Part shown: positions 1-64,000 of the stretch, piece by piece
How the letters are laid out: each line of letters opens with the position of its first letter
How positions within the stretch are numbered: position 1 is the stretch's first letter
Assembly (NCBI GenBank): GCA_017545595.1
Contig: JAFWLO010000010.1
Coordinates: 1 to 64,000 of the forward strand
Length of the DNA stretch: 64,000 nt
DNA from: Candidatus Saccharimonadota bacterium
GTDB taxonomy: Bacteria > Patescibacteriota > Saccharimonadia > Saccharimonadales > Saccharimonadaceae
Reading direction: 5' to 3'
Made by a program: the position numbers and the translations under genes
The notes under the pieces: generated by a model
The model's database searches: none
The model's input: the letters and a program-made list of their open reading frames with translations, nothing else
Told to the model about the DNA's origin: nothing

Positions 1-133
1 AGCATATTAAGCGCGAAGCCCACTCCAAGATAAGGATTCCCTATGAGACCCCAGAAAGAAGATCTGGTTGATAGGAGCAAGGTGGAAGCACGGTAACGTG
101 TGGAGCCGAAGCTTACTAAACGGTCCATCGCCT
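1..133 (+). rRNA. 23S rRNA, 3' end (partial)
   Basis: The first bases match the extreme 3' domain of bacterial 23S rRNA: an AGCATATTAAGCGCGAAGCC segment, the GGTTGATAGG block, and an ending close to CTTACTAAACGGTCC. The 5' part lies outside the window. The 3' end is estimated from the point where conservation is lost. Confidence 0.88.
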
Positions 134-414
134 TTTTATGCCCATATTACTGATTTTATCTTGAGATATTTTCGGTAATATGGTAGACTTAGTCAACAAC
201 CGGCGTATGATTCGCCGAGCCAATTAAAATCTAGCATCTGATGGATGTCAATAGCCTACACAATCTCTAGCCTGATTGCGTAGTTGTTGCGAAGCAACGT
301 CAAAATCCTTGTCAAATTAGCGACATGTGCGGTAATTTGGCAAAAAACTGTTTTCTTTTGACGTTGGGAACTTTTCTTTTATGAAAAGAAAAGTGCCCAT
401 AGCGTAGCGGCGTT
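134..414 (+). other. 23S-5S internal transcribed spacer
   Basis: This 281-bp spacer has no tRNA or credible ORF. It holds two small hairpins: GTTGCGAAGCAAC near 285, and a longer one near 371-391 in which CTTTTCTTTT pairs with AAAAGAAAAG. These may be processing sites. It also contains one copy (about 335-348) of a GGTAATTTGGCAAA motif that recurs in the 23-bp tandem array near 24.3 kb. Confidence 0.6.
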
Positions 415-520
415 TTGGCGTCCATACCGCCAGGGAAATACCTGTTCCCATTCCGAACACAGAAGTCAAGCCTGGTAGGGGCGATTATACTGCAATAGCG
501 GGAAACTAGCAAGATGCCAA
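415..520 (+). rRNA. rrf: 5S rRNA
   Basis: The 5S core CTGTTCCCATTCCGAACAC is present, followed by AGAAGTCAAG. Helix I closes between TTGGCGTC at the 5' end and GATGCCAA at the 3' end, giving about 106 nt. The last 51 nt plus the terminator are duplicated exactly at 1510-1601. Confidence 0.9.
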
Positions 521-561
521 TTTATGATTAAACCTCCCCTTTAACGGGAGGTTTTTTCTTT
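470..561 (+). repeat. 92-bp direct repeat, copy 1 (5S 3' end plus terminator)
   Basis: Every base of 470-561 recurs at 1510-1601. The repeat begins inside 5S and ends just after the terminator T-run. Together the copies bracket a 948-bp insert. Confidence 0.97.
531..560 (+). terminator. rRNA operon terminator
   Basis: AACCTCCC pairs with GGGAGGTT across a short loop and is followed by a T-rich run. It lies 10 bp after 5S and is part of the duplicated 92-bp segment. Confidence 0.85.
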
Positions 562-595
562 GTCGGAAATTCGCACCCTATGCTATCATGTAGTC

Positions 596-877
596 ATGAC
601 CGACAAAAAATTCTCCAAGTCTGCCAATTTCTTCATTGTCATCGCCGCTCTCATCGCCCTCTCTGTTATTTTGGCATTCTTTTACTTCTCCTTCGACGGC
701 ACGGGGAGACTTCAGTGGTTACTCACGTTCCACAATGACGAACTCACCGACTTCGCCGAAAACTTCCTCAAAGGAGATTCTTGTTCAAAATCTATTGACG
801 TCGCAAAGAAATACCATTATAATAAAAATATCACCCCCCGGCCTGGGTCCGTCCCCGCCGGGGCCATATTTTTTTAG
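596..877 (+). CDS. small membrane protein of the 5S insertion
   Basis: I do not recognise this 93-residue protein. One clear membrane segment covers about residues 12-31 (FFIVIAALIALSVILAFFYF), followed by an acidic region and a C-terminus that reads through a GC-rich hairpin (TPRPGSVPAGAIFF). The ATG at 596 is preferred over the upstream one at 560 because a TATCAT -10 box (584-589) ends 6 nt before it, as in the leaderless genes of this genome. It sits 10 bp before the NYN gene and was probably inserted with it. The odd tail suggests a truncated 3' end whose last codons come from foreign sequence. Function is unknown. Confidence 0.5.
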   Translation: MTDKKFSKSANFFIVIAALIALSVILAFFYFSFDGTGRLQWLLTFHNDELTDFAENFLKGDSCSKSIDVAKKYHYNKNITPRPGSVPAGAIFF

Positions 878-887
878 AGAGGTGACT

Positions 888-1499
888 ATGAGTACTGTAG
901 TGTATATAGACGGCCAAAACTTTTTATACAAAGTCGCCGAAATTTTACAAAACGCTAATCTAATTTCCGACAAACAAGATCTCGTCTCTATAGACATAAA
1001 ATCTCTGCTCTCTAATCTCGCCGATGACAGTTCAGAGATCCGCTACTACGGCGTCAAACGAATTTGCCATAACGGCAAATACGGCAAAGAAATATCAGAC
1101 AAAGCCATTCGTTTCTCTGATAGCCTCCGCCGCTTTAAAAACTACCTCGCGCAAAACAACATCAAATACATCCCAAAGGGCAGCCTCAAAGTTCGCATCA
1201 CGGACGAATGTAAAAACTGCGGTTACATTGACTACAAATTCCAAGAAAAAGGCGTCGACGTCGGCCTAGCGGTAGATTTAGTTCGCGATGCGCTCGAGAA
1301 CAGTATCAAGCATATAATTTTACTGAGTTCCGACACCGACCTCTTACCAGCTCTCCAAATTATCAAGGAAAAACACGTCAAACTATCTTATATCGCCTTC
1401 AAAAATCAAGCTACCATCTCGCTTGCCAAAATCGCCGACCAGGTCCTATACTTAGAAAAGCAACAAATTATTGACGCCTATTTAGACTCCTTAAACTAA
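888..1499 (+). CDS. NYN (LabA/DUF88-type) domain protein
   Basis: A 203-residue protein of the NYN/PIN-like fold, predicted metal-dependent RNases. The ATG at 888 follows an AGAGGTGACT ribosome-binding site. The family signature is visible: YIDGQNF near residues 6-12 (first acidic residue), VDVGLAVDLV near residue 125, and LLSSDTDLLPALQ near residue 146, supplying the other catalytic aspartates. A DECKNCGY stretch could bind metal. Longer in-frame extension upstream is low-complexity and not supported. The gene is the main cargo between the 92-bp repeats, separating it from the rRNA operon. A different NYN gene occurs in the cassette island at 20.7 kb. RNase activity is inferred from the fold only. 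Confidence 0.8.
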   Translation: MSTVVYIDGQNFLYKVAEILQNANLISDKQDLVSIDIKSLLSNLADDSSEIRYYGVKRICHNGKYGKEISDKAIRFSDSLRRFKNYLAQNNIKYIPKGSLKVRITDECKNCGYIDYKFQEKGVDVGLAVDLVRDALENSIKHIILLSSDTDLLPALQIIKEKHVKLSYIAFKNQATISLAKIADQVLYLEKQQIIDAYLDSLN

Positions 1500-1509
1500 C
1501 CACATCCAT

Positions 1510-1601
1510 GCCTGGTAGGGGCGATTATACTGCAATAGCGGGAAACTAGCAAGATGCCAATTTATGATTAAACCTCCCCTTTAACGGGAGGTTTTTTCTT
1601 T
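1510..1601 (+). repeat. 92-bp direct repeat, copy 2 (5S 3' end plus terminator)
   Basis: Exact copy of 470-561. The partial 5S here lacks its 5' half and cannot be functional, but the duplicated terminator probably ends transcription of the inserted NYN gene. Confidence 0.97.
1571..1600 (+). terminator. duplicated terminator after NYN gene
   Basis: Second copy of the rRNA terminator hairpin and T-run. It lies about 70 bp after the stop of the NYN gene. Confidence 0.8.
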
Positions 1602-1662
1602 ACCCATCCCTGTCAGAAGTCTTATTTTCCCCTTCGAACTAGCCCTAAAACGCGCTCAAACC

Positions 1663-1691
1663 TTTACTTTTTTGCCTTTTTGTGATATAAT
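1663..1691 (+). promoter_or_regulatory. consensus promoter for the 1757 gene
   Basis: TTTACT at 1663-1668 and TATAAT at 1686-1691 are separated by 17 bp, with TGTGA before the -10. The leader is about 60 nt and ends in an AGGAGG site before the ATG at 1757. Confidence 0.75.
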
Positions 1692-1756
1692 AGAAGGATA
1701 GCGTCAGCTAGCACAGAAAAACCGATTTTTCTCTCTTAAAATCAGGAGGTGCGCCT

Positions 1757-2467
1757 ATGAAACCCCACCCGACCGACTTAGAAACCTTTCAACGTATTTA
1801 TGGTGACAGCGAAGAAACAATTACGGAAGTCCAGAGACAAATAGTTTGCACAAAATACCCCTATCCCACAGAACTCGTCAACGAATGGGCAAAACTCTCT
1901 TGTCCTGCCTGGGAAAGAAACTCATTTTTGCGTTTCTTAAACCGAAAAAAGTATCAGATTGCCGCGACTAACTTCTACAAATCCTACGGCCATCTTGAAT
2001 GTATGCGTCTCTATCGCAAGGGTTACTGTTCCGTAAACACCTACCCCTGGCCATTCCGTGACGAAGACTTCGCAGATTGGGCCGACGGCGACTCGAGCAA
2101 CCCCTATAATCTGGTTTTCGACCAGAGTGGCTGTATAATTCGTCATCCGACCTCTTATTGTGCCTGGAAAATCTACGAAGCGACCGGCTCCTGGCCGAAG
2201 CAAACTTCAAGTACTCGCTACAAATCCTATGACTGGGAGAATTTCCTCTTCGAAGCCGGCTACAAGTACGCCTGTTACCCCGACGTAATAAAATCCTCAA
2301 AAACCAGCTTCGTCGGCATAAATCCCAGTGATGGCCAGTTCGGGATTGTAGTTTGGCTCGAGGTTATTCTCGACACCTTCAGCGCACTCGTTTCGACTTA
2401 TCGCAACAACAATTACTCCTTAGAAAAGGTCGATATCGATGATTTTGTTTGGATTAAAATCGGCTAA
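1757..2467 (+). CDS. orphan hypothetical protein, aromatic-rich
   Basis: I do not recognise this 236-residue protein. It has no signal peptide or membrane helix and is unusually rich in Trp, Tyr and Cys, with repeated short motifs such as SYGHLECMRLYRKGYC and GYKYACYP. The start is set by AGGAGGTGCGCCT immediately before the ATG. It has its own consensus promoter with a long leader and its own terminator, so it is a monocistronic, probably well-expressed gene just downstream of the 5S insertion. The spaced tryptophans and a SWPKQTSSTRYKSYDWENFLFEAGY block could suggest a repeated DNA- or RNA-binding helical module, but that is a guess. Confidence 0.7.
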   Translation: MKPHPTDLETFQRIYGDSEETITEVQRQIVCTKYPYPTELVNEWAKLSCPAWERNSFLRFLNRKKYQIAATNFYKSYGHLECMRLYRKGYCSVNTYPWPFRDEDFADWADGDSSNPYNLVFDQSGCIIRHPTSYCAWKIYEATGSWPKQTSSTRYKSYDWENFLFEAGYKYACYPDVIKSSKTSFVGINPSDGQFGIVVWLEVILDTFSALVSTYRNNNYSLEKVDIDDFVWIKIG

Positions 2468-2472
2468 CCCTT

Positions 2473-2500
2473 GCCTCGCTAGAAAGCGGGGCTTTTTCTT
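2473..2500 (+). terminator. terminator after the 1757 gene
   Basis: GCCTCGCT pairs with AGCGGGGC across an AGAA loop and is followed by TTTTTCTT. It starts 5 bp after the stop codon. Confidence 0.85.
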
Positions 2501-2655
2501 GGGCCAAAAAATCTCAAATCTCAAACCCCCTTGACTCTCTGAATCTTCTTAGTCCTCTCAAAAACCTCTCCAGAAGCTTAAATTCCCCCCTAAACCCCCT
2601 TCCTTCTTCCCCTCAAAAAGGTTATAATAAGCCTATAATTTAACGAGGTAATAAC

Positions 2656-3699
2656 ATGGCGAAAAAACAAGCGGTGGAAAAAACAGCGGTGGCAAAAGGT
2701 GAAGATGGTCGTTCTCAGGCCTTAAATCTCGCAATTTCTCAGATTACGAAACAATTTGGCGACGGTTCAATCATGAAGCTCGGCGAGACGAAAAAAATCG
2801 ACGTCCAGCTCATTCCTTCCGGCTCTCTTTCGCTTGATCTCGCCCTAGGTGGAGGCTACCCGAAAGGTCGTATTATCGAAATCTACGGTCCCGAGTCCTC
2901 CGGAAAAACGACTTTAACCCTCCACGCAATCGCCGAAATCCAAAAACAAGGCGGAACAGCCGCCTTCATCGACGCCGAGCACGCCCTCGACCCTGCCTAC
3001 GCGAAGCGCATCGGCGTTGACACCTCTAATCTTCTTATTTCTCAGCCCGACAACGGCGAGCAGGCTCTCGAAATCTGCGAAACCCTTGTCCGCTCTGGCG
3101 CCGTCGACCTTATCGTCGTCGACTCTGTCGCCGCTCTCGTCCCTCAGGCGGAAATCGACGGCGACATGGGTGACGCCCAGATGGGTCTCCAGGCCCGTCT
3201 CATGTCTCAGGCTATGCGCAAGTTGACCGGCATCATCTCAAAGTCCAAGGCGACCGTCATCTTCATCAACCAAATCCGCATGAAAATCGGCGTCATGTTT
3301 GGGAATCCCGAAACCACGACCGGCGGAAACGCGTTAAAATTCTACGCCTCTGTTCGTCTCGATATTCGTCGTATCGGCCAGATTAAAGACGGCGACAGCG
3401 TCTCGGGGAACCGCACGAAGGTCAAAGTCGTCAAAAACAAAATCGCCGCGCCGTTCAGAACTGCCGAGTTTGACATCATGTATAACGAGGGCATCTCTAA
3501 AGTTGGCGACATCCTCGACCTCGCCGTCCAATACGGCGTAATCGACAAGGCTGGTGCCTTCTTGAAGTACAACGGAGAAACCCTCGGTCAGGGTCGTGAA
3601 GCCGTGAAAAAACTCTTCCGAGAAAAGCCCGAACTCATGGAAGAAATCGAGAAAAAGGTCCGCGAAGAGTCTCAGAGAAGGGAAGGGAGCGAGTTTTAA
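2656..3699 (+). CDS. recA: recombinase RecA
   Basis: RecA strand-exchange ATPase of 347 residues, the usual bacterial length. The Walker A motif GPESSGKTT is at residues 78-86 and Walker [10 protein letters not shown] at about 152-160. The L1/L2 DNA-binding loops include [20 protein letters not shown]. The C-terminus is short and charged. It catalyses homologous pairing in repair and would be the natural engine for recombination among the repeated cassettes at 17-27 kb. The gene is first in a recA-nudix-recX cluster, and its stop overlaps the next start as TAATG. Upstream are two TATAAT-like boxes and a GAGG site. Confidence 0.99.
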
Positions 3700-4208
3700 T
3701 GCCTAAAAAGCCTTATTCTCACTACACCAAATACGCCGTCCAAGACCCCTCAGGCCCTTATGAGGGCGGAGTCTGCCTCTGGCTCTACAAGATAGAAAAC
3801 GGCGAAGTTTTTCTCCTCTTTCAGAAGCGTGCTCTCTCGGTCAACAATGGCGGTTTTTACGATTCTTCCGCTGGCGGTCACATCGACGAAGGAGAAGACC
3901 CTCTCACCGCCGTCCTGCGCGAAACCAAAGAAGAAATCGGTCTCGAAATCTCTAAAGAAGACCTCCGGTTTCTCACCTCATACATCGAAGGGAACAAATA
4001 TATCCACGTCTATCTCTCTGACCGAACCGGCCTCGACGACCTCTTTACGCTAAATTACGACGAAGTTGACAGCATAGAATGGGTTTCTCTCGCTGATTTC
4101 GATAAGTTTGTCGAAGAAAACATAAAACCTCCGCTAAAAAAGGACCGCTTCCACCTCCCCGCCGTGAAACGCTTCCTAGAAGAAGACCTCAAAATAAGCT
4201 TAAAATAA
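3699..4208 (+). CDS. Nudix hydrolase
   Basis: A 169-residue Nudix-family pyrophosphohydrolase, cytosolic. The Nudix box runs from Gly60 to about residue 82, with the REXXEEXG core present as RETKEEIG. The domain organisation (VCLWLYKIENGEVFLLFQKRA, then GGFYDSSAGGHID) resembles isopentenyl-diphosphate isomerase or MutT-like enzymes that act on NDP derivatives, but substrate cannot be assigned. Its start codon overlaps the recA stop by one base, so it is translationally coupled to recA. A role in nucleotide sanitation would fit the repair context. Confidence 0.9.
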   Translation: MPKKPYSHYTKYAVQDPSGPYEGGVCLWLYKIENGEVFLLFQKRALSVNNGGFYDSSAGGHIDEGEDPLTAVLRETKEEIGLEISKEDLRFLTSYIEGNKYIHVYLSDRTGLDDLFTLNYDEVDSIEWVSLADFDKFVEENIKPPLKKDRFHLPAVKRFLEEDLKISLK

Positions 4209-4246
4209 GCTTAAAATCCTTAAAATTTAAGAGAAGGGAATAACAA

Positions 4247-5110
4247 GTGAGAATCGTCAACTTAAATGGAGATGTTACTCTAACCGACCCAGAGAACGAC
4301 CTCGAGGAAGACCTCCCCTTCTCTAAAGCCACATTCGGCCGAGAAATTGTCGACCGCGACCCCCATAAAATCACCGACATAAAGCCCGCTGTTCGCGACA
4401 AAAACCGCGTAAACATTTTCCTCGGCTCTGTTTTTGCTTTTTCTCTCGACATCTCCCAAGTTGTCGATTTTCATCTTAGCGTCGGAAAAACCCTCACCGA
4501 CAAGGAAATAAAAGAACTCGAATCCGCCTCGGAATTCGGAAAACTCTATAACTCCACTCTCGAATGGGTTTTTACCCGCCCCCATTCCATCAAAGAAACT
4601 CGCGACCATCTCGAACAAAAACTCATTCGCCGCCGTCTCGATAACAAACATCGTCGAGAAAACGCCGAACGTATGAAAGTTGACCCTGAGTTCGCTGCAA
4701 AACGCGAGGATCTTAAAATTCAAACCAAGGAGCGCAAGCTTTTCTCCGAAGAAGACATAGAAAAAGTAATTTCTCGCCTTATCGAGAAAAAATACCTCGA
4801 CGATCGTAAATTCGCCCAGTGGTATATCGAAAACCGTTTCGTGAAAAAAGGCATTTCACGCCGCCGTCTCGCCGATGAGCTGGCGAAAAAGGGAATCGAC
4901 CGCTCGATTATTTCCGAACTCCTCTCTTCTTCGGAAAGAACCGACGTCGAAGAGATAAAAAAGGTCATAAAAAAGAAAGGAACTCGCCTCGACTCCTCGA
5001 AACTCCTAAGAAAACTCGTCTCAATGGGCTTTCCATACGAACTTTCTCGCTCTCTCCTCGAGGACTACAAATCCGATCCCGAAGGTTTCTTCGCGGATTC
5101 AGACTTTTGA
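4247..5110 (+). CDS. recX: regulatory protein RecX
   Basis: RecX family modulator of RecA filaments, 287 residues and longer than typical (about 150-270). The start is a GTG at 4247 after AGAAGGG. The N-terminal 110 residues are extra and include an IFLGSVFAFSLD beta-rich stretch. The recX helical repeats follow, with diagnostic blocks FSEEDIEKVISRLIEKKYLDDRKFAQWYI and GISRRRLADELAKKGID (shown here in part). Its position just after recA is the classical arrangement and supports the assignment. It ends with TGA, showing that UGA is a stop in this organism. Confidence 0.93.
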   Translation: MRIVNLNGDVTLTDPENDLEEDLPFSKATFGREIVDRDPHKITDIKPAVRDKNRVNIFLGSVFAFSLDISQVVDFHLSVGKTLTDKEIKELESASEFGKLYNSTLEWVFTRPHSIKETRDHLEQKLIRRRLDNKHRRENAERMKVDPEFAAKREDLKIQTKERKLFSEEDIEKVISRLIEKKYLDDRKFAQWYIENRFVKKGISRRRLADELAKKGIDRSIISELLSSSERTDVEEIKKVIKKKGTRLDSSKLLRKLVSMGFPYELSRSLLEDYKSDPEGFFADSDF

Positions 5111-5131
5111 TATTTTTACGTCTATAATTTG

Positions 5132-5740
5132 TTATTTCTCTACTTTCCTCAAGCTCTCGACGATTTTTTCATTATAAACCTTCGTTAGCTTCTCCCCGGC
5201 CCCTCTAACTTCGTCTTTGAGCTCACTAAACTTCTCTTCAATTTTCGCATTGTCTTTCGAGTCATAAACTTCCTTAAACTCCTCTATCTTCTTCGCGAGC
5301 TCCCTAGTCTCCGCTTTCGCTTCTTCGACCGTCATTTTCTCCGCCAGCCCTCGAACTGCTTCAACGTAGCTCCCAATATTATCCGAATTCAGCTCTTCCC
5401 CCGAAATATTTTTAAGCTCTCCTGCTTTCTCCTGGATGTTTGCTTTTTCTGATATCAGCTTCGAGATTTCTAACAGCTCTCCCTTCGTTCTCTCAATCTC
5501 CTCTGTTTTCCCAGCTTCCTTCCCCCTTCCTTCGGCATATTTGTAAAGATAGAACCCTCCTCCTCCAAGCCCGGTGATAATGATGACGATGATAAAAATC
5601 TTCACTACCCCCGAAATTCCTCTCCTCCTAGTTCTTCTTTCTCTGTTCTCTGCATCTCTCTTCATCTCTTCTCGTGCCTCCCTTGGATTTCTTTCAGCTC
5701 TTTTTTCTCCAGTTCCCCAAGTTCTTGTTCTATATTGCAT
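5132..5740 (-). CDS. single-pass membrane protein with coiled coil
   Basis: I cannot assign a family to this 202-residue protein. A very basic N-terminal 40 residues (cytosolic) is followed by one membrane segment at about 45-66 (VVKIFIIVIIITGLGGGGFY) and a long Glu/Lys-rich region with heptad character out to the C-terminus, likely an extracytoplasmic coiled coil. GAAGGAG-like ribosome-binding sequence precedes the ATG. It lies 9 bp after the DUF3152 gene on the same strand, so it is probably the last gene of the PRC-barrel/DUF3152 operon. A structural envelope role is inferred. Confidence 0.75.
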   Translation of the reverse strand: MQYRTRTWGTGEKRAERNPREAREEMKRDAENRERRTRRRGISGVVKIFIIVIIITGLGGGGFYLYKYAEGRGKEAGKTEEIERTKGELLEISKLISEKANIQEKAGELKNISGEELNSDNIGSYVEAVRGLAEKMTVEEAKAETRELAKKIEEFKEVYDSKDNAKIEEKFSELKDEVRGAGEKLTKVYNEKIVESLRKVEK

Positions 5741-5749
5741 ATTTTCTCC

Positions 5750-6601
5750 TTATCTTAACGTCCAAAGTTCGCTTTCGAGTGGCCAAGCATTAAAGCTATC
5801 ACATCCCCTGAGCCCAGTTGACTGCTGAAGCATAACTGGCGCCGGTCCTCCATTTTCACACTTCTCAACGTGATTATAATGCCCCAACCAATGCCCCATC
5901 TCGTGATTCACGACCATATGTTGATAATCTCGCGTCCCCATCCCCGCTCCTCGACTCGCGTCTGTCCCCTCTCGCCACCTCAGATCGTTGATAATAACTT
6001 CATTATTGAAAGTTGTGCATGACAAATCCCCCGAGCATCCTCCCGTCGCGTCGAGATGCTCAGCGTCGGAAAGAATAATATTAACGTCTTGTCCGCTCTG
6101 AACCTCAACGAATCTCAGCCCCGCCCTAGTCCATCCTCTCGGGTCAGAAAGCGTCTCCTTGACCTTCACTCTAAAATCCTCATAATCCGCCACGACTGTC
6201 CCCCAAACCATGGTTTTATAATAAATCACCTTCTCTCCGTTCACCATGTGTCCCGACGCCGTCTCTGTCGAAAGCGTATTTGTTCCGTTCGGGTTTAGTC
6301 CTGCTTCTCCGCTAGAAGAAAGAACCTCCTCCGGCCACTTCGCGTATCTTTCTGGCAAAAATATTTCAATCTTATCTTTCTCAATATCTCTTGCAAGCGG
6401 ATAATTCTCGAAAAACTCAGAATCCGCTCCTTCGCGATTCGTGTCAGCTTCAGCCTCCTGAACACTCTGATTTTCCGTAACTTCCTCTGCTCCAGCGTTC
6501 TGAACAAAAAATTTGTTCAATCCTAAGATTGTTGTAAAAATTACAACAATTACCCCTGTAAAATTCCTTAAAAACCTTAAAATAACCTTAAAATCTCTCA
6601 T
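5750..6601 (-). CDS. DUF3152-type zinc metallopeptidase, membrane-anchored
   Basis: A 283-residue protein with an N-terminal membrane segment (about residues 10-28) and an extracytoplasmic domain. The zinc-binding HEMGHWLGH motif has His233, Glu234, His237 and His241. The following region (PAPVMLQQSTGLRGC) matches the conserved C-terminal signature I associate with DUF3152, a family best known from Actinobacteria. It is therefore probably a secreted or anchored metalloprotease of the metzincin-like type. Cysteines at about 189, 195, 248 and 267 could form disulfides. The start overlaps the stop of the PRC-barrel gene, so the two are coupled. Confidence 0.85.
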   Translation of the reverse strand: MRDFKVILRFLRNFTGVIVVIFTTILGLNKFFVQNAGAEEVTENQSVQEAEADTNREGADSEFFENYPLARDIEKDKIEIFLPERYAKWPEEVLSSSGEAGLNPNGTNTLSTETASGHMVNGEKVIYYKTMVWGTVVADYEDFRVKVKETLSDPRGWTRAGLRFVEVQSGQDVNIILSDAEHLDATGGCSGDLSCTTFNNEVIINDLRWREGTDASRGAGMGTRDYQHMVVNHEMGHWLGHYNHVEKCENGGPAPVMLQQSTGLRGCDSFNAWPLESELWTLR

Positions 6602-7200
6602 TCATTGTCCTTTCTTCGGACTCTCTGGGAAGAAAAATCCGGCTCTCTGAACGGATTTATGAAGTTCGGAACAAACTCTTCTTTGACGGCGACTTTCTTA
6701 ATTTTGTCTTCCTCATCTTTTACGATTATTTTATAATCCGTAATCTCGACAATCTCTCTCCGAGGAATAATTAGCTCCGGATCAATAAACGCCTTCAAAA
6801 TCGGCCTCTTCACGATGAGCTGTCTGACGGAAAAATTGTCTGTGTTGACCGTAAAATCAATCACCTTTCCGAGCTTCGAGCCCTTTTTTGTTACGACCGA
6901 AAGCCCAAAAAGGGAAAAATTGAGTTTGAGAACTTTATCGAGCTTTATCACGTCGCCCTTTTTGACGAACACTTCCGCTGAATCAACAACCATTCCAAGC
7001 TGAGAAAATTCTCGCACGTCCCTTGTTTCGAGCAAATCCCCAATCTCCGGGTCGTCCCGAACAATCGGCCCGCCAACTTTGAACGCCATGATTTTAAGAT
7101 TGTCGGGGTTGACGATTTCTCGCTCAACCTGCGCGACCATTCCCCCAAGATGTAAAGAAAGCACCGGAAAATTGATTAATTTCGAAGCATCAATTAACAT
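6598..7200 (-). CDS. PRC-barrel domain protein
   Basis: A 200-residue cytosolic protein with two PRC-barrel-like beta domains. The second contains the typical GSKLGKVIDFTVNTDNFSVRQLIV pattern (given in part), a family-wide GXXXGXVXD signature also seen in RimM and photosynthetic H subunits. Function in CPR bacteria is unknown; roles in RNA metabolism or at membranes are possible. The -10 box TATAAT ends 6 nt before the ATG, so the transcript is probably leaderless. It heads the operon with the DUF3152 peptidase and the coiled-coil protein. Confidence 0.8.
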   Translation of the reverse strand: MLIDASKLINFPVLSLHLGGMVAQVEREIVNPDNLKIMAFKVGGPIVRDDPEIGDLLETRDVREFSQLGMVVDSAEVFVKKGDVIKLDKVLKLNFSLFGLSVVTKKGSKLGKVIDFTVNTDNFSVRQLIVKRPILKAFIDPELIIPRREIVEITDYKIIVKDEEDKIKKVAVKEEFVPNFINPFREPDFSSQRVRRKDNE

Positions 7201-7224
7201 ACCTTAATTATAGCATAACAAAGT

Positions 7225-8076
7225 TCATAAGCGGAATCCGTTTCTCCCGATTTTAACCAATCTGTCCCCAGGCAAGTTAAACTTTTTTCCGTTCTCATAG
7301 TTCAAAATCGCGTCCAAAAATTCTTCTCTCTGAGGACGCGTCGTGGAAATTCCCGCTCTCCCTAGCCCCGCTCGCAAAATTTCGAGCGAGACATCTCTCT
7401 CATTTTCTCGAAAAATCTCTCGAGAAAAGCATAAATCCTCCGGCAAAATCTCCTCAAAAATCTCATCAATTTCCCGAACAATCTCCCTCTGCCTCCTCCA
7501 AAGTGAAAAAATCTCCAATTTTTGCTCCCTCGGAAGAGCTCTTACCTTTTTTCTCACTCTGTTTCTAAGATAATCGTCGCTCTCGTTCGTCGGATCTTGA
7601 CGGAATCGAATCGAATTCTCCCCAGCATATTTTAAAATATCCTTTTTATCGTAGATTTCTGGGAAAAATCCGTCGATAAACGGTCTTCTTATTCCAAGTC
7701 CTGACAGCCCAGAAAGCCCTCTAAACCCCGTCCCACGGATAAAATTTATCGCTGTCGTCTCGATGAGGTCGTCTAGGTGGTGTGCCGTAAAAATCTCACC
7801 TCTGTTCTTGAACGCTACTTTTCTTAAAAACGCATATCTTGCTCGCCGTGCCTCCTCTTCGGAAACGCCCTCTCCGAGCTCCCCCTCCCCCCGAAAAACC
7901 TCAATTCCCGCCTCCCCAGCGACTTTTTTAACAAACTCCGCATCAAGCTTTGAGCTTTCTCTCGTCCCGTGGTCAAACGTCGCAACGACGAATGAATCCT
8001 TCTCGAATTTTCTCAAAAATATATCGAGGAGCACCATCGAATCGACTCCTCCCGAAACCGCCAAAACTCTTTTCAT
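7225..8076 (-). CDS. tilS: tRNA(Ile)-lysidine synthase TilS
   Basis: Converts C34 of the CAU-anticodon tRNA-Ile to lysidine so that it reads AUA. The PP-loop motif SGGVDSM is at residues 8-14, and DHGTRESSKLDAEFV and HHLDDLIETTAINFIRGT are the expected downstream blocks. At 283 residues it lacks the C-terminal substrate-binding domains of the 430-residue E. coli protein, as in many reduced genomes. The start is ATG at 8076; a TATAAT box ends 8 nt upstream, so the mRNA is probably leaderless. Confidence 0.95.
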   Translation of the reverse strand: MKRVLAVSGGVDSMVLLDIFLRKFEKDSFVVATFDHGTRESSKLDAEFVKKVAGEAGIEVFRGEGELGEGVSEEEARRARYAFLRKVAFKNRGEIFTAHHLDDLIETTAINFIRGTGFRGLSGLSGLGIRRPFIDGFFPEIYDKKDILKYAGENSIRFRQDPTNESDDYLRNRVRKKVRALPREQKLEIFSLWRRQREIVREIDEIFEEILPEDLCFSREIFRENERDVSLEILRAGLGRAGISTTRPQREEFLDAILNYENGKKFNLPGDRLVKIGRNGFRL

Positions 8077-8169
8077 TTAGAAAAATTATAACATTTTCCT
8101 TTTCAAAAATAAAAAACTTATGCTAAAATAGAAATAATCATTTATTTCAAAGTTAACCAGAAGGGCAAT

Positions 8170-8370
8170 ATGGCTACAAAATCCTCTAAAAAATCAACAA
8201 CCTCTAAAAAATCCGTGGCGAAAGCCCCGAAATCCGCTCCCAGGAAAAAGACCATCCGCGAGAGCCTAGACGAGTCTGAAGTCCTCCGCTTCCATATGAA
8301 AATCATCACCATCCTCTCTATTGTCGTCTGTGTTCTCGTCGGCGCCCTCCTTCTCTCTATCCTTCAATAA
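8170..8370 (+). CDS. small basic membrane protein
   Basis: A 66-residue protein with a Lys/Ser/Pro-rich N-terminal tail (about 1-40) and one C-terminal membrane segment (about 43-65, IITILSIVVCVLVGALLLSI). The ribosome-binding site AGAAGGG precedes the ATG. It lies between tilS (divergent) and lepA (same strand). I do not recognise the family. Tail-anchored topology with the basic part in the cytoplasm is the likely arrangement. Confidence 0.7.
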   Translation: MATKSSKKSTTSKKSVAKAPKSAPRKKTIRESLDESEVLRFHMKIITILSIVVCVLVGALLLSILQ

Positions 8371-8396
8371 TCCTCGCCGGATTAACGGATTTATGT

Positions 8397-8402
8397 TATA
8401 AT
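8397..8402 (+). promoter_or_regulatory. -10 box of leaderless lepA
   Basis: TATAAT with TATGT before it. Only 7 nt separate it from the lepA ATG at 8410, so transcription should begin at or next to the start codon. Confidence 0.7.
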
Positions 8403-8409
8403 TTCTCTC

Positions 8410-10266
8410 ATGAATTCCGAAAAAATCCGTAATTTTTGCATCATCGCGCATATCGACCACGGAAAGTCCACTCTTGCCGACCGCATGATGGAACTCACTG
8501 GAACCGTCTCTAAACGCGAGATGAAGGCCCAGCTTCTTGATTCCATGGATCTCGAGCGAGAAAAGGGAATCACGATTAAGCTCGCCCCTGTTACGATGCG
8601 TTGGAAGGGCTTCGAACTCAATCTTATCGACACGCCCGGCCACGTTGATTTTTCCTATGAAGTTTCCCGCTCCCTCCAAGCTGTCGAGACGGCCATTCTT
8701 GTTGTTGATGCGACCCAAGGAATCCAGGCTCAAACTCTCGCGAATGTCTATCTCGCTCTTGAACAAGATTTAACTATCATCCCCGTCATCAACAAAATCG
8801 ACCTCCCTGCCGCCGACGTCGACCGAACAAAGAGTGAAATCGTGAACCTTCTTGGCTGCCCCGAAGAAGAAATCATCGGCGTCTCCGCAAAAACCGGCCT
8901 GAATGTCGAACAAGTCCTCGACCGCATCGTCGAGTCCGCCCCCGCTCCTCGTTCCGCTCCCGAAACTCAGAAAAAACCCGAAACTCAGAACAAACCTCGA
9001 ACCGAGAACGGCCCTCAAGCTCCAGAAAAACCCGAACTTAACTCTCCTCTAAAAGCCCTCATTTTCGACTCATATTTTGACGATTACCGCGGAGTTGTTC
9101 TTTACGTTCGCATTTTCGACGGCACCCTCCCAAAAAACTCCCCAATCCGCATGATGGCCTCTTCCGCCTCTGGAATCGCCCTCGAAGTCGGCTCTCTGAC
9201 GCCTAAAATGTCCCCGAAAGATTCCCTAAAACAGGGAGAAATCGGCTACATCGTAACGAACCTAAAAACCACCCGCGAAGCAAAAGTCGGCGACACAGTC
9301 ACCCTTTCGAAATCCCCCGCTTCCTCCCCTCTCCCGGGCTACAAAAACGTCCTCCCCTTTGTCTATGCCGGATTTTTCCCAGTCTCGAACGAAGATTATA
9401 AAACCCTTAAAGAAGCCATAGAAAAACTCGCCCTCTCCGATTCCGCCATCCAATTTGAGCCAGAAAACTCCCCTATTCTTGGTTTTGGCCTTCGTATCGG
9501 CTTTCTTGGCCTTCTTCACATGGACATCATTCGCGAACGCCTTGAGCGCGAATTCGACCTCGATCTCGTCGTAACGAACCCCTCGACAAATTACAAGGTC
9601 GTCATGAACTCCGGCGAAGAACTAGAAATCAAATCCGCCTCCGACCTCCCCGATGTCTCCGAAGTTAAAGAAATCCACGAACCTTGGGTCAAGGGAGAAA
9701 TCATCCTCCCAAAGTCGATGATTGGCTCAGTCTTGAACCTCATCGTCGAGAAACGTGGCATCCAAAAAAACCTCAGCTACATAGAAAACCGCGCCGTAAT
9801 CGACTTTGAAGCCCCGATGGCGAATCTCCTCACCGATTTTTACGATCAGCTTAAGTCAATCACCTCCGGCTACGCCTCTTTTAACTACGAACTCTCTGAT
9901 TATCGCCCTGAAGACCTCGTTCGTGTCGATTTTCTCATCGCAGGAACAAAAAACGACGCACTCTCTGTTATGTGCCACCGCTCCGAGGCCGAAACCATCG
10001 GCCGAACCATCACGAAAAAGCTCAAAGAAATCATCCCGCGCCAAAATTTCGAGGTTGCCCTCCAGGCCGCAATCGGCGCCCGTATTATCGCCCGAGAAAC
10101 CATCGGCGCATACCGCAAGGACGTTACCGTAAAAATCCACACCGGCGACCGCGACCGCAAGGCCAAGCTCCTCGAAAAACAAAAGCGTGGAAAAGCCCGC
10201 ATGAAACGCTTCGGAAAGATTGACATCCCTTCCGACGCCTTTACGGTCATGCTAAAACGCGACTAA
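8410..10266 (+). CDS. lepA: elongation factor 4 (LepA)
   Basis: Ribosome-associated translational GTPase of 618 residues (usual 600). G1 is AHIDHGKST near residue 13, G3 is DTPGHVD and G4 is NKID. The EF4-specific C-terminal domain includes RGKARMKRFGKIDIP. An unusual Pro/Glu/Gln/Lys-rich insertion of about 30 residues (8938-9045, PAPRSAPETQKKPETQ and on) sits where the GTPase domain normally joins domain II. The start ATG is 7 nt after a -10 box, and no Shine-Dalgarno sequence is present. Confidence 0.97.
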   Translation: MNSEKIRNFCIIAHIDHGKSTLADRMMELTGTVSKREMKAQLLDSMDLEREKGITIKLAPVTMRWKGFELNLIDTPGHVDFSYEVSRSLQAVETAILVVDATQGIQAQTLANVYLALEQDLTIIPVINKIDLPAADVDRTKSEIVNLLGCPEEEIIGVSAKTGLNVEQVLDRIVESAPAPRSAPETQKKPETQNKPRTENGPQAPEKPELNSPLKALIFDSYFDDYRGVVLYVRIFDGTLPKNSPIRMMASSASGIALEVGSLTPKMSPKDSLKQGEIGYIVTNLKTTREAKVGDTVTLSKSPASSPLPGYKNVLPFVYAGFFPVSNEDYKTLKEAIEKLALSDSAIQFEPENSPILGFGLRIGFLGLLHMDIIRERLEREFDLDLVVTNPSTNYKVVMNSGEELEIKSASDLPDVSEVKEIHEPWVKGEIILPKSMIGSVLNLIVEKRGIQKNLSYIENRAVIDFEAPMANLLTDFYDQLKSITSGYASFNYELSDYRPEDLVRVDFLIAGTKNDALSVMCHRSEAETIGRTITKKLKEIIPRQNFEVALQAAIGARIIARETIGAYRKDVTVKIHTGDRDRKAKLLEKQKRGKARMKRFGKIDIPSDAFTVMLKRD

Positions 10267-10391
10267 TCTCCGAGAATTCTCAAAAACTCCAACCTCCACA
10301 GTCTAATAACCCCCTAAAATACTCTAAAACTCCAACCTCCCCAAAAAATCTAATTGCCTCCAACCTCCCCCAAAACTCCAAAAACCAGCCC
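10267..10391. other. intergenic region with short degenerate repeats
   Basis: Between convergent lepA and the kinase gene. It contains about three degenerate copies of an AAAACTCCAACCTCC motif. No gene or clear terminator is seen. Confidence 0.4.
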
Positions 10392-11039
10392 CTAACTATT
10401 TTTCTGCGCAGTCGCAAACTCGTATAGACGGTTGACCAGTTCTCGATAAACCAACTCTCTGTCCATGTCGGCCTTGACCTCGACGAGTAGTCCCATCTCT
10501 CGATAAACCAGAAGCACGGGCAACGTCTTTTTTCTGAACTCCTCGAGCCTTTTTTCGAACACGATTTTATCCTTGTCATCAGCCCGCTCGCCTCTGTCGC
10601 TCAGCTCCTGCCCAAACATGACCGTCTCCCACCTCTTCGTTACGTCCGCCTCGGACACGTTCAAAACGACCGCAGCCTTAATTTCATGTCCAGCTTCCTT
10701 CGCGCGCGAGATAACAGCTCCTTCTTCTCCCTTCCAGCGTCCAATCGAAGACAAAACCAACGGAACGTTTTTAAGCTCCTCGCTTGCAAAATAGGGAAGA
10801 ACCCAATCATAAAACAAGTTCGAATCAATCAACTCTCCTCCGTCGGTGAGATGTTGGCGATTTTTCGACTCCATTCCTCGAATAATCAGTCCACTCGAAA
10901 GAAATTTTCCCCCAATATCCGTCGCGAGTCTAACCCCGACCGTATCCTTTCCCGACATCGGGAACCCAAAGATATTTACCGATCCCGTCCCGAGCCACTC
11001 TTTAATAACAATAATTTTCTGTTGAAACTCTGCATCCAT
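10392..11039 (-). CDS. adenylate kinase-like nucleoside monophosphate kinase
   Basis: A 215-residue P-loop kinase with GFPMSGKDT at residues 25-33 and an NMP-binding region (RLATDIGGKFLSSGLIIRGM). The Ser-Gly-Lys-Asp loop differs from the GXPGXGKGT of true Adk, and the LID zinc motif is absent, so it may be a divergent paralogue with a different substrate. A TAGAAT box ends 6 nt before the ATG, so it is probably leaderless. It is convergent with lepA. Confidence 0.75.
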   Translation of the reverse strand: MDAEFQQKIIVIKEWLGTGSVNIFGFPMSGKDTVGVRLATDIGGKFLSSGLIIRGMESKNRQHLTDGGELIDSNLFYDWVLPYFASEELKNVPLVLSSIGRWKGEEGAVISRAKEAGHEIKAAVVLNVSEADVTKRWETVMFGQELSDRGERADDKDKIVFEKRLEEFRKKTLPVLLVYREMGLLVEVKADMDRELVYRELVNRLYEFATAQKNS

Positions 11040-11206
11040 ACCCTCATTCTACCATACATTTTCCCTAAAAATCGCATCCAAAAGAAAAATACTCCACCCC
11101 TGTAATCTTCTGTAAAACCCCGCCAAAATACAAACCTAAAAACCTCACCAAAACAGCAATTCTCCCGTATTTTTCTCTCCAAAACCTCACCAAAAGAGAA
11201 ATAAGC

Positions 11207-11235
11207 TTGACTTTTTTGCTAATCTGTGGTATAAT
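11207..11235 (+). promoter_or_regulatory. consensus promoter for the 11280 gene
   Basis: TTGACT (11207-11212) and TATAAT (11230-11235) have a 17-bp spacer and TGTGG before the -10. The leader is about 38 nt, contains GTTCTTTAA and ends in a GGGAGG site. Confidence 0.85.
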
Positions 11236-11279
11236 GGAAATATACACCTCATTGTTCTTTAATTTTAGGGAGGATTTTT

Positions 11280-11702
11280 ATGGAACCAGGAATCAAAGCC
11301 GTTATGGATCTGTTGTCTGTAGGAACGTTATTTACCCTTTCTCTGGCCTTTCTCTGGGCCGCCGAGTCCGAATCTAAAGAACTCTGGATTCTCGACTCGC
11401 CCCTGGGAAGTTACTCCGAGGGGATGGAGAGACTTCATAATTTTCTCGTTTATTGTGATTTTTCTCTGTTGTTTATTATTTTTACAATAGTTTACAATCA
11501 CATCATCAAGGCTTATAACGTTTTTAGCGTTTCAGCCCTCTGGACGTTTCTCGTCTATCTCTTTGCGACCGGCCTTGAGCCTCGCTTTGACAACGATGAC
11601 GAGGTCCGCTCCTCTGTAAAGGTCGACAAAATCCGCTTCGCTACTCGCGTAACCGCGCTTCTCTCGACCGCAATCCTCCTCATGTTCAGGTATTACACTT
11701 GA
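11280..11702 (+). CDS. small multi-pass membrane protein
   Basis: I do not recognise this 140-residue protein. About four hydrophobic stretches are visible: LSVGTLFTLSLAFLWAA, FLVYCDFSLLFIIFTIVY, ALWTFLVYLFATG and VTALLSTAILLMF. Charged loops lie between them. It has a strong consensus promoter, a leader with a good Shine-Dalgarno site and a terminator of its own, so it is a monocistronic gene. This matches the other orphan genes of the window that use the same promoter design. Confidence 0.75.
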   Translation: MEPGIKAVMDLLSVGTLFTLSLAFLWAAESESKELWILDSPLGSYSEGMERLHNFLVYCDFSLLFIIFTIVYNHIIKAYNVFSVSALWTFLVYLFATGLEPRFDNDDEVRSSVKVDKIRFATRVTALLSTAILLMFRYYT

Positions 11703-11710
11703 TTTTGTTT

Positions 11711-11738
11711 GCCCGGCTCGTCCGGGCTTTTCTTTTTT
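11711..11738 (+). terminator. terminator after the 11280 gene
   Basis: GCCCGG pairs with CCGGGC across a short loop, followed by TTTTCTTTTTT. It starts 8 bp after the stop. Confidence 0.85.
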
Positions 11739-11763
11739 AGCACTCTTGACGATAAACTGCTAA
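11737..11763 (+). promoter_or_regulatory. CIRCE operator overlapping the hrcA promoter
   Basis: TTAGCACTC, 9 bp, then AACTGCTAA. The left arm is a perfect CIRCE half-site and the right arm matches GAGTGCTAA at 7 of 9 positions. The -35 TTGACG (11746-11751) lies in the spacer and the -10 TATAAT (11769-11774) follows after 17 bp, so HrcA bound here would block its own transcription. Confidence 0.85.
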
Positions 11764-11780
11764 TTTTGTATAATTTTCCT

Positions 11781-12557
11781 ATGAATCTTACGGATAGACA
11801 ACGAGAAATCCTCTTCGCAATCATCGAACAATACGCCGAGCTCGCGACCCCTGTCGGTAGTGTTACTCTCGCGAAGCTTTTTGATGTCTCTTCCGCGACT
11901 ATTCGCTCAGAAATGGCGAAACTCGAAAGCTTCGGCCTAATCGCTCAGCCCCACACTTCCGCCGGTCGCATCCCGACCGACGCCGGTTACCGCTATTACG
12001 TCAACTCCCTCGTCGAAGATTCCGAGGCGGATTATTCTCCCGAGCCTCTCGACGAACCGTCCTTCTCGCGCCTCTCCGACGGGAATAGAACGCCTTCAGA
12101 ATATGGTCGTGGGACTCACGTCATTCAGGTCCGCGTATCTTCTCAGTCCTCCGCCGAATCCGCTATTCGCGGTGCCGTCGATTCTCTCGTCGAACTGACG
12201 GGCAATCTCGGCCTCGGGACAATCGGAAACCAGCTCTACCTCGCCGGCATCTCCCGCCTTCTGACTCAACCAGAATTTGCCGACCTCGGTCGTGTCCATG
12301 CTGTCGCAAAACTCCTCGACAACCTCGAACCTTGGCTTCGCGAAGCCTCCCCAGGCGAACCGCTTAACATTTTCATCGGAAAAGAAAATCCAATCGGAAA
12401 AAGCTCAGGCGTCTCCCTTATCATCTCTAAATTCCGCTCTCCCTTCTCCGATAATAGCTATATCGGTGTCCTCGGTCCGACCCGCCAGAACTACCAAAAG
12501 GTCATGACCCTTGTCCGAACGGCCGGAGAAATGCTCGAGAGTGCCCTCTTGACCTAA
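11781..12557 (+). CDS. hrcA: heat-inducible transcription repressor HrcA
   Basis: Repressor of heat-shock genes, 258 residues, shorter than the usual 340. The winged helix-turn-helix is at the N-terminus (TDRQREILFAIIEQYAELATPVGS, in part), followed by the diagnostic SSATIRSEMAKLE and TSAGRIPTDAGYRYYV. The middle dimerisation domain is reduced. The ATG at 11781 is chosen because the TATAAT box ends 6 nt before it; an upstream in-frame ATG at 11709 would put the promoter inside the gene. It is autoregulated through the CIRCE element. grpE follows, but dnaK and dnaJ are not in the window. Confidence 0.95.
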   Translation: MNLTDRQREILFAIIEQYAELATPVGSVTLAKLFDVSSATIRSEMAKLESFGLIAQPHTSAGRIPTDAGYRYYVNSLVEDSEADYSPEPLDEPSFSRLSDGNRTPSEYGRGTHVIQVRVSSQSSAESAIRGAVDSLVELTGNLGLGTIGNQLYLAGISRLLTQPEFADLGRVHAVAKLLDNLEPWLREASPGEPLNIFIGKENPIGKSSGVSLIISKFRSPFSDNSYIGVLGPTRQNYQKVMTLVRTAGEMLESALLT

Positions 12558-12655
12558 TTTTCCGTTCAAAATCGTCATTTTTCTAATTTTAAACGCAAAA
12601 ACAACGAAAAATCCTCAAAAATCGCCAAAATTACCCAAAAAATAGGAGAAAAACT

Positions 12656-13183
12656 ATGGAAAAACCTCAAAAATCGCCAGAAACCTCAAAAAACGCCCCT
12701 AAGGAGGCCGAATCTAAAAACCCGAACAAGTCCCAGCCCTCTTCAGAAAAGCCTCTAGAAACGCCAGAAATGGCCTCTGAGAGCCAAAAAAAGCTCGAGG
12801 AGCTCACTCTCGACCTCCAAAGAACCCGTGCCGACTTCGAAAACTACCGAAAAAACGTCGAAAAAGACAAAGAAAACCTAAAACGCTTGACAAAACTCGC
12901 GGAAACATCGAAGGTTCTCCCTCTTATCGACGATTTCGACCGCGCCCTCTCGACCTATCCCGAGCTGAAACCTCTCGAGAAAAACTTCGAAAAAACCCTA
13001 AAATCCCTCAGTCTCGAAAAAATTGACACTAAAAAGGGAACTGAGTTTGACCCTAATCTCCACGAAGCCGTCATGAGCGAAGGTGACGGCGAGAAAGAGC
13101 TCATCGAAGAAACTCTTCGTCCAGGCTATCTCTATGAAGGCGCGGTTCTTCGCCCCGCCATGGTCAAAATAAAATTGTCCTGA
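12656..13183 (+). CDS. grpE: nucleotide exchange factor GrpE
   Basis: DnaK co-chaperone of 175 residues. A Lys/Pro/Ser/Glu-rich disordered N-terminus (about 1-45) is followed by the long coiled-coil helix (LTLDLQRTRADFENYRKNVE) and the beta-wing domain, with the signature LIEETLRPGYLYEGAVLRPAMVKI partly visible at the C-terminus. AATAGGAGAAAAACT before the ATG supplies the ribosome-binding site. It lies 98 bp after hrcA and is probably cotranscribed under HrcA control. Confidence 0.95.
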   Translation: MEKPQKSPETSKNAPKEAESKNPNKSQPSSEKPLETPEMASESQKKLEELTLDLQRTRADFENYRKNVEKDKENLKRLTKLAETSKVLPLIDDFDRALSTYPELKPLEKNFEKTLKSLSLEKIDTKKGTEFDPNLHEAVMSEGDGEKELIEETLRPGYLYEGAVLRPAMVKIKLS

Positions 13184-13232
13184 ATTTAACATAAAATATC
13201 GCTTATGCCAAAAATTATGATATAATATCCGC

Positions 13233-16079
13233 ATGGTGAAGAAAAAAAGCGAGAAACCTAAAAAAGAGAAAAAACAGAAGTCTCGAACCGAAAAAATCCT
13301 CCCGAAAAAGGAAAAATCGGTCAAGATAAAAAAGGTTCGTCTAACCTCCGAAGAAAAGCGAGCCCTTCGGGAAAAGAAGAAAAAAACCGAAGAAGCCAAA
13401 AAAGCCGCGATAAAGCGCGATTTAAAGTCCATGGGCTTTTTCGAGCGTATGCGCTACAAGAAAAAACTCCGTCGAGATAAAGAAGCTCGCCGTCGCGCTG
13501 AAGACCTCGCTACTCTCCCTAAAAACCCTGTTGCTCGTTTCTTTGCGCATCTCTCCCCTAAGCGCGTTTTTCGCTACTGGTTTTCTCTTCGTGGGCTAAA
13601 AACTTTCTTCAAATTCTGTTTCGCTTGTCTTCTTCTCGGAATTATCGCCGTTGGCGGTCTTTTCCTCTACTTCAAAAAAGATGTCGCCGACATCAAACTT
13701 TCCAACATCGCCATCTCAGAAACCGTTAACAAATACCTCGATCGTAACGGAGTTGTCCTCTGGGAAGACACCGGGACCGAGAACTATCGCCTCGTCGTAG
13801 AAAGCTCCGAAATCTCCGAATACGCTAAACAGGCCACCGTCGCAATCGAAGACAAAAACTTCTACGAACACCCAGGCGTCGATTTCGCTGGCCTGACTCG
13901 CGCCGTCATCTCCACAGCTTCCGGCCAGAGCGTCCAGGGTGGCTCGACCTTGACCCAACAACTCATTAAACAACTCTACTTCGCCGACGAAGCCGCCTCC
14001 GCGAACAGAGGTGGGATCCAAAGGAAAATCAAGGAACTTATCCTCGCTCTCGAGCTCGAAAAACAATACGACAAAGACCAAATCTTGACGATGTATCTGA
14101 ACGAGAGCCCTTATGGCGGTCGCAGAAACGGCATCGAATCCGCCGCTCAGACCTACTTCGGAAAGACTGCGAAAGACCTTACCCTCGCCGAATCCGCCCT
14201 TCTCGCCAGCATCCCTAACAACCCCGCCGTCTTGAACCCCTATAACGAAAAAGGGAACGAAGGCTTAATCGAGCGTCAGAGAAAAACCTTAAATCGCATG
14301 GTCGAATACGGTTATATAACCGAAGAACAAGCCGAGGAAGCCAAAAAGGTTGACATTCTCGCGACCCTTCAGCCCGAAGCTTCCCAATACGAGAATATCC
14401 TCGCCCCGCACTTCGTTCTCCATGTCAAACAACTCCTCGAAGAAAAATATGGATACTCCACGATGCGCTCTGGTGGCTTCACGATAAAAACCACTCTCGA
14501 CTATCGCGCCCAACAAGCCGCCGAAGCCGCCGTTGCCGCTGGCGCTGCTATCTTCTATGACAACGGTTCCGACAATATCGCTCTCGCTTCTATCGACGTC
14601 GAGACCAGTCAAGTTATCGCCATGGTTGGCTCGGTAGATTTTAACAACGCCGAATATGGCGCACACAACGCCGCGAACGCCCTCATCGAGCCCGGCTCGA
14701 CGATTAAGCCTATTCTCGATTACACCCCTCTGTTTATGGAGCGCAGTGGTCAAAACTATGGTCCGGGGACTATCTTGAAGGACGAAAACATCGACTCCAT
14801 CTATTGCCGAGGTTATCAAGGCTCCTGTATGCTGAGAAACTACACAGGTCGGTTTTATGGTAATTTAACCATTCGTCAGTCTCTCGCGAACTCCCTGAAC
14901 ATCCCCGCAGTTAAGGCTCTATACATCAACGGCGTCCCGAACTCCATCGACATCGCTCATAAACTCGGAGACCTGTCCTATTGTTCCGAGAACGCCGAGA
15001 GCGCCGGCCTCTCGATTGCGATTGGCTCGGGCTGCAACGTTCGTATTGTCGAACACGCAAACGCCTACGCTTCTCTCGCGAGAGGCGGAACATACAAGGA
15101 GCTCGCCTACGTCCTCGAAGTTAAAAATAGTGCCGGAGACGTCCTCGAAGCCTGGACCGACACCGCCGGAGAAAGAGTTGTTGATGAACAAGTCGCCTAC
15201 ATGATCTCCAGCATTCTTTCCGACGCCAGCGCTCGCTCGCTCGTCTTCGGAAGCATGGGTTATTCCTTCGGTTTCGTAGTTCCAGGCGTCTGGACCGCCT
15301 CTAAAACCGGCACGACGACCACATCTAACTCCGCCGTCACGAAAGATTCCCTCATGATTAGCTATTCTCCTGCCGTTTCGACCGTCGTTTGGAACGGAAA
15401 GCACGATGGAACCGGACTTTGGAACAGCAATAACACTATCGTCAGAAGAGTCGTCAACAATTATATGGAGTCCGTCCATAAAGACATCTACGGTCCAGAA
15501 GGGAAATGGGCCGAAGGAAGCGAACCGGCTCGCCCAGCCGGCATCCAGACCCTCTCCGTGAACGGAAAAACCGACATCTGGCCATCCTGGTATAACGAAA
15601 AGACTTCCGGCGTCACCAAGGAGACTTTGAGGTTTAACCGCTACACGAAACAACTCGCTTCGACCTGTACGCGAGAAGAAGATATCGAGTCTATCGAAGT
15701 CACGAAAGTCCTCGATCCGATGACAAACACTGAGATTTGGAACATTCCCGAAGGCTACGACAGAGAAAACTCTGATGATTGTAGCTACTCCACCCCGACC
15801 GTCTCCATCTCCCGCAGTGGCGACCATCTCGTCATAACCGTGAATGGAAGCGCCATCATCGGCGGAACCTACACCGTCACAAACTCTGCCGGAAAGGCCG
15901 TAAACTCCGGAAAAATCTCCTCCGCAACCTTCACCGACAACTACAAGATAAAGGGAACCGAAGAAAGCTTAACCGTCACCGTCAGTGACACTCGCGGAAC
16001 GTCTGCTTCCTCGAGAACAATCGCTATCCCCGCCTCGTCCTCTTCCTCTTCTGATTCGTCGAAGAAGTCCGACGATTAG
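13233..16079 (+). CDS. class A penicillin-binding protein (GT51 plus transpeptidase)
   Basis: Bifunctional peptidoglycan synthase of 948 residues, inner membrane. A very basic cytosolic N-terminus of about 120 residues precedes one membrane segment (FKFCFACLLLGIIAVGGLFLYF). The GT51 motifs are EDKNFYEHPGVD and QGGSTLTQQLIKQL. In the transpeptidase domain SXXK is STIK (EPGSTIKPILDY), SXN is SLN, and KTG is SKTGTTTT. The C-terminus ends in an Ig-like domain and a Ser-rich tail. TATAAT ends 6 nt before the ATG, so it is probably leaderless. The presence of this enzyme implies a real cell wall. Confidence 0.95.
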   Translation: MVKKKSEKPKKEKKQKSRTEKILPKKEKSVKIKKVRLTSEEKRALREKKKKTEEAKKAAIKRDLKSMGFFERMRYKKKLRRDKEARRRAEDLATLPKNPVARFFAHLSPKRVFRYWFSLRGLKTFFKFCFACLLLGIIAVGGLFLYFKKDVADIKLSNIAISETVNKYLDRNGVVLWEDTGTENYRLVVESSEISEYAKQATVAIEDKNFYEHPGVDFAGLTRAVISTASGQSVQGGSTLTQQLIKQLYFADEAASANRGGIQRKIKELILALELEKQYDKDQILTMYLNESPYGGRRNGIESAAQTYFGKTAKDLTLAESALLASIPNNPAVLNPYNEKGNEGLIERQRKTLNRMVEYGYITEEQAEEAKKVDILATLQPEASQYENILAPHFVLHVKQLLEEKYGYSTMRSGGFTIKTTLDYRAQQAAEAAVAAGAAIFYDNGSDNIALASIDVETSQVIAMVGSVDFNNAEYGAHNAANALIEPGSTIKPILDYTPLFMERSGQNYGPGTILKDENIDSIYCRGYQGSCMLRNYTGRFYGNLTIRQSLANSLNIPAVKALYINGVPNSIDIAHKLGDLSYCSENAESAGLSIAIGSGCNVRIVEHANAYASLARGGTYKELAYVLEVKNSAGDVLEAWTDTAGERVVDEQVAYMISSILSDASARSLVFGSMGYSFGFVVPGVWTASKTGTTTTSNSAVTKDSLMISYSPAVSTVVWNGKHDGTGLWNSNNTIVRRVVNNYMESVHKDIYGPEGKWAEGSEPARPAGIQTLSVNGKTDIWPSWYNEKTSGVTKETLRFNRYTKQLASTCTREEDIESIEVTKVLDPMTNTEIWNIPEGYDRENSDDCSYSTPTVSISRSGDHLVITVNGSAIIGGTYTVTNSAGKAVNSGKISSATFTDNYKIKGTEESLTVTVSDTRGTSASSRTIAIPASSSSSSDSSKKSDD

Positions 16080-16764
16080 TCCCGTCCGCGAAGATTATTC
16101 TTCCGGACGAGGACTGTAAAAACCTCAAAAACTTCACCTCGACCTCTGTTCCGATGAACTTGTCGCCCCCGTCAACGACAACCATCGTTCCGTCCTCGAG
16201 GTGACCGACTCCTTGGCCGGCGTTGCTCCCCTTTTCTGTGATTTTTATACGGAATTTGTCGCCCTGCTGGAATTTATTTGAGAGCACAATCGCAAGGTCG
16301 TTTATGTTTAACGTCTCGACCCCCTCCGTCTCTGCGACCTTTTTAAGGTTAAAGTCGCAAGAAAGAATAACTCCCTTGTTTTCCTTCGCGAGTCGAATCA
16401 GCCTGTCGTCAACGAGCATTTTTCCGAGCTCCGAATCGTCAAAAACCTCAGCGTTGATATAAACTACCCTCTCGAGCTCGTTGATAACTTCGAGTCCTCT
16501 CCTTGCTCTAGTCCGCTTCTCGCTATCTTTTCCGTCCGCAAGCAACTGAAGCTCTCTCGTCACACTTCTCGGAATCAAAAAGTCGTCCGAGAGAAACCCC
16601 GTCCGTGCAACTTCAAGAATTCTCCCATCCATGAGCGCCGAAGTATCAACAAAAACCTTTCGCCTGCCTCTCGGGCGCGAAGTTTTCCGCGCAATTTCTC
16701 TCACGCTCAAATAACTCGTCTCTAAAAATATCCCCAAAATAAAAAGAAAAGAAATTACTCCCAT
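16024..16764 (-). CDS. PIN-TRAM domain ribonuclease-like membrane protein
   Basis: YacL-like protein of 246 residues: an N-terminal membrane segment (MGVISFLFILGIFLETSYLS), a PIN domain beginning KVFVDTSALMDGRI with acidic residues in VDDRLIRLAK and SCDFNLKKVAE, and a C-terminal TRAM domain (GVGHLEDGTMVVVDGG). PIN domains cleave RNA and TRAM binds it. The start is placed at 16764 because a TTGACA-17 bp-TATAAT promoter ends 5 nt before it; the longer reading would begin upstream of the promoter. The 3' end overlaps the convergent PBP gene by 56 bp. Confidence 0.9.
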   Translation of the reverse strand: MGVISFLFILGIFLETSYLSVREIARKTSRPRGRRKVFVDTSALMDGRILEVARTGFLSDDFLIPRSVTRELQLLADGKDSEKRTRARRGLEVINELERVVYINAEVFDDSELGKMLVDDRLIRLAKENKGVILSCDFNLKKVAETEGVETLNINDLAIVLSNKFQQGDKFRIKITEKGSNAGQGVGHLEDGTMVVVDGGDKFIGTEVEVKFLRFLQSSSGRIIFADGTNRRTSSTNQKRKRTRRG

Positions 16765-16829
16765 CCCTCTATTATAGCACACTTCCCCATTTTTGTCAAG
16801 AAAATGCTTAAGTTTAAGAGAAAATACCA

Positions 16830-17093
16830 TCACCAGAGCCGATTCTTCATAATTTCTGAAGCTCTACAACGAACCGAGAACCCGTAGCCCTTGTGGCCCC
16901 CATACTGAGGATTGAAGCCTGTAGAGGCGAAGCTCTGGCCATGAGAGCCCGAGATAGACGAGGCAGAGAAAGTATGCAAAGACCAGTAGAAGCCGCCCGA
17001 ACTCCTGTCGTAAAGGCCAGTAGAGCTCCAGTAATAGGCGCCACTACGCATAAACGCAAACGGTTCGGAGAGAATACCGGAGTCGGCTCTGGT
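16830..17093 (-). repeat. VR cassette C1 (A-type)
   Basis: Reads TRADSGILSEPFAFMRSGAY through YWSLHTF and FNPQYGGHKGYGFSVRC. It belongs to the adenine-signature set (variable codons GCC, TAC, AGC, GGC, TAC and so on). The frame is open from C2 through C1 to a stop at 16830, the only place where two cassettes are fused in one frame. The full in-frame ORF is 16830-17537. Confidence 0.85.
16834..16846 (+). repeat. orphan left-border remnant of a cassette
   Basis: ACCAGAGCCGATT, the plus-strand A-type left border, is followed at once by unrelated sequence and the end of cassette C1. It is probably the scar of a lost or rearranged cassette. Confidence 0.6.
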
Positions 17094-17160
17094 GATGATT
17101 GTGGAGAAAGATGGTAATTTACTTGATATAAGAAGATAAAGTAGTATTATAAAGCTAATG

Positions 17161-17207
17161 GGAGCGACCCCGTTCTTGACTGAGCGAGGCCAAGCTCCTG
17201 TTTTTTT
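17161..17207 (+). terminator. hairpin with T-run between C1 and C2
   Basis: GGAGC and GCTCC are separated by a partly paired loop and followed by TGTTTTTTT. It lies in the 160-bp spacer between cassettes and could end transcription on the plus strand. Confidence 0.5.
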
Positions 17208-17255
17208 GTGATAGTTGAGAGAAGAATCGCGAAAACTATTCCAGACCTCGAAAAA

Positions 17256-17474
17256 ACAACGGACTGCGAAGCCGACGCCCTTGTAGCCCCCACCCTGAGG
17301 ACTGAAGTACGTAGAGAGGAAGCTCAGGCCGAGAGAGCCCGTGGTAGAGTAAGTATGCGCAGACCAGTAGCCGCCGTTCGAACTCCTACTGCCAAGGCCA
17401 GCAGGGAACCAGACATAATAGCTACTGCTAGGAAACGCAAACGGTTCGGAGAGAATACTGGAGTCGGCTCTGGT
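17256..17474 (-). repeat. VR cassette C2 (A-type)
   Basis: Reads TRADSSILSEPFAFPSSSYY through YWSAHTYSTTGSLG and GYKGVGFAVRC. Member of the adenine-signature set. Upstream it shares the 30-bp hinge (CAACGCTTTCTATGAATGTA) with divergent cassette C3, giving an in-frame MLLPTFIESVDLKRVEK leader by reading the hinge in reverse. Confidence 0.85.
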
Positions 17475-17517
17475 TGCTTTTGGAGTTTTCTCCACCCTCT
17501 TCAGATCAACGCTTTCT

Positions 17518-17838
17518 ATGAATGTAGGAAGTAGCATTAGGGCCGACTCAGGGATGATGTCAAACCCGCTTAACTTTGTTCGGGGTGGAGCGTATTATTT
17601 GAGTACGACAGAGTTCTATCATAAGTCGGATACCGGCTATCTCTGGACTTCTCGAAATTCCAACACTGATAAAGCCTTTCGTCATCATAACAATCCGGTA
17701 CACATTAATCCTGGTGCAGCCGATCATAAGGGGTATGGATATGCGATTCGCCGTGTCGCTATTCTGAAAGGAAATCATCAAGATAATTTAATACAGAGGG
17801 CCACCTATCGAGCGACACAACGGACAGAGAAGCCGTAG
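17518..17838 (+). CDS. cassette C3 (B-type, FISUMP-like domain)
   Basis: ORF of 106 residues starting MNVGSSIRADSG and ending its domain at GYGYAIRRV (about 17760); the rest is read-through into the end of C4. This is a lectin-like domain without signal peptide, promoter or ribosome-binding site, so it is probably silent. B-type DNA diverges at synonymous sites from the A-type set. Confidence 0.5.
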   Translation: MNVGSSIRADSGMMSNPLNFVRGGAYYLSTTEFYHKSDTGYLWTSRNSNTDKAFRHHNNPVHINPGAADHKGYGYAIRRVAILKGNHQDNLIQRATYRATQRTEKP

Positions 17839-18098
17839 CCAATAAAATCCGAATATGGAGAGAAAAAGTATGTTGGACCAAATAGCTGATAGTAGGAGTG
17901 TTTAGTTGGACGTATGCCCGAAGTCCAATAACCACCATACCAATTTCTATAATCAATAACGGTAGAAAGCCAAGTATAATATCCACTACGAGGAAACGCA
18001 AACGGTTCGGAGATAATACCGGAATCGGCTCTGGTTCTCTCCACCCTCTCCACCCTCTTCATCTCAACACTTTCTATGAATGTAGGAGATATTATCAA
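17805..18098 (-). CDS. cassette C4 (A-type borders, divergent core)
   Basis: ORF of 97 residues: a hinge-derived MIISPTFIESVEMKRVERVE leader, TRADSGIISEPFAFPRSGYY, then a core (TWLSTVIDYRNWYGGYWTSG) that does not fit the common template, and GYGFSVRC at the end. It is divergent from C5 across the hinge. No expression signals are seen. Confidence 0.5.
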   Translation of the reverse strand: MIISPTFIESVEMKRVERVERTRADSGIISEPFAFPRSGYYTWLSTVIDYRNWYGGYWTSGIRPTKHSYYQLFGPTYFFSPYSDFIGYGFSVRCVAR

Positions 18099-18450
18099 CG
18101 GCGATTCCGGAGCTTTGTCCGAACCATTCGCTCTTCTCCGTAATGGAGCTTACGTCTTTTACACTTCTGACTACTACGGTAGAGGATTGAGTATTTATTC
18201 TTGGTCTTCGCTTTCTTTTCTCGAGACGTCATCGAATAACTTATATTCACGCCCGGCACATTTCCAGCCTTCTAGCAGGCACCACAAAGGCTATGGTTTT
18301 GTGATTCGTTGTGCCGCTCTTCTCCAACCTCTTCGCCTCAACGCTTTCTATGAATGTAGGAATCGAAAAGAAAGCAGACTCAGCGATATTATCCGAACCG
18401 CTTGCGTTTATAAGAGGCGGAGATTGCCATTGGGGCAGCAGTGCTCTTAA
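18076..18450 (+). CDS. cassette C5 (B-type)
   Basis: Starts MNVGDIINGDSGALSEPFAL and the domain ends at GYGFVIRC near 18312. The open frame then runs out of frame through the hinge of C6, so the last 45 codons are not meaningful. It is probably a silent cassette. Confidence 0.45.
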   Translation: MNVGDIINGDSGALSEPFALLRNGAYVFYTSDYYGRGLSIYSWSSLSFLETSSNNLYSRPAHFQPSSRHHKGYGFVIRCAALLQPLRLNAFYECRNRKESRLSDIIRTACVYKRRRLPLGQQCS

Positions 18451-18598
18451 TGTCAGAGGAGCGGGTAGCCGTTATTGGTCTTCTCTCAGTATTAATACGG
18501 CGCAGTCTCGTTTCGCTGGCTCTAGTTCCACCGCTATTATACCAGCAAATGCGCTCGATAATGGGTATGGTTTTACGGTTCGTTGTGTATTTTATTAG
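18350..18598 (+). CDS. cassette C6 (B-type)
   Basis: 82 residues, MNVGIEKKADSAILSEPLAF to NGYGFTVRCVFY, preceded by the hinge in the frame FASTLSMNVG. It directly follows C5 in the same orientation. Confidence 0.5.
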   Translation: MNVGIEKKADSAILSEPLAFIRGGDCHWGSSALNVRGAGSRYWSSLSINTAQSRFAGSSSTAIIPANALDNGYGFTVRCVFY

Positions 18599-18617
18599 AA
18601 CTAAAAGATAGTCGAGC

Positions 18618-18847
18618 TAAAACACAACGAACTGCAAAGCCGCTGCCCTTGTAGTCCCCAGCCTGAGGATTGAAGCCCGTAGAGTAGAAGTTCTGGCGGG
18701 GAGAGTACGCGGTAGAGTAAGTAAGCGAAGACCAGTAGACGCCGCGCGAACTCCTACTGCTAAGGCCAGTAGAGTACCAGAGATAGAGGCCACTACTAGG
18801 AAACGCAAACGGTTCGGATAGAATACCGGAGTCGGCTCCGGTTCTCC
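18618..18847 (-). repeat. VR cassette C7 (A-type)
   Basis: Reads TGADSGILSEPFAFPSSGLY through YWSSLTYSTAYSPRQ and GDYKGSGFAVRC. Member of the adenine-signature set (the His codon of the A-type consensus is CTT here). The only upstream ATG is out of frame, so it cannot be translated alone and must be silent or a donor. Confidence 0.85.
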
Positions 18848-18871
18848 ACTATCTTCGCCTCAACGCTTTCT

Positions 18872-19330
18872 ATGAATGTAGGAGAAAGTAATACCCTCAT
18901 GGCGGATTCTGGAGTTCTGTCGGAACCGTTCGGGCTCATTCGTAATGGCTATTACGGCTGGAATTCTACGAGTTTCCACAATATTGCAGGAAACGGAAGT
19001 ATTTGGTCAAGTCATGTTTATAGTAAAACGAGCGCTCATAGAAGCCTCTTTGGCTCTTCATACTTCGCTCCACAACTCGGAAATTACAGAGGTAATGGCT
19101 TTGCGGTTCGTTATGTTTACATTAATCTCGACACAGCGGACAGCGAAGCCTCGCCCCTTGTAGTTTCCATTTTGAGGATAGAAATCCGCATTACTAAAGC
19201 TCTGATAACGCGCGTATTCGGTAGAATATCCATACGAAGACCAATAATCTCCGCTGGCGCCTCTATTATTGAGACTCGAAGATTGCCAATGGTAATAACC
19301 TCCATGTATAAATCCAAACGACTCAGATAA
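18872..19330 (+). CDS. cassette C8 (B-type)
   Basis: Starts MNVGESNTLMADSGVLSEPF, domain end GNGFAVRYV near 19120. The frame then stays open antisense through C9 to 19330, so only the first 83 or so codons are meaningful. It converges with C9; the two share sequence at their abutting ends. Confidence 0.45.
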   Translation: MNVGESNTLMADSGVLSEPFGLIRNGYYGWNSTSFHNIAGNGSIWSSHVYSKTSAHRSLFGSSYFAPQLGNYRGNGFAVRYVYINLDTADSEASPLVVSILRIEIRITKALITRVFGRISIRRPIISAGASIIETRRLPMVITSMYKSKRLR

Positions 19331-19369
19331 AATCCCCGAATCTGCATTATTCTTACTTCCTACATTCAT
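19130..19369 (-). CDS. cassette C9 (B-type)
   Basis: Starts MNVGSKNNADSGILSESFGF and its domain ends GRGFAVRCV. The formal ORF extends antisense into C8 to 19058. The hinge (STLSMNVG) precedes it and is shared with divergent C10. Confidence 0.5.
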
Positions 19370-19408
19370 AGAAAGCGTTGAGCTGAAGAGGTTGGAGACA
19401 TATTATCC

Positions 19409-19635
19409 TCACCAGAGCCGACTCCGGTATTCTCTCCGAACCGTTTGCGTCTCCTCGTAATGGCAACTATAACTGGGGCTCTACTCGTCTTAACAGTAGG
19501 AGTTCTGGCGGCTACTACTGGGCTTCGCATACTTACTCTACCATGGTCTCTCACTACCAGGTCTACGGCTCTACGCTCTTCTCTCCTCAGAGGACCTACA
19601 GGGGCTACGGCTTCTCGGTCCGTTGTGCTGTTATT
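19409..19635 (+). repeat. VR cassette C10 (A-type)
   Basis: TRADSGILSEPFASPRNGNY through YYWASHTYSTMVSHYQ and RGYGFSVRC. Adenine-signature set. A short hairpin (ATTA-GAGA-TAAT) with CTTTT follows the domain end by a few bases. Confidence 0.85.
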
Positions 19636-19673
19636 AGAGATAATCTTTTCCTCGGTTCGTTAATGATTTTCTT

Positions 19674-19922
19674 CTATAGGAGTAAACAACGAATCGCAAA
19701 ACCAAGACCTTTGGCACGTGTGCTCTGCACTCGAAAGTTCGTCTCGAGAAAGTTTATATATCGAGCATTCTCAGTATTTAGGCTAAGAAGCGACCAAACA
19801 TTACCCTGCCGGCCCATGCTGTTCATTCTCCCAGAATAATAAGTATAATCTCCAGTTCTCAAATATCCGAACGGCTCCGACAGCAACCCCGAATCCGCAT
19901 TATCTTTACTTCCTACATTCAT
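19674..19922 (-). CDS. cassette C11 (B-type)
   Basis: 82 residues, MNVGSKDNADSGLLSEPFGY to GLGFAIRCLLL. The hinge upstream is shared with divergent C12. No promoter or ribosome-binding site. Confidence 0.5.
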   Translation of the reverse strand: MNVGSKDNADSGLLSEPFGYLRTGDYTYYSGRMNSMGRQGNVWSLLSLNTENARYINFLETNFRVQSTRAKGLGFAIRCLLL

Positions 19923-19980
19923 AGAAAGCGTTGAGATAAAGAGGTTAGAGAAGTCTTTTAACTGTCGCTTCGGCAATTTA

Positions 19981-20208
19981 CCAGAGCCGATTTTGGTATT
20001 ATCTCCGAACCATTTGCGTTTCTCCGTAGCGGTCACTATAACTGGTACTCTACCGACCTTAACAATAGGAGTTCGCGTGGCTACTACTGGTCTGCATATA
20101 CTAGCTCTACTATGTACTCTCACGGCCAAATCTTCTACTCTACATACTTCAACTCTCAGGGTGTGCACTACAAGGGCTACGGCTTCCCAGTCCGTTGTAA
20201 CCTCTGAG
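19981..20208 (+). repeat. VR cassette C12 (A-type)
   Basis: TRADFGIISEPFAFLRSGHY through YYWSAYTSSTMYSHGQ and YKGYGFPVRC, then NL and a stop. Adenine-signature set with a few extra transitions. Confidence 0.85.
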
Positions 20209-20216
20209 TTTTGACC

Positions 20217-20440
20217 AAGACAACGTATAGCGAATCCGTAGCCTTTATAGTATCCAATTTGAGGATAAAAATATGAATGGGAGTGATTATGAGAGTGAGA
20301 GTGCATGATGGAGTAAGTATGAGATGACCAGTAAAGCCCAACCGAGCTTCGAGTATGAAACTCTGTAGAATACCAAATAAAATGACCACCGCTAGGAAAC
20401 ACAAACGGTTCGGAGAGAATACCGGAATCGGCTCTGGTGA
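20217..20440 (-). repeat. VR cassette C13 (A-type borders, NNT core)
   Basis: TRADSGILSEPFVFPSGGHF through YWSSHTYSIMHSHSHNHSHS and YKGYGFAIRC. Its variable codons mostly end in T rather than C, so it came from a different or older template. The borders match other A-type cassettes. It abuts C12 tail to tail. Confidence 0.75.
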
Positions 20441-20450
20441 GAAATACACA

Positions 20451-20560
20451 GCAACATCTAAAGTTTCTTTTAAGAGACTAAAGACTCGGCCTAAGCGGCC
20501 TGGCGAGCGCTAGACGCGCGAGACGGAGCGGGCTCTTAAAAGAGAAAGCTTTAGTGTTGC
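20451..20560. ncRNA. long imperfect hairpin, candidate structured RNA
   Basis: GCAACATCTAAAGTTTC... at 20451-20476 pairs with 20533-20560 (27-28 nt arms with two or three mismatches). The GC-rich 55-nt interior can fold further. It lies in the island spacer between C13 and the NYN gene and has no ORF. Confidence 0.45.
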
Positions 20561-20572
20561 TTTAACAAATTT

Positions 20573-20597
20573 ACCAGAGCCGATTTTGGAGTTATCT
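20573..20597 (+). repeat. truncated A-type cassette border
   Basis: ACCAGAGCCGATTTTGG plus the next few bases (to GTTATCT) match the start of C12, then homology stops. It is a remnant about 110 bp upstream of the NYN gene. Confidence 0.65.
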
Positions 20598-20706
20598 ATT
20601 GAACTTCAAGAAAGTATGTGTTAAAATAAAATCGTATTACGATGAGGGTAAAGCGAACGGAGAAATACCTAAGCGAATCCCTCTTTTTTTGTGCTAGAAT
20701 AACGAT

Positions 20707-21219
20707 ATGAACACACTAAGAAATATCGCCTTTATTGACGGGCAAAATCTTAACTATAGCACCGTTGATAGTAAGCCATCTTGGAAGATTGGGCTAGTCC
20801 GATTCAGAACTTACTTAAAAGAAAAATACCAAGTGGATGAAGCATATTATTTCTTAGGCTGCATAGACGATAATTATAGTGAATTATACGACAATATTCA
20901 AAGGGCTGGCTTTATTCTAGTTTTCCGAGAACACAACTCGAAATTTTTATCCGTCAAAAAGGGTAACGTTGACACCGATATCGTATTTTCGGTAATGAAA
21001 AAACTCTATAAACGGGAGAAGTTTAATAAAATAGTCTTAGTTTCCGGCGACGGAGATTATTATAAGATGGTCAAGTTCTTAGTGGAGGAGGACAGGCTTT
21101 GTAAGATTCTGATGCCGGTTAAAGCGCGTTCGTCGTCGCTCTATCGTCAGATTCCTACGAAATATCGAGATTATTTAGATAAGCCGGAAATTAAAAAGAA
21201 AATTGAACTAAAGCAGTAG
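20707..21219 (+). CDS. NYN domain protein in the cassette island
   Basis: 170-residue LabA/NYN-type protein. Motifs are AFIDGQNLNY (residues 8-17), KGNVDTDIVFSVMKKLYKRE near 95 and IVLVSGDGDYYKMVKFLVEE near 117, giving the acidic active-site set. The C-terminus is basic. It is not closely similar to the NYN protein at 888. A TAGAAT box ends 6 nt before the ATG, so it is probably leaderless. It sits between cassette remnants and C14, as cargo or as a functional partner acting on RNA; either reading is inference. Confidence 0.85.
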   Translation: MNTLRNIAFIDGQNLNYSTVDSKPSWKIGLVRFRTYLKEKYQVDEAYYFLGCIDDNYSELYDNIQRAGFILVFREHNSKFLSVKKGNVDTDIVFSVMKKLYKREKFNKIVLVSGDGDYYKMVKFLVEEDRLCKILMPVKARSSSLYRQIPTKYRDYLDKPEIKKKIELKQ

Positions 21220-21230
21220 GCTATTTTTAA

Positions 21231-21452
21231 CCAGAGCCGACTCCGGTATTCTCTCCGAACCGTTTGCGTTTCCTCATAGTGGTAGCTATTACTGGAACTC
21301 TACTGACCTTAGTAATAAGAGCTCGAACGGCGGTTACTGGTCTGCGCATACTTACTCTATCATGTACTCTCCCCGCCATGGCTTCAGCTCTACGTACTTC
21401 GCTCCTCAGGATGGGGTCAGCAAGGGCTACGGTTTTGCAGTCCGTTATGTTG
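21231..21452 (+). repeat. VR cassette C14 (A-type)
   Basis: TRADSGILSEPFAFPHSGSY through GGYWSAHTYSIMYSPRH and KGYGFAVRYV. Adenine-signature set. It lies head-to-tail with C15; the frame continues into the hinge as FLHPLRLNAIYECRKEFD and then stops. Confidence 0.85.
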
Positions 21453-21485
21453 CGTTTCTCCACCCTCTTCGACTCAACGCTATCT

Positions 21486-21734
21486 ATGAATGTAGGAAGG
21501 AATTTGATTAGGGGCGATTCGGGAGTACTGTCTTACCCTATCGCCTCCGTTCGTCACGGGCATTGTCACTGGGCTCTATCGATTCCGAATGCTAAGGGTG
21601 CGGGAGCCGATTTTTGGCTTTCTCGCTCTCTTAATAATGGTTTTTCTTACGATCACGGAATTAGTGGCGCGGCTCTCAATCTTGAGGGTATGTACGTAAA
21701 GGGATTTGGGTTTGGGATACGTTGTGTTCTTTGA
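21486..21734 (+). CDS. cassette C15 (B-type)
   Basis: 82 residues, MNVGRNLIRGDSGVLSYPIA to VKGFGFGIRCVL. The hinge (LFDSTLSMNVG in frame) precedes it. Like C22 it has an RNLxRGDSG start. Confidence 0.5.
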   Translation: MNVGRNLIRGDSGVLSYPIASVRHGHCHWALSIPNAKGAGADFWLSRSLNNGFSYDHGISGAALNLEGMYVKGFGFGIRCVL

Positions 21735-21751
21735 TGGTTTTCTTTCACGAA

Positions 21752-21975
21752 AAAACAACGCACTGCGAACCCGTTGCTCTTGTTGTACTCATACTGAGGA
21801 TCGAAGTACGTAGAGTTGGAGTAGTGACTGCGAGAGCCCGCGGCGGAGTAAGTACGCGAAGACCAGTAGAGGCCGCTCGAACTCCTGCTGTAAAGGCCAG
21901 TAGAGAACCAGCTATAGTAGCCACTCCGAGGAAACGCAAACGGTTCGGAGATAATACCGGAATCGGCTCTGGTGA
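21752..21975 (-). repeat. VR cassette C16 (A-type)
   Basis: TRADSGIISEPFAFPRSGYY through LYWSSRTYSAAGSRSHY and KSNGFAVRCV. Adenine-signature set (His codon changed to CGT). Converges with C15. Confidence 0.85.
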
Positions 21976-22038
21976 GGATTTCTATTAAACAACCTCACTA
22001 ATCATAGTCGCTATGAGAAAATGTTATAATAATCTATC

Positions 22039-22746
22039 ATGTATCAACAATTCCAAACCGAGCTAATATCTTATGCAGATGACGAATATCGCCAGTTTTC
22101 CATGCGCGGGATTCCTTGCGAGCGTCCGTTTCTTGGCGTTAGAATTCCGGACATTCGGAGACTGGTCGGAAAGATAAAAAGGGAGGATTTTGAGGAATTT
22201 TTAGGGGTCAAACCGGTGGCTTTTGAGGAGGTTATTGCTCGAGGCTTCCTTATTGGTCGTCTCGATTATAATGGCATTTTAGAATACTTTGATTCACAAA
22301 TTGAATATCTAGACAACTGGTGTTCGGTCGATACCTTTTGTTCGGCACTCCGCAAAAAAATTGAGAAAAATAGAGATGATTTCCTGGATAAGAAAATCGA
22401 ATCCTTGCTCAAAAGTGATAATGAATTCGCGACAAGAACTGGGCTGGTTTTTCTTCTTGATTTTTACGTCTCCTCAGAATACCTCCAGCTCATCTTTGAC
22501 CGCATCGAATCATTAAAAACTCGAGAAGAATACTATGTGAAAATGGCGCTTGCTTGGCTCGTTGCGGAATGTTTTATTAAATTTCCAGAGGAAACATTTT
22601 CGTATATGATTCAGAGCGAGCTAGATGACTGGACTTTCAACAAGGCGATCTCTAAAATTTGCGACTCTCGTCGAGTTGAGCCAGATATAAAGGCAGAGAT
22701 AAAGCGGTATAGACGAAGGGAGACACAACGGATTGTGAAGCCGTAG
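22039..22746 (+). CDS. AlkD-like DNA glycosylase (DNA alkylation repair)
   Basis: 235-residue HEAT-like repeat protein of the AlkD/AlkC group that excises alkylated bases without base flipping. Visible family features are RPFLGVRIPDIRRLVGKI, the catalytic-region LDNWCSVDTFCSAL (Asp-Trp pair), FATRTGLVFLLDFY and the final DWTFNKAISKICDSRRV. The last residues (RRETQRIVKP) are antisense to the right end of cassette C17, so insertion or recombination of that cassette has replaced the natural C-terminus. A TATAAT box ends 8 nt before the ATG (leaderless type). Confidence 0.88.
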   Translation: MYQQFQTELISYADDEYRQFSMRGIPCERPFLGVRIPDIRRLVGKIKREDFEEFLGVKPVAFEEVIARGFLIGRLDYNGILEYFDSQIEYLDNWCSVDTFCSALRKKIEKNRDDFLDKKIESLLKSDNEFATRTGLVFLLDFYVSSEYLQLIFDRIESLKTREEYYVKMALAWLVAECFIKFPEETFSYMIQSELDDWTFNKAISKICDSRRVEPDIKAEIKRYRRRETQRIVKP

Positions 22747-22943
22747 CCCTTGTAGCTCCCACTCTGAGGATTGAAGCTCGTAGAATTGAAGTGCTGGCGG
22801 CGAGAGTACTGGGTAGAGTAAGTATGCGAAGACCAGTAGTAACCGAGCGAACTCCTATCGATAAGGCTAGTAGAGCTCCAGTTATAGCGGCCACTACGAG
22901 GAAACGCAAACGGTTCGGAGAGAATACCGGAGTCGGCTCTGGT
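22725..22943 (-). repeat. VR cassette C17 (A-type)
   Basis: TRADSGILSEPFAFPRSGRY through YYWSSHTYSTQYSRRQ and YKGYGFTIRC. Adenine-signature set; the terminal variable codon is ACA, the inferred template state. A formal ORF 22611-22967 exists but most of its ends are antisense to alkD-like and ATPase sequence. Confidence 0.85.
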
Positions 22944-22951
22944 GAGAGAAC

Positions 22952-24226
22952 CTAATTCTTTAAACACCCAATCGGGATGACAAAAACTCCATCCCTGCGC
23001 CTATATGCATAAGTAGAAATCCCAGATAAAATCATTAGGAATGACGGTTCTTTCATGGAGGAGGTATCGACGGCCTCCTTGAACTTTATCAGATTAGAGG
23101 CGGCCTTATCGAGAGTTTCTTCGTCGGCGCCGAGTTTTATCTCGATTGCACCCCATTTTCCGTCAGGAAGATGAACAACGGCGTCGCATTCGAGACCATT
23201 TTTATCTCGGTAATAGAATAAGTCTCCGTCAAGGCTTTGAGCATATATTTGTAAATCCCTCAACGCGAGTGATTCAAAAACCAGCCCAAACGTATTAAAA
23301 TCGTTCAAAAGATCCTTTTCTGAAGCCCTTAGGGCGGCAACAGCAAGCGAGGGGTCGACGAAATTACGCTTTTTACTTGTTCGAATTTGAGTCTTGCTAC
23401 GAAGGTCTGGACACCAAGCCTCAACGTCGTCTATTATATGAATTCTCTCTAGAGTCGCTAGATAGGTGGAAATTGTCACGTCACTAATAGTTGATTCTCT
23501 GTCATCTTTAGTGTCTTCAAGGATAGTGTTTATGCTGGCTGGAGAGGCGATATTGCGAGCAAGACTGCGAAGTAGAACGCGCATTTTTGAGGGATTATGC
23601 GCGACGACATCCTCGGAGTTTACATCGTTACCAAGAATTGTGTTTAGATAATCTTTTGCGAGTTTATTGGCTTTCTCTGGCTTTCTTAGGACGTTCTCCG
23701 GCCATCCGCCACGAGCCGCGAGATACGCGACGTCCTCAAGCGTTAGTTCAGAGATGCCCTCAACGTCGGCCTCCTCGCTAAACAAATCTTCGAGAGAAAC
23801 CTTTCCGTTAGAATCTCCCGACTCGAACAAACTCATCGGGCGCATCGTAATGCGAGCAATTCGTCCGGCGCCAGAATGCTTTGGTTGCTTTTTTCTCGGG
23901 ACAGAAGAGCCGGTCAGGATATATTGGCCGACAAGGCCGGTTTGGTCAACATCATAACGGACGGCATCCCAGAGTTCTGGAGCGTCTTGCCATTCGTCAA
24001 TCATTCGGGGCTTTTCCCCCTCAAGAAGAAGACTGGGTTTATTTGCGGCGAGAGACAGATTGCTTTGGCGCGTATTAGGATTCTGAAGCTCAAGCTTGCT
24101 TCGGGCAAAACGTGCGGCGGTCGTGGATTTTCCGCACCACTTACAACCCTCAATAGAAACTGCACCATACAGCCTGAGGTCTTCCTCAATTAGTTTATCG
24201 ATTAATCTGGGTAAATATCTACTCAT
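22952..24226 (-). CDS. AAA ATPase with DUF4143 domain
   Basis: 424-residue AAA_14/DUF4143-type ATPase. Walker A is EGCKWCGKST (26-35), Walker B is PRMIDEWQDAPE, and sensor-like TGSSVPRKK follows. The C-terminal DUF4143 region ends with the nuclease-like core ECDAVVHLPDGKWGAIEIKLG, resembling a PD-(D/E)XK fold. The family is widespread in host-associated and mobile contexts, with unknown biochemistry. The TATAAT box is about 27 nt from the ATG, with a real AAAGGAG site. Upstream is the 23-bp repeat array, which may be its operator. It is flanked on both sides by cassettes. Confidence 0.9.
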   Translation of the reverse strand: MSRYLPRLIDKLIEEDLRLYGAVSIEGCKWCGKSTTAARFARSKLELQNPNTRQSNLSLAANKPSLLLEGEKPRMIDEWQDAPELWDAVRYDVDQTGLVGQYILTGSSVPRKKQPKHSGAGRIARITMRPMSLFESGDSNGKVSLEDLFSEEADVEGISELTLEDVAYLAARGGWPENVLRKPEKANKLAKDYLNTILGNDVNSEDVVAHNPSKMRVLLRSLARNIASPASINTILEDTKDDRESTISDVTISTYLATLERIHIIDDVEAWCPDLRSKTQIRTSKKRNFVDPSLAVAALRASEKDLLNDFNTFGLVFESLALRDLQIYAQSLDGDLFYYRDKNGLECDAVVHLPDGKWGAIEIKLGADEETLDKAASNLIKFKEAVDTSSMKEPSFLMILSGISTYAYRRRDGVFVIPIGCLKN

Positions 24227-24288
24227 TGTCCGCTCCTTTATGGGGCTATTATATCACATTTTTTAATTAAGCAAAATAACAGAGGTCA

Positions 24289-24417
24289 TTTGGTAATTTG
24301 GCTGGATTTTATTTGGTAATTTAGCCGAAAAAAATTTGGTAATTTGGCGAAGATTTGTTTGGTAATTTAACGCAAGAAAACTTGGTAATTTGGCAAAGAT
24401 TTATTTGGTAATTTAAC
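24289..24417. repeat. six-unit tandem repeat, exact 23-bp period
   Basis: TTTGGTAATTTGGC-like 14-mers start at 24289, 24312, 24335, 24358, 24381 (first base C) and 24404. Period is exactly 23 bp. The last three bases alternate GGC, AGC, GGC, AAC, GGC, AAC, giving a 46-bp higher order. The array is upstream of the ATPase gene. Confidence 0.95.
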
Positions 24418-24426
24418 GTGGAGAAA

Positions 24427-24695
24427 CAAGAGCCGATTCCGGTATTATCTCCGAACCGTTTGCGTTTCCTTATAGTGGTAACTATAACGGGCACTCTACT
24501 GGCCTTAACGGTAGGAGCTCGTTCGGCGTCTACTGGTCTGCGCATACTTACTCTACCACGAACTCTCACTACCAGTACTTCTTCTCTACGTACTTCGGTC
24601 CTCAGGCTGGGGGCAGCAGGAGCTACGGCTTAGCAGTCCGTTGTGTCGCTATCAGAGGATTAAAATTAATCTTTTTTGTAGGGTAAAGAAGAAAC
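24427..24695 (+). repeat. VR cassette C18 (A-type) with 3' tail
   Basis: TRADSGIISEPFAFPYSGNY through VYWSAHTYSTTNSHYQ and RSYGLAVRCVAIRG. Adenine-signature set. A roughly 45-bp tail after the domain (GATTA-AAAT-TAATC hairpin, then TTTTTT and GTAGGGTAAAGAAGAAAC) is shared with C26 at 57.7 kb. Confidence 0.88.
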
Positions 24696-24699
24696 TTCA

Positions 24700-24918
24700 C
24701 AACAAATCGCTATACCGTGTCCTCGCTGGGCTCTGTTCTGGTCGTAGAGAAGTGACGAATAAAACCCGAGTCCGTAATAATCGGTTTTGTCATTAACGCG
24801 AGAAGATATGTAATAGCCACCAGCGCTCCTGTTATTAAGGTTCGTGGAATTCCATCCAGTGTATCCGCTACGTATAAACGCAAACGGTTCGGAGATAATA
24901 CCGGAATCGGCTCTAGCA
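24700..24918 (-). repeat. cassette C19 (A-type left border, divergent core)
   Basis: ARADSGIISEPFAFIRSGYT, then a core (YYISSRVNDKTDYYGLGFYS) and an end (RGHGIAICC) that differ from the A-type consensus at many non-adenine sites. It is probably an older cassette that has acquired an A-type border. Confidence 0.7.
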
Positions 24919-24937
24919 AAAAATAGTTATTCATAAA

Positions 24938-25161
24938 CAACACTACGGACTGCGTAGCCGAAGCCCTTGAGGTTCCCATTCTTAGGACCGAGATATATAG
25001 AGTGGAAGGACTGGCAGGAAGAGCCAGCGGTAGAGTAAGTATGTAAAGACCAGTAGCTGCCGCTCGAACTCCTATTGTTAAGGCCAGTAGAGGTCCCGTT
25101 ATAGCTGCCACTATAAGGAAACGCAAACGGTTCGGACAGAATACCGGAATCGGCCCTGGTG
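24938..25161 (-). repeat. VR cassette C20 (A-type)
   Basis: TRADSGILSEPFAFPYSGSY through SYWSLHTYSTAGSSCQ and LKGFGYAVRSV. Adenine-signature set, with Cys to Ser at the last conserved position. Confidence 0.85.
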
Positions 25162-25206
25162 GCGTTCTACTGGCTACTTATTTTGAGATATCATGAAACA
25201 AAAATT

Positions 25207-25246
25207 GAGGGCTTGGCCTTTTGCTCTTCGACAAAAGGTCGCCCTC
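25207..25246 (-). terminator. terminator of the nuclease-fragment gene
   Basis: GAGGGC and GCCCTC plus an inner CAAAAGGTC/GGCCTTTTG stem. On the minus strand it is followed by AATTTTTG and lies 22 bp after the stop at 25268. Confidence 0.65.
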
Positions 25247-25267
25247 ATTAGTCACATTGTATCATGC

Positions 25268-25450
25268 TTACTTTTTGAAGTCTATCTCCCAGGCTTTGCC
25301 GCCCATCACGAAATCCGGAGTTTTTGCTTTTGGAGTATTGGAAGGTGGAATCAGTTCGATATTATGACCTAAATTAGTGAAAAACACCACTGTGTCATTT
25401 TCGTGTTTTTCTAGGCTGACGCCATTTGGCGTAATCTTTCCGACTTTCAT
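25268..25450 (-). CDS. short CdiA-C/phage-type nuclease fragment
   Basis: 60 residues. The C-terminal half (LGHNIELIPPSNTPKAKTPDFVMGGKAWEID, in part) resembles the first half of CdiA-CT tRNase-like toxin domains, which share an LG-IEXL...PDFXXXGXXWEXK pattern. The usual second half with further catalytic residues is missing, because the protein stops at DFKK. It is either a truncated toxin remnant or a small independent protein. It has its own terminator and sits between cassettes C20 and C21. I see no immunity gene. Confidence 0.55.
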   Translation of the reverse strand: MKVGKITPNGVSLEKHENDTVVFFTNLGHNIELIPPSNTPKAKTPDFVMGGKAWEIDFKK

Positions 25451-25501
25451 TTCTCTATTTTTATCAAAATACTACAAACTTGTAAAGCTAATGTTCTTTC
25501 G

Positions 25502-25727
25502 CCAGAGCCGATTCCGGTGTTCTCTCCGAACCGTTTGCGTTCCCTCGTAGTGGCAACTATGGCTGGTACTCTACTGGCCTTAACAATAGGAGCTCGCGCG
25601 GTCATCACTGGTCTTCGCGTGCCTACTCTACCTTGAACTCCAACTACCAGCACTTCGACTCTACGAACTTCAATCCTCCGGGTGTGGGCAACATGGGCTT
25701 CGGTTTCTCGATTCGTTGCGTGTTCAA
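25502..25727 (+). repeat. VR cassette C21 (A-type)
   Basis: ARADSGVLSEPFAFPRSGNY through HHWSSRAYSTLNSNYQ and MGFGFSIRCV. Adenine-signature set. It converges with C22; their ends overlap in a short palindromic CGTTG...CAACG region. Confidence 0.85.
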
Positions 25728-25966
25728 CAACGTATGCCAAACCCATAACCCCTAAACCATCCCGTCTTGAGGTCAAAAGCTGAAGAACTAAAATCATGAT
25801 ATCTTGATCCTGCACGGCTGTATGCGACCGAAGACCAATAACTTCCGGTTCTGCCTATGTTGTAGTTGCCCGCAAGAAACGAATCGTATGTTCCGACCCT
25901 AAAAAACGCAAATGGCTCAGAAAGAATCCCTGAATCGCCCCTAGTCAAATTCCTTCCTACATTCAT
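25724..25966 (-). CDS. cassette C22 (B-type)
   Basis: 80 residues, MNVGRNLTRGDSGILSEPFA to RGYGFGIRC. The in-frame hinge ILFDSTLSMNVG extends the open frame to 26011. It follows C23 head-to-tail, the same arrangement as C14-C15. Confidence 0.5.
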   Translation of the reverse strand: MNVGRNLTRGDSGILSEPFAFFRVGTYDSFLAGNYNIGRTGSYWSSVAYSRAGSRYHDFSSSAFDLKTGWFRGYGFGIRC

Positions 25967-26002
25967 AGATAGCGTTGAGTCGAAGAGGATAGAGAAGAAC
26001 GC

Positions 26003-26224
26003 ACGACACAACGAATTGCGAAGCCGTAGCCATTGTAGCGCCCAGTCTGAGGATTGAAGTACGTAGAGTAGAAGTACTGGAAGTGAGAGCTCGTGGTAGA
26101 GTAAGTAGGCGAAGTCCAGTAGTATCCGTACGAACTCCTAGTGTTATAGCTAGTAGAGCCCCAGCCATAGCCGCCGCTACGAGAAAACGCAAACGGTTCG
26201 GAGATAATACCGGAATCGGCTCTG
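26003..26224 (-). repeat. VR cassette C23 (A-type)
   Basis: TRADSGIISEPFAFSRSGGY through YYWTSPTYSTTSSHFQ and YNGYGFAIRCV. Adenine-signature set (His codon changed to CCT). Divergent from C24 across the hinge. Confidence 0.85.
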
Positions 26225-26256
26225 GTTTCTCCGCCCTCCTTGACTCAACGCTATCT

Positions 26257-26517
26257 ATGAATGTAGGAAGCAGTAAAATAAGAGCGGATTCGGGAGTTCT
26301 GTCAGAGCCGTTTGGGCTCTTGAGAAATGGTCGTTATAATGCACTTTCCGCAGTTATCAATACTAACGGCACGTACGGCCGTTATTGGATTTCTCGCATG
26401 AGAGATAGCTACATGCCACGAGGATTATGCTTTACCGATATTTATCTTTATACGGATTGGTTTTATAGTGGTTCTGGGTTTGCTGTTCGTTGTGTTGAAA
26501 TAATCATTTCTTTATAA
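26257..26517 (+). CDS. cassette C24 (B-type)
   Basis: 86 residues, MNVGSSKIRADSGVLSEPFG to SGSGFAVRCVEIIISL. Hinge upstream. It overlaps the end of convergent C25 by a few bases. Confidence 0.5.
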   Translation: MNVGSSKIRADSGVLSEPFGLLRNGRYNALSAVINTNGTYGRYWISRMRDSYMPRGLCFTDIYLYTDWFYSGSGFAVRCVEIIISL

Positions 26518-26529
26518 GTTCTCCCAGGC

Positions 26530-26755
26530 GACACAACGGACTGGGAAGCCGTAGCCATTGTAGTTCCCACGCTGAGGATAGAAGCTCGTAGAGTGGAAGT
26601 ACTGGTTGTGAGAGCCCGAGGTAGAGTAAGTATGCGAAGACCAGTAGTAGCCATCCGAACTCCTATAGTAGAGGCCAGTAGAGCTCCAGACATAGCCGCC
26701 ACTCCGAGGAAACGCAAACGGTTCGGAGATAATACCGGAATCAGCTCTGGTTTTC
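26530..26755 (-). repeat. VR cassette C25 (A-type), last of the island
   Basis: TRADSGIISEPFAFPRSGGY through YYWSSHTYSTSGSHNQ and YNGYGFPVRCVAW. Adenine-signature set. Here an in-frame ATG gives ORF 26512-26793, with MFFFYYIRESALKK before the border. No secretion signal is present, so I treat it as a silent cassette. Confidence 0.85.
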
Positions 26756-26778
26756 TTCAAGGCGCTCTCTCGAATATA

Positions 26779-26886
26779 ATAAAAGAAAAACACGTATTTT
26801 TGAAAAAGGTTTTAGCAACTTCTCTCATGTTTTCTCGATTATTCTCCTGAGTGTCATAAAGAAAAAACACGTATTTTTGGAGAAGT
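26779..26886. repeat. two direct copies of an ACACGTATTTTTG motif
   Basis: AAAGAAAAACACGTATTTTTG near 26783 and AAAGAAAAAACACGTATTTTTG near 26860 are about 77 bp apart. They mark the outer edge of the cassette island. Confidence 0.6.
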
Positions 26887-26955
26887 TCACGGACGACCGC
26901 GAGTAAGCGTAGAGCCCGAAGGGCGATTAGCTGATCGAGTGGGAGTCCGCCTGAA
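26885..26955 (+). ncRNA. candidate structured RNA at island edge
   Basis: GTTCACGGAC at the start pairs with GTCCGCCTGAAC at the end, with an internal GCCCGAAGGGC hairpin, giving a closed 71-nt fold. It is not a tRNA (no anticodon arm or T-loop). The 295-bp gap 26794-27088 has no credible gene; a plus-strand frame from 26939 is mostly antisense to the phosphoketolase gene. Confidence 0.35.
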
Positions 26956-27088
26956 CGACGAGAAAAATTCGCCTGTTTTTTCCCGACACGAAGGAGAAGA
27001 AAAGAGAAAACAATTAGCTAAAAACTCTAAAGAAAATATGAAAGAAGTCGTAATTAAGAAAGCCCCTGAAGAAAAACACGTTAATCTC

Positions 27089-28261
27089 CTAGATTTCTAT
27101 CATATCCTTCCCAAACACTCTCGTATATTCTCTATTCTCGTCAACAATCTTCCTCTGCTTCTCCGCAAGTTCTCCTCTTCCAAGCTTCTCAAAAATATCT
27201 CCCGCGAGGTCAAACCTCGAACAATGGTTCATCGCAAGCATCTCGAGTGGCGTAGTCGTCGTCCCCCTCTCTTCAAACCCATGTATACTAAGCCTATCGA
27301 GGTTCGTATAATTCCTTAAAATATCTCTAAACGTCTCTGCATATCCGTGGAATGCTCCAACAATCGGTCTCTCGAACGTAAAATAATCGTTAAACTGCTC
27401 TCTCGAGAAAGATTTTTCTGTCGTCCCGATTTTTCCGTGCGTCAACGCGTTCACACCAACAAACCTTAGCCTCGCCTCTGGAATCGCCTTTTTAACAATC
27501 TCTCTCGCCTTCAACATTTCTCGAACCATAACGTCCCCCACAGCAGTTAAAACGACCTCCGGATTCTCGTTACTCGCAAATTGGAACACGCTCGCGCCCC
27601 CGTTTTTATATAAAAATTTCGCGTGGTATGAATCAATCCATCTCGGATTCTCATTCTTATCAAATGTTGTAAAATTTACAACGTTCTCCGTTCTCATCAT
27701 AAACCCAAACGCCTCTTCCGCATCAACATCATCAACAGGGAACAAACAGTTTACTTTTTCCCCAGGAACCGAAAGAAGTCCAGAAATCATCGCCGGACTT
27801 TGATGCGTAAAACCGTTATGGTCCTGCCTCCAGCACATACTTGTAGAGAGAAGATTGACCGCTGGCCACTTTTTTCTCCACTCCACCTCATCCATCTGCT
27901 TAAAAAACTTTATCTGTTGCAAGATTTGAGAATAAATAACCGAGAAAAACGCCTCGTAGCTCGCCATCACCCCCTGTTCTCCGTTGGAGAGATGACCGAG
28001 AAGCATAGAAAAAAGCGTATTTTCGCTCAAAAGCTCAATAATTCGCCCGTCCTCCGACTCGGGTAGGTCAAAATCCTCCCTAGGAAGCGCCCAAGCCCGT
28101 TTTTCTACGTCAAAAACCTCATTCAATCTGTTGCTCGTCGTTTCGTCAGGGGAGAAAAAATAAAACTTCGAATCCTTTTCGAACCTCTCCCGGAGTAATC
28201 GTCCGAACTTTTTCGCGATATTTATCTTCTCTGTTCCGGGTTTTTCTACTCTCTCTATCAT
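27089..28261 (-). CDS. phosphoketolase, C-terminal part (split gene)
   Basis: 390 residues matching the second half of xylulose-5-phosphate/fructose-6-phosphate phosphoketolase, which makes acetyl phosphate from sugar phosphates. Visible blocks include FSPDETTSNRLNEVF, WALPREDFDLPESEDGRIIELLSENT (in part), EGXXAXYEAF as GVMASYEAFFSV, WRQDHNGFTHQ, the NHCSRFDLA C-terminal motif and the STSMCWRQDHNG cofactor region. It starts 14 bp after the stop of the N-terminal gene, with a GAGAGGAG site, so both parts are translated from one mRNA and probably assemble. Confidence 0.92.
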   Translation of the reverse strand: MIERVEKPGTEKINIAKKFGRLLRERFEKDSKFYFFSPDETTSNRLNEVFDVEKRAWALPREDFDLPESEDGRIIELLSENTLFSMLLGHLSNGEQGVMASYEAFFSVIYSQILQQIKFFKQMDEVEWRKKWPAVNLLSTSMCWRQDHNGFTHQSPAMISGLLSVPGEKVNCLFPVDDVDAEEAFGFMMRTENVVNFTTFDKNENPRWIDSYHAKFLYKNGGASVFQFASNENPEVVLTAVGDVMVREMLKAREIVKKAIPEARLRFVGVNALTHGKIGTTEKSFSREQFNDYFTFERPIVGAFHGYAETFRDILRNYTNLDRLSIHGFEERGTTTTPLEMLAMNHCSRFDLAGDIFEKLGRGELAEKQRKIVDENREYTRVFGKDMIEI

Positions 28262-28275
28262 CTAAAATTCTCCTC

Positions 28276-29247
28276 TCATATCTCAAATCCCTTTCCTTCT
28301 CTGTATAACTCCTCAAAATGATAACTCCTAAGCCATTCTTCGAGGATTTTAAGCTGCTCTGGGTCGCTCTTCGCTTTCGGAAGCGGAATCTGATGAGAAA
28401 GACAATTTCCGCGAACTTTCTGCCCATCCACCTCTGTCGGCCCCGTCTCGCCCTTCTCGGACTTAAAGATAATAAACGGATGTTCGAGTTCCTCGGCCTG
28501 TTTAAGGACAAACTGGATTTTTTCTGGATTTTCTCCCTCAATCATCAGAGGAGAAAATCCGAACCCTCGAATCAGTTCTTTCTGCTCTCTTTCAGATTTT
28601 CTCCCCATAATCGTCGGCCCGGAGATTTTATACCCGTTAAGGTGCAAAATCGGCAAAACTCGCCCGTTCTTCTCTCCGGAAACGAGTTTACAGAGGTTCA
28701 TACTCGAAAGTGTCGTCGCTGTCTCAAACTCCCCGTCCCCAATCAAAACCGCTACGGTCTTCTCAGGATGCCCTAAAACCGCCCCAAACGCCGTTCCTAG
28801 CGCATATCCGAGCTCACCGCCTTCAGACACCACTCCGGGGGTAAAGGGGCTAGAATGGCTCGGAAAGCCCCCAGGAAACGAAAATTCCTTCACGAGAAGC
28901 TCAATTCCGGCCAAATTCCGCTTAAATCTCGGGTCTATCTTCTCTAAATCCCCGTCAATAAACAAATTTGCATTCAGCGCCGGAAAACCATGCCCAGGCC
29001 CGAGGATAAACTGAAGCTCCGGACGGTTCTCGTAAAAAAGCTTTAAATTGGAATAAATGACGTTTATTCCGTGGCAAGTCCCCCAATGCCCAAGAAGTCT
29101 CTCCTTTATGTCCGCAAAAGACAACTCCTTCTCGAGAAGAAAGTTAGAAACCAAAAACAGTTGCGCAACGGTCAAATAATCCGCAGCTCTGACGCGTCTC
29201 TTGACTCTTTCTATCTCTTTTCCGGTGATGCCCACGCCGATAAACAT
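28276..29247 (-). CDS. phosphoketolase, N-terminal part (split gene)
   Basis: 323 residues corresponding to the N-terminal thiamine-diphosphate half: LLGHWGTCHGINVIYSN, GPGHGFPALNANLFIDG, FPGGFPSHSSPFTPGVVSEG (19 residues or fewer each) and the ThDP motif IGDGEFETATT. The protein ends in the interdomain linker (SYHFEELYREGKGFEI) exactly where full-length enzymes continue as one chain. The two parts sum to about 713 residues against about 790-800 in typical enzymes. TATAAT ends 6 nt before the ATG. Confidence 0.92.
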   Translation of the reverse strand: MFIGVGITGKEIERVKRRVRAADYLTVAQLFLVSNFLLEKELSFADIKERLLGHWGTCHGINVIYSNLKLFYENRPELQFILGPGHGFPALNANLFIDGDLEKIDPRFKRNLAGIELLVKEFSFPGGFPSHSSPFTPGVVSEGGELGYALGTAFGAVLGHPEKTVAVLIGDGEFETATTLSSMNLCKLVSGEKNGRVLPILHLNGYKISGPTIMGRKSEREQKELIRGFGFSPLMIEGENPEKIQFVLKQAEELEHPFIIFKSEKGETGPTEVDGQKVRGNCLSHQIPLPKAKSDPEQLKILEEWLRSYHFEELYREGKGFEI

Positions 29248-29407
29248 ACCCCGATTATACCATAAGTTTTTTATTTTTCCAAAATCACCAAAAATCTAGA
29301 AAAAGCCAAAAATCTTCTTTAGTTAGCCAAAATCGCTCAAAAACAACAAAATTGACCAAAAATCAACAAACTCCCCCAAATCTCAGCCTAGCATCCTTCG
29401 GATATGA

Positions 29408-29413
29408 TATAAT
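29408..29413 (+). promoter_or_regulatory. -10 box of leaderless tyrS
   Basis: TATAAT preceded by TATGA; 6 nt to the ATG at 29420. The 160 bp between the divergent phosphoketolase and tyrS is A-rich with CCAAAAAT-type short repeats and nothing else. Confidence 0.7.
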
Positions 29414-29419
29414 TTTTCT

Positions 29420-30739
29420 ATGAAGTTATCCGAAGAACTAATCTGGCGCGGTTTCTCCGCAAAAACAACTTTGAAAGACCCCTCCGAGCTCGATTCTCGC
29501 GAGTCAAAAAAGTTCTATTGGGGCGCTGACCCCTCCGCGGACTCTTTAACAATTGGCAACCTCGCCGCTCTTATGATGTGCGCCTGTTTTGTTCGCCACG
29601 GATACCAACCTTATCTTCTTGTCGGCGGCGCGACCGGCCAAATCGGCGACCCTAAAGAAAACGGAGAAAGGGAACTAAAATCCCTCGAAGAAGTCGAGTT
29701 TAATAAGTCCCAGATAAAGTCCCAAATCTCCCGAATCATAAACTCCGATTCTGCCGTTTTTCTTGATAATCTCGACTGGTTCAAGGATATAAAATTCCTC
29801 CCCTTCCTCCGAGAAGTTGGAAAATCCTTCTCTATGACTCAGCTTCTTGATCGCCAATTCGTCCAAAACCGCATCGGCGAAGGTGGTTCCGGGATTTCTT
29901 ATGCCGAATTCTCTTATACCCTCATTCAAGGCTACGATTTTCTTCACCTCTATCGAAAATACGGCGTCTCCCTCGAACTCTGTGGCGCCGACCAATACGG
30001 AAACTGCGCCTCCGGCATCCATCTAATAAAACGCCTAGAAAACGCCAACGCGGATGTCTGGTCCACCCCTCTCGTCATCGACCCAGTCTCTGGAAAAAAG
30101 TTCGGAAAGTCCGAAGGGAACGCCGTCTGGCTCGCCTCCGCTCCTGTTGAACTTCCGAAGGCTCAAAAGTCCCAAAATTCCTCAAATTCCTCAGAAACCT
30201 CCGAGAATTCCGATTCCCCCGAATCTCCCCGCTTCTCCGAGAATTTCACCCCCGTTTTTGACTTTTATCAGTTCTGGCTCAACCAGCCCGACTCTTCTGT
30301 CGAATACCTCTTAAAAATCTACACTCTGATAGAAAAGCCCGAACTCGAAGCTCTCCTCGCCGAGCACAAAAAGTCCCCAGAAAAGCGCCTCGCCCAACGC
30401 GCCCTCGCCTTCGGTGCGACCTCTGTTGTTCACGGCGAGTCCTCCGCGAAAGACGCCGAGTTTGCAACTGATTTTCTTTTCTCGAAAACCCCCGATTTTT
30501 CCGAATCTTCCCTTAAAACCCTCAAAAACCTCCTCGGTAGCGTCTCTTGGGGCGAGAGCGAAACCCTCCTCGACATCCTCGTAAAGTCCGGTCTTTCCTC
30601 CTCAAAGTCTGAAGCTCGCAAGCTCCTCAAATCCGGTGCTGTCTCTTATAGTGGCGAAAAGCTCTCCGACGAGTCTTTCCGCCCCTCCGCCTCTGGCGTC
30701 CTCAAACGCGGGAAAAACAAGTTCGCCGTCATAGATTAA
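29420..30739 (+). CDS. tyrS: tyrosyl-tRNA synthetase
   Basis: Class I aminoacyl-tRNA synthetase, 439 residues. The HIGH-like motif appears as TIGNL in DPSADSLTIGNLAAL, and the KMSKS loop is KFGKS. The specificity region LIQGYDFLHLYRKYG and the GGADQ-type motif CGADQYGN are present. The C-terminus carries an S4 RNA-binding domain (SKSEARKLLKSGAVSYSG). A Ser/Pro/Glu/Asn-rich insertion of about 30 residues (about 30160-30245) separates the catalytic core from the anticodon-binding helices. Confidence 0.97.
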   Translation: MKLSEELIWRGFSAKTTLKDPSELDSRESKKFYWGADPSADSLTIGNLAALMMCACFVRHGYQPYLLVGGATGQIGDPKENGERELKSLEEVEFNKSQIKSQISRIINSDSAVFLDNLDWFKDIKFLPFLREVGKSFSMTQLLDRQFVQNRIGEGGSGISYAEFSYTLIQGYDFLHLYRKYGVSLELCGADQYGNCASGIHLIKRLENANADVWSTPLVIDPVSGKKFGKSEGNAVWLASAPVELPKAQKSQNSSNSSETSENSDSPESPRFSENFTPVFDFYQFWLNQPDSSVEYLLKIYTLIEKPELEALLAEHKKSPEKRLAQRALAFGATSVVHGESSAKDAEFATDFLFSKTPDFSESSLKTLKNLLGSVSWGESETLLDILVKSGLSSSKSEARKLLKSGAVSYSGEKLSDESFRPSASGVLKRGKNKFAVID

Positions 30740-30827
30740 CTCCAAGATAGACCCCGCCGTATGGATTATTTTCAGGCATAAAAATTCTCTTTTCAAAAGG
30801 CCAGCCTCACGCTCAGAGAACTCTTCA

Positions 30828-30856
30828 TTGACTTCCCCTCGCTTTTATGATATAAT
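30828..30856 (+). promoter_or_regulatory. consensus promoter for the 30908 gene
   Basis: TTGACT (30828-30833), 17 bp, TATAAT (30851-30856). The leader is about 45 nt with GTTCTTTAA (also in the 11280 leader) and an AAAGGAGG site. Confidence 0.82.
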
Positions 30857-30907
30857 ACTTATGTTCCAAAAAACGTTCTTTAAAAGTTATGGAGAAAGGA
30901 GGAAAAT

Positions 30908-31765
30908 ATGAGTAAACTCTGCTTTTTTCCGACTACCCCTTCTGTCAACTGCATCAGTTTTATCGCAAAAGCCGACAGGGAAGCGGTGGTTCGTATGGAA
31001 ACAAGAAAACTCTATAAATACCTCTCGAACGCTCTAAAAATGTCGAGCTCCCTCCGCGTGAGAAATTCAATCAAAGAACTGATGCGCCGAGGTCAGGACG
31101 AAGCGATTTTTTACGCCCTTTTTTCTTCTATGGAGGAAAAATATCTGACTCTCCCCTCAGATTATGCGACGAGTCTCGCTCAGACTCTCCAGAGTATCTG
31201 TCGGGAAAACCGAGTTCTTTTCTCTCTTGGAAAGTCAATCGAAGAAAACACTTACCTCGCGAAGAAGAAAAACCTCAAACTTCGCTATTTTATGCACGAT
31301 TTTATTCTCGGCTCTCCCGAGGAAGAAGAAAAGGGAACGAAACTCTCCCGCCACCTCGATTATTACCTCAAACGCTACGGTATTCCGTACGACGCCACTC
31401 CTGGGTTCTTTAAGACCCTAAACCTCATCTTGAGCCTCTATTGTCGTCGCCCCTTCAGCCCGAAATATTCCGCGTTCCGTCGCACTCTCGGCTCTGCCCT
31501 CGTTGAGCCTCTCGCGACCTTTTTAACCGAGAAAGACAACGGCGAAGAAAACCTCTATTCTGCGATGGAATTTATTTTCGGTGCTCTCCGTTCAGAATCC
31601 GGCCTCTGGTATGCTCGCCCGCTCACAGGCTTCAACTACTGGCTCGTCGAACGCATGATGTCTTACTACGGTCGAACAAACGCCTATTGCGACATTCCTT
31701 CGGAATTCGCCGCTCTGTTCATCATTATCGTCCCTGATGATTCTGTCTCTTCATGGTCTTCATAA
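30908..31765 (+). CDS. orphan hypothetical protein, mostly helical
   Basis: I do not recognise this 285-residue protein. It has no signal peptide; it looks helical and basic with clusters such as MSSSLRVRNSIKELMRR and LSRHLDYYLKRYG, and several cysteines. A TLGSALVEPLATFLTEK helix and the ending FAALFIIIVPDD are the only hydrophobic parts. It has its own strong promoter, Shine-Dalgarno site and terminator. Its expression design is the same as for the orphan genes at 1757, 11280 and 59522, so these may form one functional or lineage-specific class. Confidence 0.7.
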   Translation: MSKLCFFPTTPSVNCISFIAKADREAVVRMETRKLYKYLSNALKMSSSLRVRNSIKELMRRGQDEAIFYALFSSMEEKYLTLPSDYATSLAQTLQSICRENRVLFSLGKSIEENTYLAKKKNLKLRYFMHDFILGSPEEEEKGTKLSRHLDYYLKRYGIPYDATPGFFKTLNLILSLYCRRPFSPKYSAFRRTLGSALVEPLATFLTEKDNGEENLYSAMEFIFGALRSESGLWYARPLTGFNYWLVERMMSYYGRTNAYCDIPSEFAALFIIIVPDDSVSSWSS

Positions 31766-31770
31766 CTCTA

Positions 31771-31798
31771 GTCCCCGCCTCCCCGCGGGGACTTTTAC
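31771..31798 (+). terminator. terminator after the 30908 gene
   Basis: GTCCCCGC pairs with GCGGGGAC, followed by TTTT; 5 bp after the stop. Confidence 0.8.
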
Positions 31799-31831
31799 TG
31801 CTCTAAGCCCTAAGGACAACCTCTTTTAAGC

Positions 31832-31860
31832 TTGACTTTTTTGCAAATGTGTGATATAAT
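31832..31860 (+). promoter_or_regulatory. consensus promoter of the Zn-protease/rimK operon
   Basis: TTGACT, 17 bp, TATAAT with TGTGA. The ATG at 31867 is 6 nt after the -10, so the consensus promoter is combined with a leaderless start. Confidence 0.85.
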
Positions 31861-31866
31861 GGAATT

Positions 31867-32388
31867 ATGGTTATTGATAAAAACCAGCCAGACTCCCCCG
31901 GAATAATCGGTTCAACCGAATATGTTTCCGTTGGAAAATCTGGAATATACAAAAACATCCCCGCAAAAATCGACACCGGCGCCGATTCGTCCTCGATTTG
32001 GGCTTCAAACATAGAAATCACCCCTGAGGGTATTTTGAAGTTCGTCCTCTTTGACGAAGGCTCTGATTTTTACACAGGGAAGGTCATTTCTAGAAAAGAT
32101 TACAAAGTCGCCGTTGTGCGCTCTGCGACCGGAGAAGAACAGATTCGCTATCGCACTCATCTTCGCCTGACCGTCGCCGGAAAAACCATCAACGCCCTCT
32201 TTAACCTTTCCGACCGCTCAAAGAATAATTTTCCTATTCTTATCGGTCGAAGGACAATTTCTGGGAAGTTTCTTGTTGACACCTCAATAAAAAACGTCCC
32301 CCAGCCCCCTAAAAACCCTAAAACCACGCCCTTAAACGACGAACTTAGGGATAATCCTCGAGAATTCTATCTAAAACATAAGAAATAA
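31867..32388 (+). CDS. ATP-dependent zinc protease-like protein (RimB/PF05618 type)
   Basis: 173-residue retropepsin-like protein with a catalytic-type AKIDTGADSSSIWASNIE motif near residue 38 and the second-half ILIGRRTI. PF05618 proteins are annotated as ATP-dependent zinc proteases and commonly neighbour RimK-type ATP-grasp ligases, where they may trim poly-glutamate tails. Here the rimK-like gene begins 18 bp downstream, fitting that pairing. It is leaderless with a strong promoter. Confidence 0.88.
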   Translation: MVIDKNQPDSPGIIGSTEYVSVGKSGIYKNIPAKIDTGADSSSIWASNIEITPEGILKFVLFDEGSDFYTGKVISRKDYKVAVVRSATGEEQIRYRTHLRLTVAGKTINALFNLSDRSKNNFPILIGRRTISGKFLVDTSIKNVPQPPKNPKTTPLNDELRDNPREFYLKHKK

Positions 32389-32406
32389 CTCAACGAAAGG
32401 AGAATC

Positions 32407-33315
32407 ATGAAAATCGCTATTCTTTCTAACGGCAACGCGAACTATTCCACAAAACGCCTCGTTGAGGAAGCGGAAAAACGCGGCCACGAAGTAAAAGTCA
32501 TAAAATACAAAAACTGCTACCTTTCCCTTGACGACAAAAACCCTAACATCTACTACAAGGGAGAAAAAATCCACGGTTTTGACGCGGTTTTGCCCCGCAT
32601 CTCTAACAATATGACCCGCTACGGTTGCGCCGTCGTCCGTCAGTTCGAAATGCAAGGAGTCTGGACATCTGCGAACTCTATTTCCATCACTCGCGCTCGC
32701 GACAAACTTCGCGCCGCTCAAATCCTCGCAAAATATAACGTTGACACCCCTAAAACCTTCGTTTCTCGCAATACTGCCGATATCGACGCTCTTCTCGACG
32801 AGATGGGTCTCCCCGTTATCATCAAGCTCGCAACCGGCACTCACGGAAATGGCGTTGTTCTCGCCGACACGAGAAAAGCCGCGAAATCCGCTCTCCAGGC
32901 TTTCTACCTCTATAACGAAGACGGAACAAACATCCTCCTTCAAGAATATATCAAAGAATCCGCCGGAACCGACATCCGCGCCTTCGTGGTTGGAAATCGC
33001 GTTATCGCTTCAATGCAACGTGTTTCTCTCGACGACGATTTTCGCTCAAACCTTCACAAAGGCGGAGAGGGCAAGCCCGTTAAATTGACCGACGAAGAAA
33101 AGAAAGTCGCCCTTAAAGCCGCAAAGGCCATGGGCCTCCACGTCTGCGGCGTCGATCTTATGCGCTCAAACCGTGGCCCGCTCGTTCTCGAGGTAAACGC
33201 CTCTCCGGGCTTCGGAATCGAAAAAGTCACCGGAAAGAATGTTGGTGGAAAAATCATCGAATATATCGAACATAACGCCCCAAGAAAAAACGGAAAAGAC
33301 CGCGTTGGGGCTTAG
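32407..33315 (+). CDS. rimK: RimK-type ATP-grasp ligase
   Basis: 302-residue ATP-grasp enzyme that adds glutamate or a similar amino acid to a protein (ribosomal S6 in E. coli) or makes a small peptide. Motifs are ILSNGNANYSTKRLVEEAEKRG, LPRISNNMTRYGCAVVRQFE, the ATP lid KLATGTHGNGVVLAD, DIRAFVVGNRVIASMQR and the metal-binding end LVLEVNASPGFGIEK. The AAAGGAGAATC site sets the start. It is translationally linked to the protease gene. Confidence 0.94.
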   Translation: MKIAILSNGNANYSTKRLVEEAEKRGHEVKVIKYKNCYLSLDDKNPNIYYKGEKIHGFDAVLPRISNNMTRYGCAVVRQFEMQGVWTSANSISITRARDKLRAAQILAKYNVDTPKTFVSRNTADIDALLDEMGLPVIIKLATGTHGNGVVLADTRKAAKSALQAFYLYNEDGTNILLQEYIKESAGTDIRAFVVGNRVIASMQRVSLDDDFRSNLHKGGEGKPVKLTDEEKKVALKAAKAMGLHVCGVDLMRSNRGPLVLEVNASPGFGIEKVTGKNVGGKIIEYIEHNAPRKNGKDRVGA

Positions 33316-33333
33316 GTCCTCCTGCGCCTATAA

Positions 33334-33361
33334 AACCGAGCCACCTCAGCTCGGTTTTTTT
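33334..33361 (+). terminator. terminator of the rimK operon
   Basis: AACCGAGC pairs with GCTCGGTT, followed by TTTTTT. Confidence 0.85.
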
Positions 33362-33414
33362 ATTGTTAAACTAAATCGAGAACTAACTCAATAACTCTCG
33401 AGCGTCCTCGTTTT

Positions 33415-34581
33415 TTAGGCTATCTCCGATCTCGGAATAACTTTGAGGCTCCTCGGGTCTGTCGGCTTTTTTCCAGAAAGAATCTCATAATAAGCCGCCA
33501 TCCCGACCATTCCCGCATTATCCCCAGAAAATTCCCTTTTTGGGAAAAATATATCACAGGACGCATAATTTAGCGTTTTTTCTGCCATTTTTCTTAGATT
33601 TTCGTTCGCAGAAACCCCTCCAGCGAATAAAATCGACCTCGTCTCGGGATACATTTTTAGCGCTTTTTTTACTTTCTCGAGCAAAATTTCTATCGCTGTT
33701 TTTTCGAACGAGGCAGAAAAATCATCAACCTGCTTCTCAGTTAGGAGATTTTTTAGCTCGTGCGAAGGATAAGAAATCGGAACTTTGGCTTCTTTCTGAA
33801 CCGCTCTAAGAACCGCAGTTTTGAGCCCAGAGAAAGAAAAGTCTAATCCTTCGATTTTTGGGTGGGGCAGTTTATATTTCTCGGCGTCTCCGTCTGCTCC
33901 AGCCCGAGAAACCGACGGCCCTCCAGGATACTCCAGCCCAAGAATTTTCGCGACCTTATCAAAGCACTCTCCGACTGCATCATCAAGCGTCGTCCCGACA
34001 ATCTCGAACGATTCTTCGTCTTCCATTCTGATAATTTGCGTGTGTCCCCCGGAAATAACGAGCGAAATCAGCGGAAATTCCGGCAACTTCTCTGCCTCGA
34101 TCCAGTTAGAAAATATATGTGATTTTAGATGATGCACAGCGTAGAGCGGTTTCTCATGCAGAATCGCCATTGTCCTCGCGGTCAGCGTCCCGACAAGAAG
34201 CGACCCTAAAAGCCCCGGCGTGTTCGTAACGGCAACTGCGTCAATCTCGTCCCAATTGTTTTTTCCGTTCTCTAGCTTCAGTCCTGCCTCCGAGAAAGCC
34301 TTGTCAATAACCGGCAAAACCGCCTCAAGATGCGATCTCGCCGCAACTTCAGGAATAACCCCGCCGTATTCCTTAAAGATATCGATTTGAGAGACGACAA
34401 TGTTGGACTTCAGCTTTGCGGAGCCCCTCCCGCTTTTCTTTACCTTCTCGCCCTTCTCAATCTCTTTGCTCTTTTTTGTATTTTTGCCCTTCTCGAGCTC
34501 CTCTGCTCTCTCGGGAATCTCCCCCTCAACAATCGCCGCCGCAGTCTCGTCACAAGACGACTCAATTGCAAGTATCCTCAT
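33415..34581 (-). CDS. tsaD: tRNA threonylcarbamoyladenosine transferase TsaD
   Basis: Transfers the threonylcarbamoyl group to A37 of ANN-decoding tRNAs. 388 residues. Signature blocks are AIESSCDETAAAIVEG at the start, the metal-binding HLKSH (HHLKSHIFSNW), LVISGGHTQIIRM and GGVSANENLR near the end. A lysine/glutamate-rich insertion (residues 21-59, about 34405-34521) splits the N-terminal beta-hairpin. It is followed by the MacB-like permease gene with no gap (stop 2 bp past the next start), so they are one operon. TsaB and TsaE are not in the window. Confidence 0.95.
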   Translation of the reverse strand: MRILAIESSCDETAAAIVEGEIPERAEELEKGKNTKKSKEIEKGEKVKKSGRGSAKLKSNIVVSQIDIFKEYGGVIPEVAARSHLEAVLPVIDKAFSEAGLKLENGKNNWDEIDAVAVTNTPGLLGSLLVGTLTARTMAILHEKPLYAVHHLKSHIFSNWIEAEKLPEFPLISLVISGGHTQIIRMEDEESFEIVGTTLDDAVGECFDKVAKILGLEYPGGPSVSRAGADGDAEKYKLPHPKIEGLDFSFSGLKTAVLRAVQKEAKVPISYPSHELKNLLTEKQVDDFSASFEKTAIEILLEKVKKALKMYPETRSILFAGGVSANENLRKMAEKTLNYASCDIFFPKREFSGDNAGMVGMAAYYEILSGKKPTDPRSLKVIPRSEIA

Positions 34582-34582
34582 C

Positions 34583-35809
34583 TTACCCCCAGAACTTCAG
34601 CGAAGAAATCGGGTTTTTATTCGCCGCTTTGAGTGCAGGATAAAGTCCAAACACAACCCCAATGGTTAATGATGTAAGGAACGTTATCAGAACAATCTCC
34701 CAAGAAATAAACGGACTAAACGGAGTAATCAGAGAAATCAAAAATGCAATAGAATATCCAAATATCATCCCGAGTATCCCTCCGAGGACGGTCAAAATAA
34801 GCGCCTCGAACAAGAATTGCAAGAAAATATTGTTAAACGACGCCCCGACCGCCTTCCTGACCCCAATTTCGTGCGTTCTCTCGGCGACAGAAACGAGCAT
34901 AATATTCATCACTCCAATCCCTCCGACCACGAGAGAAATCCCCGCGACAATCGCGAGTATTCCCGAGATGATAGAAAAGAGTGTTCCTGCCGGATGTGTA
35001 ATTTCTTCTCCATAAAGCACAGAAAAGTTCGTATCTCCCGACTTCGCCGCGACAAGAGTCTCTCTAATTAAATTAACTGTATCCTGTATCCCGTCTGTAT
35101 TCGTCGCGCGAATATTTATCTGTTGAATCTGAAGGGAATTATCAATTTCGTTAAGCGTCGAAGCAGAAACAAACAGCGACTCATCTAGGTCTAAGTTGTT
35201 AAAATTTATCGGGTCGTCAATCTCCGACAAAACTCCGACAATAATAAATCTCTCTCCGAGAAGCGTTAGGGATTTTCCAATCGGCTCGTCCGTTCCATAA
35301 AGGTCGTTTGCAAGCGCCGCCCCTATGACGGCGGTATTTGTTTTTGAATTTTCTTTAAGAAAAGTTCCAGATTTAAGCGTCAAATTCTGAATTTTCAAGA
35401 AATTTGGGTTTGTTCCGACGACCGTCGCCGAAGGAACAAGGTCGTCTCCTTTTAGAGAATTTATAGAAACGGCGAGCGGGGCGACCGAAGAAACGTTATC
35501 GAGCTTTTCGATCAGTTGTGCGTCCTTCATGGTGAGATTCGATTTTAAGTATTGTGTCGAAGAAGTAAGCTCATCAACGACCGAATCAACGGCGTTTTTG
35601 TTTGTTGATGGTCGAACAACAATCAAATCCGAGCCAATCTGAGAAACTTGCGAAGAAATCAGAGTAGAGATACTTCCCATGAGCGACAAAATCAAAATAA
35701 TCGACGCTACTCCAATCGCAATTCCAAAACACGTCAAAAACGATCTTGTTTTGTTCTGCTTCAAGGACGATTTTGCGAGTTCATAATGAGTTTTGAGGAG
35801 AAGCGCCAT
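34583..35809 (-). CDS. MacB-like ABC transporter permease
   Basis: 408-residue membrane subunit with four helices: one near 25-45 (TCFGIAIGVASIILILSL), then a large extracytoplasmic domain (about 50-275), and three C-terminal helices (FSIISGILAIVAGISLVVGG, IFLQFLFEALILTVLGGILG, IVLITFLTSLTIGVVFGLYP). The FtsX-type signature NIMLVSVAERTHEIGVRKAVGA is typical of MacB/LolC. It is probably a mechanotransmission complex for peptide export or envelope work. The stop of the upstream ATPase gene overlaps its start. Confidence 0.92.
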   Translation of the reverse strand: MALLLKTHYELAKSSLKQNKTRSFLTCFGIAIGVASIILILSLMGSISTLISSQVSQIGSDLIVVRPSTNKNAVDSVVDELTSSTQYLKSNLTMKDAQLIEKLDNVSSVAPLAVSINSLKGDDLVPSATVVGTNPNFLKIQNLTLKSGTFLKENSKTNTAVIGAALANDLYGTDEPIGKSLTLLGERFIIVGVLSEIDDPINFNNLDLDESLFVSASTLNEIDNSLQIQQINIRATNTDGIQDTVNLIRETLVAAKSGDTNFSVLYGEEITHPAGTLFSIISGILAIVAGISLVVGGIGVMNIMLVSVAERTHEIGVRKAVGASFNNIFLQFLFEALILTVLGGILGMIFGYSIAFLISLITPFSPFISWEIVLITFLTSLTIGVVFGLYPALKAANKNPISSLKFWG

Positions 35810-36591
35810 TATTTTTTACCCCTTTTTCGTTTAGTTTTTTTCTTGGTTTTCTTTTTAGCTCGTTGATGAACTGGAACAGGAAGATCGGAGTCTTTAACGG
35901 TCTTAATGTCGGTGTCAATCGCGCCGTCGAGCATATTAATCACACGCGTCGCATACTGCGTTAGGTTGGGGTTATGCGTCACCATAATAATCGTGTTCCC
36001 CTCAGAATGGATTCTCTTCAGTTCTTCCATAACCAGCGCCGAAGAATGTGAATCGAGGTTTCCCGTCGGCTCGTCCGCAAGAATAATCTCCGGCCCAGAA
36101 ACAATCGCGCGCGCTATTGCAGCTCTCTGTTGCTGTCCGCCCGAAAGCTGGAACGGCATATAATACTCTTTTTCTTTGAGATTAAACCTATCGAGAATTT
36201 CCGAAGCGCGGATTAACCTTCTGGTTTTATGATACCCAGAATAAACAAGGGGTAGGGAAACATTCTCTATAATTGGCAAATCTGGAATCAAGTTAAAGTT
36301 CTGGAAGATAAAACCGATTTTTTTCGAGCGAAGTCTAGCCTGTCTTCGTGCAGAAATTCGAGAAACAGGCTCATTATTAAGAAGATAAGTTCCCGACGTC
36401 GCGGTGTCGAGAAGTCCTATGATATTAAGGAGTGTCGTCTTCCCGCAGCCCGACGGCCCCATAATCATAATAAATTCTCCTCGCTTGACCGTCAGGTCGA
36501 AGTCCTTGAGGGCAAACGAAGCGGCGTCGCCATAACCATAACGCTTTGTCAAGCTCTCGAGTTTGATAATTGTGTCGTTTTCTTCAGCCAT
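35809..36591 (-). CDS. MacB/LolD-type ABC ATPase
   Basis: 260-residue ATP-binding subunit: Walker A GPSGCGKTT, Q-loop FQNFNL, signature LSGGQQQRAAIARA, Walker B IILADEPTGNLD, H-switch TH. The C-terminal 20 residues are very Lys/Arg-rich. The start is 36591 because a TATAAT box lies 7 nt upstream; the longer frame crosses the promoter. It is coupled to the permease downstream. Confidence 0.93.
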   Translation of the reverse strand: MAEENDTIIKLESLTKRYGYGDAASFALKDFDLTVKRGEFIMIMGPSGCGKTTLLNIIGLLDTATSGTYLLNNEPVSRISARRQARLRSKKIGFIFQNFNLIPDLPIIENVSLPLVYSGYHKTRRLIRASEILDRFNLKEKEYYMPFQLSGGQQQRAAIARAIVSGPEIILADEPTGNLDSHSSALVMEELKRIHSEGNTIIMVTHNPNLTQYATRVINMLDGAIDTDIKTVKDSDLPVPVHQRAKKKTKKKTKRKRGKK

Positions 36592-36769
36592 TAAATATAT
36601 TATAAAACTTAAATTTATTTTTGAATGAATTTTGATATAAAAAAATAAGGCAAAATTCCTCCAAATTTTTCTAACTTTATTATAACATAACCTTGCCTTC
36701 TTGAAAAGCCTCAATCAAGAGAAAAAGGTCTGTTTTTTTAATTTTATTCATGATATAATCATCTTCAAC

Positions 36770-36859
36770 GGAAGAGTGTCCGAGTGGTTGAAGGAGCACG
36801 CTTGGAAAGCGTGTAACGGGGCAACTCGTTCGCAGGTTCGAATCCTGTCTCTTCCGCCA
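36770..36859 (+). tRNA. tRNA-Ser (GGA)
   Basis: Acceptor GGAAGAG/CTCTTCC, anticodon stem CACGC/GCGTG with loop TTGGAAA giving anticodon GGA, long variable arm (class II), T-arm GCAGG-TTCGAAT-CCTGT, encoded CCA. Confidence 0.97.
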
Positions 36860-36860
36860 T

Positions 36861-36946
36861 AAATCTCTGGCGTGAAAATTTATTTTCACGATAGAGATTT
36901 ATGAAGGAAGAAAAAGGAGGGCGAAGCCTTCCTGTCTCTTCCGCCT
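36861..36946 (+). repeat. post-tRNA-Ser hairpin element, copy 1
   Basis: AAATCTCTGGCGTGAAAA pairs with TTTTCACG and AGAGATTT as a long hairpin. It is followed by a GGAAG-rich segment ending CTGTCTCTTCCGCC, which repeats the tRNA 3' end. A similar element follows the tRNA-Ser (TGA) at 53.6 kb. Confidence 0.7.
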
Positions 36947-37756
36947 CTACTTCGTCCGCCCAACAACCTTCGCAATAGCCAGTATTCCCAAATTAACCAA
37001 AACAACCGTCGCCCCCGTCGGCGTCCCGAGAATATAAGACAGAACCAGCCCGATAATAAAATTTACAACAGAAATCGCCGCAGAAAAAATCACAACCCCT
37101 CTAAACGACTTAGAAAATTCTCGCGCAATCACTGTTGGGAAAATTATCAAACTAGAAATAAGGAGCGCCCCGAGAAGTCTCATCCCAAGCACAATTACGA
37201 CCGAGCAGATAACAGAAAAAACCATGTCAAAAACTTTAACCCTAACTCCAATCGCCCTCGCAAATTCCTCATCAAACGTAATTGCAAAAATTCGATTATA
37301 AGAAAACAAAAACAAAACCACAACAATTCCCGCGAGAATCGCACTAGTGAGAACTTCTTTTGCTCCGACCGAAAGAATGCTTCCGAACAAATAGCTATTC
37401 AAATCTATATTCACCCCCTTCGAGACAGAAATTGCTATCGTTCCAATCGCAAGACTCCCTGCCGACAAAAGCGCTATCGTTGCGTCGCCTCCGATTTTTT
37501 TATTATCGCTAAGGCTCAAAACGAAAAACGATAAAACTATCACCGTAGGAATCGCGACATAAATCGGTGTCAGCCCCAAGACCGTCGCAATCGCAAACGC
37601 CCCAAATGCCACATGCGAAAGTCCGTCCCCGATCATCGACTTGTTTCTAAGAACTAAAGAAACTCCGATTAGTCCAGAAACTAGCGATAATAAAGCTCCG
37701 ACAATAAGTGCTCTCATCATAAAGTCATAGTCAAACATCTCAAAAATCACGTTCAT
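36947..37756 (-). CDS. ZnuB-type metal ABC permease
   Basis: 269-residue integral membrane subunit of family ABC-3 with about 8 helices, matching ZnuB/MntB: MIGDGLSHVAFGAFAIA and the SKGVNIDLNSYLFGSIL loop are family hallmarks. It is third in an operon encoded on the minus strand in the order binding protein, ATPase, permease, and overlaps the ATPase stop by 4 bp. Zinc or manganese uptake is inferred from family and neighbours. Confidence 0.93.
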   Translation of the reverse strand: MNVIFEMFDYDFMMRALIVGALLSLVSGLIGVSLVLRNKSMIGDGLSHVAFGAFAIATVLGLTPIYVAIPTVIVLSFFVLSLSDNKKIGGDATIALLSAGSLAIGTIAISVSKGVNIDLNSYLFGSILSVGAKEVLTSAILAGIVVVLFLFSYNRIFAITFDEEFARAIGVRVKVFDMVFSVICSVVIVLGMRLLGALLISSLIIFPTVIAREFSKSFRGVVIFSAAISVVNFIIGLVLSYILGTPTGATVVLVNLGILAIAKVVGRTK

Positions 37757-38439
37757 CTATATTTCTCCAAAAATTTCTCGGTTTTCTCCATTTTTATTTC
37801 TCCGTCCTCAATCGACAAAACTTTATTTCCGATCAAATCTTCCGCGTCAAGGTCGTGCGTAATCATTAAAATCGTCATCCCCTCCTCATTTAGCTTCTTC
37901 AAGTTCTCATAAAACTTTTTTCTCGAACGATAATCGAGATTGTTTGACGGCTCGTCTAAAAATAACAACTCTCGAGCTGAAGCGAGCGCCCTCGCGAGCA
38001 AAACCTTTTGTTTTTGCCCTCCAGACAGCTTAGAAAAACTTTTGTTTTTTAGTTTCATGAGTCCGAGAGACCTGAGTGCTTCGATAGCTCTCTCTTTCTC
38101 TCTTTTTCTATAAAACGGCCACGCTCCGAGTTCGTCGAGAGTTCCAGAAATAACAATCTCGAATACCGTCGCTGGAAATCCCAGTTCTATTTTTGACTCT
38201 TGTGGTAAAAATCCGGCCCTCCGCGACTCCGCCTTCCCCGAATTTTTTATCCGAATTTCTCCCGCCATAGGTCTGACGAGCCCCAAAAGTGTTTTAATAA
38301 GAGTAGTTTTTCCCGCTCCGTTCGCTCCAACGACACAAACAAAGTCCCCTCGCTCAACGACGAAGCTCGCGGACTTTATAACGTCATTCTCTCCGTATTT
38401 AACCCTCAGGCCTCTAACTTCTAAAATTTTCTCTCCCAT
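37753..38439 (-). CDS. ZnuC-type ABC ATPase
   Basis: 228-residue ATPase: Walker A GANGAGKTT, signature LSGGQKQKVLLARAL, Walker B LLFLDEPSNNLD, and a TH switch. The QESKIELGFPATVFEIV region is characteristic of metal-importer ATPases. It is directly followed by the permease gene with an ATGA overlap. Confidence 0.93.
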   Translation of the reverse strand: MGEKILEVRGLRVKYGENDVIKSASFVVERGDFVCVVGANGAGKTTLIKTLLGLVRPMAGEIRIKNSGKAESRRAGFLPQESKIELGFPATVFEIVISGTLDELGAWPFYRKREKERAIEALRSLGLMKLKNKSFSKLSGGQKQKVLLARALASARELLFLDEPSNNLDYRSRKKFYENLKKLNEEGMTILMITHDLDAEDLIGNKVLSIEDGEIKMEKTEKFLEKYR

Positions 38440-38441
38440 TT

Positions 38442-39431
38442 TTAGTTTAATGCTTCTCTGAGCACCTCCAAATTCTTCTCTAAAATCTCTACATAAGTCA
38501 GCCCGCTCTCAAAATCTTCTCTAGAAACATTGTGCGCTGAGTTTAGTTCAAGAACCTTTGCCCCAGTCTCGTTCGCAATAGTCTCAGCAAGCTTCCCGCT
38601 CGACAGTTCAATCTTCAAAACGACTCCGATTTTGTCTTCTCGAACCTTGTTGATTAAAAATCCGACCGTCTTGCTGTCCGCCTCGGTTTGTTCCGAACAA
38701 CCAGGAAACGCGGCGTAATATCTCAGTCCATATTCTTCAACAAAATATTTGAACGGAAACTTATCCCCGAAAACTATCTCGTCTTTATCTCCGTTTTTGA
38801 CTACCTCTCTAAACCCTTCATCTAATTTTTCTAGTTTCCCTACATATTCTTCCGAATTTTCGCGAAACTTTTCCTTGTCTTCCGGAAAAACCTCAACAAG
38901 TTTTTCTTCTATCGCACGAACAAGTTTCATTGAATTTATCGGGCTTGTCCAGATATGTTCATCATATTCAACTTCGTTTTCTTCATGAACGCCACCTTCT
39001 TTGTTTTCCTCGTCTTCTTCGCTCTTCTCGACAACTACTCCCCCCTCGAACTCATCTTCCTCCTCTAGTTCAACAAACTTAATTAACTTCAAGGTTTTTT
39101 CTTCCGGAATTCCGTTGTCTTTCAGAATTTCCTCAATCCATCCTTCCGACTCTCCTCCGACATAAATAAATAGCTTGGCTTCTTTTATTTTTTTAATGTC
39201 TTCCGGCGTCGGCTCAAAATCGTGTAACTCCACTCCGGGCTTTATCAACATCTCTATCTCGTCCGAATCCCCCACCACAGCTCTCGCAAAATCATATCCA
39301 ATAAAACTCGAGGCAAGAATCGTCGCCTCGTTTTTTTCTTGGCTAGAAAATTTCACAATCCCGAAAATCCCCAATCCAGCGACGCTCAGCCCTAAAATCC
39401 CTAAAAGCAGTTTTTTAGTAGTTCTATTCAT
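38442..39431 (-). CDS. ZnuA-type metal-binding protein
   Basis: 329-residue substrate-binding protein of cluster A-I, with an N-terminal membrane anchor (KLLLGILGLSVAGLGIFGIV). Ligands include His80-type GVELHDFEPTP, EYDEHIWTSP and a C-terminal Glu/Asp. An acidic loop of about 40 residues (EEEDEFEGG ... EENEVEYDEH) replaces the His-rich loop of classical ZnuA and may bind metal weakly. The lack of a lipobox means it is anchored by the signal helix. A leader of about 25-30 nt lies downstream of a TAAAAT-like -10. Confidence 0.9.
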   Translation of the reverse strand: MNRTTKKLLLGILGLSVAGLGIFGIVKFSSQEKNEATILASSFIGYDFARAVVGDSDEIEMLIKPGVELHDFEPTPEDIKKIKEAKLFIYVGGESEGWIEEILKDNGIPEEKTLKLIKFVELEEEDEFEGGVVVEKSEEDEENKEGGVHEENEVEYDEHIWTSPINSMKLVRAIEEKLVEVFPEDKEKFRENSEEYVGKLEKLDEGFREVVKNGDKDEIVFGDKFPFKYFVEEYGLRYYAAFPGCSEQTEADSKTVGFLINKVREDKIGVVLKIELSSGKLAETIANETGAKVLELNSAHNVSREDFESGLTYVEILEKNLEVLREALN

Positions 39432-39555
39432 TTTCGAGTCTCGTTTAGTTATTTATATTTTAACATATTCTAGAGTTTTTGCGAAAGTTCCCCTTTTCTA
39501 AAATTCTTATGCTAAAATAATAAAAAACGAGTGGGCAAGAAGGAGAAACCCCACC

Positions 39556-41196
39556 ATGCAAGAAAAAACAAACACAAAAAACCATTCATGTAAATATATC
39601 TTCGTTACGGGCGGAGTACTGTCTGGCGTCGGAAAGGGAATTACCGCCGCCTCCATAGGCGCAATTTTGAAGGCTAAAGGTTTCAAGGTTACCATGCAAA
39701 AGTGTGACCCCTATCTAAATGTTGACGCTGGCCTCTTAAACCCCGTCGAGCATGGCGAATGTTTCGTCACTTCCGACGGTGTCGAAACTGACCTCGACCT
39801 CGGCCACTACGAACGCTTCCTCGACTTCAATACTTCTAAATACTCGATAACTTTGAGCGGAGCTATTTTTAAGGAGCTCATAGAAAAAGAACGAAGTGGC
39901 GGTTTTAAGGGGAAAACCGTCCAGCTCATTCCTCACTTTACAAATCTCGTCCAAGAGAAAATAGAAAAAGCCAGTAAGTCTTCCGACATTCATATCGTAG
40001 AAATCGGAGGCACAATCGGGGATTACGAAGGGCTTTCTTTTGTTGAGGCGATTCGTCTCTTTGCGAATCGAGTCGGGAGAAAAAACTGTCTCTATCTTTC
40101 CGTCGTTTATGTCCCCTGGATAAACACCTCAAAGGAGTTTAAAACAAAGCCCGCCCAGAACGCTCTGAAAGATCTTCGCGGTTTTGGAATTATCCCCGAC
40201 ATCGTCTGTACCCGAACCGAAAAACCTGCTCCCCGAGCTATCCAAGAAAAAATTGCTGCCTTCGCCGGAATCTCCTCTGAAGCAGTTGTGAATCTCCCTG
40301 ACATAAAGTCCGTTTATGACGTTCCCTTTAACGTTCTAAAATCTGGCGTTCTAAATATCCTTAACGACTTCACAAACAATTACGAAGAACCCGACATGAA
40401 AAAGTGGCAAACTTTCTCAGAAAAACGCAACAAGTCTTACGAAACAACCATAAAAATCGGCCTCGTCGCGAAATACGTCGGAAACGAAGATACTTATATG
40501 TGCGTCACCGAAGCTCTCAAAGCCGCCTCTGCATGGAACGAAGTTAATCTTGAACTTGTTTGGGTAAACGCCGAGGAATTAGAAGAGACTGCTGTTGTCT
40601 CCTCGGTTTTGTCTTCGCTCGACGGAATCGTCGTTCCCGGTGGGTTCGGTTCTCGTGGCGTTGAAGGAAAAATCCGCTCCGCAGATTATGCTCTAGAAAA
40701 TAACGTTCCATATCTCGGTCTCTGTCTCGGAATGCAAGTCGCCGTCATTTCCGCTTGTCGTCGCGCCGGCTTAACCTCCGCAAATTCCGAAGAATTCGGC
40801 GCCTCGGAGCGCGACAAAAATAACGTTATTTATATCATGCCCGACCAAAAGGGAAAAGAATCAACCGGCGCCAGTATGCGTCTCGGCGATTATCCCGCTA
40901 GACTCGAAAAAAACTCCAAAGTTGCAAAAATCTACGGCGAGACAAAAATAGTCGAGCGACACCGTCATCGCTACGAAGTCAACAAACAGTTCGAAAAAGA
41001 AATAGAAAAAGGTGGCCTAAAGATCTCCGGCCTCTCCCCCGATAAAACACTTGTCGAATTTGTTGAGTCCCCTAATAACGATTTCTTCATAGCAACCCAA
41101 GCCCACCCTGAGTTTAAGAGTCGTCCGTTGAACGTTCATCCTCTTTTCCTTGAGTTTATAAAAGTCGCAAAGTCGAAAAAAGAAAAATCTAACTAA
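39556..41196 (+). CDS. pyrG: CTP synthase
   Basis: 546-residue CTP synthase, amination of UTP with glutamine or ammonia. N-terminal synthetase domain: FVTGGVLSGVGKGITAASIG, MQKCDPYLNVD, EIGGTIGDYEG. C-terminal class I glutaminase: GGFGSRGVEGK, the catalytic Cys in YLGLCLGMQVAV, and the His/Glu dyad in TQAHPEFKSRP. The normal length is about 540. AGAAGGAG gives the Shine-Dalgarno site. It is one of the few nucleotide enzymes in the window. Confidence 0.98.
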   Translation: MQEKTNTKNHSCKYIFVTGGVLSGVGKGITAASIGAILKAKGFKVTMQKCDPYLNVDAGLLNPVEHGECFVTSDGVETDLDLGHYERFLDFNTSKYSITLSGAIFKELIEKERSGGFKGKTVQLIPHFTNLVQEKIEKASKSSDIHIVEIGGTIGDYEGLSFVEAIRLFANRVGRKNCLYLSVVYVPWINTSKEFKTKPAQNALKDLRGFGIIPDIVCTRTEKPAPRAIQEKIAAFAGISSEAVVNLPDIKSVYDVPFNVLKSGVLNILNDFTNNYEEPDMKKWQTFSEKRNKSYETTIKIGLVAKYVGNEDTYMCVTEALKAASAWNEVNLELVWVNAEELEETAVVSSVLSSLDGIVVPGGFGSRGVEGKIRSADYALENNVPYLGLCLGMQVAVISACRRAGLTSANSEEFGASERDKNNVIYIMPDQKGKESTGASMRLGDYPARLEKNSKVAKIYGETKIVERHRHRYEVNKQFEKEIEKGGLKISGLSPDKTLVEFVESPNNDFFIATQAHPEFKSRPLNVHPLFLEFIKVAKSKKEKSN

Positions 41197-41202
41197 TTCT
41201 AA

Positions 41203-42870
41203 CTAAACTTTTCGTTTTTCTTTATAAAGTCTCAAATATTTTTCCGAATATTTTCTAATTTTCTCAGTTTGTTTTTTAAGTTTTCTTCTCCTTAAAACTT
41301 CCGCTACTACGAACGGAATCAAAATCGGAACATAAAGCAGAAAAACCCTCAGGTCTTTACTCGGAACAGAAAGTATAAAACTAGTTTGTTTGGAAAAATA
41401 ATTCATTACGACAATATGATAATCAAGCAAAAGTGTTGTAAATTTTACAACAATAAGTTGCAAGGGCTTTATAAAACTCCAAGGAATAAGCCCGGTTGCC
41501 CCAGTCAGGAAAACCAGCCCCATCGCAATCGGAATTGTGGGCAGAATCAAAAGATTCGCCACAAAAGAAATAATTGACAAACTCCCAAAAAAATATAGAA
41601 GTATCGGCGCGCACATGAGCGTTGCGGATAGTGTTGCGAGAAAAATCTGGGCGACCTCGTTCGGCTTTTTTCCGACTATATATTTCCCTCCGAACGTTTC
41701 TCCATAGAAAAATCGCACAACAATCGGACATAGGATAAGAATTCCGATAAACGACCCAAAAGAAAGTAGCCATCCAAGGTCAACAAGATACATTGGATTT
41801 AGAAGTAGCGTAATCGCCATAGCAATCAAAATTATTCTCCATCCCTCCGGCTTTCTTCCAAAAAACCATCCGAGGGTTCCAACAATCGTAACAATCGCTG
41901 CTCTCGTAATAGAGGCCGTCCAACCTATCATCGTCCCGAACAAAACTACAAAGATTAAACTAAAAAACATCCCAGAAAACCTAGAAATTTTCCCAAAATA
42001 TTTTCTAAAAAATCCTACAAGTATCCCGAGGTGTGTTCCGCTTGCGACAACAATATGAGAAAGCCCAACCAAGCTTAAAACTTCAAGAAGCTCTGTATCG
42101 AGTCCATTTTTAAGCCCAAGAAGGTATGCAAGCCCCAAGCTTGCCTCTCTCTCGCCTGTTTCATCAATCATTTCGAGAACTTCGGCTTTTTCTTCTATCT
42201 CGTTAGACTCGTCTAAATCTTCCTCAGAGTTGTTCTCGACTTGCTCTAAACCGCTTTCATTGAAAGATTTCTTTTTTTCTCCAACAATCCCGATTCGCAC
42301 TGATTTCGCGAACTCGTCTCGAAGCTTAACTAAACTATTTCTGTTCTCCGCTCGCTCAATTTTCTTGACCTCCGGATTCTTAAAGCTCGCCACAAATGCC
42401 CCGAATCCTTCCGAAACATTTCCACGAATTGTCAATATATCATCCCGCTCGATTTTATTGTCTAATTTTCCCGATAAATATATCACCCCGCGAATTTTTT
42501 CTCCAGAAATCTCCAGTGAGCTCAGCCTAACCTTCATTTCTTTTTCATCCGAATCAACATCTCCCTTCACTTTCCCCCGAACCTCAATTGTTTTCTCGTC
42601 AACCTCCTTAAAAAAATCTTGTCCAATAATTTCGCTAGAAACACGAAACAGCCCGAGCGTCGCCCCAGCTAAAATTCCAAACAAAATTATTATCTTTGTA
42701 GGTTTCCAAATTCCAAAAAACAAAAGAATCAAAGAAAATAGAACCCAATATATCGAAGTAAAAAATTTAACTCTAAAAACAACTCCGACTATAACCCCAA
42801 GAATAATCCCAGTCACGAATCCGATAAAAACTGCCGAAGGATGTATCCTATCAAGTAATTTTTTGGACAT
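41203..42870 (-). CDS. comEC: ComEC/Rec2 DNA-uptake channel
   Basis: 555-residue multi-pass protein with the competence domain: LGLKNGLDTELLEVLSLVGL, SHIVVASGTHLGILVG and MIGWTASITRAAIVTIVGTLG are family motifs. The N-terminal OB-fold (VRGKVKGDVDSDEKEMKV) is present; the C-terminal metallo-beta-lactamase domain of full ComEC (about 750 residues) is absent. A Glu/Asn-rich insertion (about residues 200-232) lies before the channel. With the prepilin-like gene at 53.7 kb this suggests natural DNA uptake, known to occur in Saccharibacteria as a nucleotide source. The 3' end is convergent with pyrG. Confidence 0.9.
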   Translation of the reverse strand: MSKKLLDRIHPSAVFIGFVTGIILGVIVGVVFRVKFFTSIYWVLFSLILLFFGIWKPTKIIILFGILAGATLGLFRVSSEIIGQDFFKEVDEKTIEVRGKVKGDVDSDEKEMKVRLSSLEISGEKIRGVIYLSGKLDNKIERDDILTIRGNVSEGFGAFVASFKNPEVKKIERAENRNSLVKLRDEFAKSVRIGIVGEKKKSFNESGLEQVENNSEEDLDESNEIEEKAEVLEMIDETGEREASLGLAYLLGLKNGLDTELLEVLSLVGLSHIVVASGTHLGILVGFFRKYFGKISRFSGMFFSLIFVVLFGTMIGWTASITRAAIVTIVGTLGWFFGRKPEGWRIILIAMAITLLLNPMYLVDLGWLLSFGSFIGILILCPIVVRFFYGETFGGKYIVGKKPNEVAQIFLATLSATLMCAPILLYFFGSLSIISFVANLLILPTIPIAMGLVFLTGATGLIPWSFIKPLQLIVVKFTTLLLDYHIVVMNYFSKQTSFILSVPSKDLRVFLLYVPILIPFVVAEVLRRRKLKKQTEKIRKYSEKYLRLYKEKRKV

Positions 42871-42902
42871 ATATAATATATATTATATGCTACAATAATA
42901 CT

Positions 42903-44831
42903 ATGCCGAAAAATAATGTTTCTCAAAAGTCTTCAAAAAAATCAAGCCCTTCCGGCGTTTCTAATTTTATCCGCAGTTGCATCTTTTTCTTACTAGTAGT
43001 TTTGTTCGCCTCATATATTTTTAATTTTTATCACACAGCCTCCCATGCCCTTGAGACCGTTCCACTTTCGAGCGTAATCTCTCGTGCAAACGACCCGAAC
43101 GGAAACATCTCTAAAATCACCGTTTCCGGAAACGAACTTAAAATCACGCTAAAAGACAAAGATTATCCGACCGAGAAGTCCCTAAAAGACCCCTCTGGGA
43201 CGCTCTACGAACAAGGTCTCGTCGATCACTGTTCTGACATAACAAATTCCGAAGCCCTCGCCTCCTGCAAGTCTAGCTATCCGACAATAGAATATGTCGA
43301 ATCTGCGGACGTCTGGGGAATTATTTTCGACGTCGCTCTCATCGTCGTTCCGATTCTCGCAATTGTTCTTTTCTTTTCCTACATGATGCGTCAGGCTCAA
43401 ACCATGAACAATCAAAACATCGGTTTTGGAAAGTCGAAGGCTCGCCTCTATGGTCCAGATAAAAAACGCATAACCTTCAAAGACGTCGCAGGGAACGAAT
43501 CCGCCAAACAAGATCTCCAAGAAATCGTCGATTTCTTAAAACATCCTAAAAAATACGAAACCCTCGGCGCAAAAATCCCTCGCGGAGTTCTTCTTGCAGG
43601 CGACCCAGGGACAGGGAAGACCCTCATGGCTCGCGCTGTCGCCGGAGAAGCGAACGTTCCTTTCTTTTCTATCTCGGGCTCCGAATTTGCTGAAATGTTC
43701 GTTGGGGTTGGCGCTTCACGTGTTCGCGACCTCTTCCAAAAGGCAAAGAAAAACGCTCCGTCAATTATTTTTATCGACGAAATCGACGCCGTTGCTCACA
43801 AACGCGATGCTCGTGGTGGTGCTGGGCGTGAAGATGAACAAACTTTGAATCAAATCCTCGTCGAAATGGACGGGTTCGATAACGAATCTGGCGTTATTGT
43901 CATCGCCGCGACGAACCGTGTTGATATGCTCGACAAGGCTCTTCTTCGCCCGGGACGTTTCGACCGTCATGTCAACGTTACTCTCCCCGAGAGAAAAGAT
44001 CGTCTAGAAATCTTAAAAGTTCACTTTAAAAACAAACCGACCGCGAAGGACGTCGATCTCGATAGTCTCGCCGCGAAAACCGCCGGAAGTGCTGGTGCCG
44101 ACCTCGCAAACATCGCCAACGAAGCTGCTATCGCGGCCGCGAGAAAAGGCGTGAAAGAAATTTCAAACAAAGAAGTGACGGAGGCCTTCGAACGTATCGC
44201 GATTGGGCCGGAGCGAAAGTCAAAAGTCATGAACGACCACGAAAGAAAAATCACCGCCTATCATGAAGCTGGCCACGCCATTGTCGGTCATGTTCTCCCC
44301 GATTCCGACCCTGTCCATAAAGTCACGATTATTCCTCGAGGGCGAACCGGCGGCGTAACCTGGTTCCTTCCCCCCGAAGATCGTAGTTATAAAAACATCT
44401 ATGAGCTAAAAGACATTCTCGCTCGCGCTATGGGCGGACGAATTGCCGAAAAAGTCATCTTCGGTGCCGAGGCCATCACGACTGGCGCTTCCTCCGACTT
44501 AAAACACGTTTCCGAAATCTCTAAAGAAATGATTCTTGAAGAGGGAATGGGAACAAAAACCCGCAACTTAGTTTTTCCCGACAATGCGACCGGATATTAT
44601 TCCATCACGACCGAAAAGCCATACAGTGAAAAAACCGCCGAACTCATCGACGAAGAAGTTAAAAACCTCGCCGAAGAAGCCGCGAAACGCGCCGAAATCA
44701 TTCTTAAATCCAACAAAAAGGTTCTCGACGCTCTTGCGAACGCTCTTCTTGAAAAAGAAACTCTCGAAGAAAAAGACCTCGAACCGATTCTAAAATCCGC
44801 GACTCTCCCCGATTCCGCAAAAAACTATTAG
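42903..44831 (+). CDS. ftsH: ATP-dependent zinc metalloprotease FtsH
   Basis: 642-residue membrane AAA protease. Two N-terminal membrane helices ([19 protein letters not shown] and [20 protein letters not shown]) enclose a periplasmic domain. AAA module: [19 protein letters not shown]-type [20 protein letters not shown] (in part). Zinc site: HEAGHA with the downstream acid. A TACAAT box ends 6 nt before the ATG. It is followed 9 bp later by a small membrane protein gene. Confidence 0.97.
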
Positions 44832-44840
44832 CCACATTTT

Positions 44841-45437
44841 ATGAAAAGAATAAAAATTCAAGACAAACATCGCATTGGTGCCGCCGCTTCACTTTTTCTT
44901 CTATCTGTTTTTATTATTGTTGGGTATTACTGGGTTTTTGACGGTCAGTTTGGAAATTTCAGTCTAACTTTCAGCAAATACGCCGCGAGAAGTCTCTGGA
45001 CAACCATTGTTTTTTCTATTACAAACATTTCTATTGCGCTTATTCTGCTCGATTTTGTTCGTGTTGCAAAAAACTATAACACACTGTTGTATATCGTCAT
45101 GTATGCTATCGTTGTTGGACTTTTCGGAATGTCTCTTTGTCCTGACGGACTTTTTAACGTCGGAAATCAAATCCATTGGACAGCCTTCGCGCACAATGTT
45201 TTCGCTGGAATAACTTTCACGGCGATGATTATTGCAAGTTTTATTGCGCTAAAAAGAAACTGGAAAACACTCCGTCGAACCATCCCGACCTCCATATATA
45301 TAATATATAGCCTTGCTTTCATGCTGACATTTTTCTTTGGTCTAAAATATTCCGTAAAATACGTCCTCCTCTGGGAAGTTCTTTTTCTGCTCGCCTTCTA
45401 CATCATTGCAGATTCAATAAAAACCCACGACACCTAA
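44841..45437 (+). CDS. six-helix membrane protein
   Basis: 198 residues with six predicted helices, for example AAASLFLLSVFIIVGYYWVF, IVFSITNISIALILLDFV, LLYIVMYAIVVGLFGMSLC and LLWEVLFLLAFYIIADSI. Topology and the CPDGLFNVGNQIHWTAFAHN loop resemble the DUF998 group, but the assignment is weak. It lies 9 bp after ftsH, so it is probably cotranscribed, and could be a substrate or regulator; I have no direct evidence. Confidence 0.75.
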   Translation: MKRIKIQDKHRIGAAASLFLLSVFIIVGYYWVFDGQFGNFSLTFSKYAARSLWTTIVFSITNISIALILLDFVRVAKNYNTLLYIVMYAIVVGLFGMSLCPDGLFNVGNQIHWTAFAHNVFAGITFTAMIIASFIALKRNWKTLRRTIPTSIYIIYSLAFMLTFFFGLKYSVKYVLLWEVLFLLAFYIIADSIKTHDT

Positions 45438-45450
45438 AAAGCCCAAACTC

Positions 45451-45882
45451 CTACTCGTGATGATATTTTCCGCCTCGAGAAATCTCTTGCGCTCGATAAA
45501 TCTGTTCCGCGACAATCAGCCTCGCTATCATGTGCGGAAACACAAGTTTGGAAAAGCTCCAAACAAAATCCGCTTTCTCACGGACTTCTTTAGAAACCCC
45601 ATACGCTCCGCCGATAATAATCACGACTTCCTTCGATTGATTGAAAGCCTCCTCTAACTTCTCAGAAAACTCCGGTGAAGAAATAATTTTTCCGCGTTCA
45701 TCCGCCACAATTACGTATCGCTCAGGGCTAAACGGCCATTTCTTTAAGTATTCGCCCAGTTTTTCTTCCTCGAAAAACTGCCATGTTATATCGAACGGCT
45801 TTCTGGCTCGTTTCTCATAATCCTGTATCAGTTGACCATACTCCCCCATATTTTTCTTTCCCCCTGCAATAATCCTAATCAT
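45451..45882 (-). CDS. rlmH: 23S rRNA (pseudouridine1915-N3)-methyltransferase RlmH
   Basis: 143-residue SPOUT methyltransferase. The knot signature is present: VIIIGGAYGVSKEVREKADFVWSFSKLVFPHMIARL (in part, the IGGAYG-SKLVFPH-RL combination is diagnostic), then EQIYRAQEISRGGKYHHE at the C-terminus. It methylates helix 69 of 23S rRNA. TATAAT ends 6 nt before the ATG; start regions of this gene and murJ are 37 bp apart and divergent. Confidence 0.96.
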   Translation of the reverse strand: MIRIIAGGKKNMGEYGQLIQDYEKRARKPFDITWQFFEEEKLGEYLKKWPFSPERYVIVADERGKIISSPEFSEKLEEAFNQSKEVVIIIGGAYGVSKEVREKADFVWSFSKLVFPHMIARLIVAEQIYRAQEISRGGKYHHE

Positions 45883-45919
45883 GCTCCCATTATACCGCTA
45901 AAAATGCTATAATTTTTCC

Positions 45920-47554
45920 ATGAAGATGAAGAAATTGAAGTTCAAATCCGTAGTGGCTATGGCAAACGCTAAGCTCTCGATAAAATCCGCAGCTATTCTT
46001 CTCGCCGGCTCGACGCTTGTCTCCGCTCTTCTCGGAATTTTTCGCGATCGACTTTTGAATTCCTATTATCTTAAAACTTATCCGACCGGAATTGACGCTT
46101 ACACTGCTGCCTTCACAATCCCCGATTTCATGTTCTTTATCCTAACTTCAGGCGCTCTCGCAGTCTCGTTCATCCCCGTCTTTAACGAACGATTGATGAA
46201 AGGGAATAAAAAATCCGCCTGGGACTTGTCCTCGTCTATCCTAAACTTAATGGCGCTCATCACCTTCGTTGCGAGCGTTCTCATCATGATTTTTGCTGGC
46301 CCGCTCGTCCGCTATATTGTCGGTCCTGGCCTCGACGAGTCTGGGACAATTCTCGCGATAAACATGATGCGGGTCATCGCGATTAATCCCTTTCTGTTTT
46401 CTATTTCCACCGTCATCTCCTCGATTCAGCAAGCTCTCGGTCGCTTCGTCTTCTATGCTCTCGCCCCCGCGCTTTATAACGTCGGTATCCTTATAGGAAT
46501 CACGGTTTTCACCGATGGAATTAACATTTTTGGCTTTCAACTTTTCGAAGGCGGAATCATGGGCGTCGCAATTGGCGTTGCCTTCGGTGCGGTTCTTCAG
46601 CTTTTAACTTCCCTCGTTGGACTTTTTGGCCTCGGCTTTGACTATCAATTCAAAATCGACTGGAAAAATCGTGGCTTCAGGAACGTTCTCAAACTCCTTC
46701 CTGCCCGCTCTCTCGACCAAGGAATCGACTATGTTAATACTATTATCAGCACAAACCTTTCTTCTCGCATGGGTGCCGGCGCTCTTCGCAGTTTTCAACA
46801 AGCCTCTAGTCTTCATCAAATGCCCGTTTCACTCATCGGCGTAGCGATTTCGACTGCTTTTTTCCCGCAATTAACCGAAGAACTCGGCGAAGGAAAAGAA
46901 GAAAAATTCAACGCGACTTTCCGAACCGCTTTGCGCATGATAATCTGGATTGCTCTCCCGATTTCCATCATCGCCTTCTTTGCGCGAGGCTATGTCGTCA
47001 GCTTTATTATGAATGGCGGTGATGCCCTCATTTCGACTATTCTCGGCTCTTTCGTTGTGGCGATTTTTGCTCAATCCGTCTTTCATATCGCTTCCAGAGG
47101 ATTCTACGCTTACCAAGACACAAAAACCCCGCTCCTCGTCAGCATTTTTGCTATCGGCTCGACCATTCTCCTCTCTGCGCTTTTCTATAAACTCGGTTAC
47201 GGTCCCGAAGGTCTCGGATGGGCGCAGAGTATTGGTGCTCTCGCAGAAATTATCGTTCTTCTTGTAATTTTGAATAGGCGTTCAAAAGGCTCTCTACTCG
47301 ATAAAACATTCTGGAAAAACGTCAAGAAGATGCTCTTCGCAGGGCTTGTTGCTGCCTGTGTATCTTATTCTATGACAAAATTTCTCCCTCTCATGTTCAA
47401 CGACAATTCCTTCATCTCAATTTTTCCAAAATTCTGTACGATTACTATCGTGAGTTTATCCTCCTATGTGGCGGCGAGTTATTTTCTTGACCTCGACGAA
47501 ACAAAACCCGTCGTCGAAAAACTCAAAAAAATCATTTTCCGCAACACAGAATAA
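45920..47554 (+). CDS. murJ: lipid II flippase MurJ
   Basis: 544-residue MATE-like flippase with about 14 helices. Signature regions are LLGIFRDRLLNSYYLKTY near the N-terminus, GALAVSFIPVFNE and the AFFPQLTEELGEGKEE loop. It moves lipid II to the outer face for the PBP at 13.2 kb. TATAAT ends 6 nt before the ATG. The first 12 residues are very basic (KMKKLKFKS). Confidence 0.95.
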   Translation: MKMKKLKFKSVVAMANAKLSIKSAAILLAGSTLVSALLGIFRDRLLNSYYLKTYPTGIDAYTAAFTIPDFMFFILTSGALAVSFIPVFNERLMKGNKKSAWDLSSSILNLMALITFVASVLIMIFAGPLVRYIVGPGLDESGTILAINMMRVIAINPFLFSISTVISSIQQALGRFVFYALAPALYNVGILIGITVFTDGINIFGFQLFEGGIMGVAIGVAFGAVLQLLTSLVGLFGLGFDYQFKIDWKNRGFRNVLKLLPARSLDQGIDYVNTIISTNLSSRMGAGALRSFQQASSLHQMPVSLIGVAISTAFFPQLTEELGEGKEEKFNATFRTALRMIIWIALPISIIAFFARGYVVSFIMNGGDALISTILGSFVVAIFAQSVFHIASRGFYAYQDTKTPLLVSIFAIGSTILLSALFYKLGYGPEGLGWAQSIGALAEIIVLLVILNRRSKGSLLDKTFWKNVKKMLFAGLVAACVSYSMTKFLPLMFNDNSFISIFPKFCTITIVSLSSYVAASYFLDLDETKPVVEKLKKIIFRNTE

Positions 47555-47579
47555 ACTGTTGTGATATAATATATTATAT

Positions 47580-48341
47580 ATGGAAAAATCTACTTCTTCC
47601 CGAGACAAAGAAAACCGCCCGCTCCTGATTGCTATTGTTGCAGTTGTTGCTCTTTTTATTGCTGGCGTAATTATTCTCCCTCGAATAAAGTCCGACTCTA
47701 AAAAATCCGAAGTTGACATTTCTTCTTATAGTGACCGAAACTACGCGACTGTTATTCCCGCGAACGAAGACAACGGAAACATCGGCGAGCATATAAAGGG
47801 CGACGAGTCTGCTCCCGTGACAATTTTCGAATACGCCGACTTTCAATGCTCTGGTTGCGCCAACTTCAACCCTTGGGCGAAAGAACTCCTGGAAGAATTT
47901 GACGGAAAGCTCCGCATCGTTTTCCGCTCCTTCCCTCTAAACATCCACCAAAACGCCATTGCTGCCTCTTCTGCCGCGGAAGCCGCTGGGCTTCAAGGCT
48001 ACTGGGAAGAATACGGTGATCTCCTCTTCGCAAACCAAGCCGAATGGTTTTACTCGACCGGAAGCAAGCGTACCGAACAGTTCGTCTCCTATTTTGAAGA
48101 AGTGACTGGCGGTTCCGGCGACGTAGAAAAATTCCGCTCCGACATGTCTTCTGAGAATGTTAAGAAAAAGGTTAATTTTGACTCCGCTATCGCTAAACAA
48201 CTCGAAATTTCCGCGACCCCAGCTTTCTTTGGAGAAGACGGTAACGAAATCGAATGGATAAAAAGTGACACTCAAACAAAGGCCGACACCTTAGATATCT
48301 TCCGCAACTACATAAACGAACAACTAAAACAGAAAAACTAA
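47580..48341 (+). CDS. DsbA-like thiol-disulfide oxidoreductase
   Basis: 253 residues: an N-terminal membrane anchor (LLIAIVAVVALFIAGVIIL, about 17-35) and a thioredoxin-fold domain with the CXXC site CSGC in YADFQCSGCANF. Later blocks RSFPLNIHQNAIAASSAAEA and the cis-Pro region ISATPAFF match DSBA-family proteins of CPR and Gram-positive bacteria. It should act on extracytoplasmic cysteines. A TATAAT box at 47565 is 9 nt before the ATG. Confidence 0.93.
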   Translation: MEKSTSSRDKENRPLLIAIVAVVALFIAGVIILPRIKSDSKKSEVDISSYSDRNYATVIPANEDNGNIGEHIKGDESAPVTIFEYADFQCSGCANFNPWAKELLEEFDGKLRIVFRSFPLNIHQNAIAASSAAEAAGLQGYWEEYGDLLFANQAEWFYSTGSKRTEQFVSYFEEVTGGSGDVEKFRSDMSSENVKKKVNFDSAIAKQLEISATPAFFGEDGNEIEWIKSDTQTKADTLDIFRNYINEQLKQKN

Positions 48342-48351
48342 AGAGGAAAAA

Positions 48352-49014
48352 GTGGCGGGCGTAAAACTTATAAACATCTCAAAAAGTTTTAAGAACAAAC
48401 AAGTTTTGACTTCTTTTAGCACTCTGATAAAAGACGGTGATTTTGTCATGATTACTGGCCCGAGTGGCTCAGGAAAGTCCACCCTCTTAAATATCATCGG
48501 CGGAATCGAAACTCCAGACTCTGGTGAAGTTATCCTCGGCGGAAAAAACATTCGAGGGCTGAAAGGGAAGGAAAGAACCGAACTCTATCGAAAATATGTC
48601 GGTTTCATTTTTCAAGGCTTCTATCTCGACAACAAACTCACTCTCGCCGAAAACATTTCTCTCCCAGGGATTTTCTCCAACATGCCTCAAAAGGCCCTAA
48701 ACGAGCGCACAAAAACCATCGCCAAGATCCTCGGCATCTCCGATTCCTTAAACAAGCACCCTTCCGAAGCTGCCGGCGGTCAGTCCGAACGCGCCTGCAT
48801 TGCCCGTGCACTGTTCTTAAGTCCTCGAATTATCCTCGCCGACGAACCCACTTCAAACCTCGATCCCGAAAGCGCCGAAAAAGTCCTTAAAATCCTCCAA
48901 GTTTTTCAAGAAAAAACTGATACGACCGTCGTTGTGGCCTCTCACGACGAAATGATTCGTCCCTTCGCAACAAAAATCATAAATCTCGGAGATACAACTT
49001 ATGAAGCTTATTAA
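48352..49014 (+). CDS. ABC transporter ATPase
   Basis: 220-residue ATPase starting with GTG at 48352 after AAGAGGA. Walker A GPSGSGKST; signature AAGGQSERACIARAL (the Leu-Ser of LSGGQ is replaced by Ala-Ala, an uncommon change); Walker B IILADEPTSNLD. LolD/MacB group. It lies 10 bp after the DsbA-like gene and overlaps the permease gene by 14 bp. Confidence 0.93.
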   Translation: MAGVKLINISKSFKNKQVLTSFSTLIKDGDFVMITGPSGSGKSTLLNIIGGIETPDSGEVILGGKNIRGLKGKERTELYRKYVGFIFQGFYLDNKLTLAENISLPGIFSNMPQKALNERTKTIAKILGISDSLNKHPSEAAGGQSERACIARALFLSPRIILADEPTSNLDPESAEKVLKILQVFQEKTDTTVVVASHDEMIRPFATKIINLGDTTYEAY

Positions 49015-50554
49015 TCTCGCAAAACTCGGCCATCGTCATCTAGTCTCTAGAAAAAAACAAAGTTTCTTAAGCATTTGTTCAACAGCGCTTCTCTTCGGCG
49101 TCCTTCTTGGGATTGTGTTTCTCCTCGAGGGCATGAAACAATCGTTTGTCTCTATCTCAAATAAAGTCGACGGGAAACCAGTTTATCTTGTCGCTGACAC
49201 CTGCAACAACGGCAACCGTTGCGTTGACTGGGCTGGAATTGAGTCTCTAACCAAGAAAAAACTTCAAAACAGCGAAGGAGAAATTGTCGGCGAACTAAAA
49301 GAATACCGCTCGGACCAAGCCTCTCTGAATGTCGTTGACGAAAAATTCGTCGAAAACCTAACCGAAGTAAACCTCGCCGAATACCCCGAAGGGACTCTCT
49401 TTAAGCTCGTCACCCTCGAACAGGCCGAAACACTCGCTAGCCACGACGGCTCTGAAGAGTTAAATACCTTCTCGACCATGAGGCAAAAAGTCTATTCCCC
49501 TGAAGAAATCGACGATCTCCGTTCGAAAGTCCTCGGAAAGGAGTTCACCGAAACATATTATATCGAAGTTGGTGACGAAGAAGTAGAATCCCTTCTTGAA
49601 GATCAATCCGCTGCCCATTCCGAAATCGAGGCTCTCCTCGGAGAAACTTCTCTCGAAGAGGTTGCGGAAGGGGAAGGGGACATAGAGAATGGAGAAGGGG
49701 TAACAACCGTCGAAAACCAGCCCGAATCTCCCGCGCCGACTTCTCTTCGCGAGCCGAGGACGCTCAAATACGTCGTCGCCGGAATAGTCGGTTCTGCCCC
49801 GACCCCGCCTGTTCTCTCGACTGGCTACACAGACGTCCGTATTCTCGACCTTATGTTGAATGAAATGGACGGCTCGACGGTCACGCCGAATCTCTTCATT
49901 TCCTCCCCGAAGAACAAATCCGCCTACGATTCTTCTCTTAATGCCGAAGATTTTAAGGTCTTCTCCTCCCCCATCATTCAATTCAATTCCGCGAAGTCCG
50001 CCGCCGAATTCTATTCCGCCGAGAACTGTGCTCTCGAGCAAAATTCCGCGAACTGCGCCGACTTTACTCTATTTGAGCTTGCCGGCAACCGCGTCGAAGC
50101 AAAAGAGGCTCTGATGAAAATCTATCGCGCCTTCGGCTATGACGAAATGGCTATCCTTCTTATTGCCATATCTATCTCTGTGTTTACGTTTGTTAGGTTG
50201 ATTGAAGAAAACGTTCAGTCGATTGCTCTCTATCGCTCCCTCGGCGCTTCGACCCTCGACGTCGTCACTATCCACTTCTTTTATCTTCTTGAACTTTCCT
50301 TCTTGACCGCGGTTCTCTCTGTAATTATCGCCGTCGGTATGGCCGTGTTTGTAAGCATCAAGGATGCCACGGCGCTGTCTAGCATCTTCAGCTCCATGTT
50401 TGCCGCGAAGCAGTCTCTTGGGATTATTCTCGGGATCGGTCCCGAAGCACTCAAAGTCTTCCTCTCCATCCTTCTCACCGCCCCGATTTGCTCGATTTTA
50501 AGTGTCGACCAATTCTCCTCTAAAAACATCGCAAAAAAGCTCAAAAAGAGCTAA
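49001..50554 (+). CDS. FtsX-like ABC permease
   Basis: 517 residues: one N-terminal helix (STALLFGVLLGIVFLLEGM), an extracytoplasmic region of about 330 residues rich in Glu, and three C-terminal helices beginning MAILLIAISISVFTFV. The coupling motif SIALYRSLGASTLDVVTIHF matches FtsX/MacB permeases. Partner of the ATPase just upstream. It may work with the DsbA-like protein in envelope assembly; this is inferred from the operon only. Confidence 0.9.
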   Translation: MKLINLAKLGHRHLVSRKKQSFLSICSTALLFGVLLGIVFLLEGMKQSFVSISNKVDGKPVYLVADTCNNGNRCVDWAGIESLTKKKLQNSEGEIVGELKEYRSDQASLNVVDEKFVENLTEVNLAEYPEGTLFKLVTLEQAETLASHDGSEELNTFSTMRQKVYSPEEIDDLRSKVLGKEFTETYYIEVGDEEVESLLEDQSAAHSEIEALLGETSLEEVAEGEGDIENGEGVTTVENQPESPAPTSLREPRTLKYVVAGIVGSAPTPPVLSTGYTDVRILDLMLNEMDGSTVTPNLFISSPKNKSAYDSSLNAEDFKVFSSPIIQFNSAKSAAEFYSAENCALEQNSANCADFTLFELAGNRVEAKEALMKIYRAFGYDEMAILLIAISISVFTFVRLIEENVQSIALYRSLGASTLDVVTIHFFYLLELSFLTAVLSVIIAVGMAVFVSIKDATALSSIFSSMFAAKQSLGIILGIGPEALKVFLSILLTAPICSILSVDQFSSKNIAKKLKKS

Positions 50555-50582
50555 ACCTCCTCCAAAATCCCGAAAATACCGA

Positions 50583-50670
50583 AAAACCGAACAAAACTAA
50601 AACCACGCTCCACCCCTGTAAAACCGAACAATACCTTAAAATAACCTTAAAGAAACCTTAAAATTAGCTT
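50583..50670 (+). repeat. dispersed intergenic repeat, copy 1
   Basis: A 56-bp exact core (50608-50663, containing CCACCCCTGTAAAACCGAAC) plus flanking similarity. It recurs at 53249-53338. It contains serial CCTTAAA units also seen near 4190-4230 and 6555-6590. Confidence 0.85.
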
Positions 50671-50674
50671 AAAA

Positions 50675-50704
50675 AATCCTGCTCGTCTTAAAGCAGGATT
50701 TATA
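50675..50704. terminator. bidirectional terminator between FtsX-like gene and aspS
   Basis: AATCCTGCT and AGCAGGATT form a perfect 9-bp stem with A-rich and T-rich flanks. Confidence 0.75.
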
Positions 50705-50733
50705 ATTCTAGTCCCTAATAATAGCTAAAAGTT

Positions 50734-52494
50734 CTATTCCTCCGGAAGAATCGCTAGGTGTGTCTCCTCGAGCTGAACTTTATCAACTTCAGATGGCGAA
50801 CCCATCATCAAATCAACTCCTGAACCATTTTTCGGGAAGGGAATAACGTCTCGAATACTCTCTGCTCCCTCAAGCTCCATGAATATCCTATCAATTCCGA
50901 ACGCGCATCCCGCGTGTGGAGGAGCGCCAAATTTGAACGCCGAAAGCATCCCCCTAAACCTCGTCTCGACGTATTCCTTGTTAAACCCTAGAATATTAAA
51001 CACTTTGTACATAATTTCCGGATTGTAGTTTCTGACCGCCCCCGAACAAATCTCAATTCCGTTCATAACCATATCATATTGATCCGCAACAACTTCGAGT
51101 TTTTCTTCGTCGGTTTTTGCGCTTTCGAGTGTTTTCATTCCGCCTTTCGGCATAGAAAACGGGTTATGCCCAAAATCGAGCTTCTTGTTTGTTTCGTCCC
51201 ATTCGTAAAACGGAAAATCCACAATCCAACAGAGTGCAACTTCGTTCTCATCTGCGAGCTTAAAATGCTCCGCAAATGCAATTCTAAGTTGTCCGAGAAC
51301 CTTGTTGACCTTCGCACGCTTGTCCGCTCCGAAGAACACCGCATCCCCATCTCTAGCGTCCGTGCGCTTTTTAACCTCGGCAATTTCTTCTGGCTTCATA
51401 AATTTGAGAATAGGCGATTTCGCTTCTCCGTCGGAATATAAAATATATGCCAGTCCGCCCGCACCTTCTTTTTTCGCCTTCTCCGTAAAGTTGTCAATCT
51501 GCGACCTAGAAAGGCTCGCCCCGCCCTTGACGCAAATTGCCTTGACACACTCCGCCTTAAACACCTTAAATTCTGTCTTTTCAAACACATCCGTCAACTC
51601 GATAAGTTCCATCCCATATCTCAGGTCTGGCTTATCGACGCCGTATTTTTCCATCGACTCTCTGTAAGGAATTCTGGGAACCTTCTTCGTCACTAACTTT
51701 TTCCCTGCAAAATCCGTCACCAGCGACTTAATTAAAGGTTCCATCGTCTCTCGAATGACTTCTCCGTCTTCGACAAACGACATCTCGAGGTCTAACTGAT
51801 AAAAATCCCCATAAAGTCTGTCCGCTCTCGGGTCTTCGTCGCGGAAACAAGGCGCAATCTGGAAATATTTCTCCAGTCCTCCAACCATAAGCAACTGTTT
51901 GAACTGTTGTGGAGCCTGCGGGAGGGCATAAAACTTCCCAGGGTGAAGTCGAGAGGGAATTAAGAAGTCTCTTGCACCTTCCGGAGAAGAGTTCGCAAGA
52001 ATCGGGGTTGTCGTCTCGACAAACTCCCGTTCATACATATAATCCCTCAAAAATCGATAATATCTCGAACGTTCGCGAAGAAGTTTTTGCATCTTTGGAC
52101 GTCTGAGGTCTAAGAAACGATATTTAAGCCGAAGCTCTTCTGAACTTTCTGGACCGTCGTCATGCGTGTTGACGGGCAGGGGTTCAGAACGATTCAGTAG
52201 TTCAAGTTTCTCTACAACAAGTTCAATATCTCCGGTTGGAATGTTCGGATTTCTGAGCTCAGGCTCGCGCTCGCGCATTTTTCCAGTTGCACGAATGACG
52301 AACTCGTCTCTAACGTTCTCCGCAATCTCGAAACTCTCGGCGTTCTCCGGCGTAACAACCAGCTGGATAATCCCTCCAAAGTCCCTCAAATCGATAAAAA
52401 TCAGACCTCCGTGGTCGCGTCTCGAGTTCACCCATCCCGCGACAGTTACAGTTTTTCCAAGAAATTTCTTTAGCTCATTCGACTTTTTATACAT
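50734..52494 (-). CDS. aspS: aspartyl-tRNA synthetase
   Basis: Class II synthetase of 586 residues, bacterial type with the GAD insertion domain. The anticodon-binding OB-fold is at the N-terminus (VAGWVNSRRDHGGLIFIDLRD, in part), followed by motif 2 (FRDEDPRADRLYGDFYQLD) and motif 3 (GCAFGIDRIFMEL). The start is 52494, not the upstream MWYNFP frame, because TATAAT (52501-52506, minus strand) is 6 nt away. It is divergent from the CBS gene with only 46 bp between starts. Confidence 0.97.
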   Translation of the reverse strand: MYKKSNELKKFLGKTVTVAGWVNSRRDHGGLIFIDLRDFGGIIQLVVTPENAESFEIAENVRDEFVIRATGKMREREPELRNPNIPTGDIELVVEKLELLNRSEPLPVNTHDDGPESSEELRLKYRFLDLRRPKMQKLLRERSRYYRFLRDYMYEREFVETTTPILANSSPEGARDFLIPSRLHPGKFYALPQAPQQFKQLLMVGGLEKYFQIAPCFRDEDPRADRLYGDFYQLDLEMSFVEDGEVIRETMEPLIKSLVTDFAGKKLVTKKVPRIPYRESMEKYGVDKPDLRYGMELIELTDVFEKTEFKVFKAECVKAICVKGGASLSRSQIDNFTEKAKKEGAGGLAYILYSDGEAKSPILKFMKPEEIAEVKKRTDARDGDAVFFGADKRAKVNKVLGQLRIAFAEHFKLADENEVALCWIVDFPFYEWDETNKKLDFGHNPFSMPKGGMKTLESAKTDEEKLEVVADQYDMVMNGIEICSGAVRNYNPEIMYKVFNILGFNKEYVETRFRGMLSAFKFGAPPHAGCAFGIDRIFMELEGAESIRDVIPFPKNGSGVDLMMGSPSEVDKVQLEETHLAILPEE

Positions 52495-52540
52495 GGGGAA
52501 ATTATACCACATCTCTCTATTTTATGTTATAATTTCCTCA

Positions 52541-53266
52541 ATGAACTCAAAGCCCGATTCTTTTCTAAAGCGCCTAGTTGGATTTTTCGAAACCGAAGAC
52601 GTCGCCGAAGACACTCCTCGCTCCGACTCCCGAGATTTTTCTAAAGCTCCTTCTAGCGATTCTATGGAATCTCCTGCTCCTCGTCGCCTCCCCGCGCCTC
52701 AGTCCGAAGCAGAAATTCTCGATTTTTTGAAACGCGCTCCCGAATCCGCGCTCTCGAAACGTCAGCGTCGTCTTATTATCTCCGCTATGAGCTTCTCGGA
52801 CACTAAAGTCGAAGAGGTTATGCTCGAGCGCCCCGCTGTTACCTTCGTCCAGGATACCGAAGTTCTCGGACCGGTCGTCCTCGACAAACTTTACAAAACC
52901 GGTTTTACTCGTTTTCCAGTAATCGACGGAACCGGGCGCATTGTCGGGACTCTTTCAATCGATAATTTGACCTCCCTCGCCATTAAAAACCCTGACCGAG
53001 CCTTCAAATATCTCGACCCGAGCGTCTTCTACGTCCGCTCGGACTATTCTCTCGAAATGGCTTTCGCAACCTTCCTTCGAACCGGCGCCTATCTCCTCAT
53101 CGTCATCAACAAAAAAAATGAAGTCGCCGGACTTCTGACTTTGGAGATGCTTATTGCCTCTCTCCTCGGGAAAATCCCTCGAGACGACTTCTCTGACGAC
53201 GCTAATCGTCTTGCTGTTTTAGGTAGGAATATTAATCAAAATCCTCCAAAAACCGAACAAAGCTAA
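52541..53266 (+). CDS. CorC/HlyC-like CBS-domain protein
   Basis: 241 residues. An acidic, Pro/Ser-rich N-terminal 60 residues precedes a CBS pair resembling CNNM/CorC proteins (SFSDTKVEEVMLERPAVTFVQ, then FTRFPVIDGTGRIVGTLSIDNLTSL in part), without the N-terminal DUF21 membrane part. CBS pairs bind adenosyl ligands. The start is the ATG at 52541, 7 nt after TATAAT (52528-52533). The last codons lie inside the dispersed repeat that is also found at 50.6 kb. Confidence 0.9.
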   Translation: MNSKPDSFLKRLVGFFETEDVAEDTPRSDSRDFSKAPSSDSMESPAPRRLPAPQSEAEILDFLKRAPESALSKRQRRLIISAMSFSDTKVEEVMLERPAVTFVQDTEVLGPVVLDKLYKTGFTRFPVIDGTGRIVGTLSIDNLTSLAIKNPDRAFKYLDPSVFYVRSDYSLEMAFATFLRTGAYLLIVINKKNEVAGLLTLEMLIASLLGKIPRDDFSDDANRLAVLGRNINQNPPKTEQS

Positions 53267-53338
53267 AATTATACTCCACCCCTGTAAAACCGAACAATAC
53301 CTTAAAATAACCTTAAAGAAACCTTAAAAATAGCTTAA
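53249..53338 (+). repeat. dispersed intergenic repeat, copy 2
   Basis: Begins inside the 3' end of the CBS gene (AAAACCGAACAAAGC) and runs into the spacer. The core 53274-53329 is identical to 50608-50663. Confidence 0.85.
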
Positions 53339-53352
53339 AGCCCAAAACACCA

Positions 53353-53375
53353 TTTTGGTCGGGGCTAGGAGATTT
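53353..53375 (-). repeat. partial copy of the tRNA-Pro 3' end
   Basis: 23 bp identical to 53444-53466, which holds the CCA end and part of the acceptor and T-arm of tRNA-Pro. The copies are 91 bp apart, direct orientation. Confidence 0.9.
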
Positions 53376-53414
53376 CTTACGAAAACTCTACGCCCCTCTA
53401 AAAGGCACAAAATA

Positions 53415-53439
53415 AACCTCTCGCGAGGTTTCTTTTTTT
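53415..53439 (+). terminator. terminator downstream of the CBS gene
   Basis: AACCTC-TCGC-GAGGTT followed by TCTTTTTTT, between the two copies of the tRNA-Pro end. Confidence 0.7.
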
Positions 53440-53446
53440 GCCTTTT

Positions 53447-53523
53447 TGGTCGGGGCTAGGAGATTTGAACTCCTGACCTCACGCACCCCATGCGTGCGCG
53501 CTACCAAGCTGCGCCAAGCCCCG
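53447..53523 (-). tRNA. tRNA-Pro (GGG)
   Basis: Acceptor CGGGGCT/AGCCCCG, anticodon stem CACGC/GCGTG with loop ATGGGGT giving GGG, T-arm AGGAG-TTCAAAT-CTCCT, CCA encoded. Confidence 0.96.
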
Positions 53524-53566
53524 AGAAAACGGAAGAATAGGAAGACTTCGCTCCCTTCCTCCTTAC

Positions 53567-53607
53567 AAATCTCCATCGTGAAAACAATTTTTCACGCCAG
53601 AGATTTA
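53567..53607 (-). repeat. post-tRNA-Ser hairpin element, copy 2
   Basis: On the minus strand this directly follows the tRNA-Ser (TGA) CCA end: AAATCTCTGGCGTGAAAA, a short loop, then TTTTCACG and AGATTT. It matches the element after tRNA-Ser (GGA) at 36861. Confidence 0.7.
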
Positions 53608-53694
53608 TGGCGGAAGGGACAGGATTCGAACCTGCGAGGCTTTTGACCTGCTGGTTTTCAAGACCAGTGCCATCAACCACTCGGCCACCCTTCC
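53608..53694 (-). tRNA. tRNA-Ser (TGA)
   Basis: Acceptor GGAAGGG/CCCTTCC, anticodon stem CTGGT/ACCAG with loop CTTGAAA giving TGA, long variable arm, CCA encoded. Confidence 0.97.
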
Positions 53695-53752
53695 GCCTCC
53701 AATCTTAACACAATCCTTCCCAAAAGTAAAACAATTGTGTTATAATCATCCC

Positions 53753-54154
53753 ATGATAACTCTTGATAGAAAACGCGGTTTTACCGTCCCGGAAATCCTC
53801 GTTGTTCTCGGCTTTTCTGCCCTTCTCCTTATTCTTTTCTTTGTCCAAAAGTCTAACATCGACGCCATGGATCGCGACAAGGCTCGCAAAATCGCGATAA
53901 ACGCCATGTATTACGCTCTCGAAGAAAGTTTTTATGAAAACAACAAATATTACCCCGAAGAAATCTCCGAGTCCGTCCTGACCGTGATAGATCCCGAACT
54001 CTTCACTGACCCTAACGGTTTCTATATCAACACCGATTTTGGCTCTTATTTTTACGAGCCAACGAACTGCTCCGACGCGAAGTGTAAGTCCTACACTCTC
54101 CGTGCTGAGCTAGAAAAAGAAGACAGCTACATAAAACGCAACCGAAACAATTAA
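53753..54154 (+). CDS. type IV prepilin-like protein
   Basis: 133 residues with the prepilin cleavage/methylation signature RKRGFTVPEILVVLGFSALL: cleavage expected after Gly9, Glu5 of the mature protein present, then a hydrophobic helix. The C-terminal pair Cys-Cys in NCSDAKCKS may form the D-loop. It is probably a minor pilin or pseudopilin acting in twitching, attachment or DNA uptake with ComEC. The start is 53753; TATAAT ends 6 nt earlier. Confidence 0.92.
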   Translation: MITLDRKRGFTVPEILVVLGFSALLLILFFVQKSNIDAMDRDKARKIAINAMYYALEESFYENNKYYPEEISESVLTVIDPELFTDPNGFYINTDFGSYFYEPTNCSDAKCKSYTLRAELEKEDSYIKRNRNN

Positions 54155-54163
54155 AGGAGTCTC

Positions 54164-54970
54164 ATGAAATCCATTCTTTCATTCGACGTAGATCAAACTC
54201 TAAACATCGCCAAAACCCCGATCACGTCGGAAATTGCGCATCTTTTAACTTCTCTTCTTCGTGCTGGCTTTAAGATTTGTCCCATCTCCGGCCAGAAGTT
54301 CGACCAATTTCTCATCCAAATCGTCAATCCGCTTCTTGAAAACGGCGCCTCTCCCGAAATCTTCAAAAATCTCCACCTTTTTGTTGCTCAGGGGACTCAA
54401 TATTATCGCTACGAAGCTCCCGAGAACTCTTCTGAGGGCTATTCCGAAGCTTTTTGGAAAAAAGTTTACGATTTTCCGCTGACTTCCGCCCAGGTCAAAG
54501 AAATCACTTCCGCTCTCGAACAATCCGCTCGTGAGCTCGGCTTTTGGGAAGAAGACAAGTTGAAACCCGGTGACGAAATCATAGAAAACCGCCTCTCCCA
54601 GGTTACTTTTTCTGCTCTCGGCCAAACTGCCTCGACCGAAGAAAAATACAAGTGGGACCCCGACTGTAAAAAACGCGCAAAAATCGTAGAAAAAGCGAAA
54701 CTTCTCGCGCCAGATTTTGAGTTTGAGATTGGCGGGACAACCTCTATAAACGCCTTTGTTCCTGGAATGAACAAAGTTTTTGGTATGGAACACCTCATGA
54801 AAGAACTCTCCGTAGAAAAATCCGACATCCTTTATTTTGGCGACATGACCCAGCCAGGAGGGAACGACTACCCTGTCGTGGAGATGGGAATTGACACGAT
54901 AACCGTCCGCTCCCACGAAGATACCGCCTATGCCCTTCGTGGAATCCTCGGCGTCTCTGGAAATCTCTAG
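54164..54970 (+). CDS. HAD-superfamily phosphatase
   Basis: 268 residues. Motif I is DVDQTLN (the usual DXDXT), motif II SGQ, a C2-type cap and motif IV FGDMTQPGGND (acidic pair). The arrangement resembles eukaryote-like phosphomannomutase or sucrose-phosphate/trehalose-phosphate phosphatases (HAD-IIB). Substrate is not assignable from sequence alone. AAAGGAG precedes the ATG, and the gene lies 9 bp after the prepilin gene. Confidence 0.88.
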   Translation: MKSILSFDVDQTLNIAKTPITSEIAHLLTSLLRAGFKICPISGQKFDQFLIQIVNPLLENGASPEIFKNLHLFVAQGTQYYRYEAPENSSEGYSEAFWKKVYDFPLTSAQVKEITSALEQSARELGFWEEDKLKPGDEIIENRLSQVTFSALGQTASTEEKYKWDPDCKKRAKIVEKAKLLAPDFEFEIGGTTSINAFVPGMNKVFGMEHLMKELSVEKSDILYFGDMTQPGGNDYPVVEMGIDTITVRSHEDTAYALRGILGVSGNL

Positions 54971-55015
54971 TCCTCTCCGCTTGTGTTTTTTTAGAAAAGA
55001 GTGTAGAATTTAACC

Positions 55016-55789
55016 ATGAAGACTTATATCATTGGCAACTGGAAAATGAACTTTACTGTCGGAGAATCTTCTCTTTATCTTCATAAACTCCTTACGAAAC
55101 TTCACTTTTATCGTGATATCGAAGTCATAGTCGCGCCGTCCGCCCTCGCTCTTCAGCCTCTCTCCCTTCAAACAAATCGTCGTAAAATCAAACTCGCCGC
55201 CCAGAATATCTTTTATCGTGATTATGGCCCCTACACAGGCGAATTTTCCGTTGCTCAAGTTCGTTCTCTTGTCGATTACGTCATTGTCGGCCATTCTGAG
55301 CGTCGTCACATCTTCCACGAATCCGACAAAGATATAAAACTCAAAGTCGCCGCTGCCCTCCGCGGAGGTCTGACCCCTATTCTCTGCATCGGAGAAACCG
55401 AGTCTGAAAGAACCTTCGGAGAAACCGCCGACGTCCTTAAAGACCAACTCCTCGGAGGCCTCGCCGACGTGTCCCGAGAAGAACTCTCGAAGGTTATCGT
55501 CGCCTACGAACCCGTCTGGGCGATTTCCGGTCACGGTTCTTCTGCGGTCGCCTCTCCTCTTGACGTCGCCGACGTCTTTGTCCTCCTCAGAAAAACCCTT
55601 AAGGAGACTTACGGCCCGAAGCTCTCCGCGGAAATTCCTCTTCTCTTCGGCGGAAGCGTAAAATCCCTTAACGCTGAGTCTTATCTCTCTCTCGCGGATT
55701 GTAACGGTCTCCTCATCGGAGGCGCTAGTTTGATTTTCTCCGAATTTAACGATATAATCGAAATAACCAAACAAATAAAAAATGATTGA
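55016..55789 (+). CDS. tpiA: triosephosphate isomerase
   Basis: 257-residue TIM-barrel enzyme interconverting DHAP and G3P. GNWKMN at residue 7, the electrophilic His in VGHSERR, the catalytic Glu in AYEPVWAI, phosphate loops GGSVK and LIGGASL. A TAGAAT box ends 6 nt before the ATG (leaderless type). The 3' end overlaps the next gene by 8 bp. It links the glycolytic lower half to the phosphoketolase at 27-29 kb. Confidence 0.97.
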   Translation: MKTYIIGNWKMNFTVGESSLYLHKLLTKLHFYRDIEVIVAPSALALQPLSLQTNRRKIKLAAQNIFYRDYGPYTGEFSVAQVRSLVDYVIVGHSERRHIFHESDKDIKLKVAAALRGGLTPILCIGETESERTFGETADVLKDQLLGGLADVSREELSKVIVAYEPVWAISGHGSSAVASPLDVADVFVLLRKTLKETYGPKLSAEIPLLFGGSVKSLNAESYLSLADCNGLLIGGASLIFSEFNDIIEITKQIKND

Positions 55790-56492
55790 ACCGAGGAAAA
55801 ATTCCGTTCGCTACATGGATTTTGTTAGCGGTGGTCGCTCTGCTTCGTCCGACCCCCTTCTTTCTCGTCCCGCGAAAAGACCAGTCCCTAAAAAGCCCGC
55901 CCCAAAACCCATTTCTTCGACGAGCCCAAAGCTCCCCTCTCATGCCCTCGCCCCTAAAAAAGAGCCTAAAATTCTCTACTCTAAACAGCCAGTTCTTTCC
56001 GAACAATCCACGAAGGCTAAGCTTGAACGCGCTTCCGCTCCGAAGCCTGTCCCGAAGTCTGTCAAGATAACCGACAAGCCTGCCGACGACCTCGCCCGGA
56101 AAGCCTGCGTCGCTCTTTCGAGCTCAAAAAAGTCCCTCGACGCTCCCGACAACAACCTTTATTCTCTGAGCGGAAAGTCTCCCTTTCTCGCCAATTATTC
56201 CGTCGATAAACGCCCCCTCTCGAGCTCCGTCCCTGAGAAAAAGAAGTCCGAAGATTTCGAAAAACTCAGCTTTCTTGGCGTTTCCGATTCTGAAGAAAAG
56301 CCGAAGCGTCGCAATGTTTATGAGAAGCCTAAAAAATCCTCCGAAAAGAAAAAGAAAGATTCCTCCGCCCCTGTCACGATAATCGACAATAGCGAGAAGA
56401 AGTCCGGAATCCCTCTCGTCGTCATTATTATCCTAACAATAATCTTCGGAGCAGCCGTCGGAGCTGGAATTTATTTTATCCTCCCAAACTAG
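55782..56492 (+). CDS. tail-anchored Lys/Pro/Ser-rich membrane protein
   Basis: 236 residues, low complexity: a long Pro/Lys/Ser-rich region (KRPVPKKPAPKPISSTSPK) and a single C-terminal membrane helix (GIPLVVIIILTIIFGAAVGAG). I do not recognise the family. The long disordered part is probably cytosolic with the helix as a tail anchor. It overlaps tpiA, so translation is coupled. Confidence 0.75.
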   Translation: MIEPRKNSVRYMDFVSGGRSASSDPLLSRPAKRPVPKKPAPKPISSTSPKLPSHALAPKKEPKILYSKQPVLSEQSTKAKLERASAPKPVPKSVKITDKPADDLARKACVALSSSKKSLDAPDNNLYSLSGKSPFLANYSVDKRPLSSSVPEKKKSEDFEKLSFLGVSDSEEKPKRRNVYEKPKKSSEKKKKDSSAPVTIIDNSEKKSGIPLVVIIILTIIFGAAVGAGIYFILPN

Positions 56493-56541
56493 CTTCACCC
56501 TTCTCTTTTTCTCCGATTTATGCTATTATATTTCCAGATCT

Positions 56542-56619
56542 GGTGGGATTAGCTCAGATGGTTAGAGCGTCTGATTGTGGTCCAGAAGGTCGTCGGTTCG
56601 ATCCCGATATCCCACCCCA
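56542..56619 (+). tRNA. tRNA-His (GTG)
   Basis: G-1 precedes acceptor GTGGGAT/ATCCCAC and pairs with C73, the tRNA-His hallmark. Anticodon loop TTGTGGT gives GTG; CCA encoded. Confidence 0.95.
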
Positions 56620-56690
56620 TTCATAATAAATGGCCTCTCGGTCATTTTTTTATTCCATTTTTCTTGCTAGTATGTTATAATTCTCTTGTC

Positions 56691-56765
56691 GCGAGTGTAG
56701 TACAGCGGTTAGTATGCAAGTTTTCCAAACTTGAGATGAGGTTTCGACTACCTCCACTCGCACCA
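56691..56765 (+). tRNA. tRNA-Gly (TCC)
   Basis: Acceptor GCGAGTG/CACTCGC, anticodon stem CAAGT/ACTTG with loop TTTCCAA giving TCC, T-arm GAGGT-TTCGACT-ACCTC, CCA encoded. Confidence 0.95.
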
Positions 56766-56853
56766 TATAAATCCCTAAACGGCTCTTCGGAGGCGTTTTT
56801 TGTTTCTAAATTTACCGTAACTATTTTGTTATTTATAATATAATTAACACTAG

Positions 56854-57387
56854 ATGAATCGCTACAAATCCAAAAACCTCCCCCTCCTCGGACTTATAAT
56901 CCTCTTTGCGCTTGTCGTTGTCCTTATCTTATTCATCGTGAAAAAATCAAATGGAAACACGCATGATAATCCATCTAACCTAGAAACCTTTTACGTCTCC
57001 GAAGTCATAGACGGTGATACTATTCGCATTTCTACCGGCGGTTCCGAACAGAAAGTTAGGCTCATCGGAGTCGACACCCCAGAAACCAAAAACCCCTCGA
57101 AACCCGTTGAATGCTACGGTCCCGAGGCCTCAGCCTACCTCTCATCTAGGTTGACCGGGCGATACGTCTCTCTAGAAGCCGACCAGTCCCAAGGCGACGC
57201 TGACGCCTACGGAAGGCTCCTCCGCTTCGTCTGGCTGGACGGAGAAAATATAAACCTCTCAATAATAAAAGGCGGTTTCGGCCGAGAATACACCTTCAAT
57301 CTCCCATATAAATACCAAAGAAATTTCCTCGAAGCAGAAAACTCCGCAAAAAGCACAAAATCCGGCCTCTGGGGCGCCTGCGAATAA
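56854..57387 (+). CDS. secreted/anchored thermonuclease (SNase)
   Basis: 177 residues: an N-terminal hydrophobic anchor (LGLIILFALVVVLILFIV, about 13-30) and a staphylococcal-nuclease domain with VIDGDTIRI, VRLIGVDTPET (catalytic Arg/Asp), and GRYVSLEADQSQGDAYGR-type region with YGRLLRFVW. It degrades extracellular nucleic acids, fitting a parasite or epibiont that takes up nucleotides through ComEC. It is just upstream of cassette C26. Confidence 0.93.
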   Translation: MNRYKSKNLPLLGLIILFALVVVLILFIVKKSNGNTHDNPSNLETFYVSEVIDGDTIRISTGGSEQKVRLIGVDTPETKNPSKPVECYGPEASAYLSSRLTGRYVSLEADQSQGDADAYGRLLRFVWLDGENINLSIIKGGFGREYTFNLPYKYQRNFLEAENSAKSTKSGLWGACE

Positions 57388-57433
57388 AACCTATAAAAAC
57401 CTATATTTTGTCAAGCTTTAAGCTTTATTTTCT

Positions 57434-57705
57434 ACCAGAGCCGATTCCGGTATTCTCTCCGAACCGTTTGCGTTTCCTTATAGTGGCTTCTATCGCTGGA
57501 GCTCTACTGGCCTTGACAATAGGAGTTCGGGCGGCGGCTACTTGTCTTCGCATACTTACTCTACCATGCGCTCTCGCGGCCAGTACTTCTACTCTACGGG
57601 CTTCAATCCTCAGAATGGGAGCTACAAGGGCGTCGGTTTCTCGGTCCGTTGTGTCGCTATCGGAGGATTAAAATTAATCTTTTTTTGTAGGGTAAAGAAG
57701 AAACG
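57434..57705 (+). repeat. VR cassette C26 (A-type), isolated, with 3' tail
   Basis: TRADSGILSEPFAFPYSGFY through GYLSSHTYSTMRSRGQ and YKGVGFSVRCVAIGG. Full adenine-signature member 31 kb from the island. The tail (about 57650-57705, GATTA-AAAT-TAATC hairpin plus T-run and GTAGGGTAAAGAAGAAAC) is nearly identical to that of C18. No start codon or promoter. Confidence 0.9.
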
Positions 57706-57779
57706 TCTAAGTTTTTTCATTTGCTTTTTCCTCATTTTTCCAGTAAAATATCCGAAGAAACCCCAAACGAAAGGGAACA

Positions 57780-58091
57780 ATGTCTCTCATAGAAGCCAAC
57801 AAATCAAATTTCGAAGAAAACATAAAATCCGGCCTCGTCCTCGTTGATTTTAACGCCGACTGGTGTGGTCCTTGCCAAATTTTCGCCCCTGTTCTCGAAG
57901 AACTCTCTAAAGAAATCCCAGAAAAAATCCTCTCCGTAAATATCGACGACTCCCCAGAAATCGCAGAAAAATACTCTGTCTCCAGCATTCCTTGCCTCGT
58001 TATCTTCCGTGACGGAGAAGAAATCGATCGCTCTGTCGGCGCCCTCCCGAAGAAAAAGGTCCAAAAACTCCTAGAAAAGCACAAAAGGTAG
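57780..58091 (+). CDS. trxA: thioredoxin
   Basis: 103-residue thioredoxin with active site WCGPC in DFNADWCGPCQIFAPV, cis-Pro in SVSSIPCLVIF and the GALPKKKV end. It reduces cytosolic disulfides and is recharged by the TrxB 66 bp downstream. AAGGGAAC is a weak ribosome-binding site. Confidence 0.96.
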   Translation: MSLIEANKSNFEENIKSGLVLVDFNADWCGPCQIFAPVLEELSKEIPEKILSVNIDDSPEIAEKYSVSSIPCLVIFRDGEEIDRSVGALPKKKVQKLLEKHKR

Positions 58092-58156
58092 AAAAATCCC
58101 CCAACCCCCCTCAAAATCTCCACAAAACAACCTTAAACTACAACTCGGAACAAACT

Positions 58157-59245
58157 ATGCCTCAAAAAATCTATGATGTCGCCATCGTCGGAGCAGGAGC
58201 TGCCGGAATGACCTCAGCAATTTATGCCCTTCGCGCCAAAAAATCCGTCATCCTCTTCGAAGAAAAAACCTTCGGCGGTCAAATTATAAACACTCATAAA
58301 ATCGACAACTACCCAGCCGCCCCAGGCATCTCTGGCGTAGAATTCGCTCAAAAACTCTACTCTCAGGTCGAATCTTTCGGCGGAGAGTTCGAATTTTCCG
58401 CCGTCGAGTCAATCGAGAAACTCGAAAATCCCCTAAAAACCGCCAAATCCTCTTCAAAATCAGTTGAAACTGCCCTAAAAACCGCCAGAACTCTCGCTAA
58501 TTCTCTCGAGACTACCTCCGAAACCTCTCAAAATTCAGCCAATTCCGCCGAGCGCCCCCTTTTCTCCCTTAAAACCTCCGACGGCGACACTTTTCTCTCT
58601 CGAACCGTCATCGTTGCGAACGGCTCTTCCGAAAGAAAGCTCGGCCTCCCTCTCGAGGAAGAGTTAATCGGCCACGGAATCTCTTATTGCGCAACCTGTG
58701 ACGGCAACTTTTTCAAGGGGAAAACTGTCGCAGTTTACGGAGGAGGGAACACCGCCGTCTATTCTGCTCTCTATCTCGCCTCTCTCGCGAAAAAGGTTTA
58801 CGTTATCATTCGTCGCGACCAATTCCGCGCCGAACCTCATCTCGTCCAAAAACTCGAATCCTTGGGTAACGTCGAGGTTATAAAAAACTCTCTTATCTCC
58901 GCCCTGAACTCCGAGAACCCTTCAAAATCCGCCTCTAAGCCCCTCTCTCTAAAATCCATTACCCTTACCCCTGCTAACACCTCCGGAGCCTCCCCCGAGG
59001 AAAAAATTCTCCCCGTTGACGGCCTCTTCGTCCTTATCGGGCGCGTTTCAAACAATGCTTTCCTCAAAAACCTCCTCCCTCTCGACGCTCAAGGCTACAT
59101 TCCCTCCGACGAAACCTGTAAAACTCCAGTCGAAGGCCTCTTTTGTGCCGGTGACACACGCAAAAAATCTCTCCACCAGCTCGTCACTGCGACCTCCGAC
59201 GGAGCTATTGCAGCGACCGCCGCGATAGAATATCTAAACTCTTAA
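58157..59245 (+). CDS. trxB: thioredoxin reductase
   Basis: 362-residue flavoprotein (usual about 310). FAD-binding GAGAAGMTSAIYALR, redox-active CATC in SYCATCDGNFF, NADPH-binding GGGNTAVYSALYLA and the C-terminal GLFCAGDTRKKSLHQ. The excess length is a Ser/Thr/Ala/Lys-rich insertion at about residues 90-135 (about 58425-58560) in the FAD domain. Partner of trxA. Confidence 0.96.
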   Translation: MPQKIYDVAIVGAGAAGMTSAIYALRAKKSVILFEEKTFGGQIINTHKIDNYPAAPGISGVEFAQKLYSQVESFGGEFEFSAVESIEKLENPLKTAKSSSKSVETALKTARTLANSLETTSETSQNSANSAERPLFSLKTSDGDTFLSRTVIVANGSSERKLGLPLEEELIGHGISYCATCDGNFFKGKTVAVYGGGNTAVYSALYLASLAKKVYVIIRRDQFRAEPHLVQKLESLGNVEVIKNSLISALNSENPSKSASKPLSLKSITLTPANTSGASPEEKILPVDGLFVLIGRVSNNAFLKNLLPLDAQGYIPSDETCKTPVEGLFCAGDTRKKSLHQLVTATSDGAIAATAAIEYLNS

Positions 59246-59521
59246 TCTCGGCTCTCCAGTTTCTCATCTCTATAACCGTCGATTTTTCGCTCTCCAGCTC
59301 TCCCGCTCTCCCGCTCTCTCGCTCTACCCCCTTCCTGCGCGGTCTAATTTTCTCATTCCTCCAAAAACTCCAACCCCCTCTACCCCTGTTATTTTCGCTA
59401 AACTTTAGCATTTTTATCAAAACACTATTGACAAAAAATCAAGCTTGTGATATAATGATAATTGTAGCTCCGGCTTCAGGCCGGCAACCGACGTACTTTT
59501 ACATTTGAAAGGAGAAAGATT
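59246..59521. other. 276-bp intergenic region with promoter
   Basis: Holds CTCTC-rich sequence without ORFs, then the promoter at 59428 and a leader with a CCGGCTTCAGGCCGG hairpin. Confidence 0.5.
59428..59456 (+). promoter_or_regulatory. consensus promoter for the 59522 gene
   Basis: TTGACA, 17 bp, TATAAT with TGTGA; about 60 nt leader and AAAGGAG. Confidence 0.88.
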
Positions 59522-60460
59522 ATGTCGGATTTCAACATTTTTGGAAGAAGTAACAATGTATCTAGTAACGAAAGCAACGGAACCGGAAACCGCACCACTG
59601 ACACAAGGAGGAGAACAAGAATGAAACCCGAAGATTATAATCGTTACCGCGGAGACAATTCCGCTTCCGAACCTGACCCTACTCCCGCTCCCGCCCAGGC
59701 TGCGACGAACCTCACCGATGAGGACTTAAACAATATCAGTATCATCGTCAACGAAGCTGTCGATCAGCGCCTCAGAGAAGGAGTTAAAGCAAACCTCGAT
59801 GAGCCTGATTTTCTCAAGCATTTCGAGCTCAACACCTCCGAGTTGCGGGGTGTAATCGAGCGCGCGGTAAAAGGCGCCGTAGAAGAAATGATTGACGCCG
59901 AGAGCCTCAAGGCTTTTGTCACCTCCTGTGTCGCGGAAGAACTGAATAATCCGAACTATCTTCGCAAAGTTCAGTTCGACTTCCGCCCCCAGGATATCAA
60001 AGACGCCGTCAAAGATGTGGTTCACGCCACCATGGCCGAGGAATTCTCCCGGATTCAGCCCGTCAGAACTCAGTTAAGTCGTTCCAACGGAGTCTATGAG
60101 TTCGTGAAAGACCTCTATGAGGTCAAAGGTCGCGCAACGGGCGCCAAGAGGGTTGATACCGTATGGTATATTGGCAAGAAGGCCTACTCGGCCGAAGAAT
60201 ATGCCGACATTACTGGCGAACCGGCTCGTCCGTCCGATATGAAGTATGTATTCGTTGAAGACGGCAAGGTGACTGGCCTCGCGACCGAGGTGGATTATAT
60301 GTACTACGAAATGCGGGAACTTCCGCTGTTTGTGGACAAGTCCACCCCCGCTCCCGCGAAACCCACTTCGAAGCCCGCTCAGAAACCGGCCCCAAAAGCC
60401 TCATCTAAGCCCGCCCCGAAGCCGGCGACTCCCTCCCCTGTTGAGAATCCCGCCGAATAA
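59522..60460 (+). CDS. orphan protein with Pro/Ala/Lys-rich tail
   Basis: 312 residues, unrecognised. No signal peptide or helix is seen. An N-terminal Asn/Ser/Gly/Arg-rich segment, a helical middle with acidic amphipathic blocks (LTDEDLNNISIIVNEAV, FELNTSELRGVIERAVKGAV), a compact region with VDTVWYIGKKAYSAEEYAD, and a tail of alternating PAPKP-type units (about residues 275-312). The strong promoter, leader hairpin and terminator suggest abundant expression. Pro/Ala/Lys tails often bind nucleic acid or cell wall; no assignment is possible here. Confidence 0.7.
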   Translation: MSDFNIFGRSNNVSSNESNGTGNRTTDTRRRTRMKPEDYNRYRGDNSASEPDPTPAPAQAATNLTDEDLNNISIIVNEAVDQRLREGVKANLDEPDFLKHFELNTSELRGVIERAVKGAVEEMIDAESLKAFVTSCVAEELNNPNYLRKVQFDFRPQDIKDAVKDVVHATMAEEFSRIQPVRTQLSRSNGVYEFVKDLYEVKGRATGAKRVDTVWYIGKKAYSAEEYADITGEPARPSDMKYVFVEDGKVTGLATEVDYMYYEMRELPLFVDKSTPAPAKPTSKPAQKPAPKASSKPAPKPATPSPVENPAE

Positions 60461-60488
60461 TCGGCGAATTCTACTCTCTCCTTTCTCC

Positions 60489-60513
60489 TAGCCACCCTCC
60501 GGGGTGGCTTTTT
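60489..60513 (+). terminator. terminator after the 59522 gene
   Basis: AGCCACC pairs with GGTGGCT, followed by TTTTTC. Confidence 0.85.
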
Positions 60514-60565
60514 CAATATATTTCCATAATCTTTTTGCTTTTTCTAGAAACTTATGTTTAACCTC

Positions 60566-60594
60566 TTGACTTTTTCGCTTATGTGTGCTATAAT
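60566..60594 (+). promoter_or_regulatory. consensus promoter of the 60710-63027 operon
   Basis: TTGACT, 17 bp, TATAAT with TGTGC. A leader of about 110 nt contains a GCGCAAGCGCG...GCTTGCGT hairpin, then AAAAGGAGGGG. Confidence 0.87.
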
Positions 60595-60709
60595 GAAAAC
60601 AGTCTGCGCAAGCGCGTTTTAAGCTTGCGTAAAGGGTCATTAAAACCGAATCATCCCAGACACAAACGCAGTGCCTGGAAACTACAAGGATTTCAAAAGG
60701 AGGGGAAAT

Positions 60710-61195
60710 ATGGGCTCTGTAGTGGTTTTTGAGTTGTTAATGGCAATCTTATTCGTAGTTCTCGGGTGCTGGATTTATTTATCAGCCATGGGCGACTACG
60801 AGCTCCTTCTCGAAGATGGGGAGGACGTTGAACCTCCCTCTCGGGAGACAAAACTCATTGTCTGCGGAATTGTCGCAGCGTATTGCACGCTCTCGACGAT
60901 TCTGTTGTTCTCTATCGGCGGAAAGGTTATCAGCGCTATTATCGCGCTCCTGTCTGGTCTGATTTGTGTCGGGCTAGCCTTTGCAATCTTCACTGCCGAA
61001 GATAGCTACCAGAAGACAGCCGCTTTCGGTTGTCTCTTGCCTATCTACATGGAGTTTTACACCGCTTCTGTCGGTATCCTAACTCCGCGTTCCGGGTCTG
61101 GTTTCTCGATTGTTTCCATTGTTTTTCTTGCCGTCATCTTCGGTCTCTGGCTGATTGTGAAGGTCAAGAAAGGTTTCGAATATGAGGAGGATTAA
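60710..61195 (+). CDS. five-helix membrane protein
   Basis: 161 residues, hydrophobic, about five helices: VVFELLMAILFVVLGCWIYL, LIVCGIVAAYCTLSTILLF, VISAIIALLSGLICVGLAFA and FSIVSIVFLAVIFGLWLIV. The start is 60710, set by AAAAGGAGGGGAAAT; an upstream ATG at 60671 lies in the leader. The C-terminus is Lys/Glu-rich and cytosolic. It lies 2 bp before the next gene, whose ribosome-binding site is within this gene. Confidence 0.75.
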   Translation: MGSVVVFELLMAILFVVLGCWIYLSAMGDYELLLEDGEDVEPPSRETKLIVCGIVAAYCTLSTILLFSIGGKVISAIIALLSGLICVGLAFAIFTAEDSYQKTAAFGCLLPIYMEFYTASVGILTPRSGSGFSIVSIVFLAVIFGLWLIVKVKKGFEYEED

Positions 61196-61197
61196 AA

Positions 61198-63027
61198 ATG
61201 AGAAAAGTCCCAATGCTTTTCACAGGTTGCCTTATTGGCATGCTTCTGCTTCTTTCAATCTGTTTCGCGGCTCTCACGAGTTCTAAGCAGGGCGTCGAAG
61301 AAGTCGAAGCTTCAACAGGAACGACGAAAGTCGCCTCCGAAGTAACCGAAGACGCTTCTCTTAAAAGCGGACGCCTTAATGGCCCCGCCGAAGGCTCTCG
61401 GCTTGCCTCTGATGTTGTAGAAATGCAGACAACAAAGGCCGCCCCGACCGCAACGAACACTCCGACTCCTATCCCGAAGACAACCTCGAATTCCGGCGAA
61501 AAATCCGCCAGCTATTCAAAGTTCATCGATCAGGGATTTGTCGACCAAACTTCTGAGACGGCTCAGGTGAAATATCTTCAGTCGAAGGGCGTCTCTAAAG
61601 ATGGCGCGACCAAAATCGTCGCCGACTTCCAAGAGACGAACAAACGGATTGACGGATATTACACCGTCAACCTCTCCGAAGAACAAACTCGAGAGTGTGA
61701 ATACTTTATTTACGCTCCCGAGGAGTACGGAAAGACGACCTTTACGTCTATGGACGACCTCCGTGTCGGCGCAAAGGGCTGGGTAGATGCCCTCCACTTC
61801 CCGCTGACGGTCGAATATATTAACGTGAAGGATAAAAATGGAACGGTTCTCGTCAACCTTATGCCTTGGATGGAGCATTTCATCCCCGGCTTTAAGGCCG
61901 ACCATGAGCTTTCTCCCGAAGAGCAGAAAATCCTGCTCATGGGAAGAATCATGACGGATCCCGCCCTCGCGATAGCTTACGCAAAGAGTTTTTACGAAAT
62001 CTTCTTGATTTCTGGAAACTCCATCGGACAGCTTAACGAAGGCTGGTTGTCTCGGCTAACGAACGACCATTCTTCCGACACTGCCGAAGGAAGTCGCGGA
62101 CTCGAACATTTTCTGTTAGTCAGAAATTCTGATGGACGAATTGTCACGACCCCCGAATTCCGTTCGGACGCGGCTCGTCTCTGTATTCTTCTGAACCTCA
62201 CTATGTTCGTCGAATATACAAACGATGCCCCGGCTTGGCATTATAATCTTCAGTACACAAATACCGACGATTGTTATCGCCTCCCGGCGCGTCAGACAAC
62301 CGCAGAAACCTTCCAGTGGCTTGTCCTCCGGTCAAAGACCCGAAAAGACGGCTTAACTGACTTCCAGATTTGGGTCAACACCGGCGACAGCCGTCCAGGC
62401 TATCCTGGCTACTACCCGATTCCGGAAACTCGGAAAAAAGTCGCGACTCCGACATCCGCTCCGGTTGTTGTTCCGACAGGGAACGGTGATAATCCGTCAA
62501 CTCCGACGAACAACACCCCAGTCGTAGTTCCGAATCCGACCACAGCTCCGTCTTACGATACACCTTCGGTAAACCCGAATCCGACTCCGTCCTACGACGA
62601 GCCGGAAATCGAACCGAATCCGACCCCGTCCTATGACGAACCGGAAATCGAACCGAACCCAACTCCGGTTCCTGAATGGACGAAGGATCCTTCGGAGATT
62701 CCGACCGTCGATGACGCTCCGGACTACGGAGGTCAGGCTGACATTTCTGAGGTTGAACCCGAAGAAAGATTCCAGCCGACCGAACCGGTCTCCGAGCCAG
62801 TCATCGAAGATCCCGTCCCGACTCTCCCGCCTCCGGCAATCGTTAACGAAGAAAAGGACGATTGTTACGTTCCGGGCTCCGAGATTCGCGAAGACCTTCT
62901 TCCGGCTCCGGAAGCAGTTGAATACGAATCTGGTCAGCGTTCCGACGGAACTCCCGAACCAGAAATCGCTTCACAGGGCGAGAATACAGAAGTCTTCAAC
63001 GAAGACGACATCCCGTTCTTCGATTAA
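61198..63027 (+). CDS. anchored surface protein with Pro-rich repeats
   Basis: 609 residues. An N-terminal hydrophobic anchor (LFTGCLIGMLLLLSICFAAL, about 7-27) is followed by a Thr/Pro-rich linker (APTATNTPTPIPKTTS), a globular domain of about 250 residues, and from about residue 420 a Pro/Glu/Thr/Ser tail with two near-perfect NPTPSYDEPEIEP units (62575-62665). The globular part (residues 100-400) has no family I recognise. The Pro-rich tail resembles cell-wall-spanning stalks. Confidence 0.8.
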   Translation: MRKVPMLFTGCLIGMLLLLSICFAALTSSKQGVEEVEASTGTTKVASEVTEDASLKSGRLNGPAEGSRLASDVVEMQTTKAAPTATNTPTPIPKTTSNSGEKSASYSKFIDQGFVDQTSETAQVKYLQSKGVSKDGATKIVADFQETNKRIDGYYTVNLSEEQTRECEYFIYAPEEYGKTTFTSMDDLRVGAKGWVDALHFPLTVEYINVKDKNGTVLVNLMPWMEHFIPGFKADHELSPEEQKILLMGRIMTDPALAIAYAKSFYEIFLISGNSIGQLNEGWLSRLTNDHSSDTAEGSRGLEHFLLVRNSDGRIVTTPEFRSDAARLCILLNLTMFVEYTNDAPAWHYNLQYTNTDDCYRLPARQTTAETFQWLVLRSKTRKDGLTDFQIWVNTGDSRPGYPGYYPIPETRKKVATPTSAPVVVPTGNGDNPSTPTNNTPVVVPNPTTAPSYDTPSVNPNPTPSYDEPEIEPNPTPSYDEPEIEPNPTPVPEWTKDPSEIPTVDDAPDYGGQADISEVEPEERFQPTEPVSEPVIEDPVPTLPPPAIVNEEKDDCYVPGSEIREDLLPAPEAVEYESGQRSDGTPEPEIASQGENTEVFNEDDIPFFD

Positions 63028-63061
63028 ATCGAACTCTGAAATTACTTGTAGTAGCACCTTT

Positions 63062-63085
63062 CTCCCCCGGCGCTTGTCGGGGGAG
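63062..63085 (+). terminator. hairpin after the 61198 gene
   Basis: CTCCCCCG and CGGGGGAG, 8-bp perfect stem, no following T-run; possibly a weak terminator or stabilising end. Confidence 0.5.
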
Positions 63086-63246
63086 CTTCCCAAGTTTATA
63101 AATTTGTATCTGAGATGATTCGGCTTTGACTTAGACGTTGATTAACAATTCGGCTAGTCAAAAAAAGATTCTAGAGTCTTATTCTAATAATTCTCTGGAA
63201 AAAAAGTTTAAAAAATGCTATTTTAATAACAAATTAAGGAGTTATT

Positions 63247-64000
63247 ATGAAAAACATTAAAGCCGTTCTCGGACTCGCTGCTTTTGCCGCGGTCGCCGGA
63301 ACCACTCTTGTCGCTCCTAGCGTTTTTGCCTGGGGTGACTCTGCAAATGGCCGTCCTACTTATACGAACGACCAAATCAACAACGGAGCTATCGACGACA
63401 AAATCGTCCTTAACTCTATTTCCGACAACCCAACCGTCGGAAACGAGCTCTATTTCGTTCAAGTTCGCGAAGATGGAACGGAAGATTTGTGGAAGCCTAG
63501 CGAAATCACCGTCGAAGACGGAAAAACTTACGAAATTCGTATGTATGTCCACAACAACAACCGCAAGGGAACTGAAATGGTTGCAAAAGATGTTTTTGCA
63601 AAATTCATCGTCCCAACCAGCTCCGCAAAAGAGCTCTCTGTCAATGGTGTTCTTTCTGCCTCGAACGCAACCCCGAACAAAGTTTGGGACGACGTCGTTC
63701 TTAAAGGAAATTCGAACTTCCATTTGACCTATGTTTCCGGTTCTGCAAAGATCGAAAACAAAACCGCTATCAGCGGTACAAAACTCGCCGACTCCATCGT
63801 TGGAAACGGCGTTACTCTTGGCTATGATTCTCTAAACGGCGACCTTCCTGGTTGTTATGGCTATTCTGCCTTCGTCGGAATCAAAGTCAAGGTTACTTAC
63901 GACTATGATTTCTCCGTTGAGAAAAAAGTTCGTGTTATTGGTGGCGAGAAAAATTGGTTCGACCAAGTTTACGCTAAGATTGGCGATACTGTCGAATACA
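63247..64000 (+). CDS. secreted surface protein (5' part; runs off the window)
   Basis: At least 251 residues. Signal peptide MKNIKAVLGLAAFAAVAGTT with an APSVFA cleavage site, then a mature start WGDSANGRPTYTN. The domain resembles DUF11-like Ig repeats of CPR surface proteins; GDTVEY appears at the window end. AAGGAGTTATT sets the start. Open at the 3' end. It is probably a large exported adhesin or S-layer-like protein; size unknown. Confidence 0.85.
   Translation, partial: MKNIKAVLGLAAFAAVAGTTLVAPSVFAWGDSANGRPTYTNDQINNGAIDDKIVLNSISDNPTVGNELYFVQVREDGTEDLWKPSEITVEDGKTYEIRMYVHNNNRKGTEMVAKDVFAKFIVPTSSAKELSVNGVLSASNATPNKVWDDVVLKGNSNFHLTYVSGSAKIENKTAISGTKLADSIVGNGVTLGYDSLNGDLPGCYGYSAFVGIKVKVTYDYDFSVEKKVRVIGGEKNWFDQVYAKIGDTVEY

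Follow-up and report, generated by a model that had tools for sequence, protein, structure and literature searches.

The 948-bp segment that lies behind the rRNA operon at the start of the window (the whole 64,000-nucleotide stretch that was analysed, part of a 15-contig draft assembly) is, in the reading we favour with moderate confidence, a copy of an accessory, horizontally spreading module of a structured RNA and a ribonuclease (a toxin or a defence system), freshly inserted with a 92-bp duplication of its target. The RNA is uncatalogued, and the finding concerns a roaming RNA-enzyme module, not the 5S gene. The features of the locus are as follows:

414-522, + strand: intact 5S rRNA gene (Rfam RF00001, 84.7 bits, model positions 1-120)
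470-561, + strand: direct repeat copy 1, 3' half of the 5S plus intrinsic terminator (exact 92-bp match to 1510-1601)
562-1509, + strand: inserted segment of 948 bp, enclosed by the two repeat copies
596-877, + strand: orphan ORF with a transmembrane-like stretch, doubtful as a gene (no Pfam match)
795-823, + strand: putative sigma-70-type promoter of the RNA, TTGACG (795-800), 17 nt, TATAAT (818-823), read from the sequence
827-869, + strand: structured RNA of about 43 nt (model R1, hit of 49.9 bits)
888-1499, + strand: predicted NYN-domain ribonuclease gene, 203 aa (Pfam PF01936, E 7e-16)
1510-1601, + strand: direct repeat copy 2, 5S fragment plus terminator at 1570-1594 (exact 92-bp match to 470-561)

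The exact 92-bp identity of the two repeat copies, reported in a preliminary description of this DNA, was confirmed; the match stretches to 95 bp with one mismatch if followed from 467/1507, and the spacing between the copies is 1040. The intact 5S lies on the rRNA side, as described there: Rfam gives one complete 5S, completed by the near copy, and the far copy has only the 3' half of the gene plus the terminator. Copy 2 starts 10 nt past the stop codon of the NYN gene, and its terminator could end the NYN transcript, in line with the suggestion that the cargo gains a terminator. As in many relatives, the contig starts within the 23S gene (at window position 1), so the remainder of the rRNA operon lies outside view. 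The NYN gene that had been placed within the insert is above the Pfam cut-off. The small membrane protein placed beside it is present as an ORF (596-877), but its status as a gene is doubtful because it is an orphan in the genus (no relative among 170 genomes except its own) and because the promoter and the RNA coincide in part with its final third. No integrase was found in 562-1509, as had been stated, and neither a transposase nor terminal inverted repeats were found at the insert.

The structured RNA had been omitted from the preliminary description. It is predicted to fold into a stem (836-842/857-863) and an inner stem of 3 bp (845-847/853-855) separated by a 2x1 internal loop (843-844/856) and closed by a loop of 5 nt (848-852), and there is a single hairpin per locus, without tandem repeats. 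In most loci the RNA match lies 3-5 nt past the end of a promoter-like -10 box, which usually has a -35-like box 15-18 nt ahead of it. All cells (100%) were paired in the nine RNA sequences from which model R1 was built, with changes on both sides in five pairs; among 36 distinct RNA sequences, the alignment of which was made to model R1 and so leans towards it, 99.4% of the cells were paired and 48 were double-change cells (12.6 in shuffled and 0-12 in slid controls). One pair is U-G in 17 cells, half of the cells of that pair, and these pair only on the + strand, which favours an RNA. A DNA hairpin of the integron attC type was disfavoured by these U-G pairs and by the aligned promoter, and a guide RNA was rejected, the loop being conserved instead of variable. 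Rfam had no family that matched 827-869, even with the threshold relaxed to E <= 10, and a search of IMG/VR with the RNA pattern returned no exact match. Within the genus, model R1 was found in 19 of 174 genomes, with one copy per genome apart from a single genome with two (the two weakest hits are probably due to chance); an order-wide search of 393 genomes gave it in 19. Weak R1 hits at L076, L084 and L009 (main model) were discounted as probable terminators of the plain kind; a variant hairpin is present in L006 and L009.

The NYN protein scored 59.5 bits against PF01936 (curated cut-off 24.2), and the residues D8, D124, D149 and D151 were invariant in alignments of 9 and of 10 sequences. 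Its AlphaFold model has a mean pLDDT of 90, and the best Foldseek matches were VPA0982 and the NYN domain of MARF1; the protein is thus predicted to be a ribonuclease with an NYN/PIN-like fold and conserved active-site residues, and by Foldseek this is not the MazF fold of ToxN-like toxins. The PADLOC model HEC-09 (PDLC04163), for which no curated cut-off is given, matched residues 4-200 (E 1.2e-14). The nearest relatives of the protein belong to Candidatus Saccharibacteria.

The distribution of the module is patchy. NYN relatives occurred in 13 of 150 genomes at any similarity, a search of the genome contigs gave 18 NYN loci, and same-clade NYN genes were present in few genomes of the genus, in different neighbourhoods. 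The common order is RNA then NYN; the reverse was seen in L065, L066, L069, L071 and L053, and in such loci a -10 box of its own, read by eye, directly precedes the NYN start codon. The RNA also occurs without NYN, namely behind a DUF3800 gene (L067 and L068, above the Pfam cut-off for L068), ahead of a gene that encodes an RNRI(I/V)H motif (L073 and L080, “HEPN-like” by motif only, with no HEPN hit in Pfam), or alone (L070, L078 and L086). L067 sits in a prophage, between the minor-head gene and the scaffold gene. A second similar hairpin region (GCGAAACYGGCTCTATCCC...) was noted in L067 and L068, behind the DUF3800 gene and ahead of the RNA promoter. The NYN gene frequently shows decay (an internal deletion in L065, a stop codon in L066, truncation in L075 and L083, a split in L053), and in all of these the RNA is intact. 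Searching IMG/VR with the protein yielded three loci, one of them with the RNA; this contig (L177) carries an RNA-NYN pair with a truncated NYN among several large serine recombinases, together with a Fic/Doc-like ORF and a CdiA_C-like ORF. In L064, one of several weak NYN relatives from other phyla, the RNA match was only marginal. In L050 (533-3314) we also noted an array of small toxin-like genes (CdiA_C, NYN, MazF-like and, by eye, a second NYN-like ORF) separated by repeated ends that contain promoters.

The module copies sit at unrelated places, e.g., at the end of a cell-wall-type ORF, at the end of a glycogen phosphorylase gene, inside or after rplU, or beside murG/ftsQ; the neighbours of NYN, named by eye, include glycogen phosphorylase (L069), a glycosyltransferase (L066), rplU (L071), murG/ftsQ (L056 and L081) and uvrC (L053). 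Flanking direct repeats were detectable in 7 of the 33 RNA/NYN loci: 92 at the window locus, 83 nt in L050 (one mismatch), 43 nt in L066, 40 nt in L070 (one mismatch), 32 nt in L071, 31 nt in L006 and 23 nt in L069 (one mismatch). Among random points, a flanking direct repeat with a score of at least 20 was found at 1.0% (G033:C2) and at 3.4% (own genome, a control that leaves out 16-28 kb of the window, rich in variable-region repeats), and a score of at least 40 at 0.4-1.6%; the Fisher p for 7 of 33 loci is 7e-8 against G033:C2 and 1.2e-4 against the own genome. The window repeat is far beyond chance. In six of the seven repeat-flanked loci, the gap between the last unit of the module and the start of copy 2 is 3-17 nt. 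The insertion of L066 has an empty counterpart: in G029 the orthologous ORF runs directly into the glycosyltransferase gene, and the two are separated in G085 by the module together with a 43-nt duplication. The repeat of L071 is not a plain target duplication, because an intact rplU contains copy 1 and there is no rplU behind copy 2. The 26 loci in which no repeat was detected may be either old insertions with decayed repeats or products of another way of entry.

The preliminary description had likened the locus to a site-specific integration that regenerates its target, with the 5S as the site. A recent, target-duplicating insertion that left the 5S intact is upheld by our data, but the 5S as the specific target was rejected: the other copies share neither a target nor a core, their repeats differ in sequence and in length, which argues against a site-specific integrase, since such an enzyme would reuse one core, and the 5S neighbourhoods of 29 relatives, in which a search for other cargos had been suggested, included none with a cargo and a repeat. 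The 5S genes of relatives are followed by many different genes, and the neighbourhoods fetched lack the arrangement seen here, so the locus is not an old duplication shared with diverged repeats by all relatives. In relatives, the regions ahead of recA and around orf3 yielded no empty site of the 5S insertion itself, because gene order is not conserved and no close relative has the order 5S-orf3-recA. One tyrosine recombinase is encoded elsewhere in the genome, on another contig, and two serine recombinases on contig C5; a recombinase might conceivably have helped in trans.

We suggest that the module entered the genome recently, just behind the terminator of the 5S, and that its entry would have duplicated 92 bp of the target (an arrangement A-T-E-T-B), the 5S staying intact and the module acquiring a terminator. 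The module may travel as imported DNA, which is our preferred, conjectural route (ComEC is encoded on the same contig); one end of such DNA would be joined by homology and the other by illegitimate joining, and the length of the duplication would therefore be arbitrary. Other segments of the genome, one of them an AAA_14 ATPase gene, are also flanked by long direct repeats, so the duplication is not special to the module and may reflect a process common to this lineage.

Other origins of the insertion were weighed against this account. That the repeat starts within the 5S and ends behind it, leaving the near copy intact, would suit a small integrative element attaching at the 3' half of the 5S, regenerating the gene and depending on an integrase in trans; recombinases of the tyrosine and serine types do occur elsewhere in the genome, and the RNA-NYN copy of L177 lies among serine recombinases. 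Such an element is nevertheless very improbable, given the unrelated targets and unrelated repeats (23-83 nt) of the other copies, the lack of such cargo in the 5S neighbourhoods of relatives and the insert without a recombinase. We also consider it unlikely that a mobilising enzyme of unknown kind cuts the strands 23-92 nt apart (e.g., a diversity-generating-type reverse transcriptase, or a serine recombinase in trans). A gene at G000:C8:106495-107193 is 46% identical to the diversity-generating-type reverse transcriptase beside the solo RNA of L070, reverse transcriptase genes lie near the module in L070 and L071 (recognised by motif only), the AAA_14 ATPase gene has long flanking direct repeats as well, and copy 2 starts tightly behind the module, all of which would agree with such an enzyme; the copies, however, have no shared ends, inverted repeats or transposase, and the reverse transcriptase-like fragment of L071 has no Pfam match. 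Serine and tyrosine recombinases are not known to leave long variable duplications, which counts against this enzyme too. An assembly artefact or a plain local tandem duplication is hardly credible: the assembly is indeed a draft with a contig start inside the 23S, and diverged second 5S copies exist in other relatives, but the pattern recurs at various sites in several genomes that come from separate studies, one orthologous site is empty, and assemblers usually merge repeats and do not invent them around one gene family.

A further alternative concerns the hairpin, which might be only a terminator or a leader attenuator of the NYN gene, the insert then being an ordinary single-gene acquisition. 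A run of U follows the hairpin in many copies and the commoner order places it right before the NYN gene, as this would predict, but the hairpin loop and the internal loop are conserved and the U run is not (window, L050 and L072), a promoter precedes the hairpin in most loci, and the hairpin is found downstream of NYN in five loci and elsewhere by DUF3800, by the RNRIVH-motif gene or alone. We therefore hold this reading to be rather unlikely and retain the module of RNA and ribonuclease. Its NYN protein may act as a growth-arresting or defence ribonuclease, and the RNA would be its partner, which most likely inhibits it on binding or acts as a sensor, as in type III toxin-antitoxin pairs. 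From their linkage, the structure of the RNA and the kind of enzyme, the two most likely form an addiction or defence pair.

Type III toxin-antitoxin systems combine a tandem-repeat RNA that forms a pseudoknot with a ToxN toxin. Like these systems (ToxIN, CptIN, TenpIN), the module has a small structured RNA with its own promoter adjoining a ribonuclease gene (on the evidence of covariation and linkage), and both are accessory and sometimes found on phage or mobile DNA. It differs in that its RNA is a single hairpin with neither tandem repeats nor a pseudoknot, the enzyme is NYN (PIN-like) and not ToxN, the RNA may sit downstream (five loci), and other partner genes occur; a literature search returned nothing on NYN with type III toxin-antitoxin systems. 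The match to HEC-09 covers nearly the full length of the NYN protein, but HEC-09 is a single-protein model with no RNA component, and the NYN gene here is not in an Hma locus. HEC stands for Hma-embedded candidate, and some HECs were antiviral in assays (PMC12988326); HEC-09 itself is barely mentioned in the literature. In Bacteroides fragilis, crRNA trimming has been proposed for an NYN ribonuclease from a type III CRISPR locus (PMC11346440). It shares the NYN fold, the conserved aspartates and the structural kinship to VPA0982 and MARF1 with the protein described here, but neither a CRISPR array nor a cas gene was observed next to the module. As in genomic islands and integrative elements of the tRNA type, the 3' part of a stable RNA gene is duplicated and the gene kept intact; unlike them, the module has no integrase and no shared core, and its other repeat-flanked copies are not at RNA genes. 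With transposons and insertion sequences it shares a target-site duplication around the insert (92 bp here, and for L066 with an orthologous empty site) and unrelated sites, but it lacks a transposase and terminal inverted repeats, and its duplications are variable (23-92 nt). Nothing was found in the literature on Saccharibacteria with target-site duplications.

The lasting interest of the locus lies in the uncatalogued RNA with its ribonuclease and in the recurring long target duplications. In Saccharibacteria, which are reduced parasites, small modules for defence or addiction have seldom been described; with a structured RNA absent from Rfam tied to the ribonuclease, the candidate defence family that this enzyme matches would acquire an RNA partner and, with it, a mechanism open to testing. 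The duplications of target, long and variable in length, suggest that genes enter these genomes by a route not yet described, which bears on gene gain in small genomes. Tentatively, one may go further and imagine a single hairpin RNA family that serves interchangeable effectors (NYN, DUF3800 and the RNRIVH-motif, HEPN-like protein) in a cassette that spreads by duplicating 23-92 nt of arbitrary target through an undescribed mechanism; this would be a new class of RNA-controlled immunity or addiction in Saccharibacteria, a possibility we rate as doubtful.

Several other repeats were noted along the way. About 40 copies (with at most 2 mismatches) of the 20-nt motif AAACGCAAACGGTTCGGAGA, which resembles the variable-region core of a diversity-generating retroelement, lie in the window (17052-26710, both strands) and on contigs C2, C3, C5, C6, C8, C11 and C15 of G000, an unusually high number for a 745-kb genome. 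At G000:C2:71355-72666 the AAA_14 ATPase gene is flanked by exact 37-bp direct repeats that cover the end of the neighbouring ORF, apparently the same kind of insertion with another cargo. On the same contig a 35-nt piece from the interior of a valyl-tRNA-synthetase-like gene recurs in a neighbouring region at a distance of 1 kb (G000:C2:61181 and 62225), and a 56-bp direct repeat (window 50608-50663 and 53274-53329) surrounds an aspS-like gene, just ahead of a tRNA gene. In G160:C7, G063:C26 and G165:C46 (parts of which are L173, L174 and L175), a diverged second 5S-like copy (74-78%) lies directly behind the 5S gene.
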